The notes under the pieces were generated by a model. The model was not told where the DNA came from and ran no database searches. It saw only the letters and a program-made list of their open reading frames with translations. The translations under genes and the position numbers were made by a program. A stretch of 64,000 nucleotides of DNA, from NCBI RefSeq assembly GCF_001270745.1, contig NZ_KQ434759.1:62001-126000 (forward strand), read 5' to 3'. The stretch is from Jiangella muralis. Lineage in GTDB: Bacteria; Actinomycetota; Actinomycetes; Jiangellales; Jiangellaceae. Below, in pieces: positions 1 to 64,000 of the stretch (the stretch's first letter is position 1; every line of letters starts with the position of its first letter).

Positions 1-596
1 AACGCCGTCGACGCGGCGCCCGGATCCTCGTGACCGACGCTGCGCGGACCGAGATAACTGGCCCGGCCCTTGCGCGCCTGCATCGGGACGGTCGCGGCCA
101 GCCCTTGCTCGGCGCCGTCGGCGGCGGCAGCGGCAGCCGCCGCGAGTGGCCCGCCGTCGGCCGCCACCGCCTGGAACGCGGCGACCGCCGGCGCGAGCGC
201 GTCGATCATCGTCTTGTCGCCCTCGTTGGCGCCGCCCAGCCCCTTGATCGCGGTCAGGGCGGCCTCCAGCGCGGCGCCGACCTCGTCGGCGGAGGCGGAG
301 GTGGTGTCGCCGAGGGCCTTGCCGGCCCGGCGGAACGCGCTGCCGTACAACGGCCCGGACGCACCGCCGGTCTTCGCGACGATGCCCCGGCCCGCCGCGA
401 CGAGGACGTCGCCCGGGGTCGAGGGGGCTCGTTCGGCGATGTTGGTCAGCGCGGCGGCGAGCCCGCGGGCCATGTTGGCGCCGTGGTCGCCGTCGCCGAT
501 GGCCGCGTCGAGGCCGGTCAGCCGCGCCTCGTCGGCCTTGACGGCGGCCTCGGACGCGGTGATCCAGGCCGTCGCCGTCTGCGCGTCGAACGCCAT
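1..596 (-). CDS. dhaL: Dihydroxyacetone kinase subunit DhaL (3' end cut by window edge)
   Basis: This is the nucleotide-binding subunit of dihydroxyacetone kinase. It transfers phosphate to the substrate held covalently by DhaK. The protein begins MAFDAQTATAWITASEAAV and carries the Mg/ADP-binding aspartate loop (AAIGDGDHG, about residues 31-39), followed by KTGGASGPLYGSAFRRAG, both typical of DhaL. About 198 of the usual ~210 residues are present; the C-terminus lies beyond position 1. The ATG at 596 is 2 bp after the dhaK stop, so the two genes form an operon. If this is a PTS-dependent enzyme, dhaM should follow to the left; that cannot be checked here. Confidence 0.93.
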   Translation of the reverse strand, partial: MAFDAQTATAWITASEAAVKADEARLTGLDAAIGDGDHGANMARGLAAALTNIAERAPSTPGDVLVAAGRGIVAKTGGASGPLYGSAFRRAGKALGDTTSASADEVGAALEAALTAIKGLGGANEGDKTMIDALAPAVAAFQAVAADGGPLAAAAAAAADGAEQGLAATVPMQARKGRASYLGPRSVGHEDPGAASTA

Positions 597-598
597 GC

Positions 599-1591
599 TC
601 ACCGTCCCCACCGCAGCGCGGGCGTCTCGACCGGCGCGTCCCACAGCCGCAGCAGGTCGTCGTCGAGGGACATGACGGAGATCGAGAAGCCCTGCTGGTC
701 GAGGCTGGTGATGTAGTTGCCGACCAGGCTGCGCGCGACCCGTGCGCCGTGCCCCTCGATCCAGGCGACGGCCTCGGCGAACGCGCCGTACAACTCGATC
801 AGCGGGCTGCCGCCCTGTCCGTTGAGCATGACCAGCACGTCGCCGGAGATCGGCCGGTCGGCATGGATGACGTCGAGCGAGTAGCCGACGAACTCGTGGA
901 TCGGGGCCATCTTGCCGCGCTCGCGGCCCGGTTCGCCGTGGATGCCGACGCCCAGCTCGACCTCGTCGTCGGCGAGGTCGAAGCCCGGCTTCCCGGCGGC
1001 CGGGACGGTGCCGGCGTGCAGCGCGATGGCGAACGACCGCGTCACCTCGTTGACGTGGGTGGCGATGCCGGCGACGGTGTCGAGGTCGGCGCCCTCTTCG
1101 GCGGCGGCGCCGGCGATCTTCTCGACGAACACCGTGCCACCGACGCCGCGGCGCCCGGCCGTGTAGGTGGAGTCCTCGACGGCGGCGTCGTCGTTGGTGA
1201 CGACATCGACGACGCGGACGTCCTCGTCGTCGGCCAGCTCGGCGGCCATGCGGAAGTTGAGCACGTCGCCGGTGTAGTTCTTGACGATGTGCAGCACACC
1301 CGCGCCGCCGTCGGCGGCCTTCGTGGCGGCCAGGATCTGGTCGGGCACGGGTGACGTGTACACCTCGCCCGGCGCGGCGGCGTCGAGCATGCCGTAGCCG
1401 ACGTACCCACCATGCAGCGGTTCGTGTCCGGAGCCCCCGCCCGAGACCAGTCCCACCTTGCCCTGCGTCGCGCCGCCCGCACGCGAGATGACCCGGTTCT
1501 CCAGGTCGACGGCGAGCGACGGATGGGCGGCGGCCATGCCGCGCAGCGCGTCAGCGATGACAGAGTCGGGGGAGTTGATCAGCTTCTTCAT
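599..1591 (-). CDS. dhaK: Dihydroxyacetone kinase subunit DhaK
   Basis: This is the substrate-binding subunit of dihydroxyacetone kinase (330 aa, full length). It holds dihydroxyacetone as a hemiaminal on a histidine while DhaL phosphorylates it. Family signatures are the glycine loop VSGGGSGHEPLHGGYVG near residue 55, the catalytic-Asp segment VKNYTGDVLNF, and GVGIHGEPG carrying the substrate-binding His. The ATG at 1591 has an upstream GGAAAGG ribosome site. It is the first gene of a dhaK-dhaL operon and is divergent, across about 90 bp, from an IclR regulator that probably controls it. A second, reversed dhaL-dhaK pair lies at 49624-51296. Confidence 0.96.
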   Translation of the reverse strand: MKKLINSPDSVIADALRGMAAAHPSLAVDLENRVISRAGGATQGKVGLVSGGGSGHEPLHGGYVGYGMLDAAAPGEVYTSPVPDQILAATKAADGGAGVLHIVKNYTGDVLNFRMAAELADDEDVRVVDVVTNDDAAVEDSTYTAGRRGVGGTVFVEKIAGAAAEEGADLDTVAGIATHVNEVTRSFAIALHAGTVPAAGKPGFDLADDEVELGVGIHGEPGRERGKMAPIHEFVGYSLDVIHADRPISGDVLVMLNGQGGSPLIELYGAFAEAVAWIEGHGARVARSLVGNYITSLDQQGFSISVMSLDDDLLRLWDAPVETPALRWGR

Positions 1592-1681
1592 CGACGGACC
1601 GACCTTTCCGTGATGCGGATGTCATCTGCGTGCCACAGTACGCGCGAAACGGCCCGCCGGACCGGGGACCGGCGAACCTCT

Positions 1682-2323
1682 ATGGTTGTCGCCGTGGTGG
1701 AGATCTCGCAGACGCTCGATCGCGGCCTTCGCCTGCTCGAGGTGCTGTCCGGGTCCAGCGACGGCCTCACCGTCGCCGAGGCGTCCACCGTCCTCGGCGT
1801 CAACCGCACCATCGTCTACCGCCTGCTGGCGACGCTGGAGCAGCACGGCCTGGTGCGCCGGGTCGCGGGCGGCCGGTTCAGCGTCGGGTTCGGGGTGCTG
1901 ACGCTGGCCGGCAGCGTGCAGCCGTCGCTGCGGCAGGTGGCGCAGCCGGTGCTGCGGGCGCTGGCCGACGACGTCGGCGCGACGGCGCACCTCACCATCG
2001 CCGACGGCGCCGAGGCGCTGGCCGTCGCCGTCGTCGAACCGACCCGCACCGACTACCACGTCGCCTACCGGGTCGGCTCGCGGCACCCGCTGGAGCGCGG
2101 CGCCGCCGGGCGGGCCGTCCTCGGCGGGCGGGCGGGGTCGGCGGCGTTCGTGAGCACGGTGGGCGAGTTGCAGACGGGGGCCAGCGGGGTGGCCGCGCCG
2201 GTCATCGGCGTGCCGGGGGTCGAGGCCAGCGTCGGCGTCATCGCCCTCGCGGCGCTGGACGACGACACCGTCGGGCCGCGGGTGGTCGCGGCGGCGGCGC
2301 AACTGGGCGAGCGGCTCGGCTGA
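1682..2323 (+). CDS. IclR-family transcriptional regulator
   Basis: This 213-residue regulator has an N-terminal winged helix (about residues 7-60: LEVLSGSSDGLTVAEAS, then VLGVNRTIVYRLLATLEQHG) and a short IclR effector domain (QPVLRALADDVGATAHLTIA onwards). Usual IclR proteins are about 250 residues, so the C-terminal domain is compact. The ATG at 1682 puts the helix-turn-helix directly at the N-terminus; the reading frame stays open upstream, but that stretch lies inside dhaK. It is divergent from dhaKL, so control of that operon is the obvious inference. The effector ligand is not evident. Confidence 0.88.
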   Translation: MVVAVVEISQTLDRGLRLLEVLSGSSDGLTVAEASTVLGVNRTIVYRLLATLEQHGLVRRVAGGRFSVGFGVLTLAGSVQPSLRQVAQPVLRALADDVGATAHLTIADGAEALAVAVVEPTRTDYHVAYRVGSRHPLERGAAGRAVLGGRAGSAAFVSTVGELQTGASGVAAPVIGVPGVEASVGVIALAALDDDTVGPRVVAAAAQLGERLG

Positions 2324-2329
2324 CGGCGC

Positions 2330-4231
2330 TCAGCCGCTGACCTCGACCTCGATCTCGTTCGAGACCATCTCCGGGTCGTCGACGTTGACCAGGCGGAACA
2401 GGTTCGGGCCGGGCGCGTCGGTGGCGACGGAACCGCTGAACGTGCCGTCCTCACGGGTGGTCAGCGTGATCGGCCGGCTGGCCGGGTAGTCCTGCCACTC
2501 GCCGTCGCCGACCTTGTGCTGCAGCGCCACCCGCACGCCGCCCTCGACCGGCGCCAGCGTACCGGCCAGCGCGATGAGGTCGTTCGGCGCGACCTCGGCC
2601 GGGTCGGCGGTGAGTTCCAGGCCCTCCTCGGGGGCGGGCTCACCCGGGACCGACGTGCCCGGGTCCTGGCTGGTGCCGTCGCCGGGCTGGCCGCTGTCGT
2701 CGGCGCGGGAGCCGAACCAGGCGCCGCCGGCGAACCCGATCACCGCGGCGACGGCGAGGCACGCGGCCAGCGCACCGGCCGTGGCCTGGCCGGGCGGGCC
2801 GGTGCCAGTGCGGGTGCCGGCGCGACGGGGCGCGGTGCGGGTGGTGGTCCGGTCGCTGGTGCGGCCCGTTCGGGGGCTGCGGGCGGGTGCGGGCGCGTCG
2901 TCGTCCTGGTCGTCCGGGTCGACGTCGGGGGGTGCGGGGGCGTGCCGGGCATCGGGAGCGCCCGGGCCGAAGGCGGCGGCGAAGCCGGGTCCGGGCTCGT
3001 ACGCCGCGGTCTCGGCCGGCGCGGCGACGGTGGTGGGGGCGGCGACGGCGGTGGGCGCGGCCTCGGGCTCCGGCCTGGCGCGGCGGGCGGCGGCCCGGCG
3101 GCCGTTGGACCGGGACACGGTGCGCTCCGGCGCGGCGGGTGCGGCGTCGTTCTGGTCGGCGCCGAAGCTGGCCCAGAACGCGGCGTGGGGCTCTTCGGTG
3201 GCGGCGACGGGCTCAGGGGACGGGCTCGCGGCGGCCGCGGCCCCGGTCGGCTGGACGTCGGCCGGCGGTGCATCAGGTGCCGGCTGGCCGGCGGCCGGGT
3301 CGGGGGTGGCGGGGTCGGGGGTGGCGGCGCGGCCGGACATGGGGCGGCCCGGGGCGCCGGTGCGGGTGCGGGCGGACGTGGCCATCCCGGCGGCGGGGCG
3401 CGTGGCGTCGGCGGGTGCGCCCGGTTCGGGTCTGGAGCCGAGTCCGAGTGGGTCCTCCGGCTCGATCCGGATGCGCCCCGACGCCGACCGGCGCCCCTCC
3501 TGCGGCATCGACTCGGTCGCGTCGATGCGGCCGGACCGGGACCGGCGGCCGGTCGGGGCCGCGGCCTCGACGTCGGCGGCCGGAGGGTCGGTGCGCGGTG
3601 CGGTGGTGTCGGCGGCCGGAGAGTCGGCGGGCGGTGCGGTGGTGTCGATGCGGCCGGACCGGGACCGGCGGCCGGGTTGCGGCGGGTCCGCCGGCGGGAC
3701 CGTCTCGATGCGGCCCGACCGGCGCCCGCGCTGCGGTGTGGCCTCGGCGGGGTCGGCGGCCGGCGCGCCGGACTCGGGTACGTCGATGCGGCCGGACCGC
3801 GACCGGCGGCCGGTCGAGGGAGCGGACGTCTCGATGAGGCCGGACGTGGACCGGCGACCAGGTGGCGGCGCGGACGCGTCGATGGGGCGGCTGTGCTTGG
3901 CGGCCCGCCTGGACCGGGAACTGCCCGGCCCCGCGTCGCCTGCACCGGAAGCAGCGCCGGACGAGGACGCGCCGTTGGGCTCCGGCCACAGCGGCGTCCC
4001 GAGTTCGTCGCTCAGGGGCGCCAGCAGCGGCCCGGTCTCGTGCGGCGCCACAGTGCTGGACTCGAGCCAGGAGGCGATGCCGAGGTCGTCCTCGGCGGGG
4101 TCGGGACCAGGTGCGGAAGCGGGCTCGGCACCACCATCAGACGGAGCGTCGCCGGTACCGCCGCCCGCCGCTCGGCGGCCGCCGGCGGCGTGCTTGGCGG
4201 CTCGCGCGTCGCCTGTGGCTGGTCGGGACAT
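2330..4231 (-). CDS. Single-pass membrane protein with GRRSRSGRID repeats and an extracytoplasmic beta domain
   Basis: I do not recognise a named family. The 633-residue protein has three parts. Residues 1-485 are Pro/Ala/Arg-rich, probably disordered and cytoplasmic, with six copies of a basic repeat (GRRSTSGLIET, GRRSRSGRIDV, GRRSGRIETV, GRRSRSGRIDT, GRRSRSGRIDA, GRRSASGRIRI) between about 125 and 257. One helix, GALAACLAVAAVIGF, at about 486-505 crosses the membrane. A C-terminal domain of about 100 residues (LTADPAEVAPNDLIALAGTL to NLFRLVNVDDPEMVSNEIEV) looks like an Ig-type beta sandwich. The helix and C-terminal domain match the next gene upstream (4269-4772), so the pair arose by duplication. 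Function unknown. It converges on the IclR gene with only 6 bp between stops. Confidence 0.8.
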   Translation of the reverse strand: MSRPATGDARAAKHAAGGRRAAGGGTGDAPSDGGAEPASAPGPDPAEDDLGIASWLESSTVAPHETGPLLAPLSDELGTPLWPEPNGASSSGAASGAGDAGPGSSRSRRAAKHSRPIDASAPPPGRRSTSGLIETSAPSTGRRSRSGRIDVPESGAPAADPAEATPQRGRRSGRIETVPPADPPQPGRRSRSGRIDTTAPPADSPAADTTAPRTDPPAADVEAAAPTGRRSRSGRIDATESMPQEGRRSASGRIRIEPEDPLGLGSRPEPGAPADATRPAAGMATSARTRTGAPGRPMSGRAATPDPATPDPAAGQPAPDAPPADVQPTGAAAAASPSPEPVAATEEPHAAFWASFGADQNDAAPAAPERTVSRSNGRRAAARRARPEPEAAPTAVAAPTTVAAPAETAAYEPGPGFAAAFGPGAPDARHAPAPPDVDPDDQDDDAPAPARSPRTGRTSDRTTTRTAPRRAGTRTGTGPPGQATAGALAACLAVAAVIGFAGGAWFGSRADDSGQPGDGTSQDPGTSVPGEPAPEEGLELTADPAEVAPNDLIALAGTLAPVEGGVRVALQHKVGDGEWQDYPASRPITLTTREDGTFSGSVATDAPGPNLFRLVNVDDPEMVSNEIEVEVSG

Positions 4232-4268
4232 CGTCGCCTATTGAAGCATCCGTCACCGACGTCGCGCC

Positions 4269-4772
4269 TCAGCCGACCGTGACCTGGACTTCGTTCGACA
4301 CGACGGAATCGTCGTCCTCGCGGACGAGGCGGAAGGTGTTGGTGCCGGACTGGCTGGTCGAGGCGTAGGTGCTGAAGGCGCCGTCGGCGTTGGTGACGGG
4401 CTGGTTGTTCAGCGGGAACGTCTCCCAGTCGCCGCCGTCGACGCTGCGTTCGAGCCGGAGCTGGATGCCCTCTTCGGGCGGGTCGACGGTGCCGGTGAAG
4501 TCGATCTGGCCGCCGGGAGCGATCGACTCCTGGCCGGCGCTCAGGGTGATCGCGCCGTCGCCGGACGGGGCCTCGGTCTCGGGCGGGGTCTCGCCGCCGG
4601 GGGTCTCGCCCACGGGGGTGGTGTCGTCTGGCGCGTTCGTCTCGGACGCGGACGGCGACCCGCCGTCGGATTGCGAGCCGAAGTAGCCGCCGCCGGCGAA
4701 GCCGACGATGGCTGCGGTGATGAGGCAGGCGGCGAGCGCGCCGCCCGAGGCTCGACTGGACATCGAAGACAT
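4269..4772 (-). CDS. Small membrane-anchored protein, paralogue of the 2330-4231 product
   Basis: This 167-residue protein has a short N-terminus (MSSMSSRASG), one membrane helix (GALAACLITAAIVGFAGG, residues about 11-28), an acidic Thr/Pro linker, and an extracytoplasmic beta-type domain (ITLSAGQESIAPGGQIDFTG to NTFRLVREDDDSVVSNEVQV). The helix start GALAACL, the GFAGG..FGS exit and the ending SNE(V/I).V are shared with the larger neighbour at 2330-4231. It lies directly upstream of that gene with a 37-bp gap on the same strand, so co-transcription is likely. No known function. A second in-frame ATG (codon 4) is equally possible as the start. Confidence 0.8.
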   Translation of the reverse strand: MSSMSSRASGGALAACLITAAIVGFAGGGYFGSQSDGGSPSASETNAPDDTTPVGETPGGETPPETEAPSGDGAITLSAGQESIAPGGQIDFTGTVDPPEEGIQLRLERSVDGGDWETFPLNNQPVTNADGAFSTYASTSQSGTNTFRLVREDDDSVVSNEVQVTVG

Positions 4773-4921
4773 TCAACCCTGACACCCGGGGGGCTAGGCA
4801 AGTCGACAGGGCCACGACGTCGGACATGACCTGGGGTGACGCAGAGTGTGATGAAGCCCGCGGGTACGGAACGCGTCCAGACGGGTACCGTGCCGACAGG
4901 CCGACGAGCCGGGAGGGACCG

Positions 4922-6385
4922 ATGAGTGAGACCGACGTCGTCGTGGTCGGGGGTGGCCCGGCCGGGCTGCTGCTGGCCGGCGATCTCGCGAGCGCCGGTG
5001 TCGGCTGCACGCTGCTCGAACGGCGAACCGGGCGCTCGCCGCTGACCCGCGCGTTCGCCGTCCACGCCCGCACCCTGGAGGTGTTCGACGCCCGCGGTGT
5101 CGCCGAGCAGGTCATCGGGACGGGGACGCGGGTGGCCGGGCTCAGCCTGTTCGGCAGCATCGAGGTCGACCTCTCCGACCTGCCGACCCGGTTCCCGTTC
5201 GTGCTCGTCACGCCGCAGTACAACGTCGAGGACGTGCTGGCGGCGCGGGCCCGCGAGGCCGGCGCCACCCTCGTCGAGGGCGCCGGGGTGACCGGTCTGG
5301 ACCAGGACGGCGACGGCGTCACCGTGCGGGTGGACGACGGGCGGGCGCTGCGCGCGGCCTACGCGGTCGGCGCCGACGGCGTGGGCAGCACGGTCCGCGA
5401 GGCGCTCGGGCTGCCGTTCCCCGGCGAGGCGGTCGTGGAGTCGGTGATGCTGGCCGACGTCCGGCTGGCCGACCCGCCCGACGAGGTGCTGGTGGCCAAC
5501 GCCGGCGACGACGGGTTCGCGTTCGTGGCCCCGTTCGGCGACGGCTGGTTCCGCGTCATCGCGTGGGACCGCAAGGTGCAGCGGCCCGACGACGACCCCG
5601 TCGAGATGGACGAGATCAGCGACCTCGCGCGCCGTGTGCTCGGCACCGACTACGGCATGCACGACGCCCGCTGGCTGTCGCGGTTCCACAGCGACGAGCG
5701 GCTGGTCCCGAGCTACCGGAAGGGGCGGACGTTCCTCGCCGGCGACGCCGCGCACGTGCACTCGCCGGCCGGCGGCCAGGGCATGAACACCGGCCTGCAG
5801 GACTCCGCGAACCTGGGCTGGAAGCTGGCCGCCGACCTCCACGGCTGGGCCCCGCCCGGCCTGCTGGACAGCTACGACACCGAGCGCCGCGCCGTCGGCG
5901 CCAGCGTCGTGCAGGGGAGCGGAACGCTGCTGCGCCTGGCGCTGACGGGGTCGGCGCCGCTGCGCGCGGTCCGCAACGTCGCCGGCGCCGTCGCCGCGAG
6001 CATCGGCCCGGTGCAGCGCAAGGCCGGTGAGTTCGTGTCCGGGCTGGCCATCGGCTACGGCCGGTCCCGCGGCGACCACCCGCTGGTCGGCAAGCGGGTG
6101 CCGGATGTCTCCGTCGTCACCGAGTCCGGCACGAAGACCCGGCTCTACGAGGCGCTGCGCGGCGGCCGGTTCGTGCTGCTGACCGGCCAGGACCACCACG
6201 GCCTGGTGGACCCGTGGGCCGGCCGGGTCGACCTCGTCATGACGGTCGACCGCTCGCAGGGCCTGACGCTGGTCCGCCCCGACGGCTACGTCGCCTGGGC
6301 CACCGACACCCGGCCGATGATCCGCCGCGACGCCGAACTGCGGGCCGCCCTCATTGCCTGGTGCGGTGAGCCGAGCGGCGCCTAG
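4922..6385 (+). CDS. FAD-dependent aromatic hydroxylase (PheA/TfdB-type monooxygenase)
   Basis: This 487-residue flavoprotein monooxygenase probably hydroxylates an aromatic ring using NAD(P)H and oxygen. The FAD dinucleotide-binding motif GGGPAGLLLAGDLASAG is at residues about 9-25, the DG motif is in AVGADGVGSTVREALG, and the ribityl-binding GD motif is in FLAGDAAHVHSPAGGQGMNT. The C-terminal 110 residues form the thioredoxin-like tail of phenol hydroxylases (FVLLTGQDHHGLVDPWAG). The ATG at 4922 follows GGGAGGGAC. It lies beside an Lrp regulator and hppD, so a role in aromatic amino-acid breakdown is possible; the substrate cannot be read from sequence. Its 3' end overlaps the convergent Lrp gene by 4 bp. 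Confidence 0.9.
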   Translation: MSETDVVVVGGGPAGLLLAGDLASAGVGCTLLERRTGRSPLTRAFAVHARTLEVFDARGVAEQVIGTGTRVAGLSLFGSIEVDLSDLPTRFPFVLVTPQYNVEDVLAARAREAGATLVEGAGVTGLDQDGDGVTVRVDDGRALRAAYAVGADGVGSTVREALGLPFPGEAVVESVMLADVRLADPPDEVLVANAGDDGFAFVAPFGDGWFRVIAWDRKVQRPDDDPVEMDEISDLARRVLGTDYGMHDARWLSRFHSDERLVPSYRKGRTFLAGDAAHVHSPAGGQGMNTGLQDSANLGWKLAADLHGWAPPGLLDSYDTERRAVGASVVQGSGTLLRLALTGSAPLRAVRNVAGAVAASIGPVQRKAGEFVSGLAIGYGRSRGDHPLVGKRVPDVSVVTESGTKTRLYEALRGGRFVLLTGQDHHGLVDPWAGRVDLVMTVDRSQGLTLVRPDGYVAWATDTRPMIRRDAELRAALIAWCGEPSGA

Positions 6386-6843
6386 GGCACGGCCGACGCG
6401 ACCAGCGGGAGGATCCGCGGCGCGACGACGGTGGACAGCGCGATCAGCGTCGTGGTGCGGACGATGTCGTCGTCGCCGACGAGGTCGTCGATGACCCGCT
6501 GGAGGTCGTCGTTGTCGCGGGCGACGATGCGGCAGAGCAGGTCGCCCTGGCCGGTGATGGTGTGCACCTCCAGCACCTCGGGGATGCGGCTCAGGTGCGC
6601 GGCGACGGATTCGCGGGCGCCCTGGCGGATGTCGAGCGAGGCGAACGCCGTGACCCGGAAGCCGAGCGCGGCGGGGTCGACCGTCGGCGCGAAGCCGGCG
6701 ATGACCCCGGTGTCGCGCAGCCGGTCGAGCCGGGCCTGCACCGTGCCGCGGGCCACCTGCAGCCGTCGCGACGCCTCCAGCACGCCGATGCGCGGCTCGC
6801 TGGTGAACAGCTCCAGGATCCGGGCGTCGAGGGCGTCGATCAT
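6382..6843 (-). CDS. Lrp/AsnC-family transcriptional regulator
   Basis: This 153-residue regulator has an N-terminal helix-turn-helix (LDARILELFTSEPRIGVLEA, then LQVARGTVQARLDRL) and a C-terminal ligand-binding RAM domain (VTAFASLDIRQGARESVAAH to GDDDIVRTTTLIALSTVVAP). I chose the ATG at 6843 because MIDALDARIL is the family's usual N-terminus. It is divergent from hppD, and actinobacterial hppD is commonly flanked by such an Lrp gene, so it most likely controls tyrosine catabolism with an aromatic amino acid as ligand. That role is inferred from position. Confidence 0.92.
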   Translation of the reverse strand: MIDALDARILELFTSEPRIGVLEASRRLQVARGTVQARLDRLRDTGVIAGFAPTVDPAALGFRVTAFASLDIRQGARESVAAHLSRIPEVLEVHTITGQGDLLCRIVARDNDDLQRVIDDLVGDDDIVRTTTLIALSTVVAPRILPLVASAVP

Positions 6844-6856
6844 GCGTCCTCCAGAC

Positions 6857-8727
<1,871 letters not shown>

Positions 8728-8819
8728 CGGCCCAGTGTGTCAGCGCGGCGCTGGACGTCCGGCCCCGCGATCGGGGAGGATATCGCCGACTCAGCCCGGA
8801 CGGCGAAGGGTGCCGCTAC

Positions 8820-11108
8820 GTGGATGGTCTGGTCCTCTTCCTCGCCCAGGAACTCGGTCTCACCGCCGGGCGCCGCGCGGTCCGCGCGATCCGCGACCCA
8901 CCGGAGGTGCGGGCGCTGCGGACGGTCGTCAAGGCGGCCCTGGACGCGCCCGAACTCGCCGCCCTGGCCGCGCCGGACCACCGGGACGGGTTCCTGGCGG
9001 CACTGCGCAACCGGCTCGGCGACGACCCGCCGGACCGGCCGCGGTACGGGCGGCCGGAGGTCAGCGAGGCGACGCTGCGCCGGCTGGTGGGTGACTGGGT
9101 GGCCCCGCTGACGCACCCGGTGCCGCCGTCGGACCAGAGCCCGCTCGCCGGTCTCGGCATCGATCCGGAGCACCTGCGCGAATTGCTCTACGCGCTGGTC
9201 CGGGCCGGCATCAGGGCCGACGCGGCGGGCGGCGGGCCGCTGCAGCCGCTGGACACCATCCTCCGGCTGGAGCGCACGAGCGAGCAGCAGGACGCACTCG
9301 TCTCACTGGTGCGGCCGGTCCCGCCGGTGCCGCCCCCGCCGGCCGGCGTCGGCGCCGTCGACACCTTCACCGGGCGCTCCGCCGAGCTGACCGAGCTGAC
9401 CGCCCGGCTCATCGCGCCGCCGCCCGGCGTCGTGCCGGTGCTGACGATCCACGGCCCACCGGGCATCGGGAAGAGCGCGCTGGCCGCCCAGGTGGGCCGG
9501 CATCCCGAGGTCGTCGCGCACTACCCCGACGGCGTGCTGCTGGTCGATCTGCTCGGCTGGACCGACGGCATGGAGCCGCTGGGCGTCGGTCCCGTGCTCG
9601 CGCACCTGCTGAGTCTGGCCGGCGTCCCGGTGCCCGACGACGGCGGGGTGGAGCGACTGCTGCCGGCCTGGCGCGGCTGGCTGGCCGGGCGCCGGGTCCT
9701 GGTCGTCCTCGACAACGCCCGTGACGAGGTCCAGGTGCGGCACCTGCTGCCGGATCAGCCGGGCTGCGCGGTCGTGGTGACCAGCCGCGAGCGGCTGGGG
9801 CACCTGGCCGGGGCCGCGGTGTCAGGGCTGGGCGCGCTGGCCGGGGCCGACGCCGCCGAGCTGCTGCGCCGGCTGGCCGGTCCCGGGCGCCTGGACGACG
9901 AGGAGGCGACGGCGCGCATCCTGGCGCTGTGCGGTGGCTGGCCGCTGGCGCTCCGGCTGGCGGCCGGGATCTTCCGCAACGAGCCCGACGCCGACGCCGC
10001 CGAGGTGGCCGCGGCGCTGTCCAGCGCGTCGGCCACCGAGCTGGACCCGATGACGGCGCGGCTGCGGGCGTCGTACGAGCGGCTCGACGACGAGCTCCGG
10101 CCCGCGTTCCGCTGGCTGGCGTCGTGGGACGGCCCGGCCCTGACGCCGTTCGCCGCCGCCCTGCTGCTCGATCGTCCCGAGGACGACGCGGTCGGGCTGC
10201 TGCGGCGGCTGGCGCGGGCCGAGCTGCTGCTGCCCGCCGGGCCGTCGCGCTGGCGGCCGCACGACCTCGTCCGGTCGTTCGCCGACGGGCTCAACGGCGA
10301 CGATCCGTGGGACGAGCACTACCGCACGTTCCACCGGCTGCTCGACGGCTACCTCGCCGAGGTCGAGGAGCAGGGGCAGGCCTGGGACCGGCTGGCCGAC
10401 GAAGACGAGAACGTCGCGATCGCCGCCCGCGGCGCCGTCGTCGGGGCGCTGGTGGTGCTGAGCGACCCGCCGGACGAGGCGGCCCGGGCCGAGCGGAACG
10501 CCCGGCTGGCCCACCGGCTGGGCCTGGACGATGCGAGCGCGCTCACCGAGGACGCGGTCCGGCTGCACACCGCCGGCGTCCGGCTGGCCGAGGAAGGCAG
10601 CCGTCTGCTGGGCCTGATCGGCCACACGAGCGCCGCCCTGAACTGCGCCGCGCTGCTCAACTACGCGGTGCCGGACGGCGCCGACCGGTTCGGCCGGCTC
10701 CTGGAACGCGACGTCGTCTACCCGCAGTTCACCGCGCTGTTGCGGCGGCAGATCGCCGAGCTGCGGGAGGCCGGCGACGAGCGGAGCGCGGGCCGGATGC
10801 TGCTCGCTCTCGCCGCCACACAGGCCGACCGCGGCGACAGCGAGGCGGCGGCGTCGTCCCTGCGGGCCGGGCTGCGCAGCGTCCGGGTGGCCGGCGACCG
10901 GTGGGCGGAGGCCAGGGGCCTGGCTGCGCTGGCGCGGCTGGAGGCCGATCGGGGCGCGGCGGACCTCGCGCGCGAGCACCTGACCCGGTCGCTGGCCCGC
11001 TACGAGGAGCTCGGGCCGTCGTACGTCGATCCGGTCACCGGCAACCCGCTCGATCCCGCGGACGTCGACGACGTGCGGGAGCGGCTGCGCGCGCTGGACG
11101 ACGACTAG
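8820..11108 (+). CDS. STAND-class NB-ARC ATPase with C-terminal TPR-like helices
   Basis: This is a signal-transduction ATPase of about 762 residues. From the GTG at 8820 (GAAGGG ribosome site 9 bp upstream) it has a 170-residue N-terminal helical domain of unknown type, a Pro-rich linker, then the NB-ARC core: FTGRSAEL (183-190), Walker A HGPPGIGKSAL (211-221), Walker B RRVLVVLDNA (291-300), the sensor VVVTSRERL, and GGWPLAL (372-378). The C-terminal part is helical and TPR-like (LRAGLRSVRVAGDRWAEARG, HLTRSLARYEELG). There is no DNA-binding SARP or LuxR domain, unlike many actinobacterial relatives, so the output is unclear. An upstream GTG at 8721 is possible but lacks a good ribosome site. 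It overlaps the convergent secA-like gene by 4 bp. Confidence 0.85.
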   Translation: MDGLVLFLAQELGLTAGRRAVRAIRDPPEVRALRTVVKAALDAPELAALAAPDHRDGFLAALRNRLGDDPPDRPRYGRPEVSEATLRRLVGDWVAPLTHPVPPSDQSPLAGLGIDPEHLRELLYALVRAGIRADAAGGGPLQPLDTILRLERTSEQQDALVSLVRPVPPVPPPPAGVGAVDTFTGRSAELTELTARLIAPPPGVVPVLTIHGPPGIGKSALAAQVGRHPEVVAHYPDGVLLVDLLGWTDGMEPLGVGPVLAHLLSLAGVPVPDDGGVERLLPAWRGWLAGRRVLVVLDNARDEVQVRHLLPDQPGCAVVVTSRERLGHLAGAAVSGLGALAGADAAELLRRLAGPGRLDDEEATARILALCGGWPLALRLAAGIFRNEPDADAAEVAAALSSASATELDPMTARLRASYERLDDELRPAFRWLASWDGPALTPFAAALLLDRPEDDAVGLLRRLARAELLLPAGPSRWRPHDLVRSFADGLNGDDPWDEHYRTFHRLLDGYLAEVEEQGQAWDRLADEDENVAIAARGAVVGALVVLSDPPDEAARAERNARLAHRLGLDDASALTEDAVRLHTAGVRLAEEGSRLLGLIGHTSAALNCAALLNYAVPDGADRFGRLLERDVVYPQFTALLRRQIAELREAGDERSAGRMLLALAATQADRGDSEAAASSLRAGLRSVRVAGDRWAEARGLAALARLEADRGAADLAREHLTRSLARYEELGPSYVDPVTGNPLDPADVDDVRERLRALDDD

Positions 11109-13300
11109 GGGGCGTCGCCGCCGGGGCGGCCGAGCACGCGCCCGGCGACGCCGCGCAGCAGGCGGTCCAGCGGCGAGCCGAACGGGTCGTCGCGGACGAC
11201 GTAGGTCCAGGTGGCCGACGGGCGGCCGAGGCCGAGGCCGGCGGCGTCGGTGAGGTCGGGGTGGGCGGCCAGGAACGCGTCGGCGTCGTCCTCGGCGGCC
11301 TGGAGCAGCGGCTCGAAGGCGCGGACGGCCTCGGCGTTGAACTCCACCACCGGCGCCTTGCCGGACAGCGACCGCAGGGGCGTGGCGTCGCGCACCTGCG
11401 CCAGGTGGGCGAGGTGGTCGGCCCACGCGCGGTCCAGGAAGAACAGCCGCACGCCGCGCTCGGGCTCGGGCCGGGCGAGCAACTCCTCGCGGCGGGCGAG
11501 GACGTGCTCGCGCTGGCGGCGGGGCACGACGGCGTAGGAGTGGGTGTTGGCGTAGATCCGCAGCGCGATGCCCTCGGCGACGCGTTGCGCGTGCTCGGCC
11601 TGCGAGCGGGCGCCGGCAGCGGCGATGCGGCCGTCGGCGTCGGACGAGGCGCGCAGGCGGGCGTGCCGCGCGACGAGGTCGTCCTCCAGGCTGGCGAAGA
11701 ACGCCGAGCCGCCGGGGTCGCCTTGGCGCCCGGCCCGCCCGCGCAGCTGGTCGTCCAGCCGCGCTGCCACGTTGAGCTCCGTCCCGATGACCAGCAGCCC
11801 GCCCAGCGCGGCGATCTCGTCGTGGCTCTCGGCGCTGCCGCCCAGCCTGATGTCGACGCCGCGGCCGGCCAGCTGGGTGGAGACGGTGACGGCGCCGCGG
11901 CGCCCGGCCTCGGCGATCACCGCGGCCTCGGCCTCGTCGTTCTTCGCGTTCAGCACGACGCACGGGACGTCGGCGTCAGCGAGCAGCGCGGCCAGCTCCT
12001 CGCTGTCGGCGACGCTGGGCGTGCCGGCGAGGACGGGCCGGCCGGACGCGTGCGCGGCGGCGATGCGGCCGACGATCGCCCGCAGCTTGTCGGCCCGGGT
12101 GGCGTAGAGGGCGAGCGGCTCGTCGACGCGGACGCACGGCAGGTCCGGCGGGATCACCTCGACGCGGCGGGCGTACATCCGGTCGAACTGTTCCACCGCC
12201 GACGCCGCGGTGCCGGTCATGCCGCTCAGCAGGCCGAACTCCTCCACCAGCTCGGCCGCCGTGACGGAGTCGAGGACCTCGCCGGCCTGGCTCGGCGGCA
12301 GCCCCTCCTTCGCCTCGACGGCGGCCTGCAGGCCGTCCGGCCAGCGCTGCAGGTGCGCGACCCGGCCCTTGGCGGCGTCGACCAGCTGGACGGCGCCGTC
12401 GCGGACGAGGTAGTCGACGTCGCGGGTCAGTAGTGCCTCGGCGTGGACGGCGAGGTTGGCCAGTGTGAGGGTGCGCCCGCCGTCGGCCTCGGAGTAGAGG
12501 TCGACGCCGAAGGTCCGCTCGATCAGCTCCTCGCCCGCGGGGGTGAATGCGATCCCGTAGCCGTCGGCGCTCACCGCGTAGTGCGTGTCCGACTCCATCG
12601 ACGTGACCAGCTCCGCCATCGCGGTGTCCGCCTCGGCGTCGTCGACGGCGCCGGCGAGGACGAGCGGCAACCGGGCCTGGTCGACGAGCACGGAGTCGGC
12701 TTCGTCGACGATGACGACCTCGCGGCGGTCGCGCACCCGCTCGGCCTCGTCGTGGACCAGGCGGTCGCGCAGGGTGTCGAAGCCCAGCTCGTTCGCCGCC
12801 ACGTACACGACGTCGGCGGCGTAGGCCGCGCGCCGCTCGTCCGGCGTCGACGTCGCGTCGACCCAGGCCACCCCGACGCCGGCCGCGTCGTACAGAGGCC
12901 GCATCCACTCGGCGTCGCGGCGGGCCAGGTAATCGTTGGCGGCCAGCACCGTGACGTGCCGGCCGCGGGCGCTGGACAGGGTGGCCGCGAGCGCGCCGGC
13001 CAGCGTCTTGCCCTCGCCGGTGTCGAGCTGCACGATGCGCCCGGCGAGCAGCCCGAGCACGGCGAGCAGCTGGTTGTCGTGCGCCCGTTCGCCGAGCGTG
13101 CGCCGGCCCAGCTCGCGGACGAGGGCGAGGCCGTCGGCCGGGTCGACGTCGGCGCGCAGCCGCCGGCTCAGCTCGCCGGTGGGGACGTCGGCCAGCGCGG
13201 GCTCGGCCTGCCCAGCACGGCGCACCGTCCGTTGGCCGGCCGCGTCCGGGGCCAGCGGCCGGACACCGAGAAAACCCGCGAGACGCGCGCGAACACCCAC
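11105..13300 (-). CDS. secA2: Accessory Sec translocase ATPase, SecA2-like
   Basis: This SecA-family motor has 731 residues, shorter than housekeeping SecA (about 900) and without the C-terminal zinc-binding tail. Motor motifs are QLDTGEGKTLAGALAA (about 91-106), the DEAD box IVDEADSVLVDQ (about 197-208), LLSGMTGTA, VSTQLAGRGVDIRLGG, and LDDQLRGRAGRQGDPGGSAF. Family knowledge places such proteins as accessory export ATPases acting with SecYEG on a small set of substrates. No accessory SecY is nearby. Divergent at 103 bp is a secreted M1 peptidase, a possible but unproven substrate. The product name is confident; the secA2 symbol is by analogy. Confidence 0.9.
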   Translation of the reverse strand: MGVRARLAGFLGVRPLAPDAAGQRTVRRAGQAEPALADVPTGELSRRLRADVDPADGLALVRELGRRTLGERAHDNQLLAVLGLLAGRIVQLDTGEGKTLAGALAATLSSARGRHVTVLAANDYLARRDAEWMRPLYDAAGVGVAWVDATSTPDERRAAYAADVVYVAANELGFDTLRDRLVHDEAERVRDRREVVIVDEADSVLVDQARLPLVLAGAVDDAEADTAMAELVTSMESDTHYAVSADGYGIAFTPAGEELIERTFGVDLYSEADGGRTLTLANLAVHAEALLTRDVDYLVRDGAVQLVDAAKGRVAHLQRWPDGLQAAVEAKEGLPPSQAGEVLDSVTAAELVEEFGLLSGMTGTAASAVEQFDRMYARRVEVIPPDLPCVRVDEPLALYATRADKLRAIVGRIAAAHASGRPVLAGTPSVADSEELAALLADADVPCVVLNAKNDEAEAAVIAEAGRRGAVTVSTQLAGRGVDIRLGGSAESHDEIAALGGLLVIGTELNVAARLDDQLRGRAGRQGDPGGSAFFASLEDDLVARHARLRASSDADGRIAAAGARSQAEHAQRVAEGIALRIYANTHSYAVVPRRQREHVLARREELLARPEPERGVRLFFLDRAWADHLAHLAQVRDATPLRSLSGKAPVVEFNAEAVRAFEPLLQAAEDDADAFLAAHPDLTDAAGLGLGRPSATWTYVVRDDPFGSPLDRLLRGVAGRVLGRPGGDAP

Positions 13301-13403
13301 GAGACGTCAGCCTATGTCGTCCGATCGGGGCGTTCCCTTTTGTCCGGATCTCCGGCAGGCTGCGGTGATCACACCGTCGCCTACTCGCCTGGGAGCGTCC
13401 TCG

Positions 13404-14816
13404 ATGAGATCTCGTGTCAGGTCCGGAGCCGTCGCGGTGGCTGCCGTGGCGCTGCTGGCGGGTGCCGTCCTCCCCGCGAGCGCGCAGTCCTCCCGCCCGT
13501 CGCCGGGCGAGTCCGGCGCGGGCGACGCCTACTTCCCGTTCGCCGGGAACGGCGGCTACGACGCCGTGCACTACGACCTCGACCTGCGCTACCAGCCGCC
13601 GGACGCCGCGCCCGCGCCGCTGACCGGCCGGCTGGACGCCGTCGCGACCGTGACGATCGTGCCGACGCGGCACCTGACCAGCTTCAACCTGGACCTGCGT
13701 GGGATGGACGTGGAGTCCGTCGTGGTGCGGGACCGGCCGGCGGTGTTCACCCGCGAGGGCGACGAACTGGTCGTCACGCCGAAGACGATCCTGCCGCGCG
13801 GCAAGGCGGTCGACGTCGTCGTGACCTACGGCGGCGCGACCGGGCGGCCGACCGACATCGAGGACGCGTTGTACGGCTGGGTGACGACCCGCGACGGCGC
13901 GATGGTGGCCAGCGAGCCGGACGGGTCGATGACGTGGTACCCGGTCAGCGACCACCCGACCGACAAGGCCACCTACGACGTCGCCGTGACGGTGCCGGAA
14001 GGGCTGGTCGCGGTCGGCAACGGCGATCTCGTCGGCTCCGACACCGTCGGCGGGTGGACGACCTGGGAGTGGTCCGCGCGCGAGCCGATGGCCAGCTACC
14101 TGGTGACGGCGTCCGTCGGCAACTACGAGCTGCGGCAGACGACGACGCCGGGCGGGCTGCCGCTGATCGACGCGATCGACCGCGACCTCGCGCCCGCCGC
14201 GTCGGCCGGGCTCGCGCAGACCGCCGAGATGATCGCGCTGTTCGAGACGCACTTCGGCCCGTACCCGTTCTCGTCCTACGGCGCGATCGTCGACGACGAC
14301 ACTGTCGGCTACGCGCTGGAGACGCAGACCCGGCCGATCTACTCCCGGAGCGCGTCGGAGGGCACGGTGGCGCACGAGCTGGCGCACCAGTGGATGGGCA
14401 ACTCGGTCAGCCCGGCGCGCTGGCAGCACATCTGGCTGAACGAGGGCTGGGCGACGTACGCGAGCTGGCTGTGGGCCGAGCACGACGGCGGGACCACCGC
14501 CGCCCAGCGGTTCGCCGCGGTGATGGCGCGGCCGGAGTCCAACGCGTTCTGGCAGACCGTCGTCGCCGACCCAGGCCCGCTCGGACTGTTCGCGAGCGCT
14601 GTCTACGACCGGGGCGCGGCGACGCTGTACGCGTTGCGGCAGGAGATCGGCGCCGACGCGTTCGGCGCGCTGTCGCGGGAGTGGCCGGCCCGGTACCGGG
14701 ACTCGGCCGCGACGACGGACGACTTCCAGGCGCTGGCCGAAGAGGTGTCCGGCCAGGACCTGGAGGAGTTCTTCGACGTCTGGGTGTGGACGGCGGGGAA
14801 GCCGGCGATCTCCTGA
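13404..14816 (+). CDS. Secreted M1-family zinc metallopeptidase
   Basis: This 470-residue secreted aminopeptidase-like enzyme starts with a signal peptide (MRSRVRSGAVAVAAVALLAG, cleavage likely after ASA). It follows M1 domain order: an N-terminal beta saddle (DAVHYDLDLRYQPPDAAP), then the catalytic domain with the zinc site HELAHQWMGN (H324, H328) and the distal Glu in WLNEGWATYASWLWAE. It is much shorter than PepN (about 850) because the C-terminal helical domain is missing, as in other secreted actinobacterial M1 enzymes. The GAMEN-type motif is replaced by DTVGYALETQT. The ATG at 13404 gives a proper signal peptide; longer in-frame versions run into the secA-like gene. Confidence 0.9.
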   Translation: MRSRVRSGAVAVAAVALLAGAVLPASAQSSRPSPGESGAGDAYFPFAGNGGYDAVHYDLDLRYQPPDAAPAPLTGRLDAVATVTIVPTRHLTSFNLDLRGMDVESVVVRDRPAVFTREGDELVVTPKTILPRGKAVDVVVTYGGATGRPTDIEDALYGWVTTRDGAMVASEPDGSMTWYPVSDHPTDKATYDVAVTVPEGLVAVGNGDLVGSDTVGGWTTWEWSAREPMASYLVTASVGNYELRQTTTPGGLPLIDAIDRDLAPAASAGLAQTAEMIALFETHFGPYPFSSYGAIVDDDTVGYALETQTRPIYSRSASEGTVAHELAHQWMGNSVSPARWQHIWLNEGWATYASWLWAEHDGGTTAAQRFAAVMARPESNAFWQTVVADPGPLGLFASAVYDRGAATLYALRQEIGADAFGALSREWPARYRDSAATTDDFQALAEEVSGQDLEEFFDVWVWTAGKPAIS

Positions 14817-14849
14817 CCGTTCATCGGCAGGACGCGCTATCATCGTCGC

Positions 14850-15284
14850 ATGGCGATGAATCGGGTGTCTGTCGACGCGGCGGCGGTGCAGCTGTTCCAC
14901 AGCCTCGCCGACCCCGCGCGGCTGGAGATCGTGCGGCTACTGGGCCACGGCGAGCGGCGGGTGGTCGACCTCACCGGTGAGCTGGGCCTGGCCCAGTCGA
15001 CGGTCTCCGGCCACCTGTCCTGCCTGCGCAACGCCGGGCTGGTCGAGCCGCACCCGCACGGCCGGTCCACCTACTACGCGCTGGTCCGGCCCGAGCTGTG
15101 GGCGCTGCTGACCGCCGCCGAGGACGTCCTCGCGGCGACCGGCTCGCCCGCCCGGCTCTGCCCCGACGGCGTCGGCGCCGGACACCTGCCGCACGACGAC
15201 GCCGTCGCGCACGCCCCCGAGGCCGGGCACCGGGCCCGGCCCGACGCCGCCGCGCCCGCCACCCGGCCGGGACAGGTGCACTGA
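14850..15284 (+). CDS. ArsR/SmtB-family metal-sensing repressor
   Basis: This 144-residue winged-helix repressor has the recognition helix LAQSTVSGHLSCLRNAGLV (about 49-67), close to the Cd/Zn sensors of the CmtR/SmtB group, where the Cys in SCLRNAGLV can be a metal ligand. The C-terminal 45 residues are His/Asp-rich (GHLPHDDAVAHAPEAGH) and could form a second metal site. It overlaps the downstream CDF transporter by one base (TGATG), so regulator and exporter form one operon. Derepression by zinc or cadmium is the expected logic and is inferred. Confidence 0.9.
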   Translation: MAMNRVSVDAAAVQLFHSLADPARLEIVRLLGHGERRVVDLTGELGLAQSTVSGHLSCLRNAGLVEPHPHGRSTYYALVRPELWALLTAAEDVLAATGSPARLCPDGVGAGHLPHDDAVAHAPEAGHRARPDAAAPATRPGQVH

Positions 15285-16216
15285 TGGGCGCCGGGCACGG
15301 TCACGGCCACGGCCTGCCGCAGGGCGCCACCGCGTCGTACGCGTACCGGCGCCGGATGCAACTGGTGCTGGTGCTCATCGGCGTCGTGATGCTGGTGCAG
15401 CTCGGCGGCGCGTACCTCTCCGGGTCGCTGGCGCTGCTGGCCGACGCCGGTCACATGCTGGCCGACGGTCTCGGCGTCACGCTGGCGCTGCTGGCCACGG
15501 CCATCGCGGCCAAGCCGGCGAACACCGCGCGGACGTTCGGCTGGCAGCGGGCGGAGATCCTGGCGGCGCTGACCAACGGCGTCGTCGTCGGCGTCATCGG
15601 GGTGCTGGCCATCGTCGGCGGCGTCCGGCGGCTCGGCGACCCGGCCGAGATCGAGACCGGCATCATGCTGGTGGTCGCCGTCATCGGCCTGCTGGCGAAC
15701 GTCGTCGCGCTGTTCCTGCTGCGTTCCGGCCAGCGCGAGAGCCTGAACGTGCGCGGCGCGTACCTCGAGGTCATGGGCGACACCCTGGGCTCGCTGGCCG
15801 TCGTCAGCGCGGCCATCGTGATCATGGCGACCGGCTGGGTCCGCGCCGACGCGCTGGCGTCGATGCTGATCGGCGTGCTGATCTTGCCGCGCGCCTGGAT
15901 ACTGCTGCGGGAGGTGTTCGACGTCCTCCTCGAAGCCACCCCCAAGGGCGTCGACCTGAAGGACGTCCGCCGCCACATCATGGAACTCCCCGGCGTCGTC
16001 GACGTGCACGACCTGCATGCCTGGACGATCACCAGCGGCGTCCCGGTGCTGTCCGCGCACGTCGTCATCACCGACTCCGCCGAGCCCGGCTGCGGCGCCG
16101 ACTCCGTCCTCGACGGGCTGCACGAGTGCCTGGCCGGCCACTTCGACATCGAGCACAGCACGTTCCAGATCGAGCCCCTGGGCCACGTCGAGCACGAGCA
16201 CGCCGGCCACGCCTGA
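15284..16216 (+). CDS. Cation diffusion facilitator zinc/cadmium exporter (CzcD-like)
   Basis: This 310-residue inner-membrane metal/proton antiporter has a His-rich N-terminus (MGAGHGHGHGLPQG), six predicted membrane helices, and the CDF transport site HxxxD in TM2 (LLADAGHMLADGLGVTLALL) and again in TM5 (YLEVMGDTLGSLAVV; here the usual His is Glu). The C-terminal cytoplasmic metallochaperone-like domain (MELPGVVDVHDLHAWTITSG) ends in EHEHAGHA. It is co-transcribed with the ArsR gene. Its stop lies 7 bp before the left end of palindromic element 1. Confidence 0.93.
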   Translation: MGAGHGHGHGLPQGATASYAYRRRMQLVLVLIGVVMLVQLGGAYLSGSLALLADAGHMLADGLGVTLALLATAIAAKPANTARTFGWQRAEILAALTNGVVVGVIGVLAIVGGVRRLGDPAEIETGIMLVVAVIGLLANVVALFLLRSGQRESLNVRGAYLEVMGDTLGSLAVVSAAIVIMATGWVRADALASMLIGVLILPRAWILLREVFDVLLEATPKGVDLKDVRRHIMELPGVVDVHDLHAWTITSGVPVLSAHVVITDSAEPGCGADSVLDGLHECLAGHFDIEHSTFQIEPLGHVEHEHAGHA

Positions 16217-16223
16217 CCCCGTC

Positions 16224-16267
16224 CCATGATCATCAAAGAATTGGGGCGTGATCACGCCCCAATTCTT
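16224..16267. repeat. Left terminal inverted repeat of element 1
   Basis: A 44-bp repeat beginning CCATGATCATCAAAGAA. Positions 16236-16267 form a perfect 32-bp palindrome (AAGAATTGGGGCGTGA and its complement) centred on TGATCA, able to form a long hairpin in single-stranded DNA or RNA. It lies 7 bp after the stop of the CDF transporter gene, so it could also terminate transcription from that operon. Confidence 0.85.
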
Positions 16268-16279
16268 GCTCGACCTGGT

Positions 16280-16288
16280 TTGTCCACA
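16280..16288 (+). other. DnaA-box-like TTGTCCACA inside element 1
   Basis: TTGTCCACA matches the actinobacterial DnaA-box consensus and lies 12 bp inside the left repeat, 45 bp upstream of the nuclease start codon. The same nonamer occupies the equivalent place in element 2 (54329-54337). One occurrence would be unremarkable; the shared position is the point of interest. DnaA binding is untested. Confidence 0.5.
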
Positions 16289-16332
16289 GGCCCGATTGGC
16301 GCGACGGCGCCGGCTCACGCAGGCTGGCCCGC

Positions 16333-17292
16333 GTGGGCCTCGACGACCTTCTGGCGGCGCAGTGCGGTGTCGTCAGCCGTGCACAGGCGCTGGCCGCGGG
16401 GCTGACGGTCGACAGGATCAGGTGGTTGGTCGAGTCCGGCCGCTGGCGGCGCGTCCACGCGCACACGTTCGTGACCTTCACCGGGCCGCTGCCGTTCGAG
16501 GCGCAGGTGTGGGCGGCGGTCCTGCGCGCAGGTGCGGGCGCCGTGGCCAGTCACCGCACCGCCGCCTACCTCGACGGCCTGTGCGACGAGCCGGGCCCGG
16601 TCATCCACGTGACCGTGCCGGCCGACAGATACGTCGGCGGCAAGATCGACGGCGTGCGCGTTCACTACGCGCATCGGCTTCCCCGCACCCGTCATCCCGC
16701 CGCGACCCCACCACGCACGCGGGTCGACGAGACCGTGCTCGATCTGGTGGACGTCGCGCCGCATTCGCGTGAGGCCGAGGGCTGGGTGACGGCGGCCTGC
16801 CAGCGCCGCCTCACCACCCCCGAACGGCTCGCCGACGCGCTCGGGCGGCGGAAGAAGATCCGCTGGCGACCCATGACCGAGGCCATGCTCGCCGACGTCG
16901 CGTCCGGAGCCCAGTCGCCGCTGGAGCTGCGCCACCTGCGCCGGGTCGAACGCGCCCACGGCCTGCCCACCGGCCACCGCCAACAACGCATCGCCGGGCA
17001 GCGCGTGATCTGGATCGACGTCGACTACGAGCCCTACCACCTCCGGGTCGAACTCGACGGACGCCTCGGCCACACCGGCGAAGGCCGCTTCCGCGACCAC
17101 CACCGCGACAATCACGCCACCGTCGACGGCCACGCCACGCTGCGCTACGGCCACGCCGACGTGTTCGGTGACCCCTGCGGCGTCGCAGCCGAGCAGGCCC
17201 GCGTTCTCACCGCTCGCGGCTGGACCGGCACCGTCCGCTCCTGCCGACCCGGCTGCCGCGCCACCCTGTTCCATCCAAGAAATGTGGGGTGA
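16333..17292 (+). CDS. AbiEi-like winged-helix protein with DUF559 (Vsr-like) nuclease domain
   Basis: The 319-residue protein starts at GTG 16333. Residues 1-50 resemble the AbiEi antitoxin-type winged helix (LLAAQCGVVSRAQALAAGLT, then FVTFTGPL). The C-terminal region (about 195-285) matches DUF559 proteins, whose fold is related to very-short-patch-repair nucleases: SPLELR (E198), IDVDYEPYHLRVELDGRLGH with D229, E240 and D242 as candidate metal ligands, RDHHRDN, then ATLRYGHADVF. The stop codon lies inside the right inverted repeat. There is no adjacent AbiEii nucleotidyltransferase, so a toxin-antitoxin role is doubtful. A homologue sits in the same setting at 54390-55481. Nuclease activity is inferred. 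Confidence 0.82.
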   Translation: MGLDDLLAAQCGVVSRAQALAAGLTVDRIRWLVESGRWRRVHAHTFVTFTGPLPFEAQVWAAVLRAGAGAVASHRTAAYLDGLCDEPGPVIHVTVPADRYVGGKIDGVRVHYAHRLPRTRHPAATPPRTRVDETVLDLVDVAPHSREAEGWVTAACQRRLTTPERLADALGRRKKIRWRPMTEAMLADVASGAQSPLELRHLRRVERAHGLPTGHRQQRIAGQRVIWIDVDYEPYHLRVELDGRLGHTGEGRFRDHHRDNHATVDGHATLRYGHADVFGDPCGVAAEQARVLTARGWTGTVRSCRPGCRATLFHPRNVG

Positions 17293-17314
17293 TCACGCCC
17301 CGTTTCTTTGATGA

Positions 17315-17320
<6 letters not shown>
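17277..17320. repeat. Right terminal inverted repeat of element 1
   Basis: An inverted 44-bp copy of the left repeat (39/44), ending TTCTTTGATGATCATGG. It contains GTGATCAC at its centre with an imperfect stem. It supplies two stop codons: TGA 17290-17292 for the internal nuclease gene and, on the minus strand, TGA 17317-17315 for the fumarylacetoacetase gene. Confidence 0.85.
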
Positions 17321-18489
<1,169 letters not shown>

Positions 18490-18493
<4 letters not shown>

Positions 18494-19317
18494 GGCGCCA
18501 CCAGCCCGAGCTCGCCCAGCTCGGCCAGCGGCTCGTCGATGCTGCACGACCCGTACGACGCGAACCAGCGGCGCACCGACGCGGGATCCAGCGTCCCGAC
18601 CTCGGCCGCCAGCGCCGCGCCGTCCTCCAGGGACAGCGCCGCCGCGACCTCCGCGGCCGGCGCGCCCTCCACCGCCCGCCCCACCGCCAGCAGCAGGTTG
18701 AGGAACCCGTGCTCGGACGGACGGCGCACGGCGTGGTGCAGCCCGGCGGTGAACTTGAACGGGATGCCGCGGTCCAGGCACGCGACGACGAACGCCGCCA
18801 CCTCGTCGTCGGACGGGACGGCGTCGGCGGACGGCCCGCCGGTGCGCAGCTTGGCGCGATACCCGGCGTCGGCGAGGACGTCCAGGGCGGCCTCCCAGCC
18901 CGGCTCGCGCGGCACCTCGACGTAGGCCGGCTCGTCATCGGCGGGCCCGCCCAGCGCGGCGTCGAGCGCGGCCACCGTGCGGCGCGCGTTCTCGCCCAGC
19001 GGCGACCCGCGTAGCGGCACCTCGACGCCGCGCAGCACCAGGCCGGGGTGCTGCGCGACGGTGTCGGCGGCGGCCAGCACGCCGGCCGTCCCGGTGTCGA
19101 CGACGACCGCCACCTCCAGCGGCGCGGGCAGCCCACGCGCCAGCCCGGCCAGCGACTCCAGCGCGGACGCCGGGCACAGCAGCGGCCCGACCAGCGCGGC
19201 GTACCACGCCGACCGGTGCGCCAGGTGTGCCGGCACGGCCTCCGGCAGCGGCAGCGAGCCGGGCGGGAACACGGCCGCGTCGTCGATCAGCCGCTCGAAC
19301 ATCGGGGGAATCGTCAT
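18490..19317 (-). CDS. Uncharacterised protein of the homogentisate gene cluster
   Basis: I do not recognise a characterised family for this 275-residue soluble protein. Visible motifs are DDAAVFPPGSLPLPEAVPAH near the N-terminus, alternating hydrophobic strands and helices suggestive of a TIM-like barrel (LEVAVVVDTGTAGVLAAADT, YRAKLRTGG, IPFKFTAGLHHAVR) and SYGSCSIDEPLAELGELGLV at the end. The conserved-looking KLRTGG and KFTAGLHH segments resemble lysine-bearing barrel strands. It is translationally coupled to fumarylacetoacetase and divergent from hmgA, so it belongs to homogentisate catabolism. The cluster lacks a visible maleylacetoacetate isomerase; whether this protein fills that step is a guess. 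Confidence 0.75.
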
Positions 19318-19371
19318 CGCACGCCTGGTTCCTTTCCCTTGACACTCATCCGACCCATCCTCGACCCTGGT

Positions 19372-19406
19372 CGATATACGGGCAAGCGCGTCCGATATCC
19401 GAACAA
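19372..19406. promoter_or_regulatory. Direct repeats in the hmgA/fumarylacetoacetase divergent promoter
   Basis: CGATATACGGGCAA (19372-19385) and CGATATCCGAACAA (19393-19406) match at 11 of 14 positions and start 21 bp apart, two helical turns. The second copy ends 20 bp before the hmgA ATG. A -35-like TTGACA lies upstream at 19339-19344 without a convincing -10 partner. The repeats suggest a regulator binding one DNA face between the two arms of the pathway; the protein is unknown. Confidence 0.5.
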
Positions 19407-19426
19407 TTGCCGAGAAGGTGACGGAG

Positions 19427-20629
19427 ATGTTCTACCGCAGCGTCGGCCAGGTCCCGCCCAAGCGGCACACCCAGTTCCGCAAGCCCGACGGCGGTCTCTA
19501 CTACGAGGAGCTGATGGGCGAGGAGGGGTTCTCCTCCGACTCGTCGCTGCTGTACCACGAGGGCGTCCCGTCGGCCATCGTCGACTCCCGCATCTGGGAG
19601 CTGCCCGACGCCCGCACCGTCGCCAACCACCCGCTCAAGCCCATGCACCTCAAGCCGCACGACCTCTTCCCGGGCAAGGACTGGAAGGCGTTCGACGTGG
19701 TCACCGGCCGGCGGCTGCTGCTCGGCAACGGCGACGTCCGCATCGCCTACGTCGCGGCCGGCGAGTCGTCGCCGCTCTACCGCAACGCCATCGGCGACGA
19801 GTGCGTCTACGTCGAGGACGGCGAGGCCACGCTGGAGACGATGTTCGGCCTGCTGCGGGTGCGCAAGGGCGACTACGCGATCATCCCGCGGGCCACGGTG
19901 CACCGCTGGGTCCCGACCGGCGACGAGCCGCTGCGCGCGTACGTCGTCGAGGCGAACTCGCACATCACCCCGCCGAAGCGGTACCTGTCGCGGTTCGGCC
20001 AGTTCCTCGAGCACGCGCCGTACTGCGAGCGCGACCTGACGGCCCCGGCCGAGCCGTTCGTGACGGTGGGCGAGGACGTCGACGTGTACACGAAGCACCG
20101 CGGGCACGGGCCGTCCGGCCTGGTCGGCAGCATCGTCACCTACCCGACGCACCCGTTCGACGTGGTCGGCTGGGACGGCTGCCTGTACCCGTACACCTTC
20201 AACGTCGACGACTTCGAGCCGATCACCGGGCGCATCCACCAGCCGCCGCCCGTGCACCAGGTCTTCGAGGGCTACAACTTCGTCATCTGCAACTTCGTCC
20301 CGCGCAAGGTCGACTACCACCCGCTGGCCGTGCCGGTGCCGTACTTCCATTCCAACGTCGACTCCGACGAGGTCATGTTCTACTGCGGCGGCGACTACGA
20401 GGCGCGCAAGGGCTCCGGCATCGGCCAGGGCTCGATCACGCTGCACCCCGGCGGCCACTCGCACGGCCCGCAGCCGGCCGCCATCGAGCGGGCGCTGGGC
20501 AAGGACTACTTCGACGAGCTGGCCGTCATGGTCGACACCTTCCGGCCGCTGGAGATCGGCGAGGCGGGGCAGCAGAGCGACGACGGCGCGTACGCGTGGA
20601 GCTGGAGTGGGCGCGGCCCGACGGGGTGA
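19427..20629 (+). CDS. hmgA: Homogentisate 1,2-dioxygenase
   Basis: HmgA opens the ring of homogentisate to maleylacetoacetate. The 400-residue protein is a cupin-type iron dioxygenase. Its C-terminal active site lies in VPYFHSNVDSDEVMFYCGGD and SITLHPGGHSHGPQP, which contain the His/Glu/His ligand set. The N-terminal stretch YRSVGQVPPKRHTQFR is typical of the bacterial branch. I chose the ATG at 19427, with GAGAAGG 8 bp upstream; a GTG at 19418 would destroy that ribosome site. It receives the product of HppD and feeds the divergent fumarylacetoacetase operon. Confidence 0.97.
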   Translation: MFYRSVGQVPPKRHTQFRKPDGGLYYEELMGEEGFSSDSSLLYHEGVPSAIVDSRIWELPDARTVANHPLKPMHLKPHDLFPGKDWKAFDVVTGRRLLLGNGDVRIAYVAAGESSPLYRNAIGDECVYVEDGEATLETMFGLLRVRKGDYAIIPRATVHRWVPTGDEPLRAYVVEANSHITPPKRYLSRFGQFLEHAPYCERDLTAPAEPFVTVGEDVDVYTKHRGHGPSGLVGSIVTYPTHPFDVVGWDGCLYPYTFNVDDFEPITGRIHQPPPVHQVFEGYNFVICNFVPRKVDYHPLAVPVPYFHSNVDSDEVMFYCGGDYEARKGSGIGQGSITLHPGGHSHGPQPAAIERALGKDYFDELAVMVDTFRPLEIGEAGQQSDDGAYAWSWSGRGPTG

Positions 20630-20698
20630 CGCCTGGTTGTCGGTGCAAGCGGCTAGAGTGCGGGCGATCCCACCCTGAACCGTTCTGAGGAGTTCCCT

Positions 20699-21676
20699 GT
20701 GCGCCGCATCACCGGCTGTCTGCCGCTGGCCGCTGCCCTGCTCGTCCTCGCCGGCTGCGGCGACGACTCCGGCGGCGGCTCGGAGGAGACCGCGGCGCCG
20801 TCCGCGGCCGCGTCCGACCAGACCGAGCCCGAGAGCGAGGGCGAAGGCGAGGGCGAGGACGAGCCGGTGGCCGACGTCGCCTGCGCCGACGGCCCGCCGG
20901 AGGCGGTCGTCACCGACGCCGGCGACGAGCCGCGCGCGCTGATGGAGCTCACGCCCACGGCCGGCGACTCCGCCGCCACCACCATGACCATGACGATGGC
21001 CAGCAGCAGCACCGTCGACGGCGAGGAGCTGCCGGCCGCGCCGGTGCCGCCGATGACCATGGGCATGGTCATCACCGTCGAGGACGTCACCGACGACGAG
21101 ATCACCATGACGGTCGTCTACGACAGCGCCGAGATCGAGGGCGGCGACCCCACCGCGCAGGGCCTGCTCGACTCCATGGTCGGCCTCACCGCCACGGTCA
21201 CGTCCACCCGCAGCGGCGCGTTCATCGACGGCGGGTACGACACCGAGGGCCTCGACCCCTCGCTCGCCCCGCTGCTCGAGCAGTTCGAGACGCAGCTGGC
21301 CAGCCTCACCGTCCCGCTGCCCACCGAGCCGGTCGGCGTCGGCGCCACCTGGGACGTCGCCACCAGCGCCGACCTTCTCGGCGGCACCTTCTGCAACGTC
21401 TACGGCTACACCCTGACCTCGTTCGACGGCGACGCCTACGAGATGACGGCCGAGATCTCCCAGCAGGGGCAGCCGGGGCCGCTCGAGATGGGCGGCGCCA
21501 GCGCCGAGCTGGAAGAGCTGACCGGCTCCGGCAGCGGCACCACCGCCGGCCGGCTGACCTTCCCGGTCGCCATCTCCGGCAACAGCGACATCACCACGTC
21601 GACCGTGATCTCGGCCGACGGGCAGAACCTGGAACAGCAGTCCGAGGTGCAGATGGAGCTCAGCCCGCGCGACTGA
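20699..21676 (+). CDS. Secreted lipoprotein, DUF6263-like
   Basis: This 325-residue lipoprotein has a GTG start (20699) 7 bp after GAGGAG, a signal peptide, and the lipobox LVLAGCGDDSGGG (Cys at about 20). An acidic Ser/Glu linker leads to a mature domain with alternating Thr-rich strands (TTMTMTMASSSTVDGEELP, MTMGMVITVEDVTDDEIT) and a second half resembling it (LLGGTFCNVYGYTLTSFDGD). The overall pattern fits the DUF6263 lipoproteins of actinobacteria, of unknown function. It faces the cell surface. It may be read with the following NHL gene (85-bp gap), but a separate promoter is possible. Confidence 0.8.
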   Translation: MRRITGCLPLAAALLVLAGCGDDSGGGSEETAAPSAAASDQTEPESEGEGEGEDEPVADVACADGPPEAVVTDAGDEPRALMELTPTAGDSAATTMTMTMASSSTVDGEELPAAPVPPMTMGMVITVEDVTDDEITMTVVYDSAEIEGGDPTAQGLLDSMVGLTATVTSTRSGAFIDGGYDTEGLDPSLAPLLEQFETQLASLTVPLPTEPVGVGATWDVATSADLLGGTFCNVYGYTLTSFDGDAYEMTAEISQQGQPGPLEMGGASAELEELTGSGSGTTAGRLTFPVAISGNSDITTSTVISADGQNLEQQSEVQMELSPRD

Positions 21677-21761
21677 CCGGCTGACAGCCGGGTGAAAGTC
21701 AGAAGAAAGCGGGCCCTGCCACGATCTCCGGCGGTACGTGATCCACCGGAGGGGGACGTCG

Positions 21762-24700
21762 TTGTTGTACAGGATGCTGCTGCCCGGGCTGCTGCTCGCG
21801 ACCGGGGCGGCGGCGGCGACGCCGGCGGGGGAGCCGTCGCCGCTGCCGCCCGGGCCGCTGCCCGGTGAGGTCGTCCGCGTCGCCGGCACCGGCGATCAGG
21901 GCTACTCCGGCGACGGCGGGCCGGCGGTCGACGCGCGGCTCAACCATCACCTGCGGCTGTCCACCGCTCCCGACGGCACGCTCTACATCGCCGACCGGTC
22001 GAACGGCCGGCTGCGGTCCGTCGACGGCGACGGCGTCATCGACACCGTCCCGGGCACCCGCGCCCTGGACCCGCCCGAGTCCGAGTACGACGAGGTCGAC
22101 GACCCGGCGGACGGCGCGGCGCCGGGCCCGCCGATCGCCAGCGCCGTCGGTTCCGACGGCAGCATCTACGTGGCCGGCGACCTGGACGTGCGCCGCATCG
22201 GGCCCGACGGCGCCGTCACCGTGCTGGCCGGCGCCGGCGAGGACGACATCGAGAACGGCGACGCCGACGGCGGACGGGCCGCCGACGCGCGCATCCGCTC
22301 GCCCGAGGACATCGCCGTCGACGCGGCCGGTGACGTCATCGTGGCCGACAGCGGCAACGGCCGGATCCGCCGCATCGGCGCCGACGGCGTCATCACCACC
22401 ATCGCCGGCGGCGGCGAGACGCCGCTCGACGAGGCCCTGGACGGCCCGGCCACCCAGGCCGAGCTGTACTCGCCGTACAGCGTCGCCGTCGACGTCACCG
22501 GCACGGTCTACTTCACCCTCGTGATGAGCCCCGACGTCTACGAGGTCGGCCCCGACGGCGTGCTCGGCGTCATCGAAGGCGACGACCTCGCGGTCCTCGA
22601 CCGGCGCGAGGACCTGCTCGGCGACACCGATGTCGGTGGCCGGCAGCTGGCGGTGGGACCGGGCGGCGAGGACCTGTACATCACCGACGCCGCCAACGGC
22701 CGGCTGCGGGTGCTGCGCGACGGCATGATCGAGGTCGCGGGTGCGCTGCCGACCAGCGCGGACGACATCACGGTCGGCCCGGACGGCACGGTCTACTACA
22801 CCAACGGGACCACGGTGTGGCGGCTCCCACAGGGCATCGACGAGCCGGCTGACCCCATGACGCCGGCCGGGTCGTCGTGGCCGGATCGCGATCCCGGCGA
22901 CGTCGTCACGGTGGCGGGCGCGGCGACGAGCCCCGAGGACGTGGTGCCGCCGGCGCCACAGCCCGACCCGTACCTCGGCCCGCTGTCCGTCGCCACCGGA
23001 CCGGACGGCGTCACCTACGTCGCCGACCCGTCGCAGCACGTGGTCCACCGCGTCGGCGCCGACGGCGAGGTCAGCGTCGCGGCGGGCACCGGCGAGGCCG
23101 GCAGCAGCGGCGACGACGGGCCGGCCGGCGAGGCACAGTTGGACACCCCGGTGGGTGTCACCGTCGACGCCGACGGCACCCTGTACATCGCCGACTCCGT
23201 CGCGGGCGTGGTCCGCCGGGTCGGCGCCGACGGCGTCATCACCACCGTCGCCGGCACCGGGGCGGACTCCGGCGACGAGCCGCCGCCCGTCTGCGTGGGC
23301 GAGCCCGCGGCCGAGGCGGTCCTCGGCCCGCCGTCGGACGTCGCGATCGGCCCGGACGGCGCCCTCTACCTGTCCCTCTCCGCCCGCGCCCTGATCTGCC
23401 GCGTCGGCCCCGACGGCCTGCTCACCCGGGTGGCCGGCGGCGGCGACCTGTCGGCGGAGGACGCCGACGGCCGGCCGGCGCTCGAGGCCGGTCTCTGGGA
23501 GCCCGGTGCGATCGACGTCGACGCCGGCGGCAACGTCTACCTCGTCGAGGACGGCCGGCCGTACGTGCGCATGGTCCGGCCCGACGGCACGCTCGTCACG
23601 TTCGCCGGCGACAGCCGCTTCGGCCTGGACGAGGGCGGCTTCGCCGGCGACGGCGGGCCGGCCGTGGCGGCCGAGCTGAACACGCCGGGCGACGTCGTCG
23701 CCGGTCCGGACGGCGTCTACATCGCCGACGCCTTCAACAACCGCGTCCGCCGGGTCGGCCCCGACGGCGTCATCGAGACGGTCGCGGGCACCGGCGCCCG
23801 GGCGGATTCCGGCGACGGCGGACCGGCCGCCGAGGCGGGCCTGAGCGAGCCGATCACCGTCGACGTCGCACCCGACGGCGCCCTGGTCGTCGCCGGCACC
23901 CGAGAGGACCACGTCCGGCGCATCGGCACCGACGGCGTCATCGAGACCGTCGCCGACTTCAGCGTCGACGACGGCACGTCGCCCGAGCCGGCCGATGCCG
24001 CGGTGCTCAGCCCGCACATGGCCATCGCCGTCGCACCCGACGGCACGCTGCTGGTCGCCGAGCCGCAGCAGCAGCGGCTGCGCCGCCTCGACGGCGCCGA
24101 CCTCGTCGGTGTGGGCCCGGCGGGCCAGCCGCTGGGCAACCTCCTCCGGATCGCCACCGGGCCCGGCGGCGAGGTCTACGCCGCGCTGGCCGACGCCGTG
24201 GTGCGGGTGCATCCGGACGGCCGGCGGGTCACCGTCGCCGGTGGCGGGCGCGTGGAGCAGCCGGCGGTGGTGGACGCCCAGGCGGTGGGCCAGACGGTGC
24301 GCCCGGGCGACGTCGCCGTCGGGCCGGACGGCCGGGTCCACCTGTTCGACCTCGCGACCCAGCGGGTCTACTGGATCGACCGCGACGGCGCGATCAAGGC
24401 GATGCCCGAGTTCGACGACGTCACGTTCGAGCTGCCCGCCGGGCTCGCCATCGGACCCGACGGCACCGTCTACGTCAACGACCAGGGCGCCAACCTGGTG
24501 TACGCCGCGGCGTCGGGCGAACCGGCCCAGGTGTTCGCGGGCACCGGCGAGAGCACCATCGTCAACGGTGACGCCGGCGACGGCGGGCCGGCCGTGGACG
24601 CGATCCTGCAGTCGCCGTCCGACGTCGAGACGGACGCCGACGGCAACGTCTACGTGTCCGACTTCGTCGGCATCCGGCGGGTCGACGCCGAAGGCACCAT

Positions 24701-24992
24701 CAGCACCGTGCTCGACGCCGAGCCGGACGGCGACACGGATCGCTGGATCACCGCCCTGGCGGCCGGCCCCGGCGGCGACCTCTACGCCGTCGACGGCACG
24801 ACCCGCCAGGTGATCGCGCTGGTCCGTCCCGATGAGATCTCCGGCGGCTTCCCCTGGTGGATCGCCGGCGCCGGCGCGGGCGCGCTGGTGGCCGCCGCGG
24901 CCGTCGTCGTGCTGATGCGCCGCCGCCGCGCGGCCGGCGCAACGGCTACGCCAGTCACCGACCCCACGACGGAAGGACCTGTGACCGCATGA
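21762..24992 (+). CDS. Giant NHL-repeat surface protein, type I membrane topology (copy 1)
   Basis: This protein of about 1076 residues is anchored in the membrane with nearly all its mass outside. The N-terminal signal sequence (LLYRMLLPGLLLATGAAAA) is followed by many NHL/SMP-30-like propeller blades of the form GDGGPA..A.L..P..VAV.PDG.LYIADS.N.RVRRVG.DGVITTVAGTG, then a C-terminal helix (FPWWIAGAGAGALVAAAAV) and a basic tail RRRRAAG. Repeat number suggests at least two propellers. I chose TTG 21762, after GGAGGGGG, because it aligns exactly with the GTG start of the paralogue at 25509. The 3' end overlaps the next gene by ATGA. NHL domains mediate protein, glycan or nucleic-acid binding; the ligand is unknown. 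Confidence 0.85.
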   Translation: MLYRMLLPGLLLATGAAAATPAGEPSPLPPGPLPGEVVRVAGTGDQGYSGDGGPAVDARLNHHLRLSTAPDGTLYIADRSNGRLRSVDGDGVIDTVPGTRALDPPESEYDEVDDPADGAAPGPPIASAVGSDGSIYVAGDLDVRRIGPDGAVTVLAGAGEDDIENGDADGGRAADARIRSPEDIAVDAAGDVIVADSGNGRIRRIGADGVITTIAGGGETPLDEALDGPATQAELYSPYSVAVDVTGTVYFTLVMSPDVYEVGPDGVLGVIEGDDLAVLDRREDLLGDTDVGGRQLAVGPGGEDLYITDAANGRLRVLRDGMIEVAGALPTSADDITVGPDGTVYYTNGTTVWRLPQGIDEPADPMTPAGSSWPDRDPGDVVTVAGAATSPEDVVPPAPQPDPYLGPLSVATGPDGVTYVADPSQHVVHRVGADGEVSVAAGTGEAGSSGDDGPAGEAQLDTPVGVTVDADGTLYIADSVAGVVRRVGADGVITTVAGTGADSGDEPPPVCVGEPAAEAVLGPPSDVAIGPDGALYLSLSARALICRVGPDGLLTRVAGGGDLSAEDADGRPALEAGLWEPGAIDVDAGGNVYLVEDGRPYVRMVRPDGTLVTFAGDSRFGLDEGGFAGDGGPAVAAELNTPGDVVAGPDGVYIADAFNNRVRRVGPDGVIETVAGTGARADSGDGGPAAEAGLSEPITVDVAPDGALVVAGTREDHVRRIGTDGVIETVADFSVDDGTSPEPADAAVLSPHMAIAVAPDGTLLVAEPQQQRLRRLDGADLVGVGPAGQPLGNLLRIATGPGGEVYAALADAVVRVHPDGRRVTVAGGGRVEQPAVVDAQAVGQTVRPGDVAVGPDGRVHLFDLATQRVYWIDRDGAIKAMPEFDDVTFELPAGLAIGPDGTVYVNDQGANLVYAAASGEPAQVFAGTGESTIVNGDAGDGGPAVDAILQSPSDVETDADGNVYVSDFVGIRRVDAEGTISTVLDAEPDGDTDRWITALAAGPGGDLYAVDGTTRQVIALVRPDEISGGFPWWIAGAGAGALVAAAAVVVLMRRRRAAGATATPVTDPTTEGPVTA

Positions 24993-25459
24993 ACAGCGAC
25001 GACGACGGCAAGGTGTTCGACGGGTACGCCCGTCTCTACGGCCCGCTGACGGTGGCCGGGCTCGGCCTGATCTTCAAGCCGATGTTCGACGACCTCGAGG
25101 TCGATCTGGAGACCGGCGGCGTCGTCAGCCGGTTCGGCAACCTCTGGGACACCGCCGCCAACACCAACGGCGACCCGGCGGTGCTCGGCATCATGCTGGC
25201 GCTGATCCTGATGTCGCTGACGCTGGTGGCGACGTTCCGGCCGCGGTCGGGCGGGCTGCCGGTCGGCATCTCCGTCGTGTGCCTGCTGATCATCCTCATG
25301 CTGGTCACCAAGCCCGGCACCGGCGATCCCGCGCCCGACCTCAGCCCGGACGGCCTCTCGTCGATGGCCGTCGCGACCTTCGCCCTGGTCCTGGGCGTCG
25401 TGCACGCGGTGCACTTCGCCCGCTGGAGCCGCGGACGGACGCCGTCCGGCCTGCGCTGA
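24989..25459 (+). CDS. Small membrane protein between the two NHL proteins
   Basis: This 156-residue protein has no recognised family. A charged N-terminus (MNSDDDGKVFDGYARLY) is followed by about four hydrophobic segments (PLTVAGLGLIF; LGIMLALILMSLTLVATF; GLPVGISVVCLLIILMLV; SSMAVATFALVLGVVHAVHF) and a basic end RWSRGRTPSG. The start overlaps the stop of NHL copy 1 (ATGA), and NHL copy 2 starts 49 bp after it. That argues for a three-gene operon in which this protein partners the two anchored propeller proteins. Function unknown. Confidence 0.8.
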   Translation: MNSDDDGKVFDGYARLYGPLTVAGLGLIFKPMFDDLEVDLETGGVVSRFGNLWDTAANTNGDPAVLGIMLALILMSLTLVATFRPRSGGLPVGISVVCLLIILMLVTKPGTGDPAPDLSPDGLSSMAVATFALVLGVVHAVHFARWSRGRTPSGLR

Positions 25460-25508
25460 CCGACCCGCCGGCCGACGCCGGCGATCCGACCGACCCGATG
25501 GGGGATCC

Positions 25509-28500
25509 GTGCTCAACCGGGCGTTGCTACCTGCCCTCCTGCTCACCGGCGGCCTGCTGGCCGCCGTCCCGGCCGCCGGCGAGACACCGCCGGAGGAGGA
25601 GATCCCCGGCCTGCCGGTCGTGATCGCCGGCACGGGGGAACGGGGCTACTCCGGCGACGGCGGCCCGGCGGTGGACGCCCGCCTGAACGACGAGCTCCGG
25701 TTCGCCGCCGGGCCCGACGGCACCCTTTACGTCGCCGACCGCTACAACGGCCGGGTGCGGGTGGTCACGCCCGACGGTGGCATCGACACCCTGCCCGGCT
25801 CGCTGGCCCGGCGCTCGCCGGAGACCGACGGCCTGGAGGTACCCGGCCTGGGCACCTACAGCCCCCGCAACTCGCCCTTCGCGACCGCCATCGGGCCCGA
25901 CGGCAGCGTCTACGTCGCCGGGAGCCAGGACATCCGCCAGGTCGCCCCCGACGGCACCGTCACGGTGATCGGCGGCGCCGGCAACGAGCAGCCACCGGAC
26001 GGCGTCGACCCCGGTGGCGACGCGATCGACGCGTACCTCCGCGACCCCGCGGACATCACGGTCGACGCCAACGGCATGCTCTACGTCGCCGACACCGCGA
26101 ACAACCGGATCCGCCGCATCGGCCCGCACGGGATGATCACGACGATCGCCGGCGGCGGCGAGGACCCCCCGGCCTCGGCCGAGGGCCAGCCGGGCTCGAG
26201 CGTGAACACCTACGGCCCGACCAGCGTCGCGGTCGACTCCACGGGCAGCGTGTTCTTCACCATCGAGATGGACGGCTCGGTGTACGAGATCGACCCGGCC
26301 GGGAACCTGCACGTCATCTCCGGCGAGGACATCGCCGCGACCGGCGGGGACGAGCCCGCGGGCGACGCCGCGCTCACCGGTGGCCGGCATCTGGCCGTCG
26401 ACGCCGACGACAACCTCTACATCACCGACCCGGGCAACGGCCGGCTGCGGATGCTCAGCGCCGAGGACGACCTGATCACGACCGTGGCGCCGCTGCCGGC
26501 CGACGCCCGGGACATCGTGATCGGCCGCGACGGCACGCTCTACTACGGCCTGGCGAACCGGATCTTCCGGGTGAGCGACCCGGGTGCGCCGGCGCCGGCC
26601 GCCGAGCCGGTGGAGCCGGCCGGGCCGTCCTGGCCGGACGCCGACCCGGGCGACCTCGTGCCCGTGGCGGGGGCGCGCGGCGGTGCCGACGCACAGACCG
26701 AGACCGCGTACCCGCGTGACCCGGCGGTCGGCCCGGCGACGGTCGCGACCGGCCCCGACGGCGTCAGTTACGTGGCCGACACCAGGGGCCACGTCATCCA
26801 CCGGGTCGACGCCGACGGCGCCGTGTCCATCCTGGCCGGGACCGGCGAGGGCGGCTTCGGCGGTGACGGCGGCCCGGCCACCGCCGCCCAGCTGTCCGGC
26901 CCGGACGGCCTGGACGTCGACGCCGCGGGCAACGTGTACGTCGCCGACGCCGGCAACGCCAGGATCCGCCGCATCGGCGCCGACGGGCGCATCGAGACGA
27001 TCGTGGGTGCTGGCCGGCCCGACGACGGCGAGACCGTCCCGGCCTGCGACGGCGAACCGGCCACCGAGGCCGTGCTCATGTACCCGGTCGACGTCGTCGC
27101 CGCGCCGGACGGCACCGTCTACCTGGCCGACCGCGACCTCGGCGTGGTCTGCCGGGTCGGCGCGGACGGCCTGCTCACGCGGGTGGCCGGCGGCGGCGAG
27201 CTGTGGTCGGACGACGCCGACGGCGAGCCCGCCGTCGAGGCCAGCCTCTGGGAGCCCACCGCGATCGACATCGACGCGGCGGGCAACCTCTACCTCATCG
27301 AGAGCGGCCGTCCGTACGTGCGGATGATCCGGCCCGACGGCGTGCTCGTCCCGCTGATCGGCGACAGCTACTTCGGCCAGGACGAGGGCGGCTTCTCCGG
27401 CGACGGCGGCCCGGCCACCGAGGCGGAGCTGAACACGCCGTCCGATCTCGCCGTCGCGCCTGACGGCAGCCTCTACGTCGCCGACACCTTCAACGGCCGG
27501 GTCCGGCACGTCGCCGCCGACGGCGTCATCACGACGGTGGCCGGCACCGGGTCGGTGGACGCGGGAGGCGACGGCGGACCGGCGGCCGAGGCCGGCCTGG
27601 GCGAGCCCACCGGCATCGACGTCGGTCCCGGCGGCGAGGTCGTCGTCGCGAGCCTGAGCGCCGACCTCGTCCGGCGGATCGGCGCCGACGGCGGCATCGA
27701 GACGCTGGCCGACTTCCACGAGGCCGAAAGCCCGGACGAACCGGTCGACGAGGCGGAGCTGTCGCCGGGCATGAGCATCGCCGTCGGCCCGGACGGGACG
27801 CTGACGATCGCCGAGCCGCACGCCCTGCGGCTGCGCACCGCCCAGGACGGCACCCTCACCGACCTGGTGGCCGGCGGCACGGCGGACCTCGCCCAGGCCG
27901 GGCAGTTGGCGGCCGGCCCGGGCGGCGAGCTGTACGCGATCCTCGGGCAGACGGTCGCCCGGGTGTACCCCGACGGGCGCAGCGTCGTCGTCGCCGGAGG
28001 CCGCCCGGGGGACGACGCGCCGATCGTCGACGGCACCCTCGCGACGGCGCAGTCGCTGACGCCGCGCGACATCGCCGTCGGCCCCGAGGGCACGGTGTTC
28101 GTGCTCGACAACCTCCGCATGGGGGTGTACGAGATCCGCGCCGACGGCACCATCGCGGGGGTGCCCGGGTACGCCGACGTGCGGTTCGCCGTGCCGGCCG
28201 GGCTGGCCGTGGGCGGCGACGGGACCGTCTACGTCACGGACGCCGAAGCCCACCTGGTGTACGCGGCCGCGCCGGGCGAGGACGCGCGGACGATCGGCGG
28301 CAACGGCGAGGACCTGTATGACGAGGACGACAGCGGCGACGGCGGCCCGGCCACGGAGACGCAGCTCGCCGTCCCCGGCGACATCGTCGTCGACGCCGCG
28401 GACAACGTGTTCGTCCAGACCCCGAACGGAGTGCGCCGGATCGCACCCGACGGGACCATCACGACCGCGCTGTGGCCTCCGGACCTGTCGGAGGAGCGGC

Positions 28501-28724
28501 TCGCCCCGGGCGCGCTGGCGCTCGGCCCCGGCGGCGACGTCTACGTCGTGGAGAGCACCTTCGGGCAGGTGTTCGCGCTGATCCGTCCGGGCGACGTCAC
28601 CGACGGGTTCCCGTGGTTCCGGGCCGGCCTCGGCGCCGCGGCCGTGGTGCTGCTGGCCGGCGCGGCCGTGCTGGTGGTCCGCAGACGACGGGAGCGGTCG
28701 GCCCTCGACAGCCCGCTCGCGTGA
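25509..28724 (+). CDS. Giant NHL-repeat surface protein, type I membrane topology (copy 2)
   Basis: This 1071-residue paralogue of the gene at 21762 has the same order throughout: a signal sequence (NRALLPALLLTGGLLAAVPA), NHL blades (GERGYSGDGGPAVDARLNDE, LYVADTANNRIRRIG, GGFSGDGGPATEAELNTP), a C-terminal membrane helix (FRAGLGAAAVVLLAGAAVLV) and a basic tail RRRRERSALDS. The stretch GEGGFGGDGGPATAAQL has an unusually Gly-rich blade edge. The GTG start follows GGGGGAT. It arose by tandem duplication that now brackets the small membrane gene. After it comes a gene-free stretch of 789 bp. Confidence 0.85.
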   Translation: MLNRALLPALLLTGGLLAAVPAAGETPPEEEIPGLPVVIAGTGERGYSGDGGPAVDARLNDELRFAAGPDGTLYVADRYNGRVRVVTPDGGIDTLPGSLARRSPETDGLEVPGLGTYSPRNSPFATAIGPDGSVYVAGSQDIRQVAPDGTVTVIGGAGNEQPPDGVDPGGDAIDAYLRDPADITVDANGMLYVADTANNRIRRIGPHGMITTIAGGGEDPPASAEGQPGSSVNTYGPTSVAVDSTGSVFFTIEMDGSVYEIDPAGNLHVISGEDIAATGGDEPAGDAALTGGRHLAVDADDNLYITDPGNGRLRMLSAEDDLITTVAPLPADARDIVIGRDGTLYYGLANRIFRVSDPGAPAPAAEPVEPAGPSWPDADPGDLVPVAGARGGADAQTETAYPRDPAVGPATVATGPDGVSYVADTRGHVIHRVDADGAVSILAGTGEGGFGGDGGPATAAQLSGPDGLDVDAAGNVYVADAGNARIRRIGADGRIETIVGAGRPDDGETVPACDGEPATEAVLMYPVDVVAAPDGTVYLADRDLGVVCRVGADGLLTRVAGGGELWSDDADGEPAVEASLWEPTAIDIDAAGNLYLIESGRPYVRMIRPDGVLVPLIGDSYFGQDEGGFSGDGGPATEAELNTPSDLAVAPDGSLYVADTFNGRVRHVAADGVITTVAGTGSVDAGGDGGPAAEAGLGEPTGIDVGPGGEVVVASLSADLVRRIGADGGIETLADFHEAESPDEPVDEAELSPGMSIAVGPDGTLTIAEPHALRLRTAQDGTLTDLVAGGTADLAQAGQLAAGPGGELYAILGQTVARVYPDGRSVVVAGGRPGDDAPIVDGTLATAQSLTPRDIAVGPEGTVFVLDNLRMGVYEIRADGTIAGVPGYADVRFAVPAGLAVGGDGTVYVTDAEAHLVYAAAPGEDARTIGGNGEDLYDEDDSGDGGPATETQLAVPGDIVVDAADNVFVQTPNGVRRIAPDGTITTALWPPDLSEERLAPGALALGPGGDVYVVESTFGQVFALIRPGDVTDGFPWFRAGLGAAAVVLLAGAAVLVVRRRRERSALDSPLA

Positions 28725-28979
28725 GCTGTGCGGTCCCGTCGTCATGGTCCCCGTGTCGCAAGCAGCCGCTTTGGCGACGTTCACCGCTTTGCTGCCGTGC
28801 GCCGGGTTCCGTGCCGTTGGTCGTCCCCCTGCTGCCCATTTTCTCAGCCGCGTGACCGCGCCTCAAGCGGACCCGGGGGGCGCTTCGCGCGGCTGCGGGG
28901 CCGCTTGACCCGCGGTCCCGCGGCCAAGAACGGGCACCTATCAGGGGGACGGGGGGAGTCTGGGCACGCCACCCCCCAC

Positions 28980-29083
28980 TTCACGCGCGCCGGGAGCACC
29001 TCACCCGCGAAAGCACCGCACAACCACCGCCGACGACGCTCATCCGGTGTTGCGGCGGGTGACGTGCTCCCCACGCGAGTGAA
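28980..29083. repeat. 29-bp imperfect inverted repeat with 46-bp loop
   Basis: The left arm 28980-29008 (ending GGGAGCACCTCACCCGC) and right arm 29055-29083 (starting GCGGGTGACGTGCTCCC) match at 25 of 29 positions when inverted. Mismatches on both sides imply age or compensatory drift. It could be a structured RNA, a terminator or a solitary palindromic repeat of a different type from the CCATGATCATCAA family. Confidence 0.6.
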
Positions 29084-29143
29084 GCCACCGCCACCGCGAC
29101 CGCAGCCACCGTCTTCGATGGTGAGAACCGTCCGAACAGCGCC

Positions 29144-29229
29144 TCGAGGACGGGTCCGGGAGTCGAGGACGGGTCCGGGAGTCGAGGACGGGTCCGGGAG
29201 TCGAGGACGGCGGCGGGAGTCGAGGACGG
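29144..29229. repeat. 19-bp tandem repeat, about 4.5 copies
   Basis: The unit TCGAGGACGGGTCCGGGAG repeats from 29144 (first three copies identical; the fourth has GCGGC in place of GTCC; a fifth breaks off at GGCCATGATCACC). It lies in the gene-free region. Copy number probably varies between strains, as for other short tandem arrays. Confidence 0.8.
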
Positions 29230-29317
29230 CCATGATCACCAGGCGGCCCAGGTCGCTGGGGGGTTGGGTCCGTGCCGTTCGGCGTCGGCGTCGGCGTTCG
29301 CGTTGGCCGGGTGCAAA

Positions 29318-29357
29318 GCCCGCCCGGCTGGGAGGGAGTCCCACCCTACGGGCGGGC
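29318..29357. repeat. Hairpin with 9-bp GC stem
   Basis: GCCCGCCCG (29318-29326) pairs perfectly with CGGGCGGGC (29349-29357) across a 22-base loop that contains its own GGGAGGGAGTCCCACCC partial pairing. No T-tract follows. It may be a terminator of the L-shaped kind common in GC-rich actinobacteria, or part of the repeat cluster. Confidence 0.5.
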
Positions 29358-29450
29358 ACCGACATACTCGCGCGCGCGAATGCTCGCGCAGACGCCGATG
29401 CCCGACGCCCGCTGCGCCCGCACCGGGCCTACCAGCTCGCCGCGCCGGGC

Positions 29451-29508
29451 GCACCGACTCGCCCGCTGCGCCGGGAATCGCGGCGGCAGCGGGCGAGTGG
29501 GCCGGTGC
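29451..29508 (-). terminator. Large hairpin after the ABC exporter operon
   Basis: GCACCGACTCGCCCGCTGC (29451-29469) pairs with 29486-29508, with a 4-base bulge and a 13-bp continuous stem next to a 16-base loop. It lies 5 bp beyond the stop codon of the ABC permease gene on the minus strand, the right place for a terminator. No T-run follows, so termination is inferred. Confidence 0.55.
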
Positions 29509-29513
29509 GTGGA

Positions 29514-30437
29514 TCAGGTGACGTCGCGGCGCCGCATCAGCAGCGCCCCCGCCACCGCGAAGGCCACCAGGTACGCGGCCACCAGCAGCGCCGCCGGCCG
29601 GCCGTCGAGGACGGTCAGGACGCCGGGCGCTCCCTCGGGGTCGTCCGAGCCGCCGGCGCCCAGTGCGCCGGCCAGCGACCCGGCCGCCGTCCCCGGCAGC
29701 ACGTCGGTCACGTACTCGATGCCGCTGAGCAGGTTGCCGACGCCGCGCAGCAGGTTCTCGATCACCAGCGACCACACTAGCCCGAGGCCGACCGCCAGCG
29801 CGGGGCTGCGGGTCAGCACGCCGACCAGCACGCCGGCCACGGCCCACATCCCGAAGATCAGCAGCCCGCCGCCGACCGCCTCGGCCAGCGCGCCGAGCGC
29901 CGGCCACGCGATGCTCTGTCCTTCGACGACGGCGATCAGGGCCGACGCCGCGAAGTCCAGGGCCAGCGTCGCCGCAACCACCCCGACGACCGCGATGCCG
30001 ACGGCCGCGAGCGTCCCGCCGAACGTCGACAGCCGGCCCGGGCCCTGCGTGAGCGCGGTCTTCCAGGTGCCCCAGCCGTAGCCGCTGCCGGCGGCCAGCG
30101 CGCCGAGGATGAACATGATCGCGCCGCCGAACATCGGCATGCCACCGGTGAACACCGACGGGATCGCGGCCGGCAGCAGGTCCGGCAGCAGCGCCGACGG
30201 CGGGACGCCCTCGTTGGAGAAGCCGGACGAGCCGGTCGAGTACGCGATGTAGTTGAACAGGTAGGCGAAGGTGAGGTTGAGCAGCAGCCACACCGTCGCG
30301 AGGATCCAGACCGCGGGCCACTTGCGCAGCCGCAGCAGCTCGGCCTTCGTGCTGGCGACCAGTCCACTGACCATGGTGGGGACGGCGCGGGCCTCGCCAC
30401 GCGCGGTGGCCCGGCCGGTCATCGTCGCGGTGCTCAT
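29514..30437 (-). CDS. ABC-2 type transporter permease
   Basis: This 307-residue membrane protein has six predicted helices: LRKWPAVWILATVWLLLNLT near the N-terminus, GGAIMFILGALAAGSGYGWG, AVGIAVVGVVAATLALDF, GLLIFGMWAVAGVLVGVL, LAVGLGLVWSLVIENLL and LLVAAYLVAFAVAGALLMRR. This is the ABC-2 exporter permease pattern. It overlaps the ATPase gene upstream by ATGA. The pair is divergent from a two-component system that probably controls it. The substrate is unknown; antimicrobial peptides, drugs or lipids are usual for this class. Confidence 0.9.
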   Translation of the reverse strand: MSTATMTGRATARGEARAVPTMVSGLVASTKAELLRLRKWPAVWILATVWLLLNLTFAYLFNYIAYSTGSSGFSNEGVPPSALLPDLLPAAIPSVFTGGMPMFGGAIMFILGALAAGSGYGWGTWKTALTQGPGRLSTFGGTLAAVGIAVVGVVAATLALDFAASALIAVVEGQSIAWPALGALAEAVGGGLLIFGMWAVAGVLVGVLTRSPALAVGLGLVWSLVIENLLRGVGNLLSGIEYVTDVLPGTAAGSLAGALGAGGSDDPEGAPGVLTVLDGRPAALLVAAYLVAFAVAGALLMRRRDVT

Positions 30438-31339
30438 CGGTTCTCCTCCTCGTCGGTCGTCATCTCGAAGAACACGTCTTCCAGCGACCGCTCGGCCGTC
30501 CGGATCTCGTGGATGTCGGCGCCGGCGGCGACCAGCGCGCGGGCCAGCTCGGGCGCCCGCTCGTCGGACAGCTCCAGCCGGATGCCCGCGTCGGTGAGCT
30601 GGACGGCGTCGTCGCCGGCCACCTGCATCGACGCGGCGAGCGCCACCTCCACCGGCTGCGCGCGGACCAACAGCGTGCTGGCGCCGCGCAGTTCGGCGAC
30701 GGTGCTCTCGGCCAGCAGCCGGCCGTGCGCGATGACGCCGACGCGGTCGCAGATCTCCTGGACCTCGGCCAGCAGGTGGCTGGAGAGCAGCACGGTCTGG
30801 CCCTGCTCGGCGAGGTCGACGACGAGCTTGCGCATGTCGGCCATGCCGGCCGGGTCCAGCCCGTTCGTCGGCTCGTCCAGGACCAGCAGGTCCGGCTCGC
30901 CGAGCAGCGCGGACGCGACACCGAGCCGCTGCTTCATGCCCAGCGAGTACGACTTGAACGCGTCGCTGCCACGCTCGGCGAGGTCCACGCGGTGCAGCGC
31001 GTCCTCGACCGCCACGTCGGAGACGCCCTGGTAGCGGGCCATCACGCGCAGGTTGTCGCGGCCGGACAGGTAGGGGTAGAAGCCGGGGCCCTCGACCAGC
31101 GCGCCGATTCGTGCCGTCGCGCCGGGCTCACCGGGCGCGTGGCCCAGGATCGTCGCGGTCCCGCTGGTGGGACGGACCAGGCCGAGCAGCATGCGCAGCG
31201 TGGTCGTCTTGCCGGCTCCGTTCGGTCCGAGGAAGCCGTACACCTCGCCGCGGCGGACGGTGAGGCTCACGTCGTTGACGGCGAGCCGGTCGCCGTAACG
31301 CTTGGTCAGCCGTTCGGTGACCACGATGGTGTTCGTCAT
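30434..31339 (-). CDS. ABC transporter ATP-binding protein (exporter type)
   Basis: This 301-residue ATPase has Walker A GFLGPNGAGKTTTLRML (about 35-51), the Q-loop, the signature SLGMKQRLGVASALLG, Walker B LLVLDEPTNGLDPAGM and the switch His in VLLSSHLLAEV. The last 90 residues form the accessory domain seen in CcmA/DrrA-like exporters. It energises the permease encoded directly downstream. The operon reads away from the histidine kinase gene, with a 134-bp shared promoter region. Confidence 0.95.
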   Translation of the reverse strand: MTNTIVVTERLTKRYGDRLAVNDVSLTVRRGEVYGFLGPNGAGKTTTLRMLLGLVRPTSGTATILGHAPGEPGATARIGALVEGPGFYPYLSGRDNLRVMARYQGVSDVAVEDALHRVDLAERGSDAFKSYSLGMKQRLGVASALLGEPDLLVLDEPTNGLDPAGMADMRKLVVDLAEQGQTVLLSSHLLAEVQEICDRVGVIAHGRLLAESTVAELRGASTLLVRAQPVEVALAASMQVAGDDAVQLTDAGIRLELSDERAPELARALVAAGADIHEIRTAERSLEDVFFEMTTDEEENR

Positions 31340-31394
31340 GGCTCCACGCTCCCGCGCAGCCGCCGTCGCCCGCGTCGTCCACAGAGCGGCATCG

Positions 31395-31427
31395 GGCGTA
31401 CGCAGATTCGCGTAGTGCGGTTACGCC
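31395..31427. promoter_or_regulatory. Inverted repeat between the ABC exporter and two-component operons
   Basis: GGCGTACGCA (31395-31404) is mirrored by TGCGGTTACGCC (31416-31427) with a two-base insertion in the right arm. It sits between the divergent starts at 31339 and 31474. A NarL-type regulator bound here could act on both operons. The symmetry is seen; the binding protein is inferred. Confidence 0.45.
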
Positions 31428-31473
31428 GCGTCGCCGACGCCGCGCGACCGGCGCCGGATCTAGGGTCGAGGGC

Positions 31474-32676
31474 ATGGAGAGGGTACGGACCTGGCTGATC
31501 GACGCCGGCATCGCGCTGGCGCTCGTCGTGCTGGGCATCGGCGGCACGCACGGCGCGTCCCAGGGACAGGCATGGGCGCGCGACCCGGGCGTGTTCGCCT
31601 ACACGCTGGTGGTCATCGCCGCGCTGGCGTTGCTGCTGCGCAGGCGGTATCCGCGCACGACGCTGCTGATCAACGGCGCGGCCCTGGTGACGTATCTGGC
31701 CGCGGACTTCGCGTACGGACCGATCATGATCACCGTCCCGGTGGTCATGTACACGCTCGGCTACCAGCTGCCGCTGCGCTCGGCGCTGCGCTGGGGCGGC
31801 GGCTACTACGTGGTGTTCTTCGTGGTGTCGACGGTGCGGCTGCTGGACGACACCGGCGACGACGTGTGGCGGCAGGGCGCGGCCTGGGCCATCGCGTCGC
31901 TGGCGCTGTTCGGCGCGCCGCTGGCCATCGGGGCGGCGCTGAAGACCCGGCGCGAGTCGCAGGCCGACGTGCGGGCGGCGCTGGCACGGCGCGCGGTGTC
32001 GGAGGAGCGGCTGCGCATGGCGCAGGAGCTGCACGACTCCGTCGGTCACGGCCTCGCGGTCATCGCCATGCAGGCGGGTGTCGCGCTGCACGTCCTCGAC
32101 CGCAACCCGGAGAAGGTGCGGGCCGCGCTGGAGGCGATCCGCGACACCAGCCGGTCCTCCCTCGACGGCCTGCGGGCCGAGTTGCAGGTGCTGCGCAGCC
32201 CGATCACCGACGCCGCGCCGCGCAGCCCGGTTCCCGGGCTGGCCGAGGTCGGCGTCCTGCTCGACCGCATCCGCGCCGGCGGCGTCGAGGTGGCGGCCGA
32301 CCTCGACGGCGCGTCCGGCGGCGACCTCCCGCCCGACGTCGACCTCGCGGCGTACCGCATCGTGCAGGAATCGCTCACCAACGTGCTGCGGCACGCGGCC
32401 GCCACCCGGGCCGAGGTGCGGATCCGCCGTTCCGGCCACGAGCTGCTGGTGGACGTGAGCGACAACGGGGTGGGCGGCGGGCTGCCCGGTGCGCCGTCCG
32501 AACCGGCCGAGGACGACGGGTCGGGCACCGGGATCGCGGGCATGCGGGCCCGGGCCGAGGCGGTCGGCGGCCGGTTGCAGGCCGGTCCGCGCACCGGCGG
32601 CGGGTTCGCCGTCCACGCGCGGCTGCCCATGGCCGGCGTCGGCCGCGAGCCGGACCTGTCAGGATCATCCACATGA
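31474..32676 (+). CDS. NarL-type sensor histidine kinase
   Basis: This 400-residue membrane kinase has about four N-terminal helices (IDAGIALALVVLGIGG, FAYTLVVIAALALLL, LLINGAALVTYLAADFAYG, WAIASLALFGAPLAIGAAL), then a HisKA_3 dimerisation domain with the phospho-accepting His in QELHDSVGHGLAVIAMQAG. The HATPase domain follows, with N-box YRIVQESLTNVLRHA, the DNGVGGG loop and GTGIAGMRARAEAVGG. It has almost no extracytoplasmic loop, so it may sense the membrane or the neighbouring exporter. It overlaps the regulator gene by ATGA. Confidence 0.94.
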   Translation: MERVRTWLIDAGIALALVVLGIGGTHGASQGQAWARDPGVFAYTLVVIAALALLLRRRYPRTTLLINGAALVTYLAADFAYGPIMITVPVVMYTLGYQLPLRSALRWGGGYYVVFFVVSTVRLLDDTGDDVWRQGAAWAIASLALFGAPLAIGAALKTRRESQADVRAALARRAVSEERLRMAQELHDSVGHGLAVIAMQAGVALHVLDRNPEKVRAALEAIRDTSRSSLDGLRAELQVLRSPITDAAPRSPVPGLAEVGVLLDRIRAGGVEVAADLDGASGGDLPPDVDLAAYRIVQESLTNVLRHAAATRAEVRIRRSGHELLVDVSDNGVGGGLPGAPSEPAEDDGSGTGIAGMRARAEAVGGRLQAGPRTGGGFAVHARLPMAGVGREPDLSGSST

Positions 32677-33350
32677 CGGACGACGTGAACAGTGTCATCA
32701 GGGTGGCGGTGATCGACGACCAGGCGCTGGTGCGCATGGGCCTGTCCACCCTGCTCGAGACCGAGGACGACACCGAGCTGGCCGGTGAGGCCGCCGACGG
32801 CCGCGCCGGGGTCGACCTCGTCCGGCGCACGAAGCCCGACGTCGTGCTGATGGACATCCGCATGCCGGTGCTCGACGGGCTCGCGGCGCTGCGCGAGATC
32901 ACCGCCGACGCCGCCCTGTCCGACGTCAAGGTCATCGTGCTGACCACGTTCGAGCTGGACGAGTACGTGTTCGAGGCGCTGCGCGGCGGCGCCAGCGGGT
33001 TCGTCCTCAAGGACTCCCCGCCGGCCGAGCTGCTGCACGCCATCCGGGTGGTCGCCGACGGCGCCAGCCTGCTGTCGCCGTCCGTCACCCGCCGCGTCAT
33101 CGAGCAGTTCAGCGGCCGCGACGTGCCGGCCAGCACGCCGCACCCGGAGCTGGACCGCCTCACCGAGCGCGAGCGCGAGATCGTGGCGTGGGTGGCGACC
33201 GGCCGCTCCAACGACGAGATCGCCGCCGAGCTGGTCGTCAGCCCGGCCACCGTCCGCACGCATGTCAGCCGCGCCATGGTGAAGCTGCACGCCCGCGACC
33301 GCGCCCAGCTGGTGGTCTTCGCCGTCCAGTCCGGGCTCACGCAACCGTGA
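32673..33350 (+). CDS. NarL/LuxR-family response regulator
   Basis: This 225-residue regulator is the partner of the kinase just upstream. The receiver domain has the acidic pair in VAVIDDQALVRMGL, the phospho-Asp in VVLMDIRMPVLDGL, the Thr in VIVLTTF and the conserved Lys in GFVLKDSPP. The LuxR helix-turn-helix is LTEREREIVAWVATG, then NDEIAAELVVSPATVRTHV. The start at 32673 overlaps the kinase stop. Control of the divergent ABC exporter operon is the likely role. The stop overlaps the HAD gene start (GTGA). Confidence 0.95.
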   Translation: MTDDVNSVIRVAVIDDQALVRMGLSTLLETEDDTELAGEAADGRAGVDLVRRTKPDVVLMDIRMPVLDGLAALREITADAALSDVKVIVLTTFELDEYVFEALRGGASGFVLKDSPPAELLHAIRVVADGASLLSPSVTRRVIEQFSGRDVPASTPHPELDRLTEREREIVAWVATGRSNDEIAAELVVSPATVRTHVSRAMVKLHARDRAQLVVFAVQSGLTQP

Positions 33351-34129
33351 AGGTCGTCGCCACCGACCTCGACGGCACCCTGCTCCACGGCGACGGGACG
33401 GTGTCGCCGCGCACCCGGGCGGCGCTGGCCCGGGCCGAGGACGCCGGCGCGACCGTCGTGTTCGTCACCGGGCGGCCGCCGCGCTGGATCGACGTCCTCG
33501 CCGCGGAGGTCGGCTCGCACGGGCTGGCGATCTGCGCGAACGGCGCCATCGTCTACGACGTGCGCCGCCGCGAGATCGTCGAGGAGCACGGCCTGCCCGG
33601 CGACGTCGCGCTGGAGGTGGCGCGGGCGATCCGGGCCAACGTGCCGGGCGCGACGTTCGCCATCGAGCGGGCGCTGACGTTCGGCCAGGAGCCGTCCTTC
33701 CGGGGTACCTGGCCGGCGCCCGACGGCACGGTCGTCGCGTCGCTGGAGGAGCTGCTGGCCGAGCCGGTGTCGAAACTGGTCGTCACGCACCCGTCGCTGT
33801 CCGCCGCCGAGTTCGTCTCCCGGGCGGCGGCCGTGGTGGGGTCGCTGGCCGCCGCGACCTACTCCGGCCACGCGGCCGTCCTGGAGGTCAGCCGGTCCGG
33901 CGTCTCGAAGGCGTCCGCGCTGGCCGCGCTCTGCGGTTCCCTGGGTGTCGACGCGCACGACGTGGTCGCGTTCGGCGACATGCCCAACGACGTCCCGATG
34001 CTCGCCTGGGCCGGCACGTCCTACGCCGTCCGCAACGCCCACCCCGACGCCGTCGCCGCCGCGTCCCACCGCTGCCCGTCCAACGACGAGGACGGGGTCG
34101 CGCAGGTGCTGGAGCGCATCTTCGCCTGA
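33347..34129 (+). CDS. HAD-superfamily Cof-type phosphatase
   Basis: This 260-residue hydrolase has motif I VVATDLDGTLLHGDG at the N-terminus, motif II VVFVTGRPP, motif III Lys in GVSKASALAAL and motif IV FGDMPNDVPMLAWAG, with the Cof-type cap between. Substrates are typically sugar phosphates or FMN. The GTG start overlaps the response-regulator stop, so it is read from the same operon, although nothing links its chemistry to signalling. The family call is firm; the substrate is unknown. Confidence 0.92.
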   Translation: MKVVATDLDGTLLHGDGTVSPRTRAALARAEDAGATVVFVTGRPPRWIDVLAAEVGSHGLAICANGAIVYDVRRREIVEEHGLPGDVALEVARAIRANVPGATFAIERALTFGQEPSFRGTWPAPDGTVVASLEELLAEPVSKLVVTHPSLSAAEFVSRAAAVVGSLAAATYSGHAAVLEVSRSGVSKASALAALCGSLGVDAHDVVAFGDMPNDVPMLAWAGTSYAVRNAHPDAVAAASHRCPSNDEDGVAQVLERIFA

Positions 34130-34220
34130 TGCGTCGAGATACGTGACAAGAGGTGTCGTGATTTGCCGGGAGGCTGATGGGCGTACGGATTCTCGTGACT
34201 CGAATGGAGCCGAAGTGGCA

Positions 34221-34616
34221 ATGGAACGAACGGCCGTCAACCCGGTGACGTGGTCGGCGCCGATGGGATTTCACCAGGGTGAGGTCGTGTCCGGGCACAC
34301 CCGGACCCTGTACTGCTCCGGGCAGACGGCGATGAGTCGCGACGGCGAGCCCCAGTACCCCGGCGACATGGCGGCGCAGGTGGCGCTGAGCCTCGACAAC
34401 CTGGAGGCCGTGCTCGGCGAGGCCGGCATGTCGCTGGCCAACCTCGTCCGGCTCAACGTCTACACCACCGACGTCGACCTGCTCTTCCAGCACTACGGCG
34501 TGCTGGTGTCGCGGCTGGGCGCCGCCGGGGTGGCGCCGCCCACCACCATGCTCGGCGTGACGCGGCTGGCGATCCCCGTCCTCATGGTGGAGCTCGAGGG
34601 CACCGCCGTCGGGTGA
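34221..34616 (+). CDS. RidA-family enamine/imine deaminase
   Basis: This 131-residue RidA (YjgF) protein hydrolyses reactive enamine or imine intermediates to ketoacids. Visible family segments are the entry strand HTRTLYCSGQTAMS, GDMAAQVALSLDNLEAVL, LVRLNVYTTDVD and PPTTMLGVTRLAIPVLMVEL. The usual catalytic Arg position (R.R in the 'TR..V' segment) corresponds to VTRLAIP. A GTG at 34215 is an alternative start. Its stop is 11 bp before a solitary palindromic element and converges on the kinase gene beyond it. Confidence 0.88.
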   Translation: MERTAVNPVTWSAPMGFHQGEVVSGHTRTLYCSGQTAMSRDGEPQYPGDMAAQVALSLDNLEAVLGEAGMSLANLVRLNVYTTDVDLLFQHYGVLVSRLGAAGVAPPTTMLGVTRLAIPVLMVELEGTAVG

Positions 34617-34627
34617 TCGCGGGCCGG

Positions 34628-34683
34628 CCATGATCATCAACCTTCTCGGCTGTTATAGCAGCCCAAAAGGTTGATGATCATGG
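34628..34683. repeat. Solitary 56-bp palindromic element A
   Basis: CCATGATCATCAACCTT (34628-34644) and its exact complement AAGGTTGATGATCATGG (34667-34683) flank a 22-base core containing a further stem GGCTG...CAGCC. An element of the same length, with identical 17-bp arms and a different core, is at 44035-44090. The first 13 bases match the ends of element 1 at 16224-17320. It lies between two convergent genes and encodes the last 11 codons and stop of the kinase gene. It could work as a two-way terminator; the shared arms point to a dispersed repeat family. Confidence 0.85.
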
Positions 34684-35237
34684 TGGACGGCGGCCAGTTG
34701 GTCGTCCAGGGGCGGGGCGCCGCGGCGGTTGTCGATCTCGACGTGCGGGGCAGGTGGCGGCACGTCGGGCAGGGTGGCGGCGGTGAAGGCGGCGAAGTTC
34801 GCCAGCTTCTGCCCGTCGCGGTCGTGGCTCCGGGCGACCAGCCGCTCGCGCAGGGTGTCGCCGTCGGACCGGACCCACAGCAGCCGCACCGGGTCGCCGC
34901 CCAGCTGGTCGACGTAGCCGGACCAGCGGTCCAGCGAACGGGTCTGGCCGGTGAACGGGGCGACGAGGATCACCGGGCAGCCAGCCGACCGGACCTCCCG
35001 TGCCGTGTCGGCCAGGCCCGCGTACTCGTGCACCTTGATGTGCTCGTCGTACCAGGGCCCCTCCCGCTCGCCGAACGGCCGGCCGTTCGCCGCCAGCGTC
35101 GCCACCACGAACGGCGCGTAGACGGTGTCCTTGTCCAGCAGGGCCGGGACGGGGTCGAGCAGCGCGGCCAGCTTGCGGGCGACGGTGGTCTTGCCGGCGC
35201 CGGGCGCGCCGGCGATCATCCAGACGGCGGGGCTCAC
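34653..35237 (-). CDS. P-loop kinase-like protein (AAA_33 type)
   Basis: This 194-residue predicted small-molecule kinase has Walker A MIAGAPGAGKTTVARKLAAL at residues about 7-26, a lid region RWSGYVDQLGGDPVRLLWVR and the Arg-rich segment TLRERLVARSHDRDGQKL, resembling gluconate/zeta-toxin-like kinases. The substrate is unknown. Its C-terminus (VHHDHQPFGLL and the stop) is encoded by palindromic element A, which suggests that the element's arrival replaced the original end of the gene. Confidence 0.82.
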   Translation of the reverse strand: MSPAVWMIAGAPGAGKTTVARKLAALLDPVPALLDKDTVYAPFVVATLAANGRPFGEREGPWYDEHIKVHEYAGLADTAREVRSAGCPVILVAPFTGQTRSLDRWSGYVDQLGGDPVRLLWVRSDGDTLRERLVARSHDRDGQKLANFAAFTAATLPDVPPPAPHVEIDNRRGAPPLDDQLAAVHHDHQPFGLL

Positions 35238-35248
35238 GCCAGCCGACC

Positions 35249-35884
35249 CTACCCAGCGGCCACTCCGAGCAGCAGCCGATGGTGCCGCGGCCGCGCGATC
35301 TCGTCCGCGACGGCCACGGCGAGGTCGGCGTACGTGATGAGCGCCGACGTGGAGCCGGGGACGAAGCGGTAGCCGCCGGACGGGGCGCCGCCGTGGTCGA
35401 AGTCGCCGGCCGGGGCGACGACCAGCCAGTCGACCTCGGCCGTGGCGCGGCGGAACACGGACAGCCCGGCGCCGTGGCCGAGCATGAAGTCGCGGTGCTC
35501 CGAGGGGTAGCCGGGGGTGTCGATCAGCGGCGTCCCCGTCACGTCCGGCAGCTGCGACGCCAGCCCGACGGCGACCAGCCGCGGCACCCGAGCCGTCGCC
35601 AGGCCCGTGAGCAGCGCCGACGCGGCGGCGGGGAAGAACTCGCCGGCGGGGACGGTGAGCGTCGCGGCCGCGTGCACGGCGGCGTCGTGCCCCGCCGACA
35701 GCGACGCGACCGCGTCGGCGTCCGTCACGTCGCCCGCTGCCAACGTGACCCGGCCGCCACGAAGGTCCGCGTACCGCGTGGGGTCGCGCACCACCGCCGT
35801 CACGTCCCAGTCGCGGGCGGCCGCCTCGGCCAGCACCGCCCGCCCGGCCCGTCCGCCGGCTCCGAACACCACGATTCTCGTCAT
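35249..35884 (-). CDS. NAD(P)-binding Rossmann-fold protein, NmrA/YwnB-like
   Basis: This 211-residue atypical short-chain dehydrogenase relative has a glycine-rich loop IVVFGAGGRAGRAVLAEAA at the N-terminus, DVTAVVRDPTRY at the second strand and VTLAAGDVTDADAV at the third. No Tyr-x-x-x-Lys catalytic pair is evident, so it may be a redox sensor or reductase of the NmrA/YwnB group. It is divergent (65 bp) from an HxlR regulator, a very common pairing for such proteins, so HxlR control in response to electrophiles is plausible. Confidence 0.88.
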   Translation of the reverse strand: MTRIVVFGAGGRAGRAVLAEAAARDWDVTAVVRDPTRYADLRGGRVTLAAGDVTDADAVASLSAGHDAAVHAAATLTVPAGEFFPAAASALLTGLATARVPRLVAVGLASQLPDVTGTPLIDTPGYPSEHRDFMLGHGAGLSVFRRATAEVDWLVVAPAGDFDHGGAPSGGYRFVPGSTSALITYADLAVAVADEIARPRHHRLLLGVAAG

Positions 35885-35949
35885 GCCGCGGACGCTAGGC
35901 GACGCCCCGGTCAGCCCGAGGTGACCACGCAGGTCAGTACGGTGGGAGC

Positions 35950-36318
35950 ATGCCGCCGCTCGATCCCGACATGTTCGATCCGGTCTGTCCGTCGACGCTG
36001 CTGCCGCTGCGGTTCTCGGACAAGTGGGCCGGCCTGGTCATCCGCTGCCTCGAACACGGCCCGCGCCGGTTCTCCGAGCTGCGCGTGCCGCTGCGCTCCG
36101 TCAGCGCGCAGTCGCTCACGACGTCGCTTCGCCACCTACAGCGCGACGGCCTGGTCGAGCGCACCGAGCGGCCCGGTCCGGTCCGGCACGTCGAGTACGC
36201 GCTGACGCCGCTCGGGCGCAGCATGCTGCCCGTCATCGCGGCGCTGTGCGCGTGGGGCAAGGCGCACTGGGACGAACTGCTGGACGCCCGCGAGGCGGCG
36301 ACCGTGCGAACCGCCTGA
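35950..36318 (+). CDS. HxlR-family transcriptional regulator
   Basis: This 122-residue MarR-like winged-helix protein has the HxlR pattern: an N-terminal Cys (DPVCPSTLLPLRFSDKWAGL), the recognition region RFSELRVPLRSVSAQSL, and the wing LVERTERPGPVRHVEYALTP. The single Cys near residue 13 is the residue that senses reactive carbonyls or quinones in characterised relatives. The neighbouring divergent NmrA-like gene is its likely target. Its stop abuts the pncA stop directly, convergent. Confidence 0.93.
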   Translation: MPPLDPDMFDPVCPSTLLPLRFSDKWAGLVIRCLEHGPRRFSELRVPLRSVSAQSLTTSLRHLQRDGLVERTERPGPVRHVEYALTPLGRSMLPVIAALCAWGKAHWDELLDAREAATVRTA

Positions 36319-36912
36319 TCAGCGGACGATCGGCGCGCCCTCCAGCCGCACCCCGGCCGCCCGCAGCGCGTCCAGCGCGGCCGCCGTCGTTCCCGCCGCG
36401 ACCCCGGCGGTGAGGCCGAGCAGCACCGTCGTCTGCAGGCCGGTGCGCGCGGCGTCGAGGGCGGTGGCGCGGACGCAGTGGTCGGTGGCGATGCCGACGA
36501 CCTCGACGGTGCCGACCTCGTGCGCGCGCAGCCAGTCGGCCAGCCCGGTGCCGTCGTGCGTCTTCCCCTCGAAACCGGAGTAGGCGGCCGCGTACTCGCC
36601 CTTGTCGAAGACCGCGTGGAACGGCTGCGGGTCGAGGTTCGGGTGGAACGCGACACCGTCGGTCCCGGCCACGCAGTGCGGCGGCCAGCTGTCGACGTAA
36701 TCGGGGGTCTCGGAGAAGTGGTCGCCGGGGTCGATGTGGTGGTCGCGGGTGGCGACGACGTAGTCGTAGCGGCGGTCCCACGGGTCGGCGTCGGTCCAGC
36801 TCTTGAGTACCTCGGCGATGCCGAACGCGACGTCCGCGCCGCCCGCGACCGCGAGGCTGCCGCCCTCGCAGAAGTCGTTCTGGACGTCGACGACGATGAG
36901 TGCGCGCTTCAT
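36319..36912 (-). CDS. pncA: Nicotinamidase
   Basis: This 197-residue enzyme hydrolyses nicotinamide to nicotinate for NAD salvage. The catalytic triad is visible: D9 (IVVDVQNDF), K104 (FDKGEYAAAY) and C146 (GIATDHCVRATALDAA), with metal ligands in ATRDHHIDPGDHF. The ATG at 36912 overlaps the pncB stop by one base, so pncB-pncA is an operon that makes and uses nicotinate in consecutive steps. Family members convert pyrazinamide too; that is known for the family, not shown here. Confidence 0.95.
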   Translation of the reverse strand: MKRALIVVDVQNDFCEGGSLAVAGGADVAFGIAEVLKSWTDADPWDRRYDYVVATRDHHIDPGDHFSETPDYVDSWPPHCVAGTDGVAFHPNLDPQPFHAVFDKGEYAAAYSGFEGKTHDGTGLADWLRAHEVGTVEVVGIATDHCVRATALDAARTGLQTTVLLGLTAGVAAGTTAAALDALRAAGVRLEGAPIVR

Positions 36913-38207
36913 CAGCGATCCTCCCAGCGGGTCGGGATGGCGGGCTCACCGCGCGACAGCTTCAACGCGATGCGGGGCAACTCGGAGCGGGCCCGCTCGT
37001 GCCGTTCGCGGGCAGCGGCCAGCGGTTCGCGGCCGACGGTCTCGCCGTCGCGCACGAGGGGGACGAGCAGCGGACGGTCGTCGCCGTCGTCGACCGGTTC
37101 ATGACCGACGCCGATGACCTCGGCCTCGGCCACCCCGCGGGCGTTGCGCCGGCGCAACGCGTACTTGCGGCCGCCGTGGCTGACCTTGCCGGCGCTCTTC
37201 TTCTCGACGGAAACCATGGCGCCGTCGTCGTCGGCCCTGGCCACGAGCTTGTAGACCATGCCCGCAGTCGGGGAGCCGGCGCCGGTGACCAGCTGGGTGC
37301 CGACGCCGTACGCGTCGACCGGCGCGGCCGCCAGCGCGGCGATGGCGTGCTCGTCGAGGTCGCTGGTGACGACGATGCGGGCGTCGCGCGCGCCCAGGGA
37401 GTCGAGCAGCGCGCGGACCTCCTTCGCCTGCGGCAGCAGGTCACCGGAGTCGAGCCGGACGGCGCCCAGCTCCGGCCCGGCGACCTCGACGCCCAGCCGC
37501 ACGGCCTCCTCGACGTCGTAGGTGTCGACCAGCAAGGTCGTGCCCTTGCCCAGGGAGTCGACCTGGGCGGTGAACGCGTCGCGCTCGGTGTCGTGCAGCA
37601 GCGTGAACGAATGCGCGCTGGTGCCGGCCGTCGGGACGCCGTAGCCGCGGCCGGCCTCGAGGTTGCTGGTGGTGCTGAACCCGGCGATGTACGCGGCCCG
37701 CGCGGCGGCGACGGCGGCCCGCTCGTGCGTGCGGCGCGACCCCATCTCGATGCACGGACGGTCGCCGGCGGCGGTGGTCATGCGGGAGGCGGCGGTCGCG
37801 ATGGCGGAGTCGAAGTTCAGCACCGACAACGCCAGCGTCTCGAGCACGACCGCCTCGGCGAACGACGCCTCGACGATCAGCAGCGGCGAGTTCGGGAAGT
37901 ACGCCTCGCCCTCGCCGTACCCCCAGACGTCGCCGGTGAACCGGTACCCGGCCAGCCACTCCAGCGTCGGCCCGTCGACGATGCCGCCGCGCCGCAGGAA
38001 GTCGAGCGCGTCGTCGTCGAACCGGAACGTCTCGATCGCGTCGAGCAGCCGGCCGGTGCCGCCGACGACCCCGTAACGGCGTCCACCGGGTAAGCGTCTG
38101 GCGAACACCTCGAACACCGAGCGCCGCGTGGCGGTGCCCCGGGCCAGCGCCGCCTGGAGCATGGTGAGCTCGTACTGGTCGGTGAGCAGGGCCGTCGTAG
38201 CCGACAC
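36912..38207 (-). CDS. pncB: Nicotinate phosphoribosyltransferase
   Basis: This 431-residue enzyme converts nicotinate and PRPP to nicotinate mononucleotide. It begins [20 protein letters not shown], the family N-terminus, with [19 protein letters not shown], the active-site region [39 protein letters not shown] and the C-terminal [23 protein letters not shown] 38207 is chosen; GTG 38213 would add two residues. The pncB-clpS divergent pair marks the start of a block also conserved in Mycobacterium. Confidence 0.95.
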
Positions 38208-38375
38208 AATCACCAGAGTATGCGGGCGCGCCACGAATGGCCCGGATCCCGAGCAGACTGGCGAAGGCGTGGCGCGGGGTGGATGATGAGATGTCGTGGA
38301 CCGGCGGGAACACCGCGGGTCCTGAGCACGGTTGCGCGGGGTGATGGCCGGAAGATGACACCATTGGGGGCCGTG

Positions 38376-38672
38376 ATGACCGCACCCGTCGAGATCGAGC
38401 GCCCCGAGGCCGCCGAGGTCCCGGTGGCGGACGTCCCGTGGATCACCATCGTCTGGAACGACCCGGTCAACCTCATGTCGTACGTCACCTACGTCTTTCA
38501 GGCATACTTCGCCTATCCGAAGACGAAGGCCGAGAAGCTGATGCTCGACGTCCACGAGAAGGGGAAGGCCGTCGTGTCCTCCGGCACGCGTGAAGAGATG
38601 GAGCGCGACGTCGAGGCCATGCACTCCTACGGGCTGTGGGCCACGCTGCAGAAGGCGGGGGACCGAGTCTGA
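38376..38672 (+). CDS. clpS: ATP-dependent Clp protease adaptor ClpS
   Basis: This 98-residue adaptor delivers N-degron substrates to the Clp protease. The N-end pocket segment is [20 protein letters not shown], with the conserved Asp-Pro-Val-Asn, and the His-containing helix is [35 protein letters not shown] completes the fold. The ATG at 38376 follows a GGGGG ribosome site 5 bp upstream. It is translationally linked to a DUF2017 gene, as in other actinobacteria. Confidence 0.95.
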
Positions 38673-39262
38673 GCACCGCGTTCCGTCGAGCTCGCGGGGG
38701 CGTCGTCGCCGCGTCGTTCCACGTCGTCGAGGTCGAGCTGCTGCGCTCGCTGGTGGGCCAGCTGCTCGAACTCGTCCGCGAGGAACCGGCCGACCTCACC
38801 GGCGGCGACGGCTGGGCCGCCGAGCTCGGCCTGGCCGACGACGCCGCCTCCCGGCCGACCGACCCGGTGCTGCTGCGCCTGTTCCCCGACGGCTACCGCG
38901 AGGACACCGAGGCCGCGTCCGACTTCCGCCGCTTCACCGAGCGCGGCCTGCGCGACCGCAAGGCCGCCGCCGCGGCGACGGTGCTCGCCTCCCTGGCCAC
39001 GGCCGACGCCGCCGACGTGCCGGCGAAGAACCGCGAGAAGATCCGCATCGAACTGGACGCCGCCGAGTCCGAGGCCTGGCTGCGCACGCTGACCGACCTC
39101 CGGCTGGCCCTGGGGACGCGGCTCGGCGTGACGGACGCCGACGAGGACGACTGGCTCTCGCTCGACGAGAACGACCCCCGCCGCCACGTGCACGACGTGT
39201 ACGACTGGCTCGGCTGGGTCCAGGAGACGCTGGTCCGCACCCTCTCGTCTGCCCTGGAGTAG
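38636..39262 (+). CDS. DUF2017 family protein (ClpS-associated)
   Basis: This is the conserved actinobacterial protein always found after clpS; its function is unknown. Family segments are [56 protein letters not shown] and a C-terminal [15 protein letters not shown] give GTG 38636, which overlaps clpS by 37 bp. The conserved region begins later, so a CTG at 38669 (CTGA, coupled to the clpS stop, with GGGGGA upstream) is an attractive alternative start. Confidence 0.88.
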
Positions 39263-39284
39263 GCGCCTCCGTATCCTGGCAACC

Positions 39285-39698
39285 GTGCTGAGCATCCGCC
39301 GTGACATCGTCGACGCCATCGTGGCGCATGCCCGCAAGGATCACCCGGACGAAGCGTGCGGCGTCGTCGCGGGGCCGGTGGGCAGCGACCGCCCGGAGCG
39401 GTTCGTCCCGATGCTCAACGCCGCCCGGTCGCCCACGTTCTACGAGTTCGACTCGATGGACCTGCTGCGCCTGTACCGCGAGATGGACGACAACGACGAG
39501 GAGCCGGTCGTCATCTACCACTCGCACACCGCCACCGAGGCGTACCCGTCGCGCACCGATGTCTCCCTCGCGAACGAGCCGGGCGCTCACTACGTCCTCG
39601 TGTCGACCCGCGACGACGACACGCAGGACTTCCGTTCGTTCCGGATCGTGGACGGCGAGGTGACCGAGGAGGAAGTCCAGGTCATCGATGGGGAATGA
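39285..39698 (+). CDS. mec: Mec+-type JAMM metalloprotease
   Basis: This 137-residue Mov34/JAMM zinc peptidase acts on the sulfur carrier CysO, releasing cysteine or trimming its C-terminus. The JAMM ligands are E23 (PDEACGVVAG), H79 and H81 (YHSHTATEAY), S89 and D92 (PSRTD). The GTG start lies 23 bp after the DUF2017 stop. Gene order mec-cysO-cysM reproduces the mycobacterial cysteine pathway that uses O-phosphoserine. In this genome its action may also be needed to expose the CysO di-glycine (see that gene). Confidence 0.93.
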   Translation: MLSIRRDIVDAIVAHARKDHPDEACGVVAGPVGSDRPERFVPMLNAARSPTFYEFDSMDLLRLYREMDDNDEEPVVIYHSHTATEAYPSRTDVSLANEPGAHYVLVSTRDDDTQDFRSFRIVDGEVTEEEVQVIDGE

Positions 39699-39763
39699 TG
39701 GGCCCCGGCACCGCCGTTGCCTCATTGAGCATCCCCATCGACAACGAGTCCAGGAGCAGTCCG

Positions 39764-40042
39764 ATGGCCGTCGAGGTCCGCATCCCCACGATCCTGCGCC
39801 AGTACACCGGCGGCGCGAAGACCGTCGAGGGCGCCGGCGACACGCTGGCCGCGCTGATCGACGACCTCGAGAGCAAGCACCCGGGGCTGCGCGACCGGCT
39901 GGTCGAGAACGGCTCGCTGCGCCGGTTCGTCAACGTGTACGTCAACGACGAGGACGTCCGCTTCCTCGGCGGTGAGAAGGCGGCGCTCACCGACGGCGAC
40001 AACGTCACGGTGCTGCCGGCGGTCGCCGGCGGGGCGCGCTGA
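39764..40042 (+). CDS. cysO: Sulfur carrier protein CysO (ubiquitin-like)
   Basis: This 92-residue MoaD/ThiS-like carrier donates sulfur to CysM as a C-terminal thiocarboxylate. Its sequence follows CysO closely: EVRIPTILRQYTGGAKTVEG, RRFVNVYVNDEDVRFLGGE and TVLPAVAGG. Unlike a mature carrier it ends GGAR, with two residues beyond the di-glycine, so proteolytic trimming by the adjacent JAMM enzyme would be needed before activation. The ATG at 39764 follows CAGGAGC. cysM starts 12 bp later. Confidence 0.93.
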   Translation: MAVEVRIPTILRQYTGGAKTVEGAGDTLAALIDDLESKHPGLRDRLVENGSLRRFVNVYVNDEDVRFLGGEKAALTDGDNVTVLPAVAGGAR

Positions 40043-41002
<960 letters not shown>

Positions 41003-41016
41003 CGTACGGTGCAGTG

Positions 41017-41592
41017 ATGCGCCAGCTGGTCTATTACATCGGTCAGACCATCGACGGGTTCATCGCCGGCCCGAACGACGAGATCGACTTCTTCCCGGTG
41101 CCCGACGAGTACTCGACGTGGATGTTCACCCAGTTCGGTGACGCGCTGCCGAGCCACGCCCGGCAGCTGGGCCGCATCGACGACGTCCCGAACTCGCGGT
41201 TCGACACCATCGTCATGGGCCGGCGCACGTACCAGCCGGCGCTCGACGTCGGCATCACCAGCCCGTACGCCCACCTGCGGCAGTACGTCGTGTCGACGAC
41301 GCTGGGCGAGTCGCCGGACCCCGCCGTCACCATCGTCGACGGCGACCCGGTGGCCGCCGTCCGGGCGCTCAAGGCCGAGGACTCCGAGCTGGACGTCTAC
41401 CTCGCCGGCGGCGCTGCGCTGGCCGGCGCGCTGCTGCCCGAGATCGACCGCATGGTCGTCAAGCAGTACCCGGTGGTCGCCGGCGCCGGGGTGCCGCTGT
41501 TCTCCACCGGGTTCGCGCCGGCCGCGTTCGAGCTGACCGACGTGCAGACGTTCGGCAGCGGCCACGTGGTGCTCGACTACCGCCGGGCCTAG
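41017..41592 (+). CDS. Dihydrofolate reductase/RibD C-terminal-like protein
   Basis: This 191-residue protein has the DHFR-like fold of the RibD_C family: [20 protein letters not shown] at the N-terminus, [20 protein letters not shown] carrying the (G)RRTY nucleotide motif, and [20 protein letters not shown] for the second Gly-rich loop. The substrate is unknown; these are NADPH-dependent reductases of uncertain role. It occupies the place that a rhomboid gene has in the mycobacterial version of this block, so it is a local replacement or insertion. Confidence 0.88.
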
Positions 41593-41657
41593 AGCCGACG
41601 TGGCGTTCGCCACGTCCAGGCGCCGGGGCGGCCCTGGCGGCGTACGCTCTTGCACCG

Positions 41658-42491
41658 ATGAACGACGCACCGATCGGGATCTTCGACAGCGGAGTGGGCG
41701 GTCTGACGGTCGCCCGCTCCGTGCTCGACCAGCTCCCGCACGAGCCCGTCCTGTACGTCGGCGACACCGCGCGCGGCCCGTACGGTCCACGGCCGATCGC
41801 GCAGGTGCGTGAGTTCGCCCTCGACGTCATGGACACTCTCGTCGCCGAGGGGGTGAAGATGCTGGTCATCGCCTGCAACTCGGCCAGCAGCGCGGTGCTG
41901 CGCGACGCCCGCGAACGCTACGACATCCCCGTCGTCGAGGTCATCCAGCCGGCCGTGCGCCGCGCCGTCGCCGCGACCCGCAACAACGCCGTCGGCGTCA
42001 TCGCCACCCGCGCGACCGTCACGTCGCGCGCCTACGAGGACTCCTTCGCCGCCGCGCCGCACCTCAGCATCACCGCTCAGGCCTGTCCGCGGTTCGTCGA
42101 GTTCGTCGAGGCCGGCATCACCCACGGCGCGGAGCTGGAATCCGCGGCCCGCGAGTACCTCGAACCGATCCGTGCGGCCGGCGTCGACACGCTGGTGCTC
42201 GGCTGCACCCACTACCCGCTGCTCACCGGCGTCGTCTCGTACGTCATGGGCGAGGCGGTCACGTTGGTCAGCAGCGCCGAGGAGACCGCGAAGGACGTCT
42301 ACCGCACGCTGGTCGACCACCGGCTGATGCGCGACGACGCGCTGCCGCCGCCGCGGCACCAGTTCCGCTCCACCGGCGACGCCCGGCCGTTCCGCGAGCT
42401 GGGCGGCCGGTTCCTCGGCCCGGAGATCGCGTCGGTCGAGGAGACGTCCGAACTGCCGGTCGTCGGCCGCGACCTGGCGGTCGGCTCTTGA
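41658..42491 (+). CDS. murI: Glutamate racemase
   Basis: This 277-residue enzyme supplies D-glutamate for peptidoglycan. The two catalytic cysteines are C73 ([12 protein letters not shown]) and C183 ([13 protein letters not shown]), with [18 protein letters not shown] at the N-terminus and [13 protein letters not shown] following. It overlaps the next gene by TTGA. The murI-MBL pair is conserved in actinobacteria; here the usual followers rph and rdgB are displaced by about 8 kb. Confidence 0.96.
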
Positions 42492-43240
42492 GGCTCACGG
42501 TGCTGGGCTGCTCCGGGTCGATGCCCGGGCCCGGCTCGCCCGCGTCCGGCTACCTGGTCGAGGCGGACGGGGTCCGGCTGGTGCTGGACCTCGGCAACGG
42601 CGCGCTCGGCCCGCTGCAGGACGTCGTCGGCGTCGCCGGGCTGGCCGAGCTGGACGCCGTCGTGCTCACCCACCTGCACCCGGACCACTGCATGGACCTG
42701 TGCGGGCTGTACGTCGCGCTGCGCTACGGGATGCCGTCGCGGCGGCGGATCCCGGTGTACGGGCCGGCCGCGACCGCCGACCGGATGGCCGCGGCGTACG
42801 GCAAGGAGCCCGACCCCGGGCTGTCCGGCGAGTTCGACTTCCGCGAGCACCCGGTGGACGGGTTCCGCGTCGGGCCGCTGTCGGTGCGGGTGGCGCCGGT
42901 CGTGCACCCCGTCGCCGCGTACGCCGTCCGGATCGAGCACGACGGCCGGTCGCTGGTGTACTCCGGCGACACCGCGGCGACGCCGGCGCTGGTCGAGCTG
43001 GCCCGCGACACCGACCTGTTCCTCTGCGAGGCCGCCTACGCCGACGGCGACGACAACCCGCCGGGCATCCACCTGACCGGGCGCGAGGCCGGCGAGCACG
43101 CGGCCGCCGCCGGAGCCCGTCGACTGGTCGTCACGCACGTGCCACCATGGGGCGATCCGCAGCGTGCGGCCGAGCACGCGAGCGCGGTGTACGACGGGCC
43201 GGTGGAACTCGCCGTGCCGGGGGGCCACTGGGAGGTCTGA
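42488..43240 (+). CDS. Metallo-beta-lactamase-fold hydrolase (Rv1339-like)
   Basis: This 250-residue MBL-fold hydrolase has the metal site [13 protein letters not shown], further ligands in [16 protein letters not shown] and [15 protein letters not shown], and [17 protein letters not shown] at the end. Position after murI and sequence layout match mycobacterial Rv1339, reported as an atypical class II cyclic-nucleotide phosphodiesterase; ribonuclease Z-like activity is the alternative. The TTG start overlaps the murI stop (TTGA). The stop overlaps the PIG-L gene start (TGATG). Confidence 0.88.
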
Positions 43241-44022
43241 TGACGGAGCACGACGACACGGCCGAGCAGGCGGGGCCGCCGTTCCCGATGCCGACGGCGC
43301 CGCTGGAACCGCTGCCCGAGAACTGGGAACGGGCGCTGGTCATCGCCGCGCACCCCGACGACGTCGAGTACGGCGCCGCCGCGGCCATCGCGCGCTGGAC
43401 CGGGCAGGGCAAGCAGGTCGTGTACTGCATGGTCACCAGCGGCGAGGCGGGCATCGACACCATGCCGCCGGAGCAGACCGGACCGCTGCGCGAGAAGGAG
43501 GAGCGCGACTCCGCCGCCGTTGTGGGCGTCGACGAGGTCGAGTTCCTCGGCTACCCCGACGGCGTCATCGAGTACGGCCTGCCGCTGCGCCGCGACGTCG
43601 CCCGGGTCATCCGCCGGCACCGTCCCGACATCGTCATCACCGGCAACTTCCACGAGACCTTCGGCGGGGTCATGCTCAACCAGGCCGACCACATCGCCGT
43701 CGGCAAGGCCGTGCTCGACGGCGCCCGCGACGCCGGCAACCGGTGGGTGTTCACCGAGCTGCTGGACGAGGGCCTGGAACCGTGGAACAAGGTGCGCGCC
43801 ATCTGGGCGGCCGGGTCGCCGGAGGCCGCGCACGGCGTCGACATCACCGACACGTTCGAGCTGGGCGTCCGGTCGCTGGAGGCGCACGCCGGGTACCTCG
43901 GCGCGCTGCCCGGCCACCCCGAGCCGGCCGAGTTCCTCGGCATGTTCGCCCGCCAGGCCGGTCCCCGGCTCGGCGTCGAGTGCGCGTCCGTCTTCGAGGT
44001 CTACCCGCTGATGCTCTACTGA
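43240..44022 (+). CDS. PIG-L-family N-acetyl-sugar deacetylase
   Basis: This 260-residue zinc deacetylase of the MshB/Mca/LmbE group has the metal motif VIAAHPDDVEYGAAAAIARW near residue 37 and the third ligand in LNQADHIAVGKAVLDG. HETFGG precedes it. Relatives deacetylate GlcNAc-inositol (mycothiol synthesis) or detoxify mycothiol conjugates; which applies is not clear. It is translationally coupled to the MBL gene and is the first gene of the accessory stretch. Palindromic element B begins 13 bp after its stop. Confidence 0.88.
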   Translation: MTEHDDTAEQAGPPFPMPTAPLEPLPENWERALVIAAHPDDVEYGAAAAIARWTGQGKQVVYCMVTSGEAGIDTMPPEQTGPLREKEERDSAAVVGVDEVEFLGYPDGVIEYGLPLRRDVARVIRRHRPDIVITGNFHETFGGVMLNQADHIAVGKAVLDGARDAGNRWVFTELLDEGLEPWNKVRAIWAAGSPEAAHGVDITDTFELGVRSLEAHAGYLGALPGHPEPAEFLGMFARQAGPRLGVECASVFEVYPLMLY

Positions 44023-44034
44023 GCCTCCCGGGCG

Positions 44035-44090
44035 CCATGATCATCAACCTTCTGGGTTGCTCTGACGACCAGGAAGGTTGATGATCATGG
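44035..44090. repeat. Solitary 56-bp palindromic element B
   Basis: The arms CCATGATCATCAACCTT (44035-44051) and AAGGTTGATGATCATGG (44074-44090) are identical to those of element A at 34628-34683. The 22-base core differs (CTGGGTTGCTCTGACGACCA and two more bases), with its own CTGG/CCAG pairing. It lies between the PIG-L and sortase genes, and TGA within its TGATCA is the sortase stop codon. Equal length and arms with divergent cores are the mark of a repeat family kept under structural constraint. Confidence 0.85.
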
Positions 44091-44834
44091 AACGAGCACG
44101 CCGGTCGCGTACATCCGCTTCTCCGATCCCCACCGCGGCCAGCACGTCGTCAGCGTCAGCCGGGCCTCGGCGGGCTCGGTCCCGGCCGGCTCGCCGGGCA
44201 CCGGGTCGACCACCCACAGCTCGGTCGCCTCGATGACGTTGCCGTCGTCGTCGCCGTCGGGCGCGTCGTCCAGTTCGTACCGGAACACCCCGTCGATGGT
44301 CTCGATCTCGACGACGTCGCCCGCGCGCAGCTCGGCGAAGCGTGCGAACGGCTCGCCGTGCCCGGACCGGTGCGCGGCGACGGCGACGTTGCCCAGCCGG
44401 CCGGGGTCGGCGCTGTCGACGTAGTGGCCGGGCCCGTCCTTGAGGTCCTCGGGGTCGGTGCCCTCGATGACGATGCGCTCCCAGTCGTCGCCGAAGCGGG
44501 GGATGCGCAGAATCCCGTACGCGTCGCCCAGCTCCAGCGGCTCCGGCGTCGGCGCCGCGTCGGTCTCGACAGGCTCGTCGGAGCGGCTGAGCAGGTGCTG
44601 CTGGAACTGGTCGCGCAGGTCGTCCTGGGCGGCCGCGGTCTGCAGTCCGGTGCCCCAGAACGTGTAGACGACGAACAGCAGCACCAGCGCGCCGGCGGTC
44701 AGCAGCAATTCGCCGGCCACCCCGGCGGCGACCAGCGCGCGGCCGCCGGGCCGCCCGCCGCGGGCCGTCCGGCGATGCCTCGGCGCCGCCCTGCGCTGCA
44801 CGGTCCCGAAGGTAGCCGGGACACCGGCGGGCAT
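44085..44834 (-). CDS. Class E sortase
   Basis: This 249-residue cell-surface transpeptidase has a basic N-terminus, one membrane helix (GELLLTAGALVLLFVVYTFW, about 41-60), an acidic linker, then the sortase barrel. The catalytic triad is H155 (VAAHRSGHGEPFARFAEL), C231 (LTLTTCWPRWG) and R240 (SEKRMYATGVLVP). Class E enzymes attach LAxTG-type proteins to peptidoglycan in GC-rich actinobacteria; no substrate protein is encoded nearby. Its stop codon lies inside palindromic element B. Confidence 0.93.
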   Translation of the reverse strand: MPAGVPATFGTVQRRAAPRHRRTARGGRPGGRALVAAGVAGELLLTAGALVLLFVVYTFWGTGLQTAAAQDDLRDQFQQHLLSRSDEPVETDAAPTPEPLELGDAYGILRIPRFGDDWERIVIEGTDPEDLKDGPGHYVDSADPGRLGNVAVAAHRSGHGEPFARFAELRAGDVVEIETIDGVFRYELDDAPDGDDDGNVIEATELWVVDPVPGEPAGTEPAEARLTLTTCWPRWGSEKRMYATGVLVP

Positions 44835-44859
44835 GCAGGCGATTCGGGTTGTTCAGGTC

Positions 44860-45441
44860 CTAGCCAGTGTCGAGTATCGGTCCGAGGATCTCGCCCACCT
44901 CAGTCATCTCGTAACGACCGACCAGGAGCTCCAGCAGCTCCACCGCCGTGTGCGGCGGTCTCTGGTGTCGTTCGGCGAGCATCTGGAGCGCTCGGGCGGC
45001 GCGGTTCGGGTCGACGTCGGCGGTGTTCGCCGCGAACTCCCGGACGCTGAGGATCTCGACGTGAGCGGGTATGAGGTCCGGCGGAAAGTCCTTGAGGTTC
45101 TCGGTGACGATCGCGCCGGCGCCGCCGACCACTGCCGTGGCGACGACGTGCTCGTCGTCGCGATCTGGCAGCCCGAACGTTCCGTCCAGCCCTTCCCATC
45201 CTGTCACGAGGGCGTCGTCAAAGTGCCGCCGCATCTGATTGAGCAGGTGGTCGGCGCGCTCGGTCGCCGTCGACGGCTCCGCATCGCGCCGCAACCACTT
45301 GCCCTGCTCGTGACGATGCAGCTCCGCGAGGATCGCCTCGCTCCACAGCGGCCGATAGAGACCTTCGACCGCCATCGACAGCACGAAGTCGCGCTGCAGG
45401 CTGGGCCACAGCACGCACGTGTCGAGGACCGCCGCGAACAT
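44860..45441 (-). CDS. PIN-domain toxin (VapC-like ribonuclease)
   Basis: This 193-residue protein has a PIN ribonuclease fold at the N-terminus: AAVLDTCVLWPSLQRDFVLS (D7), the acidic residue in LWSEAILAELHRHEQGKWLR, FGLPDRDDEHVVATAVVGGA, and GAIVTENLKDFPPDLI. The last 60 residues are a helical extension. It follows the HTH protein gene by 18 bp, the usual antitoxin-then-toxin order. Target RNA is unknown. Confident as a PIN protein; toxin-antitoxin function is inferred from pairing and operator structure. Confidence 0.88.
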   Translation of the reverse strand: MFAAVLDTCVLWPSLQRDFVLSMAVEGLYRPLWSEAILAELHRHEQGKWLRRDAEPSTATERADHLLNQMRRHFDDALVTGWEGLDGTFGLPDRDDEHVVATAVVGGAGAIVTENLKDFPPDLIPAHVEILSVREFAANTADVDPNRAARALQMLAERHQRPPHTAVELLELLVGRYEMTEVGEILGPILDTG

Positions 45442-45459
45442 GCGGCCATCCTGGCAGGG

Positions 45460-45987
45460 TCAGGCGCCGCCTCGCGACCGCTCCGCAGCGACCTCCGCTC
45501 GGACGCGGCGGAACTCCGCGGCCATCGCCTCCGGGTCCTCGTCCGGATCGTCGTAGTCCACCGAGGTGTCGAGGAGCGCGCGGTACTGCTGTTCCCGGCG
45601 TTGCCTCCGGTACCGCAGCAGGTCGTCGAGTTTGACCATCCGGCGCCGCTTACCCGGGGTCTCGGCGGGCATGACGCCGGCGTCGATCAGCTTCACCACC
45701 GTGGGCCGGCTGACGCCGAGGAGGTCGGCAGCCTGCTGGGTGGTGAGCAGCTTGTTCTGCGGGACCACCGTGACGGCCTTGCCGGCCTGCAGGGCTTCGA
45801 CGATCTGCCGCATCGCACGGTGAATGGACGCGGGAACCTCGACACTGTCGTGCTCGTCGGCTCCGACCAGCAGGTAGCGTGCTGCCGGCCGGCCGCCGCG
45901 GACTCGTTCGTGCGCGTCCAGGAAGCTCAGCACGTCGGCGAGCTGCTCGGGCTGCTCGGGTAGATACGTCTGCTGCTCCATAGCCAT
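45460..45987 (-). CDS. Excisionase-type HTH antitoxin of the PIN pair
   Basis: This 175-residue DNA-binding protein carries a central HTH_17 excisionase-like motif (LLTTQQAADLLGVSRPTVVK, then LIDAGVMPAETPGKRRRMVK), and a basic C-terminal helix (LLRYRRQRREQQYRALL) that ends acidic (DYDDPDEDPEAMAAEFRRVR). I chose ATG 45987, with GGAGGGAGG upstream; a longer in-frame version would consume the operator. HTH_17 proteins beside PIN toxins are a known actinobacterial toxin-antitoxin arrangement. Autorepression through the repeats at 46007-46044 is likely. Confidence 0.85.
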   Translation of the reverse strand: MAMEQQTYLPEQPEQLADVLSFLDAHERVRGGRPAARYLLVGADEHDSVEVPASIHRAMRQIVEALQAGKAVTVVPQNKLLTTQQAADLLGVSRPTVVKLIDAGVMPAETPGKRRRMVKLDDLLRYRRQRREQQYRALLDTSVDYDDPDEDPEAMAAEFRRVRAEVAAERSRGGA

Positions 45988-46006
45988 GGCGGACGCCTCC
46001 CTCCTT

Positions 46007-46044
46007 TTACGAAACAAGCGTAACTCGTTTCGTAAGTTTCGCAA
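46007..46044. promoter_or_regulatory. Three-half-site operator upstream of the toxin-antitoxin pair
   Basis: TTACGAAAC (46007-46015) and GTTTCGTAA (46027-46035) form a perfect 9-bp inverted repeat with an 11-bp spacer. A third half-site GTTTCGCAA (46036-46044) follows directly. The patch is AT-rich against its surroundings and starts 19 bp upstream of the antitoxin ATG. This is a typical toxin-antitoxin autoregulatory operator; binding by the HTH protein is inferred. Confidence 0.7.
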
Positions 46045-46112
46045 CTACGCATCGCCGGGATCGCGGCGTACGATGCCAGGCGAGAGCTTCCCACACCGCC
46101 GTGGAGGGGGCC

Positions 46113-47894
46113 GTGGGCCGACGCAGGCACGACACCGACCGCACGGCGGAAGCGCGCGCCGACGCGCTGGCGTCGGTCGTGGAGGACCTGGCCGGGAAGT
46201 TCACCCTCCGGCCGCTGCTCGACCGCATCCTGCGCCGCTCGGTGGAACTGCTCGGCGCCGACGCCGGGTCGATCTGCAGCGTCGACGAGACCGCGGGCGT
46301 GTACCGGAAGGAGGCCGACTTCGGCATCGCCTGCCAGTCCGGCCGCAGCTTCCCGCTGTCCGAGGGCATGACCGGCGCGGTGGTCGCCGCCCGCGCGCCA
46401 CTCATCTTCGCCGAGTACACCCACGTCCCCGGCGGGCACGTCGCGCCGGCCGACCGCGCGACGCTGCATGGCGTGATCGGGGTGCCGATCGCCTGGCGGG
46501 GCCGCGTCATCGGCGCGTGCATCGTGTTCAGCCGCGACCCCGAGCGCAGCTTCTCCGACGACGACGCACGGCTGCTGGAGCTGTTCGCCAAGCATGCCGC
46601 CATCGCGATCGTCAACGCGCGCATGCACGAGCAGCTGGAGGAGCGCACCCGTGCCGAGGCCACCGCCGCCGAGCGGGAGCGCCTCGTCAGTGAGGTGCAC
46701 GACAGCGTCGCGCAGGGGCTGGCGGCCGTGCTGGCCCACCTCGAAGGGGTGACGGGGCCCGACGGCGGGCAGCTGGCGGCCGCGCGCGAGGCGGCCCGGG
46801 GCGCGCTGGCGGAGTCGCGGCGCTGGGCGCTGGGACTGGCGCCGTTGCTGCTGGAGGGCCACTCGCTGGAGGAGGCGATCGGCGTCGAGATCGCGTGGGC
46901 CCGGTCCACCGGCAACCTCGACGCCAAGCTGGTCGTCGCGGGGCAGCCGGCGCCGCTGGCGCCGGAGGTGGCGCACCAGGCGTTCCGCATCGTCCAGGAG
47001 GCGCTGACGAACATCGTGCAGCACGCGGCGGCGGCATCGGCGCGGGTCGGGGTGGTGTACGGGCCGGACGAGCTGGTGCTGATGGTGCAGGACGACGGCC
47101 GCGGCTTCGACCGGGCGGCGTCACAGGAGCCGGGGACGGGCGGGTTCGGGCTGCGCGGCATCGTCGCCCGGGCCCGGACGTACGGCGGCAGCGTCGGCGT
47201 CGAGTCGACGCCCGGCTGGGGGACGCAGATCCGCGCGAGCCTGCCGTACCAGCCGGCCGAGTCGGCCGACCCGGCCGGGAACCGGCTGCGCGTCCTCGTC
47301 GTCGACGACCAGCCGGTCACGCGGGCCGGGCTGGCCCGGCTGCTGGCGGCCGCCGAGCCGGGCGTGCGGGTGGTCGCCGAGATCGGCGGCGCTCCGGCGC
47401 TGCTCGACGCGTACCGGCTGCTCCGCCCGGACGTCGTGCTGGTCGACGCCTACCTGGGCGGGCATGACGGCGTCGAGTGCACGCGGCAGCTGGTCGCCGA
47501 GGATCCGGGCGCGGCGGTCGTGCTGCTGGGCGCGACGGCCGGCGACCCGATCGTCGCGCAGGCGCTGCGGGCCGGCGCGCGCGGCTGCGTCGGGCCGGAC
47601 GCGGACGGTCCCGAGCTGGCCCGCGCGGTGCTCGCGGCGGCGCACGGCGGCATCACGCTGTCCGCCGGCGGCCGCGACGCGCTGCCCCGGCCGGCCGCAC
47701 CCACCGCGGACGCCGCCGCGCTCACCGTCCGCGAGCGCGAGGTCCGCGACCTGCTCGAACGCGGGCTGCGCGACAAGCAGATCGCGGAGCGGCTGACCAT
47801 CTCCGTCAAGACGGTCGAGAAGCACGTCGGCGCCGTCCTGCGCAAGACCGGCGCCAGCAACCGCACCGAGGTCGCCGCCCGCGCGGCAAGGTAG
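46113..47894 (+). CDS. Fused two-component regulator: GAF, histidine kinase, receiver, LuxR HTH
   Basis: This single 593-residue soluble protein contains sensor, kinase and DNA-binding output. A GAF domain (about 20-170; ICSVDETAGVYRKEADFGIA) is followed by HisKA_3 with H196 (LVSEVHDSVAQGLAAVLAHL), HATPase (FRIVQEALTNIVQHA; DDGRGF; GFGLRGIVARART), a receiver with D445 (RPDVVLVDAYLGGHDG) and a LuxR helix-turn-helix (LTVREREVRDLLERG; KQIAERLTISVKTVEKHVGA). In the receiver the otherwise invariant Lys is missing (GCVGPDADGP), so phospho-switching may be altered. GTG 46113 follows GGAGGGGG. It directly precedes the aldolase operon, which it probably controls. Confidence 0.9.
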   Translation: MGRRRHDTDRTAEARADALASVVEDLAGKFTLRPLLDRILRRSVELLGADAGSICSVDETAGVYRKEADFGIACQSGRSFPLSEGMTGAVVAARAPLIFAEYTHVPGGHVAPADRATLHGVIGVPIAWRGRVIGACIVFSRDPERSFSDDDARLLELFAKHAAIAIVNARMHEQLEERTRAEATAAERERLVSEVHDSVAQGLAAVLAHLEGVTGPDGGQLAAAREAARGALAESRRWALGLAPLLLEGHSLEEAIGVEIAWARSTGNLDAKLVVAGQPAPLAPEVAHQAFRIVQEALTNIVQHAAAASARVGVVYGPDELVLMVQDDGRGFDRAASQEPGTGGFGLRGIVARARTYGGSVGVESTPGWGTQIRASLPYQPAESADPAGNRLRVLVVDDQPVTRAGLARLLAAAEPGVRVVAEIGGAPALLDAYRLLRPDVVLVDAYLGGHDGVECTRQLVAEDPGAAVVLLGATAGDPIVAQALRAGARGCVGPDADGPELARAVLAAAHGGITLSAGGRDALPRPAAPTADAAALTVREREVRDLLERGLRDKQIAERLTISVKTVEKHVGAVLRKTGASNRTEVAARAAR

Positions 47895-47925
47895 GGAAAC
47901 CCCGCACACAGACGGGGAGGTTCCC
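47894..47925. promoter_or_regulatory. Inverted repeat before the aldolase operon
   Basis: GGGAAACCCCG (47894-47904) is mirrored by CGGGGAGGTTCCC (47913-47925), with two extra bases in the right arm. It lies at the end of the fused regulator gene and 58 bp before the aldolase start. It may be an operator for that regulator, an attenuator hairpin or a terminator; the sequence does not decide between them. Confidence 0.45.
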
Positions 47926-47983
47926 CGAGGCGCCCGCCGCCGCCCGCGCCCTAGCGTCGGCAGCAGGACGAGGGGGTGAGCCG

Positions 47984-48844
47984 GTGCCGGTCGTGCCGAC
48001 GCGGGAGATCCTGGACCGCGCCTTCGCGGAGCGCTACGGCGTCGCGGCCATCAACATCGTCAACGATCTCAGCCTGGAGGCCGTGCTCGCGGCGGCCGTC
48101 GAGGTGCGGGCGCCGGTGATCGTCCAGACCTCGGTGAAGACGGTGAGGTCGATCGGGCTGGACCTGCTCTACGCGATGTGGCGGGAGCTGACGGCGGGCA
48201 TCGAGGTGCCGGTCGCGCTGCACCTGGACCACTGCCCGGAGCGAGAGGTCATCACCGACTGCCTGCGCAAGGGCTGGAACAGCGTGCTGTTCGACGCCTC
48301 CGCGCTGCCGGTCGAGGAGAACCAGCGCCAGACCGTCGAGGTCGTCGCCGAGGCGCACGCCCTGGGCGCGCACGTCGAGGGCGAGATCGAGTCGATCACC
48401 GGCGTCGAGGACGGCATCGGGTCGGACGAGGAAGCGGAGCGGCAGTCGCTGGAGACGGCGCTGACGTTCATCCGCACGACCGGCGTCGACGTGTTCGCGC
48501 CGGCCATCGGCAACGCGCACGGCCGGTACAAAGCCGAGCCGAAGCTGGACGCGCAGCGGGTCAGCGACATCGTCGCGGCCGAGCCGATCCCGATCGCCCT
48601 GCACGGCGGCACCGGCATGACCGACGCCCAGTTCGCCGACCTCATCGCCCGCGGCTGCGCGAAGGTCAACATCTCGACCGCGCTGAAGGTGACGTTCATG
48701 CGGTCCAACCTGGAGTTCCTCAGCGCCGCCGAGGCGCGGGACAGCTGGGACCCGCCGTCGCTGTTCAAGGCGGTCCGCGCCGATGTCGTCGACCTGGCAG
48801 CCGGGTTCATGCGGACGTTCGGCAGCGCCGGGAAGGCGTGGTGA
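47984..48844 (+). CDS. Class II (zinc) ketose-bisphosphate aldolase
   Basis: This 286-residue class II aldolase of the FbaA/GatY type cleaves or joins ketose phosphates using dihydroxyacetone phosphate. The zinc ligands are in VALHLDHCPEREVI, AHVEGEIESITG, FAPAIGNAHGRYK and IALHGGTGMTDAQFADLIAR. The phosphate/DHAP loop KVNISTALKV is present. GTG 47984 follows GAGGGGGTGAG. It heads an operon with a HAD phosphatase and dhaL-dhaK, suggesting catabolism of an unusual sugar or polyol through a ketose phosphate. The exact substrate is unknown. Confidence 0.92.
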   Translation: MPVVPTREILDRAFAERYGVAAINIVNDLSLEAVLAAAVEVRAPVIVQTSVKTVRSIGLDLLYAMWRELTAGIEVPVALHLDHCPEREVITDCLRKGWNSVLFDASALPVEENQRQTVEVVAEAHALGAHVEGEIESITGVEDGIGSDEEAERQSLETALTFIRTTGVDVFAPAIGNAHGRYKAEPKLDAQRVSDIVAAEPIPIALHGGTGMTDAQFADLIARGCAKVNISTALKVTFMRSNLEFLSAAEARDSWDPPSLFKAVRADVVDLAAGFMRTFGSAGKAW

Positions 48845-49623
48845 CGGGCGTGCCGGCGCTGGTCTTCGACTGCGACGGCGTGCTCGCCGACACCGAGCGC
48901 TACGGTCACCTGCCCGCGTTCAACCAGACGTTCGCCGAGTTCGGGCTGCCGGTGCGGTGGAGCGAGGACGAGTACGCCGGGAAGCTGCTGATCGGCGGCG
49001 GCAAGGAGCGGATGGCCAGCCTGCTGACGCCGGCGTTCGTCGCGGCTGCCGAGCTGCCCGCCGACGCTGACGGGCAGCGTTCAATGCTCGCGGACTGGCA
49101 CCGGCGCAAGACCGAGATCTACGCGGCGATGGTCGCCGACGGCCGGCTGCCCGGCCGCCCCGGCGTCGCCCGGCTGGTCGAGGAGGCGCACCGGGCGGGC
49201 TGGGCGCTCGCCGTCGCCTCGACCTCCGCGGAGCCGTCCGTGCGCGCCGTCCTCCAGCACGTGGTCGGGGACGAGCGAGCCGCCGACTTCACCGTCCTGG
49301 CCGGCGACGTCGTCCCGGCCAAGAAGCCGGCGCCGGACATCTACCTGCTCGCGCTCGACCGGCTCGGCCTCGCGCCGGACGCCGTCGTCGTCGTGGAGGA
49401 CAGCCGCAACGGGCTGCTGGCGGCCGACGGCGCCGGGCTGACCTGCCTGGTCACCGTCAACGGCTACACCGAGCGCGAGGACTTCGCCGAGGCGGCGCTG
49501 GTGGTCAGCAGCCTCGGCGACCCGGACGGCGAGCACACGATCGTGCTCGCGAACCGCTCCGCGGCGCGGCCGGGCGGCTGGATCACCATCGACGACGTGG
49601 CCGCGCTGCTGAAGGAGGCATAG
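48841..49623 (+). CDS. HAD-superfamily sugar-phosphate phosphatase/mutase (CbbY-like)
   Basis: This 260-residue enzyme has motif I ALVFDCDGVLADTERYGHLP with both catalytic aspartates, a helical cap (SEDEYAGKLLIGGGKERMAS), motif II VASTSAEPSV, motif III Lys in PAKKPAPDIYLLAL and motif IV VVVEDSRNGLLAADGAGL. The layout is CbbY/beta-phosphoglucomutase-like. GTG 48841 overlaps the aldolase stop (GTGA), and dhaL starts immediately after its stop. Its substrate is probably a pathway sugar phosphate of the same operon. Confidence 0.9.
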   Translation: MTGVPALVFDCDGVLADTERYGHLPAFNQTFAEFGLPVRWSEDEYAGKLLIGGGKERMASLLTPAFVAAAELPADADGQRSMLADWHRRKTEIYAAMVADGRLPGRPGVARLVEEAHRAGWALAVASTSAEPSVRAVLQHVVGDERAADFTVLAGDVVPAKKPAPDIYLLALDRLGLAPDAVVVVEDSRNGLLAADGAGLTCLVTVNGYTEREDFAEAALVVSSLGDPDGEHTIVLANRSAARPGGWITIDDVAALLKEA

Positions 49624-50304
49624 ATGGACGAGAGCTTCGGCGCCGTCGAGTACGTCGTCCACACGATCGCCCAGACGGCCGTCGACAACGAGACGTACTT
49701 CGGCGACCTCGACGCGGTCGTCGGCGACGGCGACTTCGGCTACTCGATGGCCCGCGGCTTCGAGATCGTGCTGGCCGACTGGGACACCATCGACCGCTCC
49801 GACATCGGGACCTTCCTGAAGAAGATCGCGCTGATCGTCACCGGGCGCATCGGCGGCACGTCCGGCCCCATCTGGGGGACGGCGCTCATCCGCGCCGGGT
49901 CGGCGGCCGGCGACAAGACCGCCGTCAGCGCCGAGGACGCCGTCGCGATGCTGCGCGCGGCGATCGAGGGGATCAAGACCCGCGGCCAGTCCGACGTCGG
50001 CGACAAGACGCTGCTCGACGCGCTGGTCCCGGCGGTCGACCGGCTGGACGCCGAACTGGCGGCCGGCGCGGATGGACAGACCGCCCTGGACGCGGCGGCG
50101 ACGACGGCGCGCGACCGGGCCGAGGCGACCCGCGAGCTGATCGCGAAGCGGGGCCGAGCTGCGTACACGGGGGAACGCAGCATCGGCACGCTCGACGCGG
50201 GCGCCGTCGCCGTCGCCGTCATGGCCGAACGAGTCGCACAGGGCTGGGCGGATCACGCCACTCAACCCGCCACAACCCCGCCCACACCGGAGGAGGCGCC
50301 GTGA
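49624..50304 (+). CDS. DhaL-like kinase subunit (second locus)
   Basis: This 226-residue DhaL-family nucleotide-binding subunit has the Mg/ADP loop [18 protein letters not shown] and [20 protein letters not shown]. Most DhaL proteins have GDGDHG; here the His is Phe, a change next to the metal-binding aspartates that suggests a divergent enzyme. [20 protein letters not shown] completes the domain; a Pro/Thr-rich tail follows. It is coupled to dhaK by GTGA. Relatives phosphorylate dihydroxyacetone or ketotetroses such as erythrulose; the actual substrate is unknown. Confidence 0.92.
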
Positions 50305-51296
50305 AGAAGTTCGTCAACGACCCGAAGCGGTACGTGCCGGAGATGCTGCAGGGCATCGCGCTGGCCAACCCGGACACGCTGCGCTACGTGCCCGACTACA
50401 ACCTCATCATGCGGGCCGACGCGCCGCGCGACGACAAGGTCTCGATCATCCAGGGCTCCGGGTCCGGGCACGAGCCGGCCCACGTCATGGTCGTCGGCAA
50501 AGGGATGCTCGACGCCGCCTGTCCGGGCGACGTGTTCTCGGCGCCGCCGATGGACTACGTGCTCGAGACCAGCAAGCTGCTGAACACGCCGAAGGGCGTG
50601 CTGCATCTGATCAACAACTACACCGGCGACCGCATGGCCTTCGACATGGGCCGCGAGCTGGCCGAGGCCGAGGGCATCACGATCAAGACCGTCGTGGTCG
50701 ACGACGACGTCGCGGTGAAGGACTCGACGTACACCGTCGGGCGGCGCGGCGTGGCCGGCAACTTCTTCGTCATCAAGGCGGTCGGTGCGGCGTCGGAGCA
50801 GGGCGCGGAGCTGGACGAGCTCGTCCGCATCGGCGACAAGGTCAACTCCGTCACCCGGACCATGGGCATGGCGCTGACGTCGTGCACGCCGCCGGCGAAG
50901 GGGTCGCCGCTGTTCGAGCTGGGCGACGACGAGATGGAGATGGGCGTCGGCATCCACGGCGAGCCAGGCCGCCGCCGCGAGAAGCTGGCCGACGCGAACG
51001 CGATCGTCGACGAGCTGCTCGAGGCCGTCGTCACCGACCTGCCGTACGAGCGCGGCGACAACGTCGCGCTGATGATCAACGGGCTGGGCGGGACGCCGAT
51101 CAGCGAGCTGTACATCCTGTACGGACGGGCGCACCAGCAACTGGCGGACCGCGGCATCACCGTCGGGCGCAACTACGTCGGCGAGTACTGCACGTCGCTG
51201 GACATGGCCGGCGTCTCGCTGACGCTGGTGAAGCTGGACGACGAACTGGTGTCGCTGTTCTCGGCGCCGGCGGAGATCGCGATCCGCACGTTCTGA
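50301..51296 (+). CDS. DhaK-like kinase subunit (second locus)
   Basis: This 331-residue DhaK-family substrate-binding subunit has the glycine loop [20 protein letters not shown], the catalytic-Asp region [15 protein letters not shown], and [20 protein letters not shown] with the substrate-binding His. Substrate-pocket residues differ from the first locus ([13 protein letters not shown] in place of VPDQILAATKAAD). The order dhaL-dhaK is reversed relative to 1-1591 and there is no dhaM, which favours an ATP-dependent ketose kinase acting on an aldolase-pathway intermediate. It ends the operon; rph starts 47 bp later. Confidence 0.92.
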
Positions 51297-51343
51297 ACGG
51301 GGGTCGGCGCTGCGGCGGCCGCCGAGGCGATAGCTTGGGCGGC

Positions 51344-52066
51344 ATGACCCGTATCGACGGCCGCAGCGCCGATCAGCTCCGCACCGTCCGGCTCACCCGG
51401 GGCTGGCTCGACCACGCCGAGGGCTCGGTGCTCGTCGAGTTCGGCAAGACCCGCGTGCTGTGCGCCGCGTCGGTCACCGAGGGGGTGCCGCGCTGGCGCA
51501 AGGGCTCCGGCCTGGGCTGGGTGACGGCCGAATACGCCATGCTGCCGCGGTCCACGAACACCCGCTCCGACCGCGAGTCGGTGAAGGGCCGCATCGGCGG
51601 CCGCACGCACGAGATCTCCCGGCTCATCGGCCGGTCGCTGCGCGGCGTCATCGACACCAAGGCGCTCGGTGAGAACACGCTGGTCATCGACTGCGACGTG
51701 CTCCAGGCCGACGGCGGCACCCGTACGGCCGCCATCACCGGCGCGTACGTCGCGCTGCGCGACGCCGTCGAGTGGATGCGCACGGAGAAGCTGCTGTCGT
51801 CGGAGCAGGTGCTGACGGACTCCGTGTCGGCCATCTCCGTCGGCGTCGTCGACGGTGAGCCGCTGCTCGACCTCTGCTACGAGGAGGACGTGCGCGCCGA
51901 GACCGACATGAACGTCGTCATGACCGGCGACGGCCGGTTCATCGAGGTGCAGGGCACCGCCGAGGGCGCGCCGTTCGACCGCCAGGAGCTCGACTCCCTG
52001 CTCGCGCTGGCCGGCACCGGCTGCAAGGAGCTGACCGACCTGCAGACCGCGGCGCTGGTCGGGTGA
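51344..52066 (+). CDS. rph: Ribonuclease PH
   Basis: This 240-residue phosphorolytic 3' exoribonuclease trims tRNA ends. It opens with [20 protein letters not shown] and contains [59 protein letters not shown] and the phosphate-binding end [20 protein letters not shown]. The rdgB start overlaps its stop (GTGA). In many actinobacteria rph follows the murI-MBL pair directly; here it is separated by the accessory stretch. Confidence 0.97.
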
Positions 52067-52668
52067 GTTCGTCGCCGAAGGTCGTTCTCGCGACCCGCAA
52101 CGCGCACAAGGTCCCGGAGATCGCCCGCATCCTCTCCGCCGCCGGCACGCCGGTGTCGCTGGTCTCCGTTGCGGAGTTCCCCGGCGTCGAGGACGTCGAG
52201 GAGACCGGGCTGACGTTCGAGGAGAACGCGCTGCTCAAGGCGCACGCGGTGGCCGCGGCGACGGGGCTGCCGGCGCTGGCCGACGACTCCGGGCTGTCCG
52301 TCGCGGCACTCGGCGGCATGCCCGGCGTGTTCTCGGCGCGCTGGGCCGGCGTCCACGGCGACGACGGCGCCAACCTGCGGCTGGTGCTGGCGCAGCTGAC
52401 CACCGTGCCGGACTCCGCGCGGCAGGCGGCGTTCGTCTGCGTCGCCGCGCTGGCGCTGCCCGGCGGCGCCGCCTGGACCTCGGAAGGGCGCGTCGACGGC
52501 GTCGTCGTGCGGGCGCCGCGGGGGAGCAACGGGTTCGGCTACGACCCGATCTTCGTGCCGTCCGGCTCCGACCGGACGACCGCCGAGCTTGAGCCTGCGG
52601 AGAAGGACGCCATCTCACACCGGGGGAAGGCGTTCCGGGGGATTGCCGTACACCTCGCCGCCCTGTGA
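52063..52668 (+). CDS. rdgB: XTP/dITP diphosphatase (non-canonical purine NTP pyrophosphatase)
   Basis: This 201-residue house-cleaning enzyme hydrolyses ITP, dITP and XTP to keep them out of nucleic acids. Family signatures are [18 protein letters not shown] at the N-terminus, [51 protein letters not shown] and [15 protein letters not shown], with [10 protein letters not shown] at the end. The GTG start overlaps rph. This is the standard rph-rdgB pair. Confidence 0.96.
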
Positions 52669-52736
52669 TCCTGAACAAACGCTGACGATCATGGCCGGCG
52701 GTGGGCGGGATCGCCTTCCGAGAGGATGATCGGAGG

Positions 52737-54281
52737 GTGACGTCTACTGAGTCCGCGCGCTCGTGGTGGCCGCCGGCGCTGGCCGGCGTCGTCGCGCTGG
52801 GCCTCGGGCTGGCCGTCGCCGAGATCGTGGCCGGTGCGCTGGGCCGGGCCGAGACGCCGGTCGTGGCGGTCGGTGAGGAGTTCATCGACCACACCCCGGG
52901 CTGGCTGAAGGACTTCGCCGTCGAGACCTTCGGCACGAACGACAAGACCGTGCTGCTGGCCGGCATGGGCGTGGTGCTGGTGCTGCTCGGCGCGGTGATC
53001 GGGTTGCTCACCGCCCGGAGCAGGGGCATCGGGCTGCTCGCCGCCACCGTCCTGCTGGTGATCGCCGGGCTGGCGGTCAACGCCCGGCCGGACTCCACGA
53101 CGGCCGACCTCATCCCGACGCTCGCCGCCGGCCTGGTCGCGCTGCCGACGCTGGCCTGGCTGGTCGGCAAGGCGGCGCCACCCGCGGCCGCCGGGTCCCT
53201 GCCGGTCACACCGGCGCCCACCCGGCGCGCGTTCCTCACCGCCGCCGGCGTCACCGCCGGCCTGGCCGTTGCCGGCGCCGGGCTCGGCCAGCTGCTCGGC
53301 GCCCGCCGGGCCGGCGTCGAGACCTCCCGCGACGACCTCGCCGCCAGCCTCGACCTCCCGCGGGCCCGCCCGCCGGGCGGCGTCGACCTCACCGTCCCTG
53401 ATGCCGACCCGTGGCGCACCCCGAACCAGCACTTCTACCGCATCGACACCGCGCTGTCCGAACCGCTGGTCCGGGCCGAGGACTGGTCGCTGCGGGTGCA
53501 CGGCATGGTCGAGACCGAGGTGGAGCTGAGCTACGACCAGCTGCTCGCCATGGGCCTGGAGGACCGCTGGCTGACGCTGAACTGCGTCTCCAACGAGGTC
53601 GGCGGCCACCTCATCGGCAACGCGCTGTGGTCCGGCGTGCCGATCGCGGACGTGCTCGCGCTGGCCCGCCCCCAGACCGGCGCCGACGCCGTCCGGTCCC
53701 GCTCGCAGGACGGCTGGACCGCCGGCACCCCGCTCGACGTCCTCACCGACGGCCGCGACGCGTTGCTGGCGGTCGGCATGAACGGCGACCCGCTGCCGCT
53801 CGCGCACGGGTTCCCGGTGCGGATGATCGTGCCCGGCCTGTACGGCTACGTCAGCGCCACGAAGTGGGTGGTCGAACTGGAGGTCACCCGGTTCGCCGAC
53901 TTCGAGGCCTACTGGACGACGCGCGGCTGGGCCGAGAAGGGCCCGGTCAAGGTCGCGTCGCGCATCGACGTCCCGAGCAGCCGCGCCCACGTCGACGCCG
54001 GCACCGTCGCCGTCGCGGGGGTGGCGTGGGCGCAGCACCGCGGCATCGCGGCGGTCCAGGTCCGCGTCGGCGACGGCGACTGGAACGACGCCCGGCTGGC
54101 CGCCGTCCCGAGCACCGACACCTGGCGGCAGTGGGTGTGGGAGTGGGACGCGCAGCCGGGGAAGCACCGGCTGCAGGTCCGCGCCACCACCGCCGACGGC
54201 GAGGTGCAGACGTCCGAGCAGGCGCCGCCCGCCCCTGACGGCGCCTCCGGCTGGCACACCATCGACGTCACCGTCGACTGA
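52737..54281 (+). CDS. Membrane-anchored molybdopterin oxidoreductase (sulfite-oxidase fold)
   Basis: This 514-residue protein has about four N-terminal membrane helices (PALAGVVALGLGLAVAEIVA; TVLLAGMGVVLVLLGAVIGL; GLLAATVLLVIAGLAV; LIPTLAAGLVALPTLAWLVG), a Tat-like TRRAFLTAAGVTAGLAVAGA segment, then the sulfite-oxidase Moco domain. The Mo-ligand Cys is in WLTLNCVSNEVGGHLIGNAL; FPVRMIVPGLYGYVSATKWV follows, and a C-terminal dimerisation domain (AWAQHRGIAAVQVRVGDGDW) completes it. The substrate is unknown; sulfite or oxidised methionine is usual for the fold. GTG 52737 is preceded by AGAGG. Its TGA stop is part of the TGATCATGG at the edge of palindromic element 2. Confidence 0.9.
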   Translation: MTSTESARSWWPPALAGVVALGLGLAVAEIVAGALGRAETPVVAVGEEFIDHTPGWLKDFAVETFGTNDKTVLLAGMGVVLVLLGAVIGLLTARSRGIGLLAATVLLVIAGLAVNARPDSTTADLIPTLAAGLVALPTLAWLVGKAAPPAAAGSLPVTPAPTRRAFLTAAGVTAGLAVAGAGLGQLLGARRAGVETSRDDLAASLDLPRARPPGGVDLTVPDADPWRTPNQHFYRIDTALSEPLVRAEDWSLRVHGMVETEVELSYDQLLAMGLEDRWLTLNCVSNEVGGHLIGNALWSGVPIADVLALARPQTGADAVRSRSQDGWTAGTPLDVLTDGRDALLAVGMNGDPLPLAHGFPVRMIVPGLYGYVSATKWVVELEVTRFADFEAYWTTRGWAEKGPVKVASRIDVPSSRAHVDAGTVAVAGVAWAQHRGIAAVQVRVGDGDWNDARLAAVPSTDTWRQWVWEWDAQPGKHRLQVRATTADGEVQTSEQAPPAPDGASGWHTIDVTVD

Positions 54282-54282
54282 T

Positions 54283-54326
54283 CATGGCGCTCTTTGTGTT
54301 GCCCCAGCAGCAGAAAGAGCGCCATG
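54283..54326. repeat. Left hairpin repeat of element 2
   Basis: CATGGCGCTCTTT (54283-54295) and AAAGAGCGCCATG (54314-54326) form a perfect 13-bp stem around the loop GTGTTGCCCCAGCAGCAG. It overlaps the TGATCATGG that holds the upstream gene's stop codon, so it could also terminate the molybdopterin-enzyme transcript. Confidence 0.85.
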
Positions 54327-54328
54327 AG

Positions 54329-54337
54329 TTGTCCACA
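54329..54337 (+). other. DnaA-box-like TTGTCCACA inside element 2
   Basis: The same nonamer as at 16280-16288, 2 bp inside the left hairpin and 52 bp upstream of the GTG start. Beyond it, both leaders also share GCGCAGGCTGG-like and other GC-rich segments, consistent with common descent of the elements. DnaA binding is untested. Confidence 0.5.
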
Positions 54338-54389
54338 GATCGCTCGCGGGGGCTGGCCGGGCCCTTACCGGTGGCGCAGGCTGGGCGGC

Positions 54390-55481
54390 GTGCCTCACGA
54401 ACGCGCGCGCCGGCTGGCCAGGGTCCAGGACGGCCTGATCACCCGGAAGCAGACGCTCGCCGCCGGGATGTCGCCGGCTGCGCTCGTCCATGCCCTGCGG
54501 CCGGGCGGTCCGTGGCAACGTGTCCTGCGCGGCGTGTTCGCGACCTTCACCGGCCCGCTGTCGCCGCTGCACCGGCTCCGGGCCGCCCGCCTCTACGCAG
54601 GTGACGACGCGCTGGTCACCGGGGCGTGGGCCTGCTGGATGGCGGGCCTCGGCTACGGCCCGCCGCCCGGCGACGGGATCGAGGTGCTGGTGGCCCGCGA
54701 CGTCCGGTTGCACGGGACAGGCTTCGTGGTCGTCAGGCGGACGGTGCGGATGCCTGCGGCGAGTGGCTGGATCGGCCTCGACGACGCCGACGCGCTGCTG
54801 CCGCCGCACGTGGTCCTCGACGAGCTGGCGCCGCGGGCACGGCCGGGCGAGATCCTCATGGTGCCCACAGTGCGCGCCGTCGTCGACGCCGTCACCGTCA
54901 CCGAGCACGCGCCGCCGGACTGGTCGCCAGAGTGCCGGTGCCGCCACGGCTGCCGGGAGCCCGGTGCCCACCGGACCCGGGCCTTGCGGAACGTCCGGGC
55001 GCTGATGTGCGAGGCCGTGCAACGCCGGAAGACGGGGCCCGCCGCATTGCGCACCGAGGTCGATGCGGCCTGGCCGCGCCGCTCAGAGCTGGCGAAAGTG
55101 GCGCTGGCGGACATCGAGGCGGGCTGCCGGTCGGCGCCGGAGTGCGAACTGCGGGACCTGGTGCGCGGCAGCCGGATCCTGCCCGAGCCGCGGTGGAACC
55201 ATCCGCTGCCGGGTGTGCGCGGGATCGTGCCGGACGCGTGCTGGCCGGAGCGGCGGCTGATCGTCGAGGTCGACTCGCGCGCGTTCCACGGGTTCGGCGA
55301 CGCGCCGGAGCGGACCGAGCACCGGCGGGCCCGGCTGGCCGCGCTGGGCTGGGTGGTGCTGCCGGTGTCGCCGGCCCGGCTGCGCACGGACCCGGGCGGG
55401 GTGCTGGCGCAGATCGAGGCCGCGTATCTCGCCACTCATGGCGCTCTTTCTGCTGCCAGAGCCGCACAAAGAGCGCCATGA
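54390..55481 (+). CDS. AbiEi-like winged-helix protein with DUF559 (Vsr-like) nuclease domain, copy 2
   Basis: A 363-residue homologue of the element 1 protein. The N-terminus aligns clearly: DGLITRKQTLAAGMS and VLRGVFATFTGPLSPL, compared with CGVVSRAQALAAGLT and FVTFTGPL. A Cys/His cluster CRCRHGCREPGAH (about 182-194) is absent from copy 1. The nuclease region has SAPECELRDLVRG (E251, E253), VPDACWPERRLIVEVDSRAF (D282, E293, D295) and HRRARLAALGWVVLPVSPAR, matching DUF559. The last 14 residues come from the right hairpin. GTG 54390 aligns with the start of copy 1. Nuclease activity is inferred. Confidence 0.82.
   Translation: MPHERARRLARVQDGLITRKQTLAAGMSPAALVHALRPGGPWQRVLRGVFATFTGPLSPLHRLRAARLYAGDDALVTGAWACWMAGLGYGPPPGDGIEVLVARDVRLHGTGFVVVRRTVRMPAASGWIGLDDADALLPPHVVLDELAPRARPGEILMVPTVRAVVDAVTVTEHAPPDWSPECRCRHGCREPGAHRTRALRNVRALMCEAVQRRKTGPAALRTEVDAAWPRRSELAKVALADIEAGCRSAPECELRDLVRGSRILPEPRWNHPLPGVRGIVPDACWPERRLIVEVDSRAFHGFGDAPERTEHRRARLAALGWVVLPVSPARLRTDPGGVLAQIEAAYLATHGALSAARAAQRAP
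55437..55480. repeat. Right hairpin repeat of element 2
   Basis: CATGGCGCTCTTT (55437-55449) and AAAGAGCGCCATG (55468-55480) enclose the loop CTGCTGCCAGAGCCGCAC, an inverted version of the left loop. TGA at 55479-55481 ends the nuclease gene, and the convergent GH43 gene stops 2 bp beyond. Confidence 0.85.
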
Positions 55482-55482
55482 C

Positions 55483-56478
55483 CTACGGCACGACGTCCAC
55501 GACGGCGCGGGGGCCGTCGAGCACGGGGACGCCGTCCTCCCAGGTCACCTCGGTGAGCCACATCGTGCGGCCGGGCAGCGCCGAGCCGACGGAGTCGGGC
55601 GGCCAGGCGTGGTGCACCATCCAAGTGCGGCCGTCCTTCTCGACCAGCATGCAGTGTCCCGGCCCGGCCGCGTCGTCGCTGGACGCCAGGATGGGCGACG
55701 ACGACGGCTTCGCGCACGGCCCGAGCGGGCCCTCGCAGACGGCGTAGCCGACGGCGTACTCGGCGCGGTCGTACGCGTTGGCCGAGTAGAACAGGTAGTA
55801 GGTGCCGTCGCGCAGCCAGAGGAACGGCGCCTCGACCAGCGTGCCCTCCCACGGCTGGTCCTGCTTGATCAGCTGGACGGGCGTGCCCACCAGCGACAGC
55901 CCGTCCGGCGAGAGCGGCTGCGCGTAGATCCAGGTGTCGACGCCGATCGCGTTGCCGTCGTTCTTCCACAGCAGGTACCGGGTGCCGTCGGCGTCGGTGA
56001 ACGGGCTGGCGTCGATCGAGCCGCCCTCGCCGGCCTGGCAGATCAGCGGCTCGGCGGACTCGTCGACGAACGGGCCGGCCGGTGACGTCGCGACCGCCCG
56101 GCCCACGCACTGCCGCCCCGACGCCGTTCCCAGCGCCGTGTAGTAGAGGACGTACCGGTCCGGCCCGTGCACCGCGATCTCCGGCGCCCACGTCCGCCCG
56201 CCGGTCACCCACGGCGCCAGCACCGGCATCGAGTCGCCGGCCGGCTCCCATGTCACCAGGTCCGGCGACGTCATGACCGGCACGTTCCCGGCCCGCGAGT
56301 TCGTCGCGTAGGCGTAGTAGGTGCCGCCGGCCTCGATGACGGCGGGGTCGGGGAAGTCGCGGTCGACGACGGGGTTGGTGAAGCCCACGGGCTGCTCCTC
56401 TTCGACGGGGTCGGGCTCGGCGGTGCCGCAGGCGGCCAGGACGACGAGCGCCGTCCCGGCCGCCAGCAGCAGCCTCAT
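55483..56478 (-). CDS. GH43 family glycosidase lipoprotein
   Basis: This 331-residue surface lipoprotein has a signal peptide and lipobox (ALVVLAACGTAEP, Cys about 17), then a single GH43 five-bladed propeller. The catalytic base Asp is in VDRDFPDPAVIEAGGTYYAY, the pKa-modulating Asp in GGSIDASPFTDADG and the acid Glu in TLVEAPFLWLRDGTYYLFYS. GH43 enzymes cleave arabinan, arabinoxylan or xylo-oligosaccharides. It is the last gene of the arabinose-polysaccharide operon, and its start overlaps the upstream GH43 stop (ATGA). Confidence 0.92.
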   Translation of the reverse strand: MRLLLAAGTALVVLAACGTAEPDPVEEEQPVGFTNPVVDRDFPDPAVIEAGGTYYAYATNSRAGNVPVMTSPDLVTWEPAGDSMPVLAPWVTGGRTWAPEIAVHGPDRYVLYYTALGTASGRQCVGRAVATSPAGPFVDESAEPLICQAGEGGSIDASPFTDADGTRYLLWKNDGNAIGVDTWIYAQPLSPDGLSLVGTPVQLIKQDQPWEGTLVEAPFLWLRDGTYYLFYSANAYDRAEYAVGYAVCEGPLGPCAKPSSSPILASSDDAAGPGHCMLVEKDGRTWMVHHAWPPDSVGSALPGRTMWLTEVTWEDGVPVLDGPRAVVDVVP

Positions 56479-58745
56479 CGAACCTCGGACAGGCGGAACC
56501 AGTCGAAGGTCGCGACGGTCGCGGGCGTGGCGCCGCCGCCGGCGTACACGCCGATCTGCGGCGAGGTGTCCGCCGGCAGCGTCCACGTCGCGCCCCACCG
56601 CCAGGTCTCGCCGTCGCGCGACGACGCCGACCGGTACTGGTGCTCGCCGGTCTCCGGGTCGGTGGTGTGGTGAAGGCGTAGCCACATGGTCGACGCCACC
56701 GGACCGCCGAGGTGGGCGCCCCAGCGCAGCGCGCCGTTCTCCTTCAGCTCCTTGCCGAACTCGACCTGCCGGGTGCCCCAGATCGCGACGTCGCCGAGGC
56801 GCAGCAAGCTGTCGTCGTCGACCCGGACGATCAGCCCGGCCTGCTGGTAGTTGCGGATGGTGCCGGAGCCGAGGTCGAGGTGCAGCTTCGTCTCGGCGAT
56901 CCAGTCGCCCTCCGGCGGCGTGCGCAGCAGCAGCGGCCCGGTGTTGCCGGCGCCGACGACGTCGACGGAGGCCAGCGGCCAGGTCAGCGCGCCGTCGCCC
57001 GCGGTCACCGTCGACGACGGCCGGACCCACTCCCAGCCCGCGCCGAGCGCCGGGTCGTCGAACTGCTCGTCGACCAGGACGTCGCCCGCCTCGGGCTCGT
57101 CCACCCGCTTGGTCACGGGGTCATGCGCCGCGACGACGGTGAGGTTGTCGACCTGCGCCTCGCCACCGGACGCGGCCAGCGTGACGGGGCGCGGCTTGGC
57201 CGCGCCGCGGGGCAGGTCGACGGCGACCTCGGCGTCGGCGTCGCCGAGCCGGCTCTCCGCCAGCCGGGCCACGGCCCGCCCGTCGCGGACCTCGACCGAC
57301 AGCGCCGTCCACTCGTCGCCGTCGTAGCGCGACGGCAGCGGCGCGGAGTCGGACTCGACGCTGCGGCCCTGTGTGGACGTGACGGTCAGCGTCCGATCAG
57401 CGGCGTCGACGGTGACCGTGACGCCGTTGCGCCCGGACCGCGCGACCCCGACCGTGACGTCGCCGGACACCCGCACGTCCGCCTCGACCCGCACGTCCTT
57501 CGGCGCGCTCCGCGCCGTCCGCGCCTCGCCGGACAGCACCGCGACGTCGCCGCCGTCGCCGGTCGCGTCGGTGCCGGCCGTCCAGTCGCCGACCAGCGCC
57601 GCGTTCGAGGCCGGCGCCCCGCTCGCGATCCCGAGCGAACTGGCTGTGACGGGGGCGGGCTGCGGCGTGTCGGACGGGCCCGCGCCGGCCCGCGCGACCG
57701 GCCAGCCGTCGATCCAGTCCAGCCGGTCGACGAGGGTCGGACGCTCGTTGATGCCGCCGGGCGCGTCCAGCCAGGCGTCGTTCCGGTCGATCGCGTGGTA
57801 GACGATCTGGTCCTGCCCGGACACGTCGGTGACGATCGTGTGGTGGCCGACGCCGATCCAGCGGTTGCCGTTCTGCGCCAGCACCTGGGTGCCGCCGACT
57901 CGCGAGTCCAGCATCGAGACGCCCTCGTGGTCGACGAACGGGCCGAGCGGGCTCTTCGAGCGTCCGGCGTAGACGCTGTACCCGGTGACCGGGCCCGCGC
58001 AGCAGTTCGCCGACGACGCCGTCAGGTAGTACCAGCCGTCCCGCTCGACCACGAACGAGCCCTCGTACCGGTCGCCGACGCTCACCTGGGTGGGCGAGCC
58101 GACGGCGCGCATCCCGGTCTCGTCCAGCTCGGTCACCCACAGGCCGCCGTGGAAGCCGCCGAAGTACAGGTACCGCTTGCCGTCCGACGCCGAGAGCAGC
58201 GCCGGGTCGATGGTGTTGAAGTAGTTGCCGTCGCCGGTCGGCCGCGGCGCCACCACGGGCCCGCCCGAGTCGGTCCACGGCCCGGCCGGCGTCGGCGCCG
58301 TCGCGGCCCCGATGGCGTAGTTCCACTGGCCGGGCTCGGCGACGGTGTCGGTGACGGTGTAGTACATGACGTACTGGCCGTCGACGTAGCGGATGTCCGG
58401 CGCCCAGTAGAACGAGGTGCTGGTGCTCCAGGCCGGCCGGTCCGCCTCCTCGAACACCGTGCCGAGGTACTCCCAGTCGGCGAAGTCGCGGGAGCGGGCG
58501 ATGTGCATGAGCCCGAACTCGCTCGGCGCCTCGTGCAGCGGGTCGCTGGTCGCGTACAGGTACCACCAGCCGTCCTTGCCGCGGATCACGGCCGGGTCGG
58601 CGTAGGTGTCGGAGAATTCGCTCGAGATCGGGTTCTGGGTGACGGGGTCAGCTGCGGGCTCGGCGGTGGCGGCCGCAGCCGTGGCCGGCAGCGCCAGCAC
58701 GACGGCGGCGATGCCGGCGAGGAACGTACGACGCACGGGGATCAT
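56475..58745 (-). CDS. Secreted multidomain GH43 arabinosidase/xylosidase
   Basis: This 756-residue secreted enzyme has a signal peptide (RRTFLAGIAAVVLALPATAA). A GH43 propeller spans about 40-340, with base Asp in FSDTYADPAVIRGKDGWWYL, middle Asp in NTIDPALLSASDG and acid Glu in YEGSFVVERDGWYYLTASS. A middle beta domain (about 380-560) and a C-terminal jelly-roll region (VDEQFDDPALGAGWEWVRPS to IGVYAGGGATPATVATFDWF) resembling DUF1349/concanavalin-type modules follow. It probably releases arabinose side chains or oligomers outside the cell for the ABC importer encoded upstream. It is coupled to the permease gene by ATGA. Confidence 0.92.
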   Translation of the reverse strand: MIPVRRTFLAGIAAVVLALPATAAAATAEPAADPVTQNPISSEFSDTYADPAVIRGKDGWWYLYATSDPLHEAPSEFGLMHIARSRDFADWEYLGTVFEEADRPAWSTSTSFYWAPDIRYVDGQYVMYYTVTDTVAEPGQWNYAIGAATAPTPAGPWTDSGGPVVAPRPTGDGNYFNTIDPALLSASDGKRYLYFGGFHGGLWVTELDETGMRAVGSPTQVSVGDRYEGSFVVERDGWYYLTASSANCCAGPVTGYSVYAGRSKSPLGPFVDHEGVSMLDSRVGGTQVLAQNGNRWIGVGHHTIVTDVSGQDQIVYHAIDRNDAWLDAPGGINERPTLVDRLDWIDGWPVARAGAGPSDTPQPAPVTASSLGIASGAPASNAALVGDWTAGTDATGDGGDVAVLSGEARTARSAPKDVRVEADVRVSGDVTVGVARSGRNGVTVTVDAADRTLTVTSTQGRSVESDSAPLPSRYDGDEWTALSVEVRDGRAVARLAESRLGDADAEVAVDLPRGAAKPRPVTLAASGGEAQVDNLTVVAAHDPVTKRVDEPEAGDVLVDEQFDDPALGAGWEWVRPSSTVTAGDGALTWPLASVDVVGAGNTGPLLLRTPPEGDWIAETKLHLDLGSGTIRNYQQAGLIVRVDDDSLLRLGDVAIWGTRQVEFGKELKENGALRWGAHLGGPVASTMWLRLHHTTDPETGEHQYRSASSRDGETWRWGATWTLPADTSPQIGVYAGGGATPATVATFDWFRLSEVR

Positions 58746-59623
58746 CCCTTCAGTCCGCTGCGCGAGACGCCTTCGATGACGTAGCGCTGCGTGAACAGGA
58801 ACAGGATCAGGACGGGAACGCTGGCGACGAACGCGCCGGCCATGATGACCGGATAGTCCGTGGTGTACGCGCCCTGCAGCAGCTTCAGCCCGGCCGGCAG
58901 CGTGAGCCGCTCCGGGCTGAACAGGACGTAGATCGGCCAGATGAAGTCGTTCCAGTTCGACAGGAACGACAGCACCGCCAGCGTGGCCAGCGCCGGCTTG
59001 GAGTTCGGCAGGACGATGCGGGTGAAGATCTGCCACTGGTTGGCGCCGTCGATCAGCGCCGCCTCCTCCAGCTCGCCGGGCAGCATCGCGAAGAACTGCC
59101 GGAGGAAGAACACTCCGAACGCGCCGGCCGCGCCGGGCACGGTCAGCGCCCAGACGGTGTCCAGCCAGCCCAGCCGGTCGATGATCAGGTAGTTCGGGAT
59201 GAGGAACACGAAACCCGGCACGAACAGCGTCGACACGATCACGACGAACAGCGCGCCGCGGCCGCGGAAGTGCAGCCGGGCCAGCGCGTACGCCGCCGTC
59301 GACGCGACCGTCAGCACCAGCACCATGTGCAGCGTCGCCGCCAGCAGGCTGTTGAGGAACCAGCGCAGCACCGGGTACGCACCGTCCAGCCGCAGCAGCC
59401 CTTCGTACGCGGCGAACGTCGGCGACGACGGGAGCAGCGTCGGCGGGACGGCGGTCGCCTCCGGGTTCGTCTTGATCGACGTCAGGAACATCCAGACGAT
59501 CGGCCCGATGAAGATGACGGTCAGGACCAGCAGGAACAGCCAGAACATGCCCTGACGCAGGTAGGCGCCGGGCGCCGGGCCGGCCGGCCGCGGGCCGGCC
59601 TCCGGGCGCGTCAGGACCGCCAT
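58742..59623 (-). CDS. ABC sugar transporter permease (MalG/AraQ type)
   Basis: This 293-residue inner-membrane permease has six helices (QGMFWLFLLVLTVIFIGPIV at the N-terminus; TLHMVLVLTVASTAAYALAR; ALFVVIVSTLFVPGFVFLIP; and others) and the EAA loop EEAALIDGANQWQIFTRIVL that docks the ATPase. It pairs with the permease at 59611. No ATPase gene is in the window, so a shared MsiK-type ATPase elsewhere probably powers it, as is usual in actinobacteria. The ATG at 59623 follows GAGAGGAGG. Confidence 0.94.
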   Translation of the reverse strand: MAVLTRPEAGPRPAGPAPGAYLRQGMFWLFLLVLTVIFIGPIVWMFLTSIKTNPEATAVPPTLLPSSPTFAAYEGLLRLDGAYPVLRWFLNSLLAATLHMVLVLTVASTAAYALARLHFRGRGALFVVIVSTLFVPGFVFLIPNYLIIDRLGWLDTVWALTVPGAAGAFGVFFLRQFFAMLPGELEEAALIDGANQWQIFTRIVLPNSKPALATLAVLSFLSNWNDFIWPIYVLFSPERLTLPAGLKLLQGAYTTDYPVIMAGAFVASVPVLILFLFTQRYVIEGVSRSGLKG

Positions 59624-60570
59624 CGCGGCCTCCTCTCCCGCATGGCCAGCACCTGGACGATCGAGACGATGCCCAGGAAGACCGCGAGCAGGTAGGACAT
59701 CGCCGCAGCGCTGCCCATCCGGAACGACTCCAAGCCCTCGGTCAGCATCACGATGAGCGCCGTCCGGGTGGAGTCGCCCGGCCCGCCGTTCGTCACCAGC
59801 AGCGCCTGACCGAACATGTTCGCCGAGGCCAGGATCGTGATCGTGACGACGAACAGGTGCACCGTCCGCAGCCCGGGCAGCGTCACGTGCCGGAACACCT
59901 GCCAGGCCGACGCGCCGTCGACCTTGGCCGCGTCGTACAGCTCGCCCGGGATGTCCTGCAGGCCGGCCAGGTAGATGATCGTGTTGAAGCCGAGCGTCCA
60001 CCACACCGTCATCGCGACCAGGCTGATCCACGCCCACGGCTGGGCGGTGATCCACGGCGTCGACGTGCCGAGCAGCCCGTTCACGATGCCGATGTTCGGG
60101 TCGAGGATGAACCGGAACAGCAGGCCGACCACGGCGACGCCCAGCACGTACGGCATGAAGAAGACCGCGCGGAAGAACGTCCGGCCGGGGAACCTCCGGT
60201 TCAGCAGCACCGCCAGCCCGAGCGGGATCGCGACCAGGAACGGCACGCTGGCGACGGTGAAGATCGCCGTCGCGCGCATGCCGTGCCAGAACGCCTCGAA
60301 CACGGCGGACGTCGAGTCGAACAGCGCGGTGTAGTTGTCCAGCCCGACGAACGGGCGGCTCGGCAGCAGGAAGTCCCAGTCGTGCAGGCTCATCCAGATC
60401 CCCAGCACCGCCGGGGCCAGGACGAACGTCGCGAAGATGACCAGGAACGGCGCCATGAACGCGTACGGCGTCCACGGCGCGTGCCGGCGGATGCGGGTGG
60501 GGGAGGACCGGGCGCCGGGCCCGCGCGCGGCGGCGCCGCGCGCGGGTGCGCTGGTCGTGGGGGATGCCAC
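59611..60570 (-). CDS. ABC sugar transporter permease (MalF/AraP type)
   Basis: This 319-residue permease has six helices (YAFMAPFLVIFATFVLAPAV; AIFTVASVPFLVAIPLGLAV; FFMPYVLGVAVVGLLFRFI; WISLVAMTVWWTLGFNTIIY and others) and the EAA motif GELYDAAKVDGASAWQVFRH. Overlap with the second permease gene is 13 bp. It starts at GTG 60570, 4 bp after the binding-protein gene. Together with the gene at 60575 this is a CUT1-type oligosaccharide importer. Confidence 0.94.
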   Translation of the reverse strand: MASPTTSAPARGAAARGPGARSSPTRIRRHAPWTPYAFMAPFLVIFATFVLAPAVLGIWMSLHDWDFLLPSRPFVGLDNYTALFDSTSAVFEAFWHGMRATAIFTVASVPFLVAIPLGLAVLLNRRFPGRTFFRAVFFMPYVLGVAVVGLLFRFILDPNIGIVNGLLGTSTPWITAQPWAWISLVAMTVWWTLGFNTIIYLAGLQDIPGELYDAAKVDGASAWQVFRHVTLPGLRTVHLFVVTITILASANMFGQALLVTNGGPGDSTRTALIVMLTEGLESFRMGSAAAMSYLLAVFLGIVSIVQVLAMRERRPRWRS

Positions 60571-60574
60571 GGGA

Positions 60575-61912
60575 CTACCCGTCGTACCGTTCGCGGTTCT
60601 CTTCCAGCTTCTTCGTGGCCCGGTCGGCCGCCTCGGAGAGCGCCGCCGCCGGCTCCTTCGTCAGCAGGACGGCCTCGTTCAGCGCCTGGTTGAAGTCCGC
60701 GAACACGTCGCCGATGCCCGGAACGGCGGGCGGGAAATGCAGGTAGTCGACCTGCTGCGCCAGCGCGGCCTGCTCCGGCAGCGCCTCGAACTCGGCGGAC
60801 TCGCGCACGGAGTTGCGGGCCGGCACCTGGCCGCCCTCGGCCCACGCGATGGACTGCTGGCTGACCCAGTTGATGAACACCCGCGACGCCGCCAGCTTGT
60901 CCTCGTTGGGCGTGCGCTGGCGCATGATGACGAAGTTGTGCGAGCCGGCCCAGGCCGCGTCGGTGCCGCCGATGTTCGGCAGCGGCGCCACGCCCCACTG
61001 CAGGTCCGGCACCTCCTTGAGGGTGTTGATGTGCCAGATGCCGTTCCAGTTGAACGCCGTCTGGCCGTTCTGCAGCGCGATCGCGTCGGCGTCCTGGCCG
61101 ACGTCCTTGGCGCTCCAGCCGTTGTTGACGGCGTCGACCATCCAGGTCAGGGCCTGCACGCCCGGGTCCTCCGCCCAGGTGACCTCCGTGCCGTCGGCGT
61201 TGAACAGGTCGCCGCCGAACTGCCAGATCAGCGACTGCAGCGTCAGCCCGCCGGTGAACGGGTGCGGCGACATCCAGTGTCCCTGGATCCCGGCCGACGC
61301 CAGCGCCTCCAGCGCCGCCTCGTAGGAGGTGCGGTCCATCGGCGGGTTCTCCGGGTCCAGCCCGGCCGACTCCAGGACCGTCTTGTTGTAGTAGTACCCG
61401 AGCGGGTGCACGTCCAGCGGGATGCCGAAGCGCTGGCCGTCGAACTCGCCGGCCGTCCAGACGGCCTCGGCGAAGTCACCGGCCTCCAGTTCCAGGGCCG
61501 AGGCGACGTCGTCGAGCGGGACGATGACGTTGCGGGCGGCGTTCGTGGACAGCGAGTCGATGTGCATGATGCCGACGTCCGGGCCGTTGCCGGACTGCAC
61601 CGCCGTCGGGACTTTCTGGTAGTAGTCGGCCCACTCCGACACCGTCATCGTCACCGCGATGTTCGGGTGCTCGGAGTTGAACGTGTCGACCAGCTCCTGC
61701 ATGAACGGGCCGTCACCGCCGGTGAAGCCGTTCCAGAACGCCAGCTCGACGTTGGGGCCGTCGTAGCCGCTGGCACCGCCGTCGCCCTCGGCCGGTTCGG
61801 CGCCGGGGGACTCCGAGCCGCCGCCGCAGGCACTGAGCGCGACGCCGGCGCCGATCATGCCGGTCGCGGTGAGGAAGCGTCGTCGGGTGAGCGCGTTCAT
61901 TCGTGTGGTCAC
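60575..61912 (-). CDS. Sugar ABC transporter substrate-binding lipoprotein
   Basis: This 445-residue binding protein has a twin-arginine-like leader LTRRRFLTATGMIGAGVALS and lipobox LSACGGGS, then a family 1 periplasmic-binding fold (VELAFWNGFTGGDGPFMQEL; GIPLDVHPLGYYYNKTVLES; AWAGSHNFVIMRQRTPNEDK). Many Trp/Tyr residues suggest oligosaccharide stacking. GTG 61912 with AAGGAG upstream is the start. Between GH51 and the permeases, it most likely binds arabino-oligosaccharides. Confidence 0.94.
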   Translation of the reverse strand: MTTRMNALTRRRFLTATGMIGAGVALSACGGGSESPGAEPAEGDGGASGYDGPNVELAFWNGFTGGDGPFMQELVDTFNSEHPNIAVTMTVSEWADYYQKVPTAVQSGNGPDVGIMHIDSLSTNAARNVIVPLDDVASALELEAGDFAEAVWTAGEFDGQRFGIPLDVHPLGYYYNKTVLESAGLDPENPPMDRTSYEAALEALASAGIQGHWMSPHPFTGGLTLQSLIWQFGGDLFNADGTEVTWAEDPGVQALTWMVDAVNNGWSAKDVGQDADAIALQNGQTAFNWNGIWHINTLKEVPDLQWGVAPLPNIGGTDAAWAGSHNFVIMRQRTPNEDKLAASRVFINWVSQQSIAWAEGGQVPARNSVRESAEFEALPEQAALAQQVDYLHFPPAVPGIGDVFADFNQALNEAVLLTKEPAAALSEAADRATKKLEENRERYDG

Positions 61913-61938
61913 AGCTGCTCCTTCGCAGACGTGCCGGG

Positions 61939-63447
61939 TCAGTGGCCCAGGCGGATGAGGTGCCAGGACGACGGCGGCAGGATCGCGGTGAGCGTCTGGT
62001 CGCCGTCGATGACGGTGCCGGCGACCGGACGCGGGACGACCCGGTCCGGGTGCTCGGCGGAGTTCGTGGCCGACGGGTCGTCGTCGGCGAGCGTCAGGTG
62101 CTCCAGCAGCCGCCGCTCACCGAACGCGCGCAGCGGGACGGTGAGCCGGGCCGGCTCCGTGCGGTTCCGGTTCGTGGCCAGCAGAGTGAGCGCGCCGGTC
62201 TCCGGGTCCTGGACCGCGGTCACCCGGGTGGCGGGGACGTCGCCGTAGCGCTGCGTCGGGAGCTGCGCCGTCCGCACCGCCGTGCGCAGCACCGTCCCGC
62301 GGGCGTGCCGGGCGGTCAGCGCGAACGGGTGGAAGATGGTCTGCCGCCAGGCCGCGCCTCCGGGTCGCGTGAGGATCGGCGCGATCACGTTCACCAGCTG
62401 TGCCTGGCAGGCGATCGCGACCCGGTCGCTGTGGTCCAGCAGCGCCATCAGCAGGTCGCCGACCACGACCGCGTCCGTGACGTCGTACACGTCCTCGATC
62501 AGGGCGCCGTTCTCGGTCTGCTCGAGGGTGTCCTGCCCGGCGAACCGGTGCTGGTACCAGACGTTCCACTCGTCGAACGAGACGGTCAGCCGTTTGCTGC
62601 TGCGCCGGACCGCGCCGACGTGGTCCGCGGTGGCGGTGATCGCCGTGATCATCCGGCGCATGTCCTCCGAGGACGCCAGGAAGCTGTCGACGTCGCCGCC
62701 GGCCGGTTCGTAGTAGGCGTGCAGCGAGATGTGGTCGACCAGGTCGTAGGTGTGCTCCAGGACGGTGCGTTCCCAGCTGCCGAACGTCGGCATGCCGCTG
62801 TTGGAGCTGCCGCAGGCGACGAGTTCCAGGTTCGGGTCCGCCCGGCGCATCGCGCGCGCCGTCTCCGCGGCCAGTCGCCCGTACTCGTCGGCCGTCTTGT
62901 GCCCGATCTGCCACGGGCCGTCCAGCTCGTTGCCCAGGCACCACGTGCCGACGGCGTGCGGGTCCTTGTGCCCGTTCGCGACCCGGCGGTCGGCGGTGCT
63001 GGTGCTGCCGGGCGCGAAGTTGGTGTATTCGAGCAGGTCGACGGCGGCGTCGACGCCGCGGGTGCCCAGGTTCACCGCCATGATCGGGTCGACGCCGACA
63101 CCGCGGGCCCACCGGCAGAACTCGTCCGTCCCGACGGTGTTCGGCTCGAGCGACCGCCAGGCCAGGTCGAGGCGGCGCGGGCGGTCCGCCACCGGCCCGA
63201 CCCCGTCCTCCCAGCGGTAGCCGGAGACGAAGTTGCCGCCCGGGTAGCGGACGGTCGTGACGCCCAGCTCCCGCACCAGGTCGGCGACGTCCTGCCGGAA
63301 CCCGTGCTCGTCGGCGGTCGGGTGGTCGGGCTCGAAGATGCCGCCGTAGACGCACCGTCCCATGTGCTCGACGAACGACCCGTACAACCTCGGGTCGACG
63401 GCGCCCACGGTGAATGCCGGATCCAGTCCGACCTCGACGTCGTACAA
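61939..63447 (-). CDS. GH51 alpha-L-arabinofuranosidase (intracellular)
   Basis: This 502-residue enzyme without a signal peptide removes arabinofuranose from imported oligosaccharides. The catalytic acid/base is in WCLGNELDGPWQIGHKTADE and the nucleophile in LTVSFDEWNVWYQHRFAGQD. The N-terminus VDPRLYGSFVEHMGRCVYGG and TVRYPGGNFVSGYRWEDG are family hallmarks. The start is a TTG (63447) 6 bp after GGGAGG. It is the first gene of the operon, which then encodes the importer and two extracellular GH43 enzymes. Confidence 0.96.
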   Translation of the reverse strand: MYDVEVGLDPAFTVGAVDPRLYGSFVEHMGRCVYGGIFEPDHPTADEHGFRQDVADLVRELGVTTVRYPGGNFVSGYRWEDGVGPVADRPRRLDLAWRSLEPNTVGTDEFCRWARGVGVDPIMAVNLGTRGVDAAVDLLEYTNFAPGSTSTADRRVANGHKDPHAVGTWCLGNELDGPWQIGHKTADEYGRLAAETARAMRRADPNLELVACGSSNSGMPTFGSWERTVLEHTYDLVDHISLHAYYEPAGGDVDSFLASSEDMRRMITAITATADHVGAVRRSSKRLTVSFDEWNVWYQHRFAGQDTLEQTENGALIEDVYDVTDAVVVGDLLMALLDHSDRVAIACQAQLVNVIAPILTRPGGAAWRQTIFHPFALTARHARGTVLRTAVRTAQLPTQRYGDVPATRVTAVQDPETGALTLLATNRNRTEPARLTVPLRAFGERRLLEHLTLADDDPSATNSAEHPDRVVPRPVAGTVIDGDQTLTAILPPSSWHLIRLGH

Positions 63448-63504
63448 GAGTGCCTCCCGTGCCTTCCGCAGCGACTCGGTGGTGCGAGAAATCCTGGCAT
63501 TGCC

Positions 63505-63549
63505 GTTTACAACGGATAACCTTGCGGACAGTTTTACAACGGATAACCT
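63505..63549. promoter_or_regulatory. Duplicated 17-bp sites in the arabinose operon/LacI intergenic region
   Basis: TTTACAACGGATAACCT occurs exactly at 63506-63522 and 63533-63549, 27 bp apart. Each contains a loose dyad TTA-n7-TAA. The sites are 58-102 bp upstream of the GH51 start and 139-182 bp upstream of the LacI start. They are the best candidates for operators of the adjacent LacI repressor, acting on both genes. Binding is inferred. Confidence 0.65.
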
Positions 63550-63687
63550 GGGTTTGGGAAGAGAGGGTGGCGAGTTGGTCCGGTCCGGTCTCCGGGCCGG
63601 AAAAGCGGTCGGCCGGGGACCGGGCGATCCCTAGACTCGGTCAGACACACGGTCAGATCGTCCTGGGCAGGCGAGAGGGGCAGGCAG

Positions 63688-64000
63688 GTGGGCACGCGGC
63701 TGAAGGACGTGGCGGACCTCGCCGGCGTGTCGTTCAAGACCGTCTCCAACGTCATCAACAACCACCCGAACGTCACCGAGAAGACCCGCCAGAAGGTGCT
63801 CGCCGCCATCGCCGAGCTGCGCTACCGGCCGAACGTGTCGGCGCGCAGCCTGCGGCACGGACGGTCGGGGTTCCTCGCCATCGCGCTGCCGGAGCTGACG
63901 TCGCCGTACTTCGCGGCGCTGGCGTCCGAGCTGGGCGCCGTCGCGAAGCGGCAGAGCCTGACGGTGCTGATCGAGGAGACGTTCGGTGAGGCCGAGCGCG
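63688..64000 (+). CDS. LacI-family transcriptional regulator (5' part; cut by window edge)
   Basis: The first 104 residues of a LacI repressor. The helix-turn-helix and hinge are complete: TRLKDVADLAGVSFKTVSNV, NHPNVTEKTRQKVLAAIAEL and YRPNVSARSLRHGRSGF, followed by the start of the periplasmic-binding-like core (IALPELTSPYFAALASELGA). GTG 63688 follows GAGAGGGG. It is divergent from the arabinose-polysaccharide operon and is its presumed repressor, released by an arabinose-containing sugar. Confidence 0.94.
   Translation, partial: MGTRLKDVADLAGVSFKTVSNVINNHPNVTEKTRQKVLAAIAELRYRPNVSARSLRHGRSGFLAIALPELTSPYFAALASELGAVAKRQSLTVLIEETFGEAER

Follow-up and report, generated by a model that had tools for sequence, protein, structure and literature searches.

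The window analyzed here is a 64,000-nucleotide stretch of the genome of Jiangella muralis, which is G000 in our sample of 12 genomes of the genus (G000-G011). It holds two elements in which a nuclease gene lies between palindromes, as well as solitary palindromes of the element-1 type (Table 1). In element 2, the TGA of the left neighbor directly abuts the start of the left palindrome, and the ATG at 54324 of the nuclease gene is located inside that palindrome. At the other end, the TGA of the nuclease gene (55479-55481) is formed by the end of the right palindrome, which stops 1 base short of the convergent right neighbor's stop codon. The DUF559 ORF is the sole credible gene between the palindromes, as stated by a first-pass annotation of this DNA, which had also noted the overlap of the repeats with its stop codon.

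Table 1. Features of the window, with positions counted from its first nucleotide
Feature	Position	Strand	Remarks
Element 1, nuclease gene	16216..17328	+	e1 subfamily; between palindromes of ATGATCATC type
Solitary palindrome S1	34628..34683	.	e1 type
Solitary palindrome S2	44035..44090	.	e1 type
Left neighbor (context)	52701..54281	+	Protein with Oxidored_molyb domain
Element 2, left palindrome	54282..54327	.	46 nt; 14-nt perfect arms TCATGGCGCTCTTT, 18-nt loop
Tip core GCCCCAGC, left palindrome	54301..54308	.	Fits GYYNNRRC
Element 2, DUF559/EDxHD nuclease gene	54324..55481	+	Alternative starts ATG 54324, GTG 54390; predicted AbiEi-like N-terminal domain
Element 2, right palindrome	55436..55481	.	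46 nt; 14-nt arms, 18-nt loop; overlaps nuclease stop codon
Tip core GCCAGAGC, right palindrome	55455..55462	.	
Right neighbor (context)	55483..57030	-	Convergent ORF; stop codon 55483-55485

The same annotation had described the palindromes as two self-complementary 44-bp repeats with an 18-base loop and 39/44 identity in inverted orientation. These 44-mers are indeed present (54283-54326 and 55437-55480), each forming part of a 46-nt hairpin with perfect arms. Their inverted arrangement is less clear-cut: it is favored by a 23-nt exact stretch, but direct identity is 38/44 and thus barely distinguishable, and because each copy is itself palindromic, the term "inverted" is hardly decidable for this pair. 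Of hairpins scoring at least 14, the window has seven, including two that belong to other kinds, versus 0.25 per 64 kb expected from second-order Markov sequence. The arm CATGGCGCTCTTT, with up to 2 mismatches allowed, has four occurrences in the window, where 0.48 are expected, and all of them lie within the element-2 hairpins. The repeat had further been called unrelated in sequence to that of element 1. This applies to the stems, which differ, but not to a degenerate tip that is common to many copies of all types.

We examined the encoded protein by profile and structure comparison. Its Pfam DUF559 match falls just below the cut-off (20.4 vs 20.6 bits) and its AbiEi_4 match is sub-threshold; across the family, Pfam matches comprise DUF559, MTES_1575 and AbiEi_4, plus one stray in one member. 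PADLOC AbiEi models matched 20 of 20 aligned proteins, an NCBIfam search of the nuclease returned no match, and domain searches of the nuclease proteins found no transposase or integrase domain. Foldseek comparison of an AlphaFold2 model of the window protein (pLDDT 83) retrieved 6y8q, an AbiEi antitoxin (E 1.9e-4); 3r3p, the I-Bth0305I catalytic domain (E 1e-3 and 3.7e-3; TM 0.80 and 0.82 relative to the target); and 3hrl (E 0.04). The structure model for e1 is weaker (pTM 0.59). Residues E273, E275, D304, H322, and D326 show no variation among 20 proteins and, in our own assignment, fit the EDxHD motif. The protein is therefore predicted to combine an AbiEi-like winged helix with an EDxHD nuclease domain of the I-Bth0305I/Vsr-like kind. 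Judging from dN/dS values of 0.17-0.27 in 12 of the 13 pairs tried and of 0.37 in the 13th, a paralogous pair, the nuclease genes are under purifying selection.

A protein search revealed related nuclease genes in all 12 genomes of the genus. We extracted stretches of mostly 10-11 kb around the matches. Five weaker places were omitted, for two of which shorter loci were used. The resulting set comprises 81 genes or remnants with a match, 69 of which appear intact. Subfamily e1 denotes genes like that of window element 1 and e2 those like that of element 2; another three PF04480 genes in the window genome (L050-L052) matched neither and were left out. Further family members occur in Phytoactinopolyspora, Haloactinopolyspora, and MAGs, and among 79 genomes sampled from the class, 56 have PF04480 matches.

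In the genus sample, hairpins scoring at least 10 lie on both sides of 43 of the 81 genes, the other 38 being without a clear hairpin pair. The two hairpins of one gene resemble each other far more than those of other genes, with a median similarity of 0.83 to the own partner versus 0.19 to other genes, or 0.23 when the comparison is confined to the remaining genes of that subfamily in the genome concerned. The own partner is the best match for 27 of the 43 genes and among the top three for 36, and none of 2000 within-subfamily permutations reached the observed mean flank similarity. The palindromes accordingly belong to the gene that they adjoin. The extracted 833,583 bp contain 125 hairpins scoring at least 14, of which 92 are located at nuclease gene ends and 33 elsewhere. 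Relative orientation within the 43 pairs is direct in 23, inverted in 13, and tied in 7, so that an always inverted arrangement can be rejected as a law. A separate case is one orthologous locus at which the relative orientation differs between species, being direct in G009 (L063; 53 direct vs 39 inverted) and inverted in G002 (L077; 49 inverted vs 33 direct); here, one of the palindromes seems to have inverted in situ. In a number of e1 and e2 genes, as at window positions 55437-55481, the palindrome also encodes the last residues of the nuclease, with HDHQ from CATGATCATCAA as one example, and the C-termini consequently vary with palindrome type.

Outside the genus, the pairing is less regular. 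At 21 loci from other genera, 17 of the 22 hairpins scoring at least 12 lie at nuclease gene ends, but score-12 hairpins occur on both sides in only 3 of these loci. We also considered palindrome flanks as a general rule for DUF559 genes and rejected it: in a class-level set of 30 loci, 9 of which were dropped as short or cut, none of the remaining 21 has hairpins scoring at least 12 on both sides, and such hairpins are found on the left only in 4 and on the right only in 2.

The first-pass annotation had suggested a cognate palindrome for every nuclease lineage, and comparison with nuclease phylogeny supports this. On an e2 tree of 33 proteins, the 27 typed genes carry eight palindrome types, assigned by hand from the hairpin sequences and hence partly subjective, and these types require seven changes, the minimum possible number. 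Protein identity and hairpin similarity are likewise correlated in Mantel tests, with values of 0.52 for e2 (16 genes; 0/1000 permutations) and 0.39 for e1 (22 genes; 1/1000 permutations). Locus and type are partly confounded, as seven loci on the same e2 tree require six changes. Locus A10, however, holds three palindrome types and B9 two, and the type TGAGCGTCT is present at two loci, A10 and S. Different lineages and orientations occupy one locus: at A10, G004 carries a nuclease lineage different from that of its relatives G000 and G010, and the gene lies in opposite orientations, in five species each. The close relatives G001 and G011 differ in hairpin type, the broken G011 gene being absent from the tree. 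The type TTGAGGGATC has many copies in G001, yet none of the typed nucleases of that genome is of this type.

The palindromes are about 42-64 bp long and have type-specific outer arms, whereas different stems often carry the common degenerate tip GYYNNRRC. This tip core occurs in 29 of 37 e2 flanks, 20 of 55 e1 flanks, 58 of 112 solitary e1 copies, and 8 of 17 hairpins from other genera, as opposed to 0/33 and 0/5 hairpins of other kinds and 0.8% of random 8-mers; it is missing in many e1 copies. The search pattern for e1 fixed the arm ends only and left stem positions 11-16 free. At these positions, pairing is nonetheless Watson-Crick in 90-96% and G-T in 0-3%. In our reading, such strict symmetry of the arms points to a dimer on DNA in duplex or cruciform form. 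According to a review (PMC3943268), I-Bth0305I dimerizes on a target nearly 60 bp long, which is about the size of the Jiangella palindromes. T-G and C-A occur often at tip positions 1, 2, 4, and 5 but are far from universal, and we do not claim a Vsr-like T-G mismatch role at the tip. GTAG is found within 10 nt of the ends in 5/172 cases for flanking and 0/54 for solitary e1/e2 palindromes, with 1.4% expected at random. For the window type, it is present at 4 of 18 ends and thus in 4 of the 9 copies examined, two of which are orthologous; these are the right palindrome of the window, where GTAG lies within 55482-55491 and overlaps the TAG stop codon of the neighbor, and copies at L328, L332, and L335.

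Palindromes also occur alone, away from nuclease genes. The e1 pattern ATGATCATCN{15,45}GATGATCAT has 74 copies in G000 and 9-56 in the other 11 genomes, nuclease-flanking copies included, with 0 for a reversed-pattern control; nearly all copies among the matches listed are 52 nt long. The e2 pattern yields 0-25 copies per genome, all of 48 nt and again including nuclease-flanking copies, likewise with 0 for the control. Solitary copies of the window-type hairpin had been proposed as a check on the cognate-palindrome idea. An exact pattern found no copy outside the pair in the own genome, but a conclusion that solitary copies are lacking had to be rejected, as this pattern was too strict. With one free base per arm, the search gave 4 copies in G000, 3 in G001, 1 in G004, 1 in G008, and 2 in G009, whereas the remaining 7 genomes and the control gave 0. 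Two of the four G000 copies are solitary and those of G004 and G009 flank the gene, which leaves few solitary copies: 2 in G000, 3 in G001, and 1 in G008. The G008 copy and one G001 copy are located where the gene of element 2 is missing from the orthologous locus.

The solitary copies are alike in the palindrome only. When 19 of them were compared (the first 15 of the 74 e1 copies in G000 and 4 of window type), 93 of 94 hairpin-centered matches were at most 85 nt long, which identifies the hairpin as the repeated unit. An exception had to be made for G002, in which near-identical copies had looked like direct proof of hairpin spread. All 11 that were fetched (L338-L348) are e2-type hairpins inside a multi-copy repeat of up to ~390 bp that spans about -200 to +190 around the hairpin in most copies; in L338, likeness to the other copies stops ~57 nt past the hairpin start. 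This is a larger mobile repeat carrying the palindrome, and 11 of the 25 e2-pattern copies of G002, which hitchhike in it, should not be taken as independent. A test of whether the nuclease nearest to a solitary e1 copy is from its own genome gave mixed results (25/50 in G000, 9/39 in G005, 2/10 in G004, 0/13 in G009). In G001, the same hairpin occurs as a doublet at L283 and at L286, with spacings of 158 and 142 bp, which resembles REP clusters; G011 has one hairpin copy at the place of L286.

We analyzed the gene context of 31 hairpin loci, 27 of them not beside a listed nuclease and 4 beside one. The flanking genes are convergent at 20, tandem at 10, and divergent at 1, and most of the hairpins lie within ~20 nt of a stop codon according to a simple GC3-based gene call. 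Such placement is what makes it conceivable that the hairpins are bidirectional terminators of convergent genes, with the nuclease gene a chance passenger between two of them. Terminators need a fold and not a sequence, yet the arms match across the flanks of one gene and differ between genes; the near absence of G-T pairs at the free e1 stem positions, the lack of score-12 hairpins on both sides of the 21 class-level DUF559 loci from other actinobacteria, and the absence of S2 from orthologous junctions also speak against this explanation, which we regard as unlikely. The palindromes may act second-hand as terminators.

Species differ in whether solitary copies, whole elements, or one flank are present. 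S2 is absent at the orthologous junction in all 8 relatives in which both flanks were found, and S1 was not found at the orthologous site in the 2 relatives with both flanks. Three places are common to G001 (12 regions) and its close relative G011 (8 of the 9 solitary places listed). At the place corresponding to S2 (window 44035-44090), G004 and G010 (L189, L195) carry another hairpin family, TTTGCAATGAGCACC..., in tandem in G004.

The locus of element 2 holds the gene in G000, G003, G004, and G009, with one stop in G009 and in decayed form, without the left hairpin, in G004. In G008 and G001 there is no gene and a single hairpin of the same type at the junction, and in G011 there is neither. 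Other sequence without the window-type hairpin occupies the locus in G010 and G006, the flanks are ~2.8-2.9 kb apart in G002 and G007, and only the left flank was found in G005. The filled locus carries two whole palindromes and the gene-less allele one (G008, G001) or none (G011). At a second locus, D7, the element is present in seven genomes, the junction is clean in G000 (27 nt) and G010 (18 nt), where 7 nt are expected, and G003, G006, and G007 have other sequence.

A discrete hairpin-gene-hairpin unit that is present as a whole or cleanly absent between species could be taken for a cut-and-paste transposon, with the hairpins as terminal inverted repeats and the DUF559 protein as transposase. 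The dispersed unit, however, is one hairpin and not a two-ended MITE, direct pairs are no rarer than inverted ones, and the nuclease proteins lack a recognizable transposase or integrase domain, which makes this origin very unlikely in our estimation. AbiEi antitoxins bind inverted repeats. Together with the PADLOC matches, this raises the alternative that the palindromes are operators bound by the AbiEi-like domain that regulate the gene itself or its neighbors, the nuclease serving in defense or repair. One palindrome, however, sits at the 3' end of the gene, and most of the solitary ones examined follow the stop codons of other genes; these are poor places for operators, and we consider this role highly improbable.

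In our assessment, element 2 is probably a single copy of a REP-like selfish system that occurs in Jiangellaceae, consists of two parts, and is run by a homing-type nuclease, cleavage and mobility being the inferred parts of this account. The first part would be the nuclease gene, which joins an AbiEi-like winged-helix DNA-binding domain to an EDxHD catalytic domain, and the second the palindrome that the nuclease would read, with lineage-specific outer arms and often the common tip GYYNNRRC. The gene resides between two copies of its own palindrome, and further copies occur alone, mostly near 3' gene ends. A nuclease dimer might bind the two arms and cut near the tip. Repair of the cut, by recombination or end joining, could then bring the palindrome, by copying or by transfer, to new or vacated sites, at times together with the gene as a whole hairpin-gene-hairpin cassette. 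Where the palindromes are direct repeats, they could also recombine with each other, delete the gene, and leave one palindrome behind, which fits the element-2 locus of G008 and G001.

This arrangement parallels REPs and their RAYTs, to which the first-pass annotation had compared element 2. RAYTs are tyrosine transposases related to IS200/IS605 and are described as always flanked by two inverted REPs with a GTAG-like tag (PMC2817692, PMC3733652). As in these REPtrons, and in TIRtrons, the gene lies between two palindrome copies, which applies to the window gene as well as to the 43 paired genes, the palindrome is also dispersed alone outside genes, a genome can contain more than one pair of enzyme and palindrome, the two phylogenies agree, and doublets are seen (for RAYTs, PMC2817692). 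The analogy holds at this level but does not extend to three features of REP/RAYT systems, as the enzyme is an unrelated EDxHD nuclease rather than a tyrosine transposase, pairs occur in both orientations without regular inversion, and a regular GTAG tag is lacking. The palindromes are also longer, and the 9-74 element-1-type copies per genome, flanking ones included, compare with more than 100 per genome that are given as usual for REPs.

Other known systems share single components. EDxHD homing endonucleases of the I-Bth0305I family have the same predicted catalytic fold (3r3p) with conserved E, D, H, and D and, in the account given by PMC3943268, a similarly long target that is read by a dimer. 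Here, by contrast, there is no intron or intein, the filled site has whole palindromes on both sides and does not appear to be split, the DNA-binding domain is AbiEi-like, and the palindrome itself is dispersed. AbiEi antitoxins share the N-terminal winged-helix domain, which in Jiangella is fused to a nuclease, and no AbiEii toxin but the DUF559 ORF only is found between the palindromes. Vsr-like DUF559 proteins such as Caulobacter VsrA have the DUF559 domain and Vsr-like fold but differ from the palindrome-flanked cassette described here. VsrA is reported to trigger a DNA damage response in the absence of a cytosine methylase (PMC12907096), a precedent that could point to a selfish or defense nuclease of the restriction kind, for which the palindromes would be marks with no role in spreading them. 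Paired flanks and the dispersal of the hairpin alone would then go unexplained, and we rate this as the least probable of the readings considered.

Returning to a selfish system that spreads its palindrome, its plan looks like the known one of REP/RAYT on an unrelated enzyme, of a type not known to spread its own palindrome; our literature search, with subscription papers mostly outside its scope, found nothing linking DUF559 to such palindromes. A more far-reaching version, which we hold tentatively and at slightly under an even chance, is that REP-like systems evolved twice, and that here a homing-type EDxHD nuclease spreads its own palindromic site. The outer arms would be recognized through a lineage-specific interface, the conserved nuclease domain would cut at the common GYYNNRRC tip, and cassettes, because the site is nearly symmetric, would enter in either orientation, with competing lineages displacing one another at a locus and co-evolution toward new private enzyme-site pairs. 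If true, REP-like systems can arise from an unrelated enzyme. DUF559 is common and still bears the Pfam name "unknown function", and a nuclease that spreads palindromes would give part of these proteins a role. The approximately eight e2 enzyme-site pairs would constitute a natural series for the change of nuclease specificity while the target spreads along.

Two further kinds of repeat were noted near DUF559 genes. In the vicinity of locus A10, a conserved hairpin, CGAGCGGACGGCGACC..., lies ~2.7-3.9 kb from the nuclease and has no tip core; it was seen at L057, L070, L090, L093, L096, L108, and L116 and is perhaps a terminator. In the class-level set, a looser repeat comparison reached p of at most 0.01 at 8 of 21 loci, including L315, a GC-rich stretch that we distrust. 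The DUF559 genes at L325, L301, L300, L323, L306, L322, and L307, from other actinobacterial families, have repeats common to both flanks; these are of another design, and some are palindromic with longer loops.
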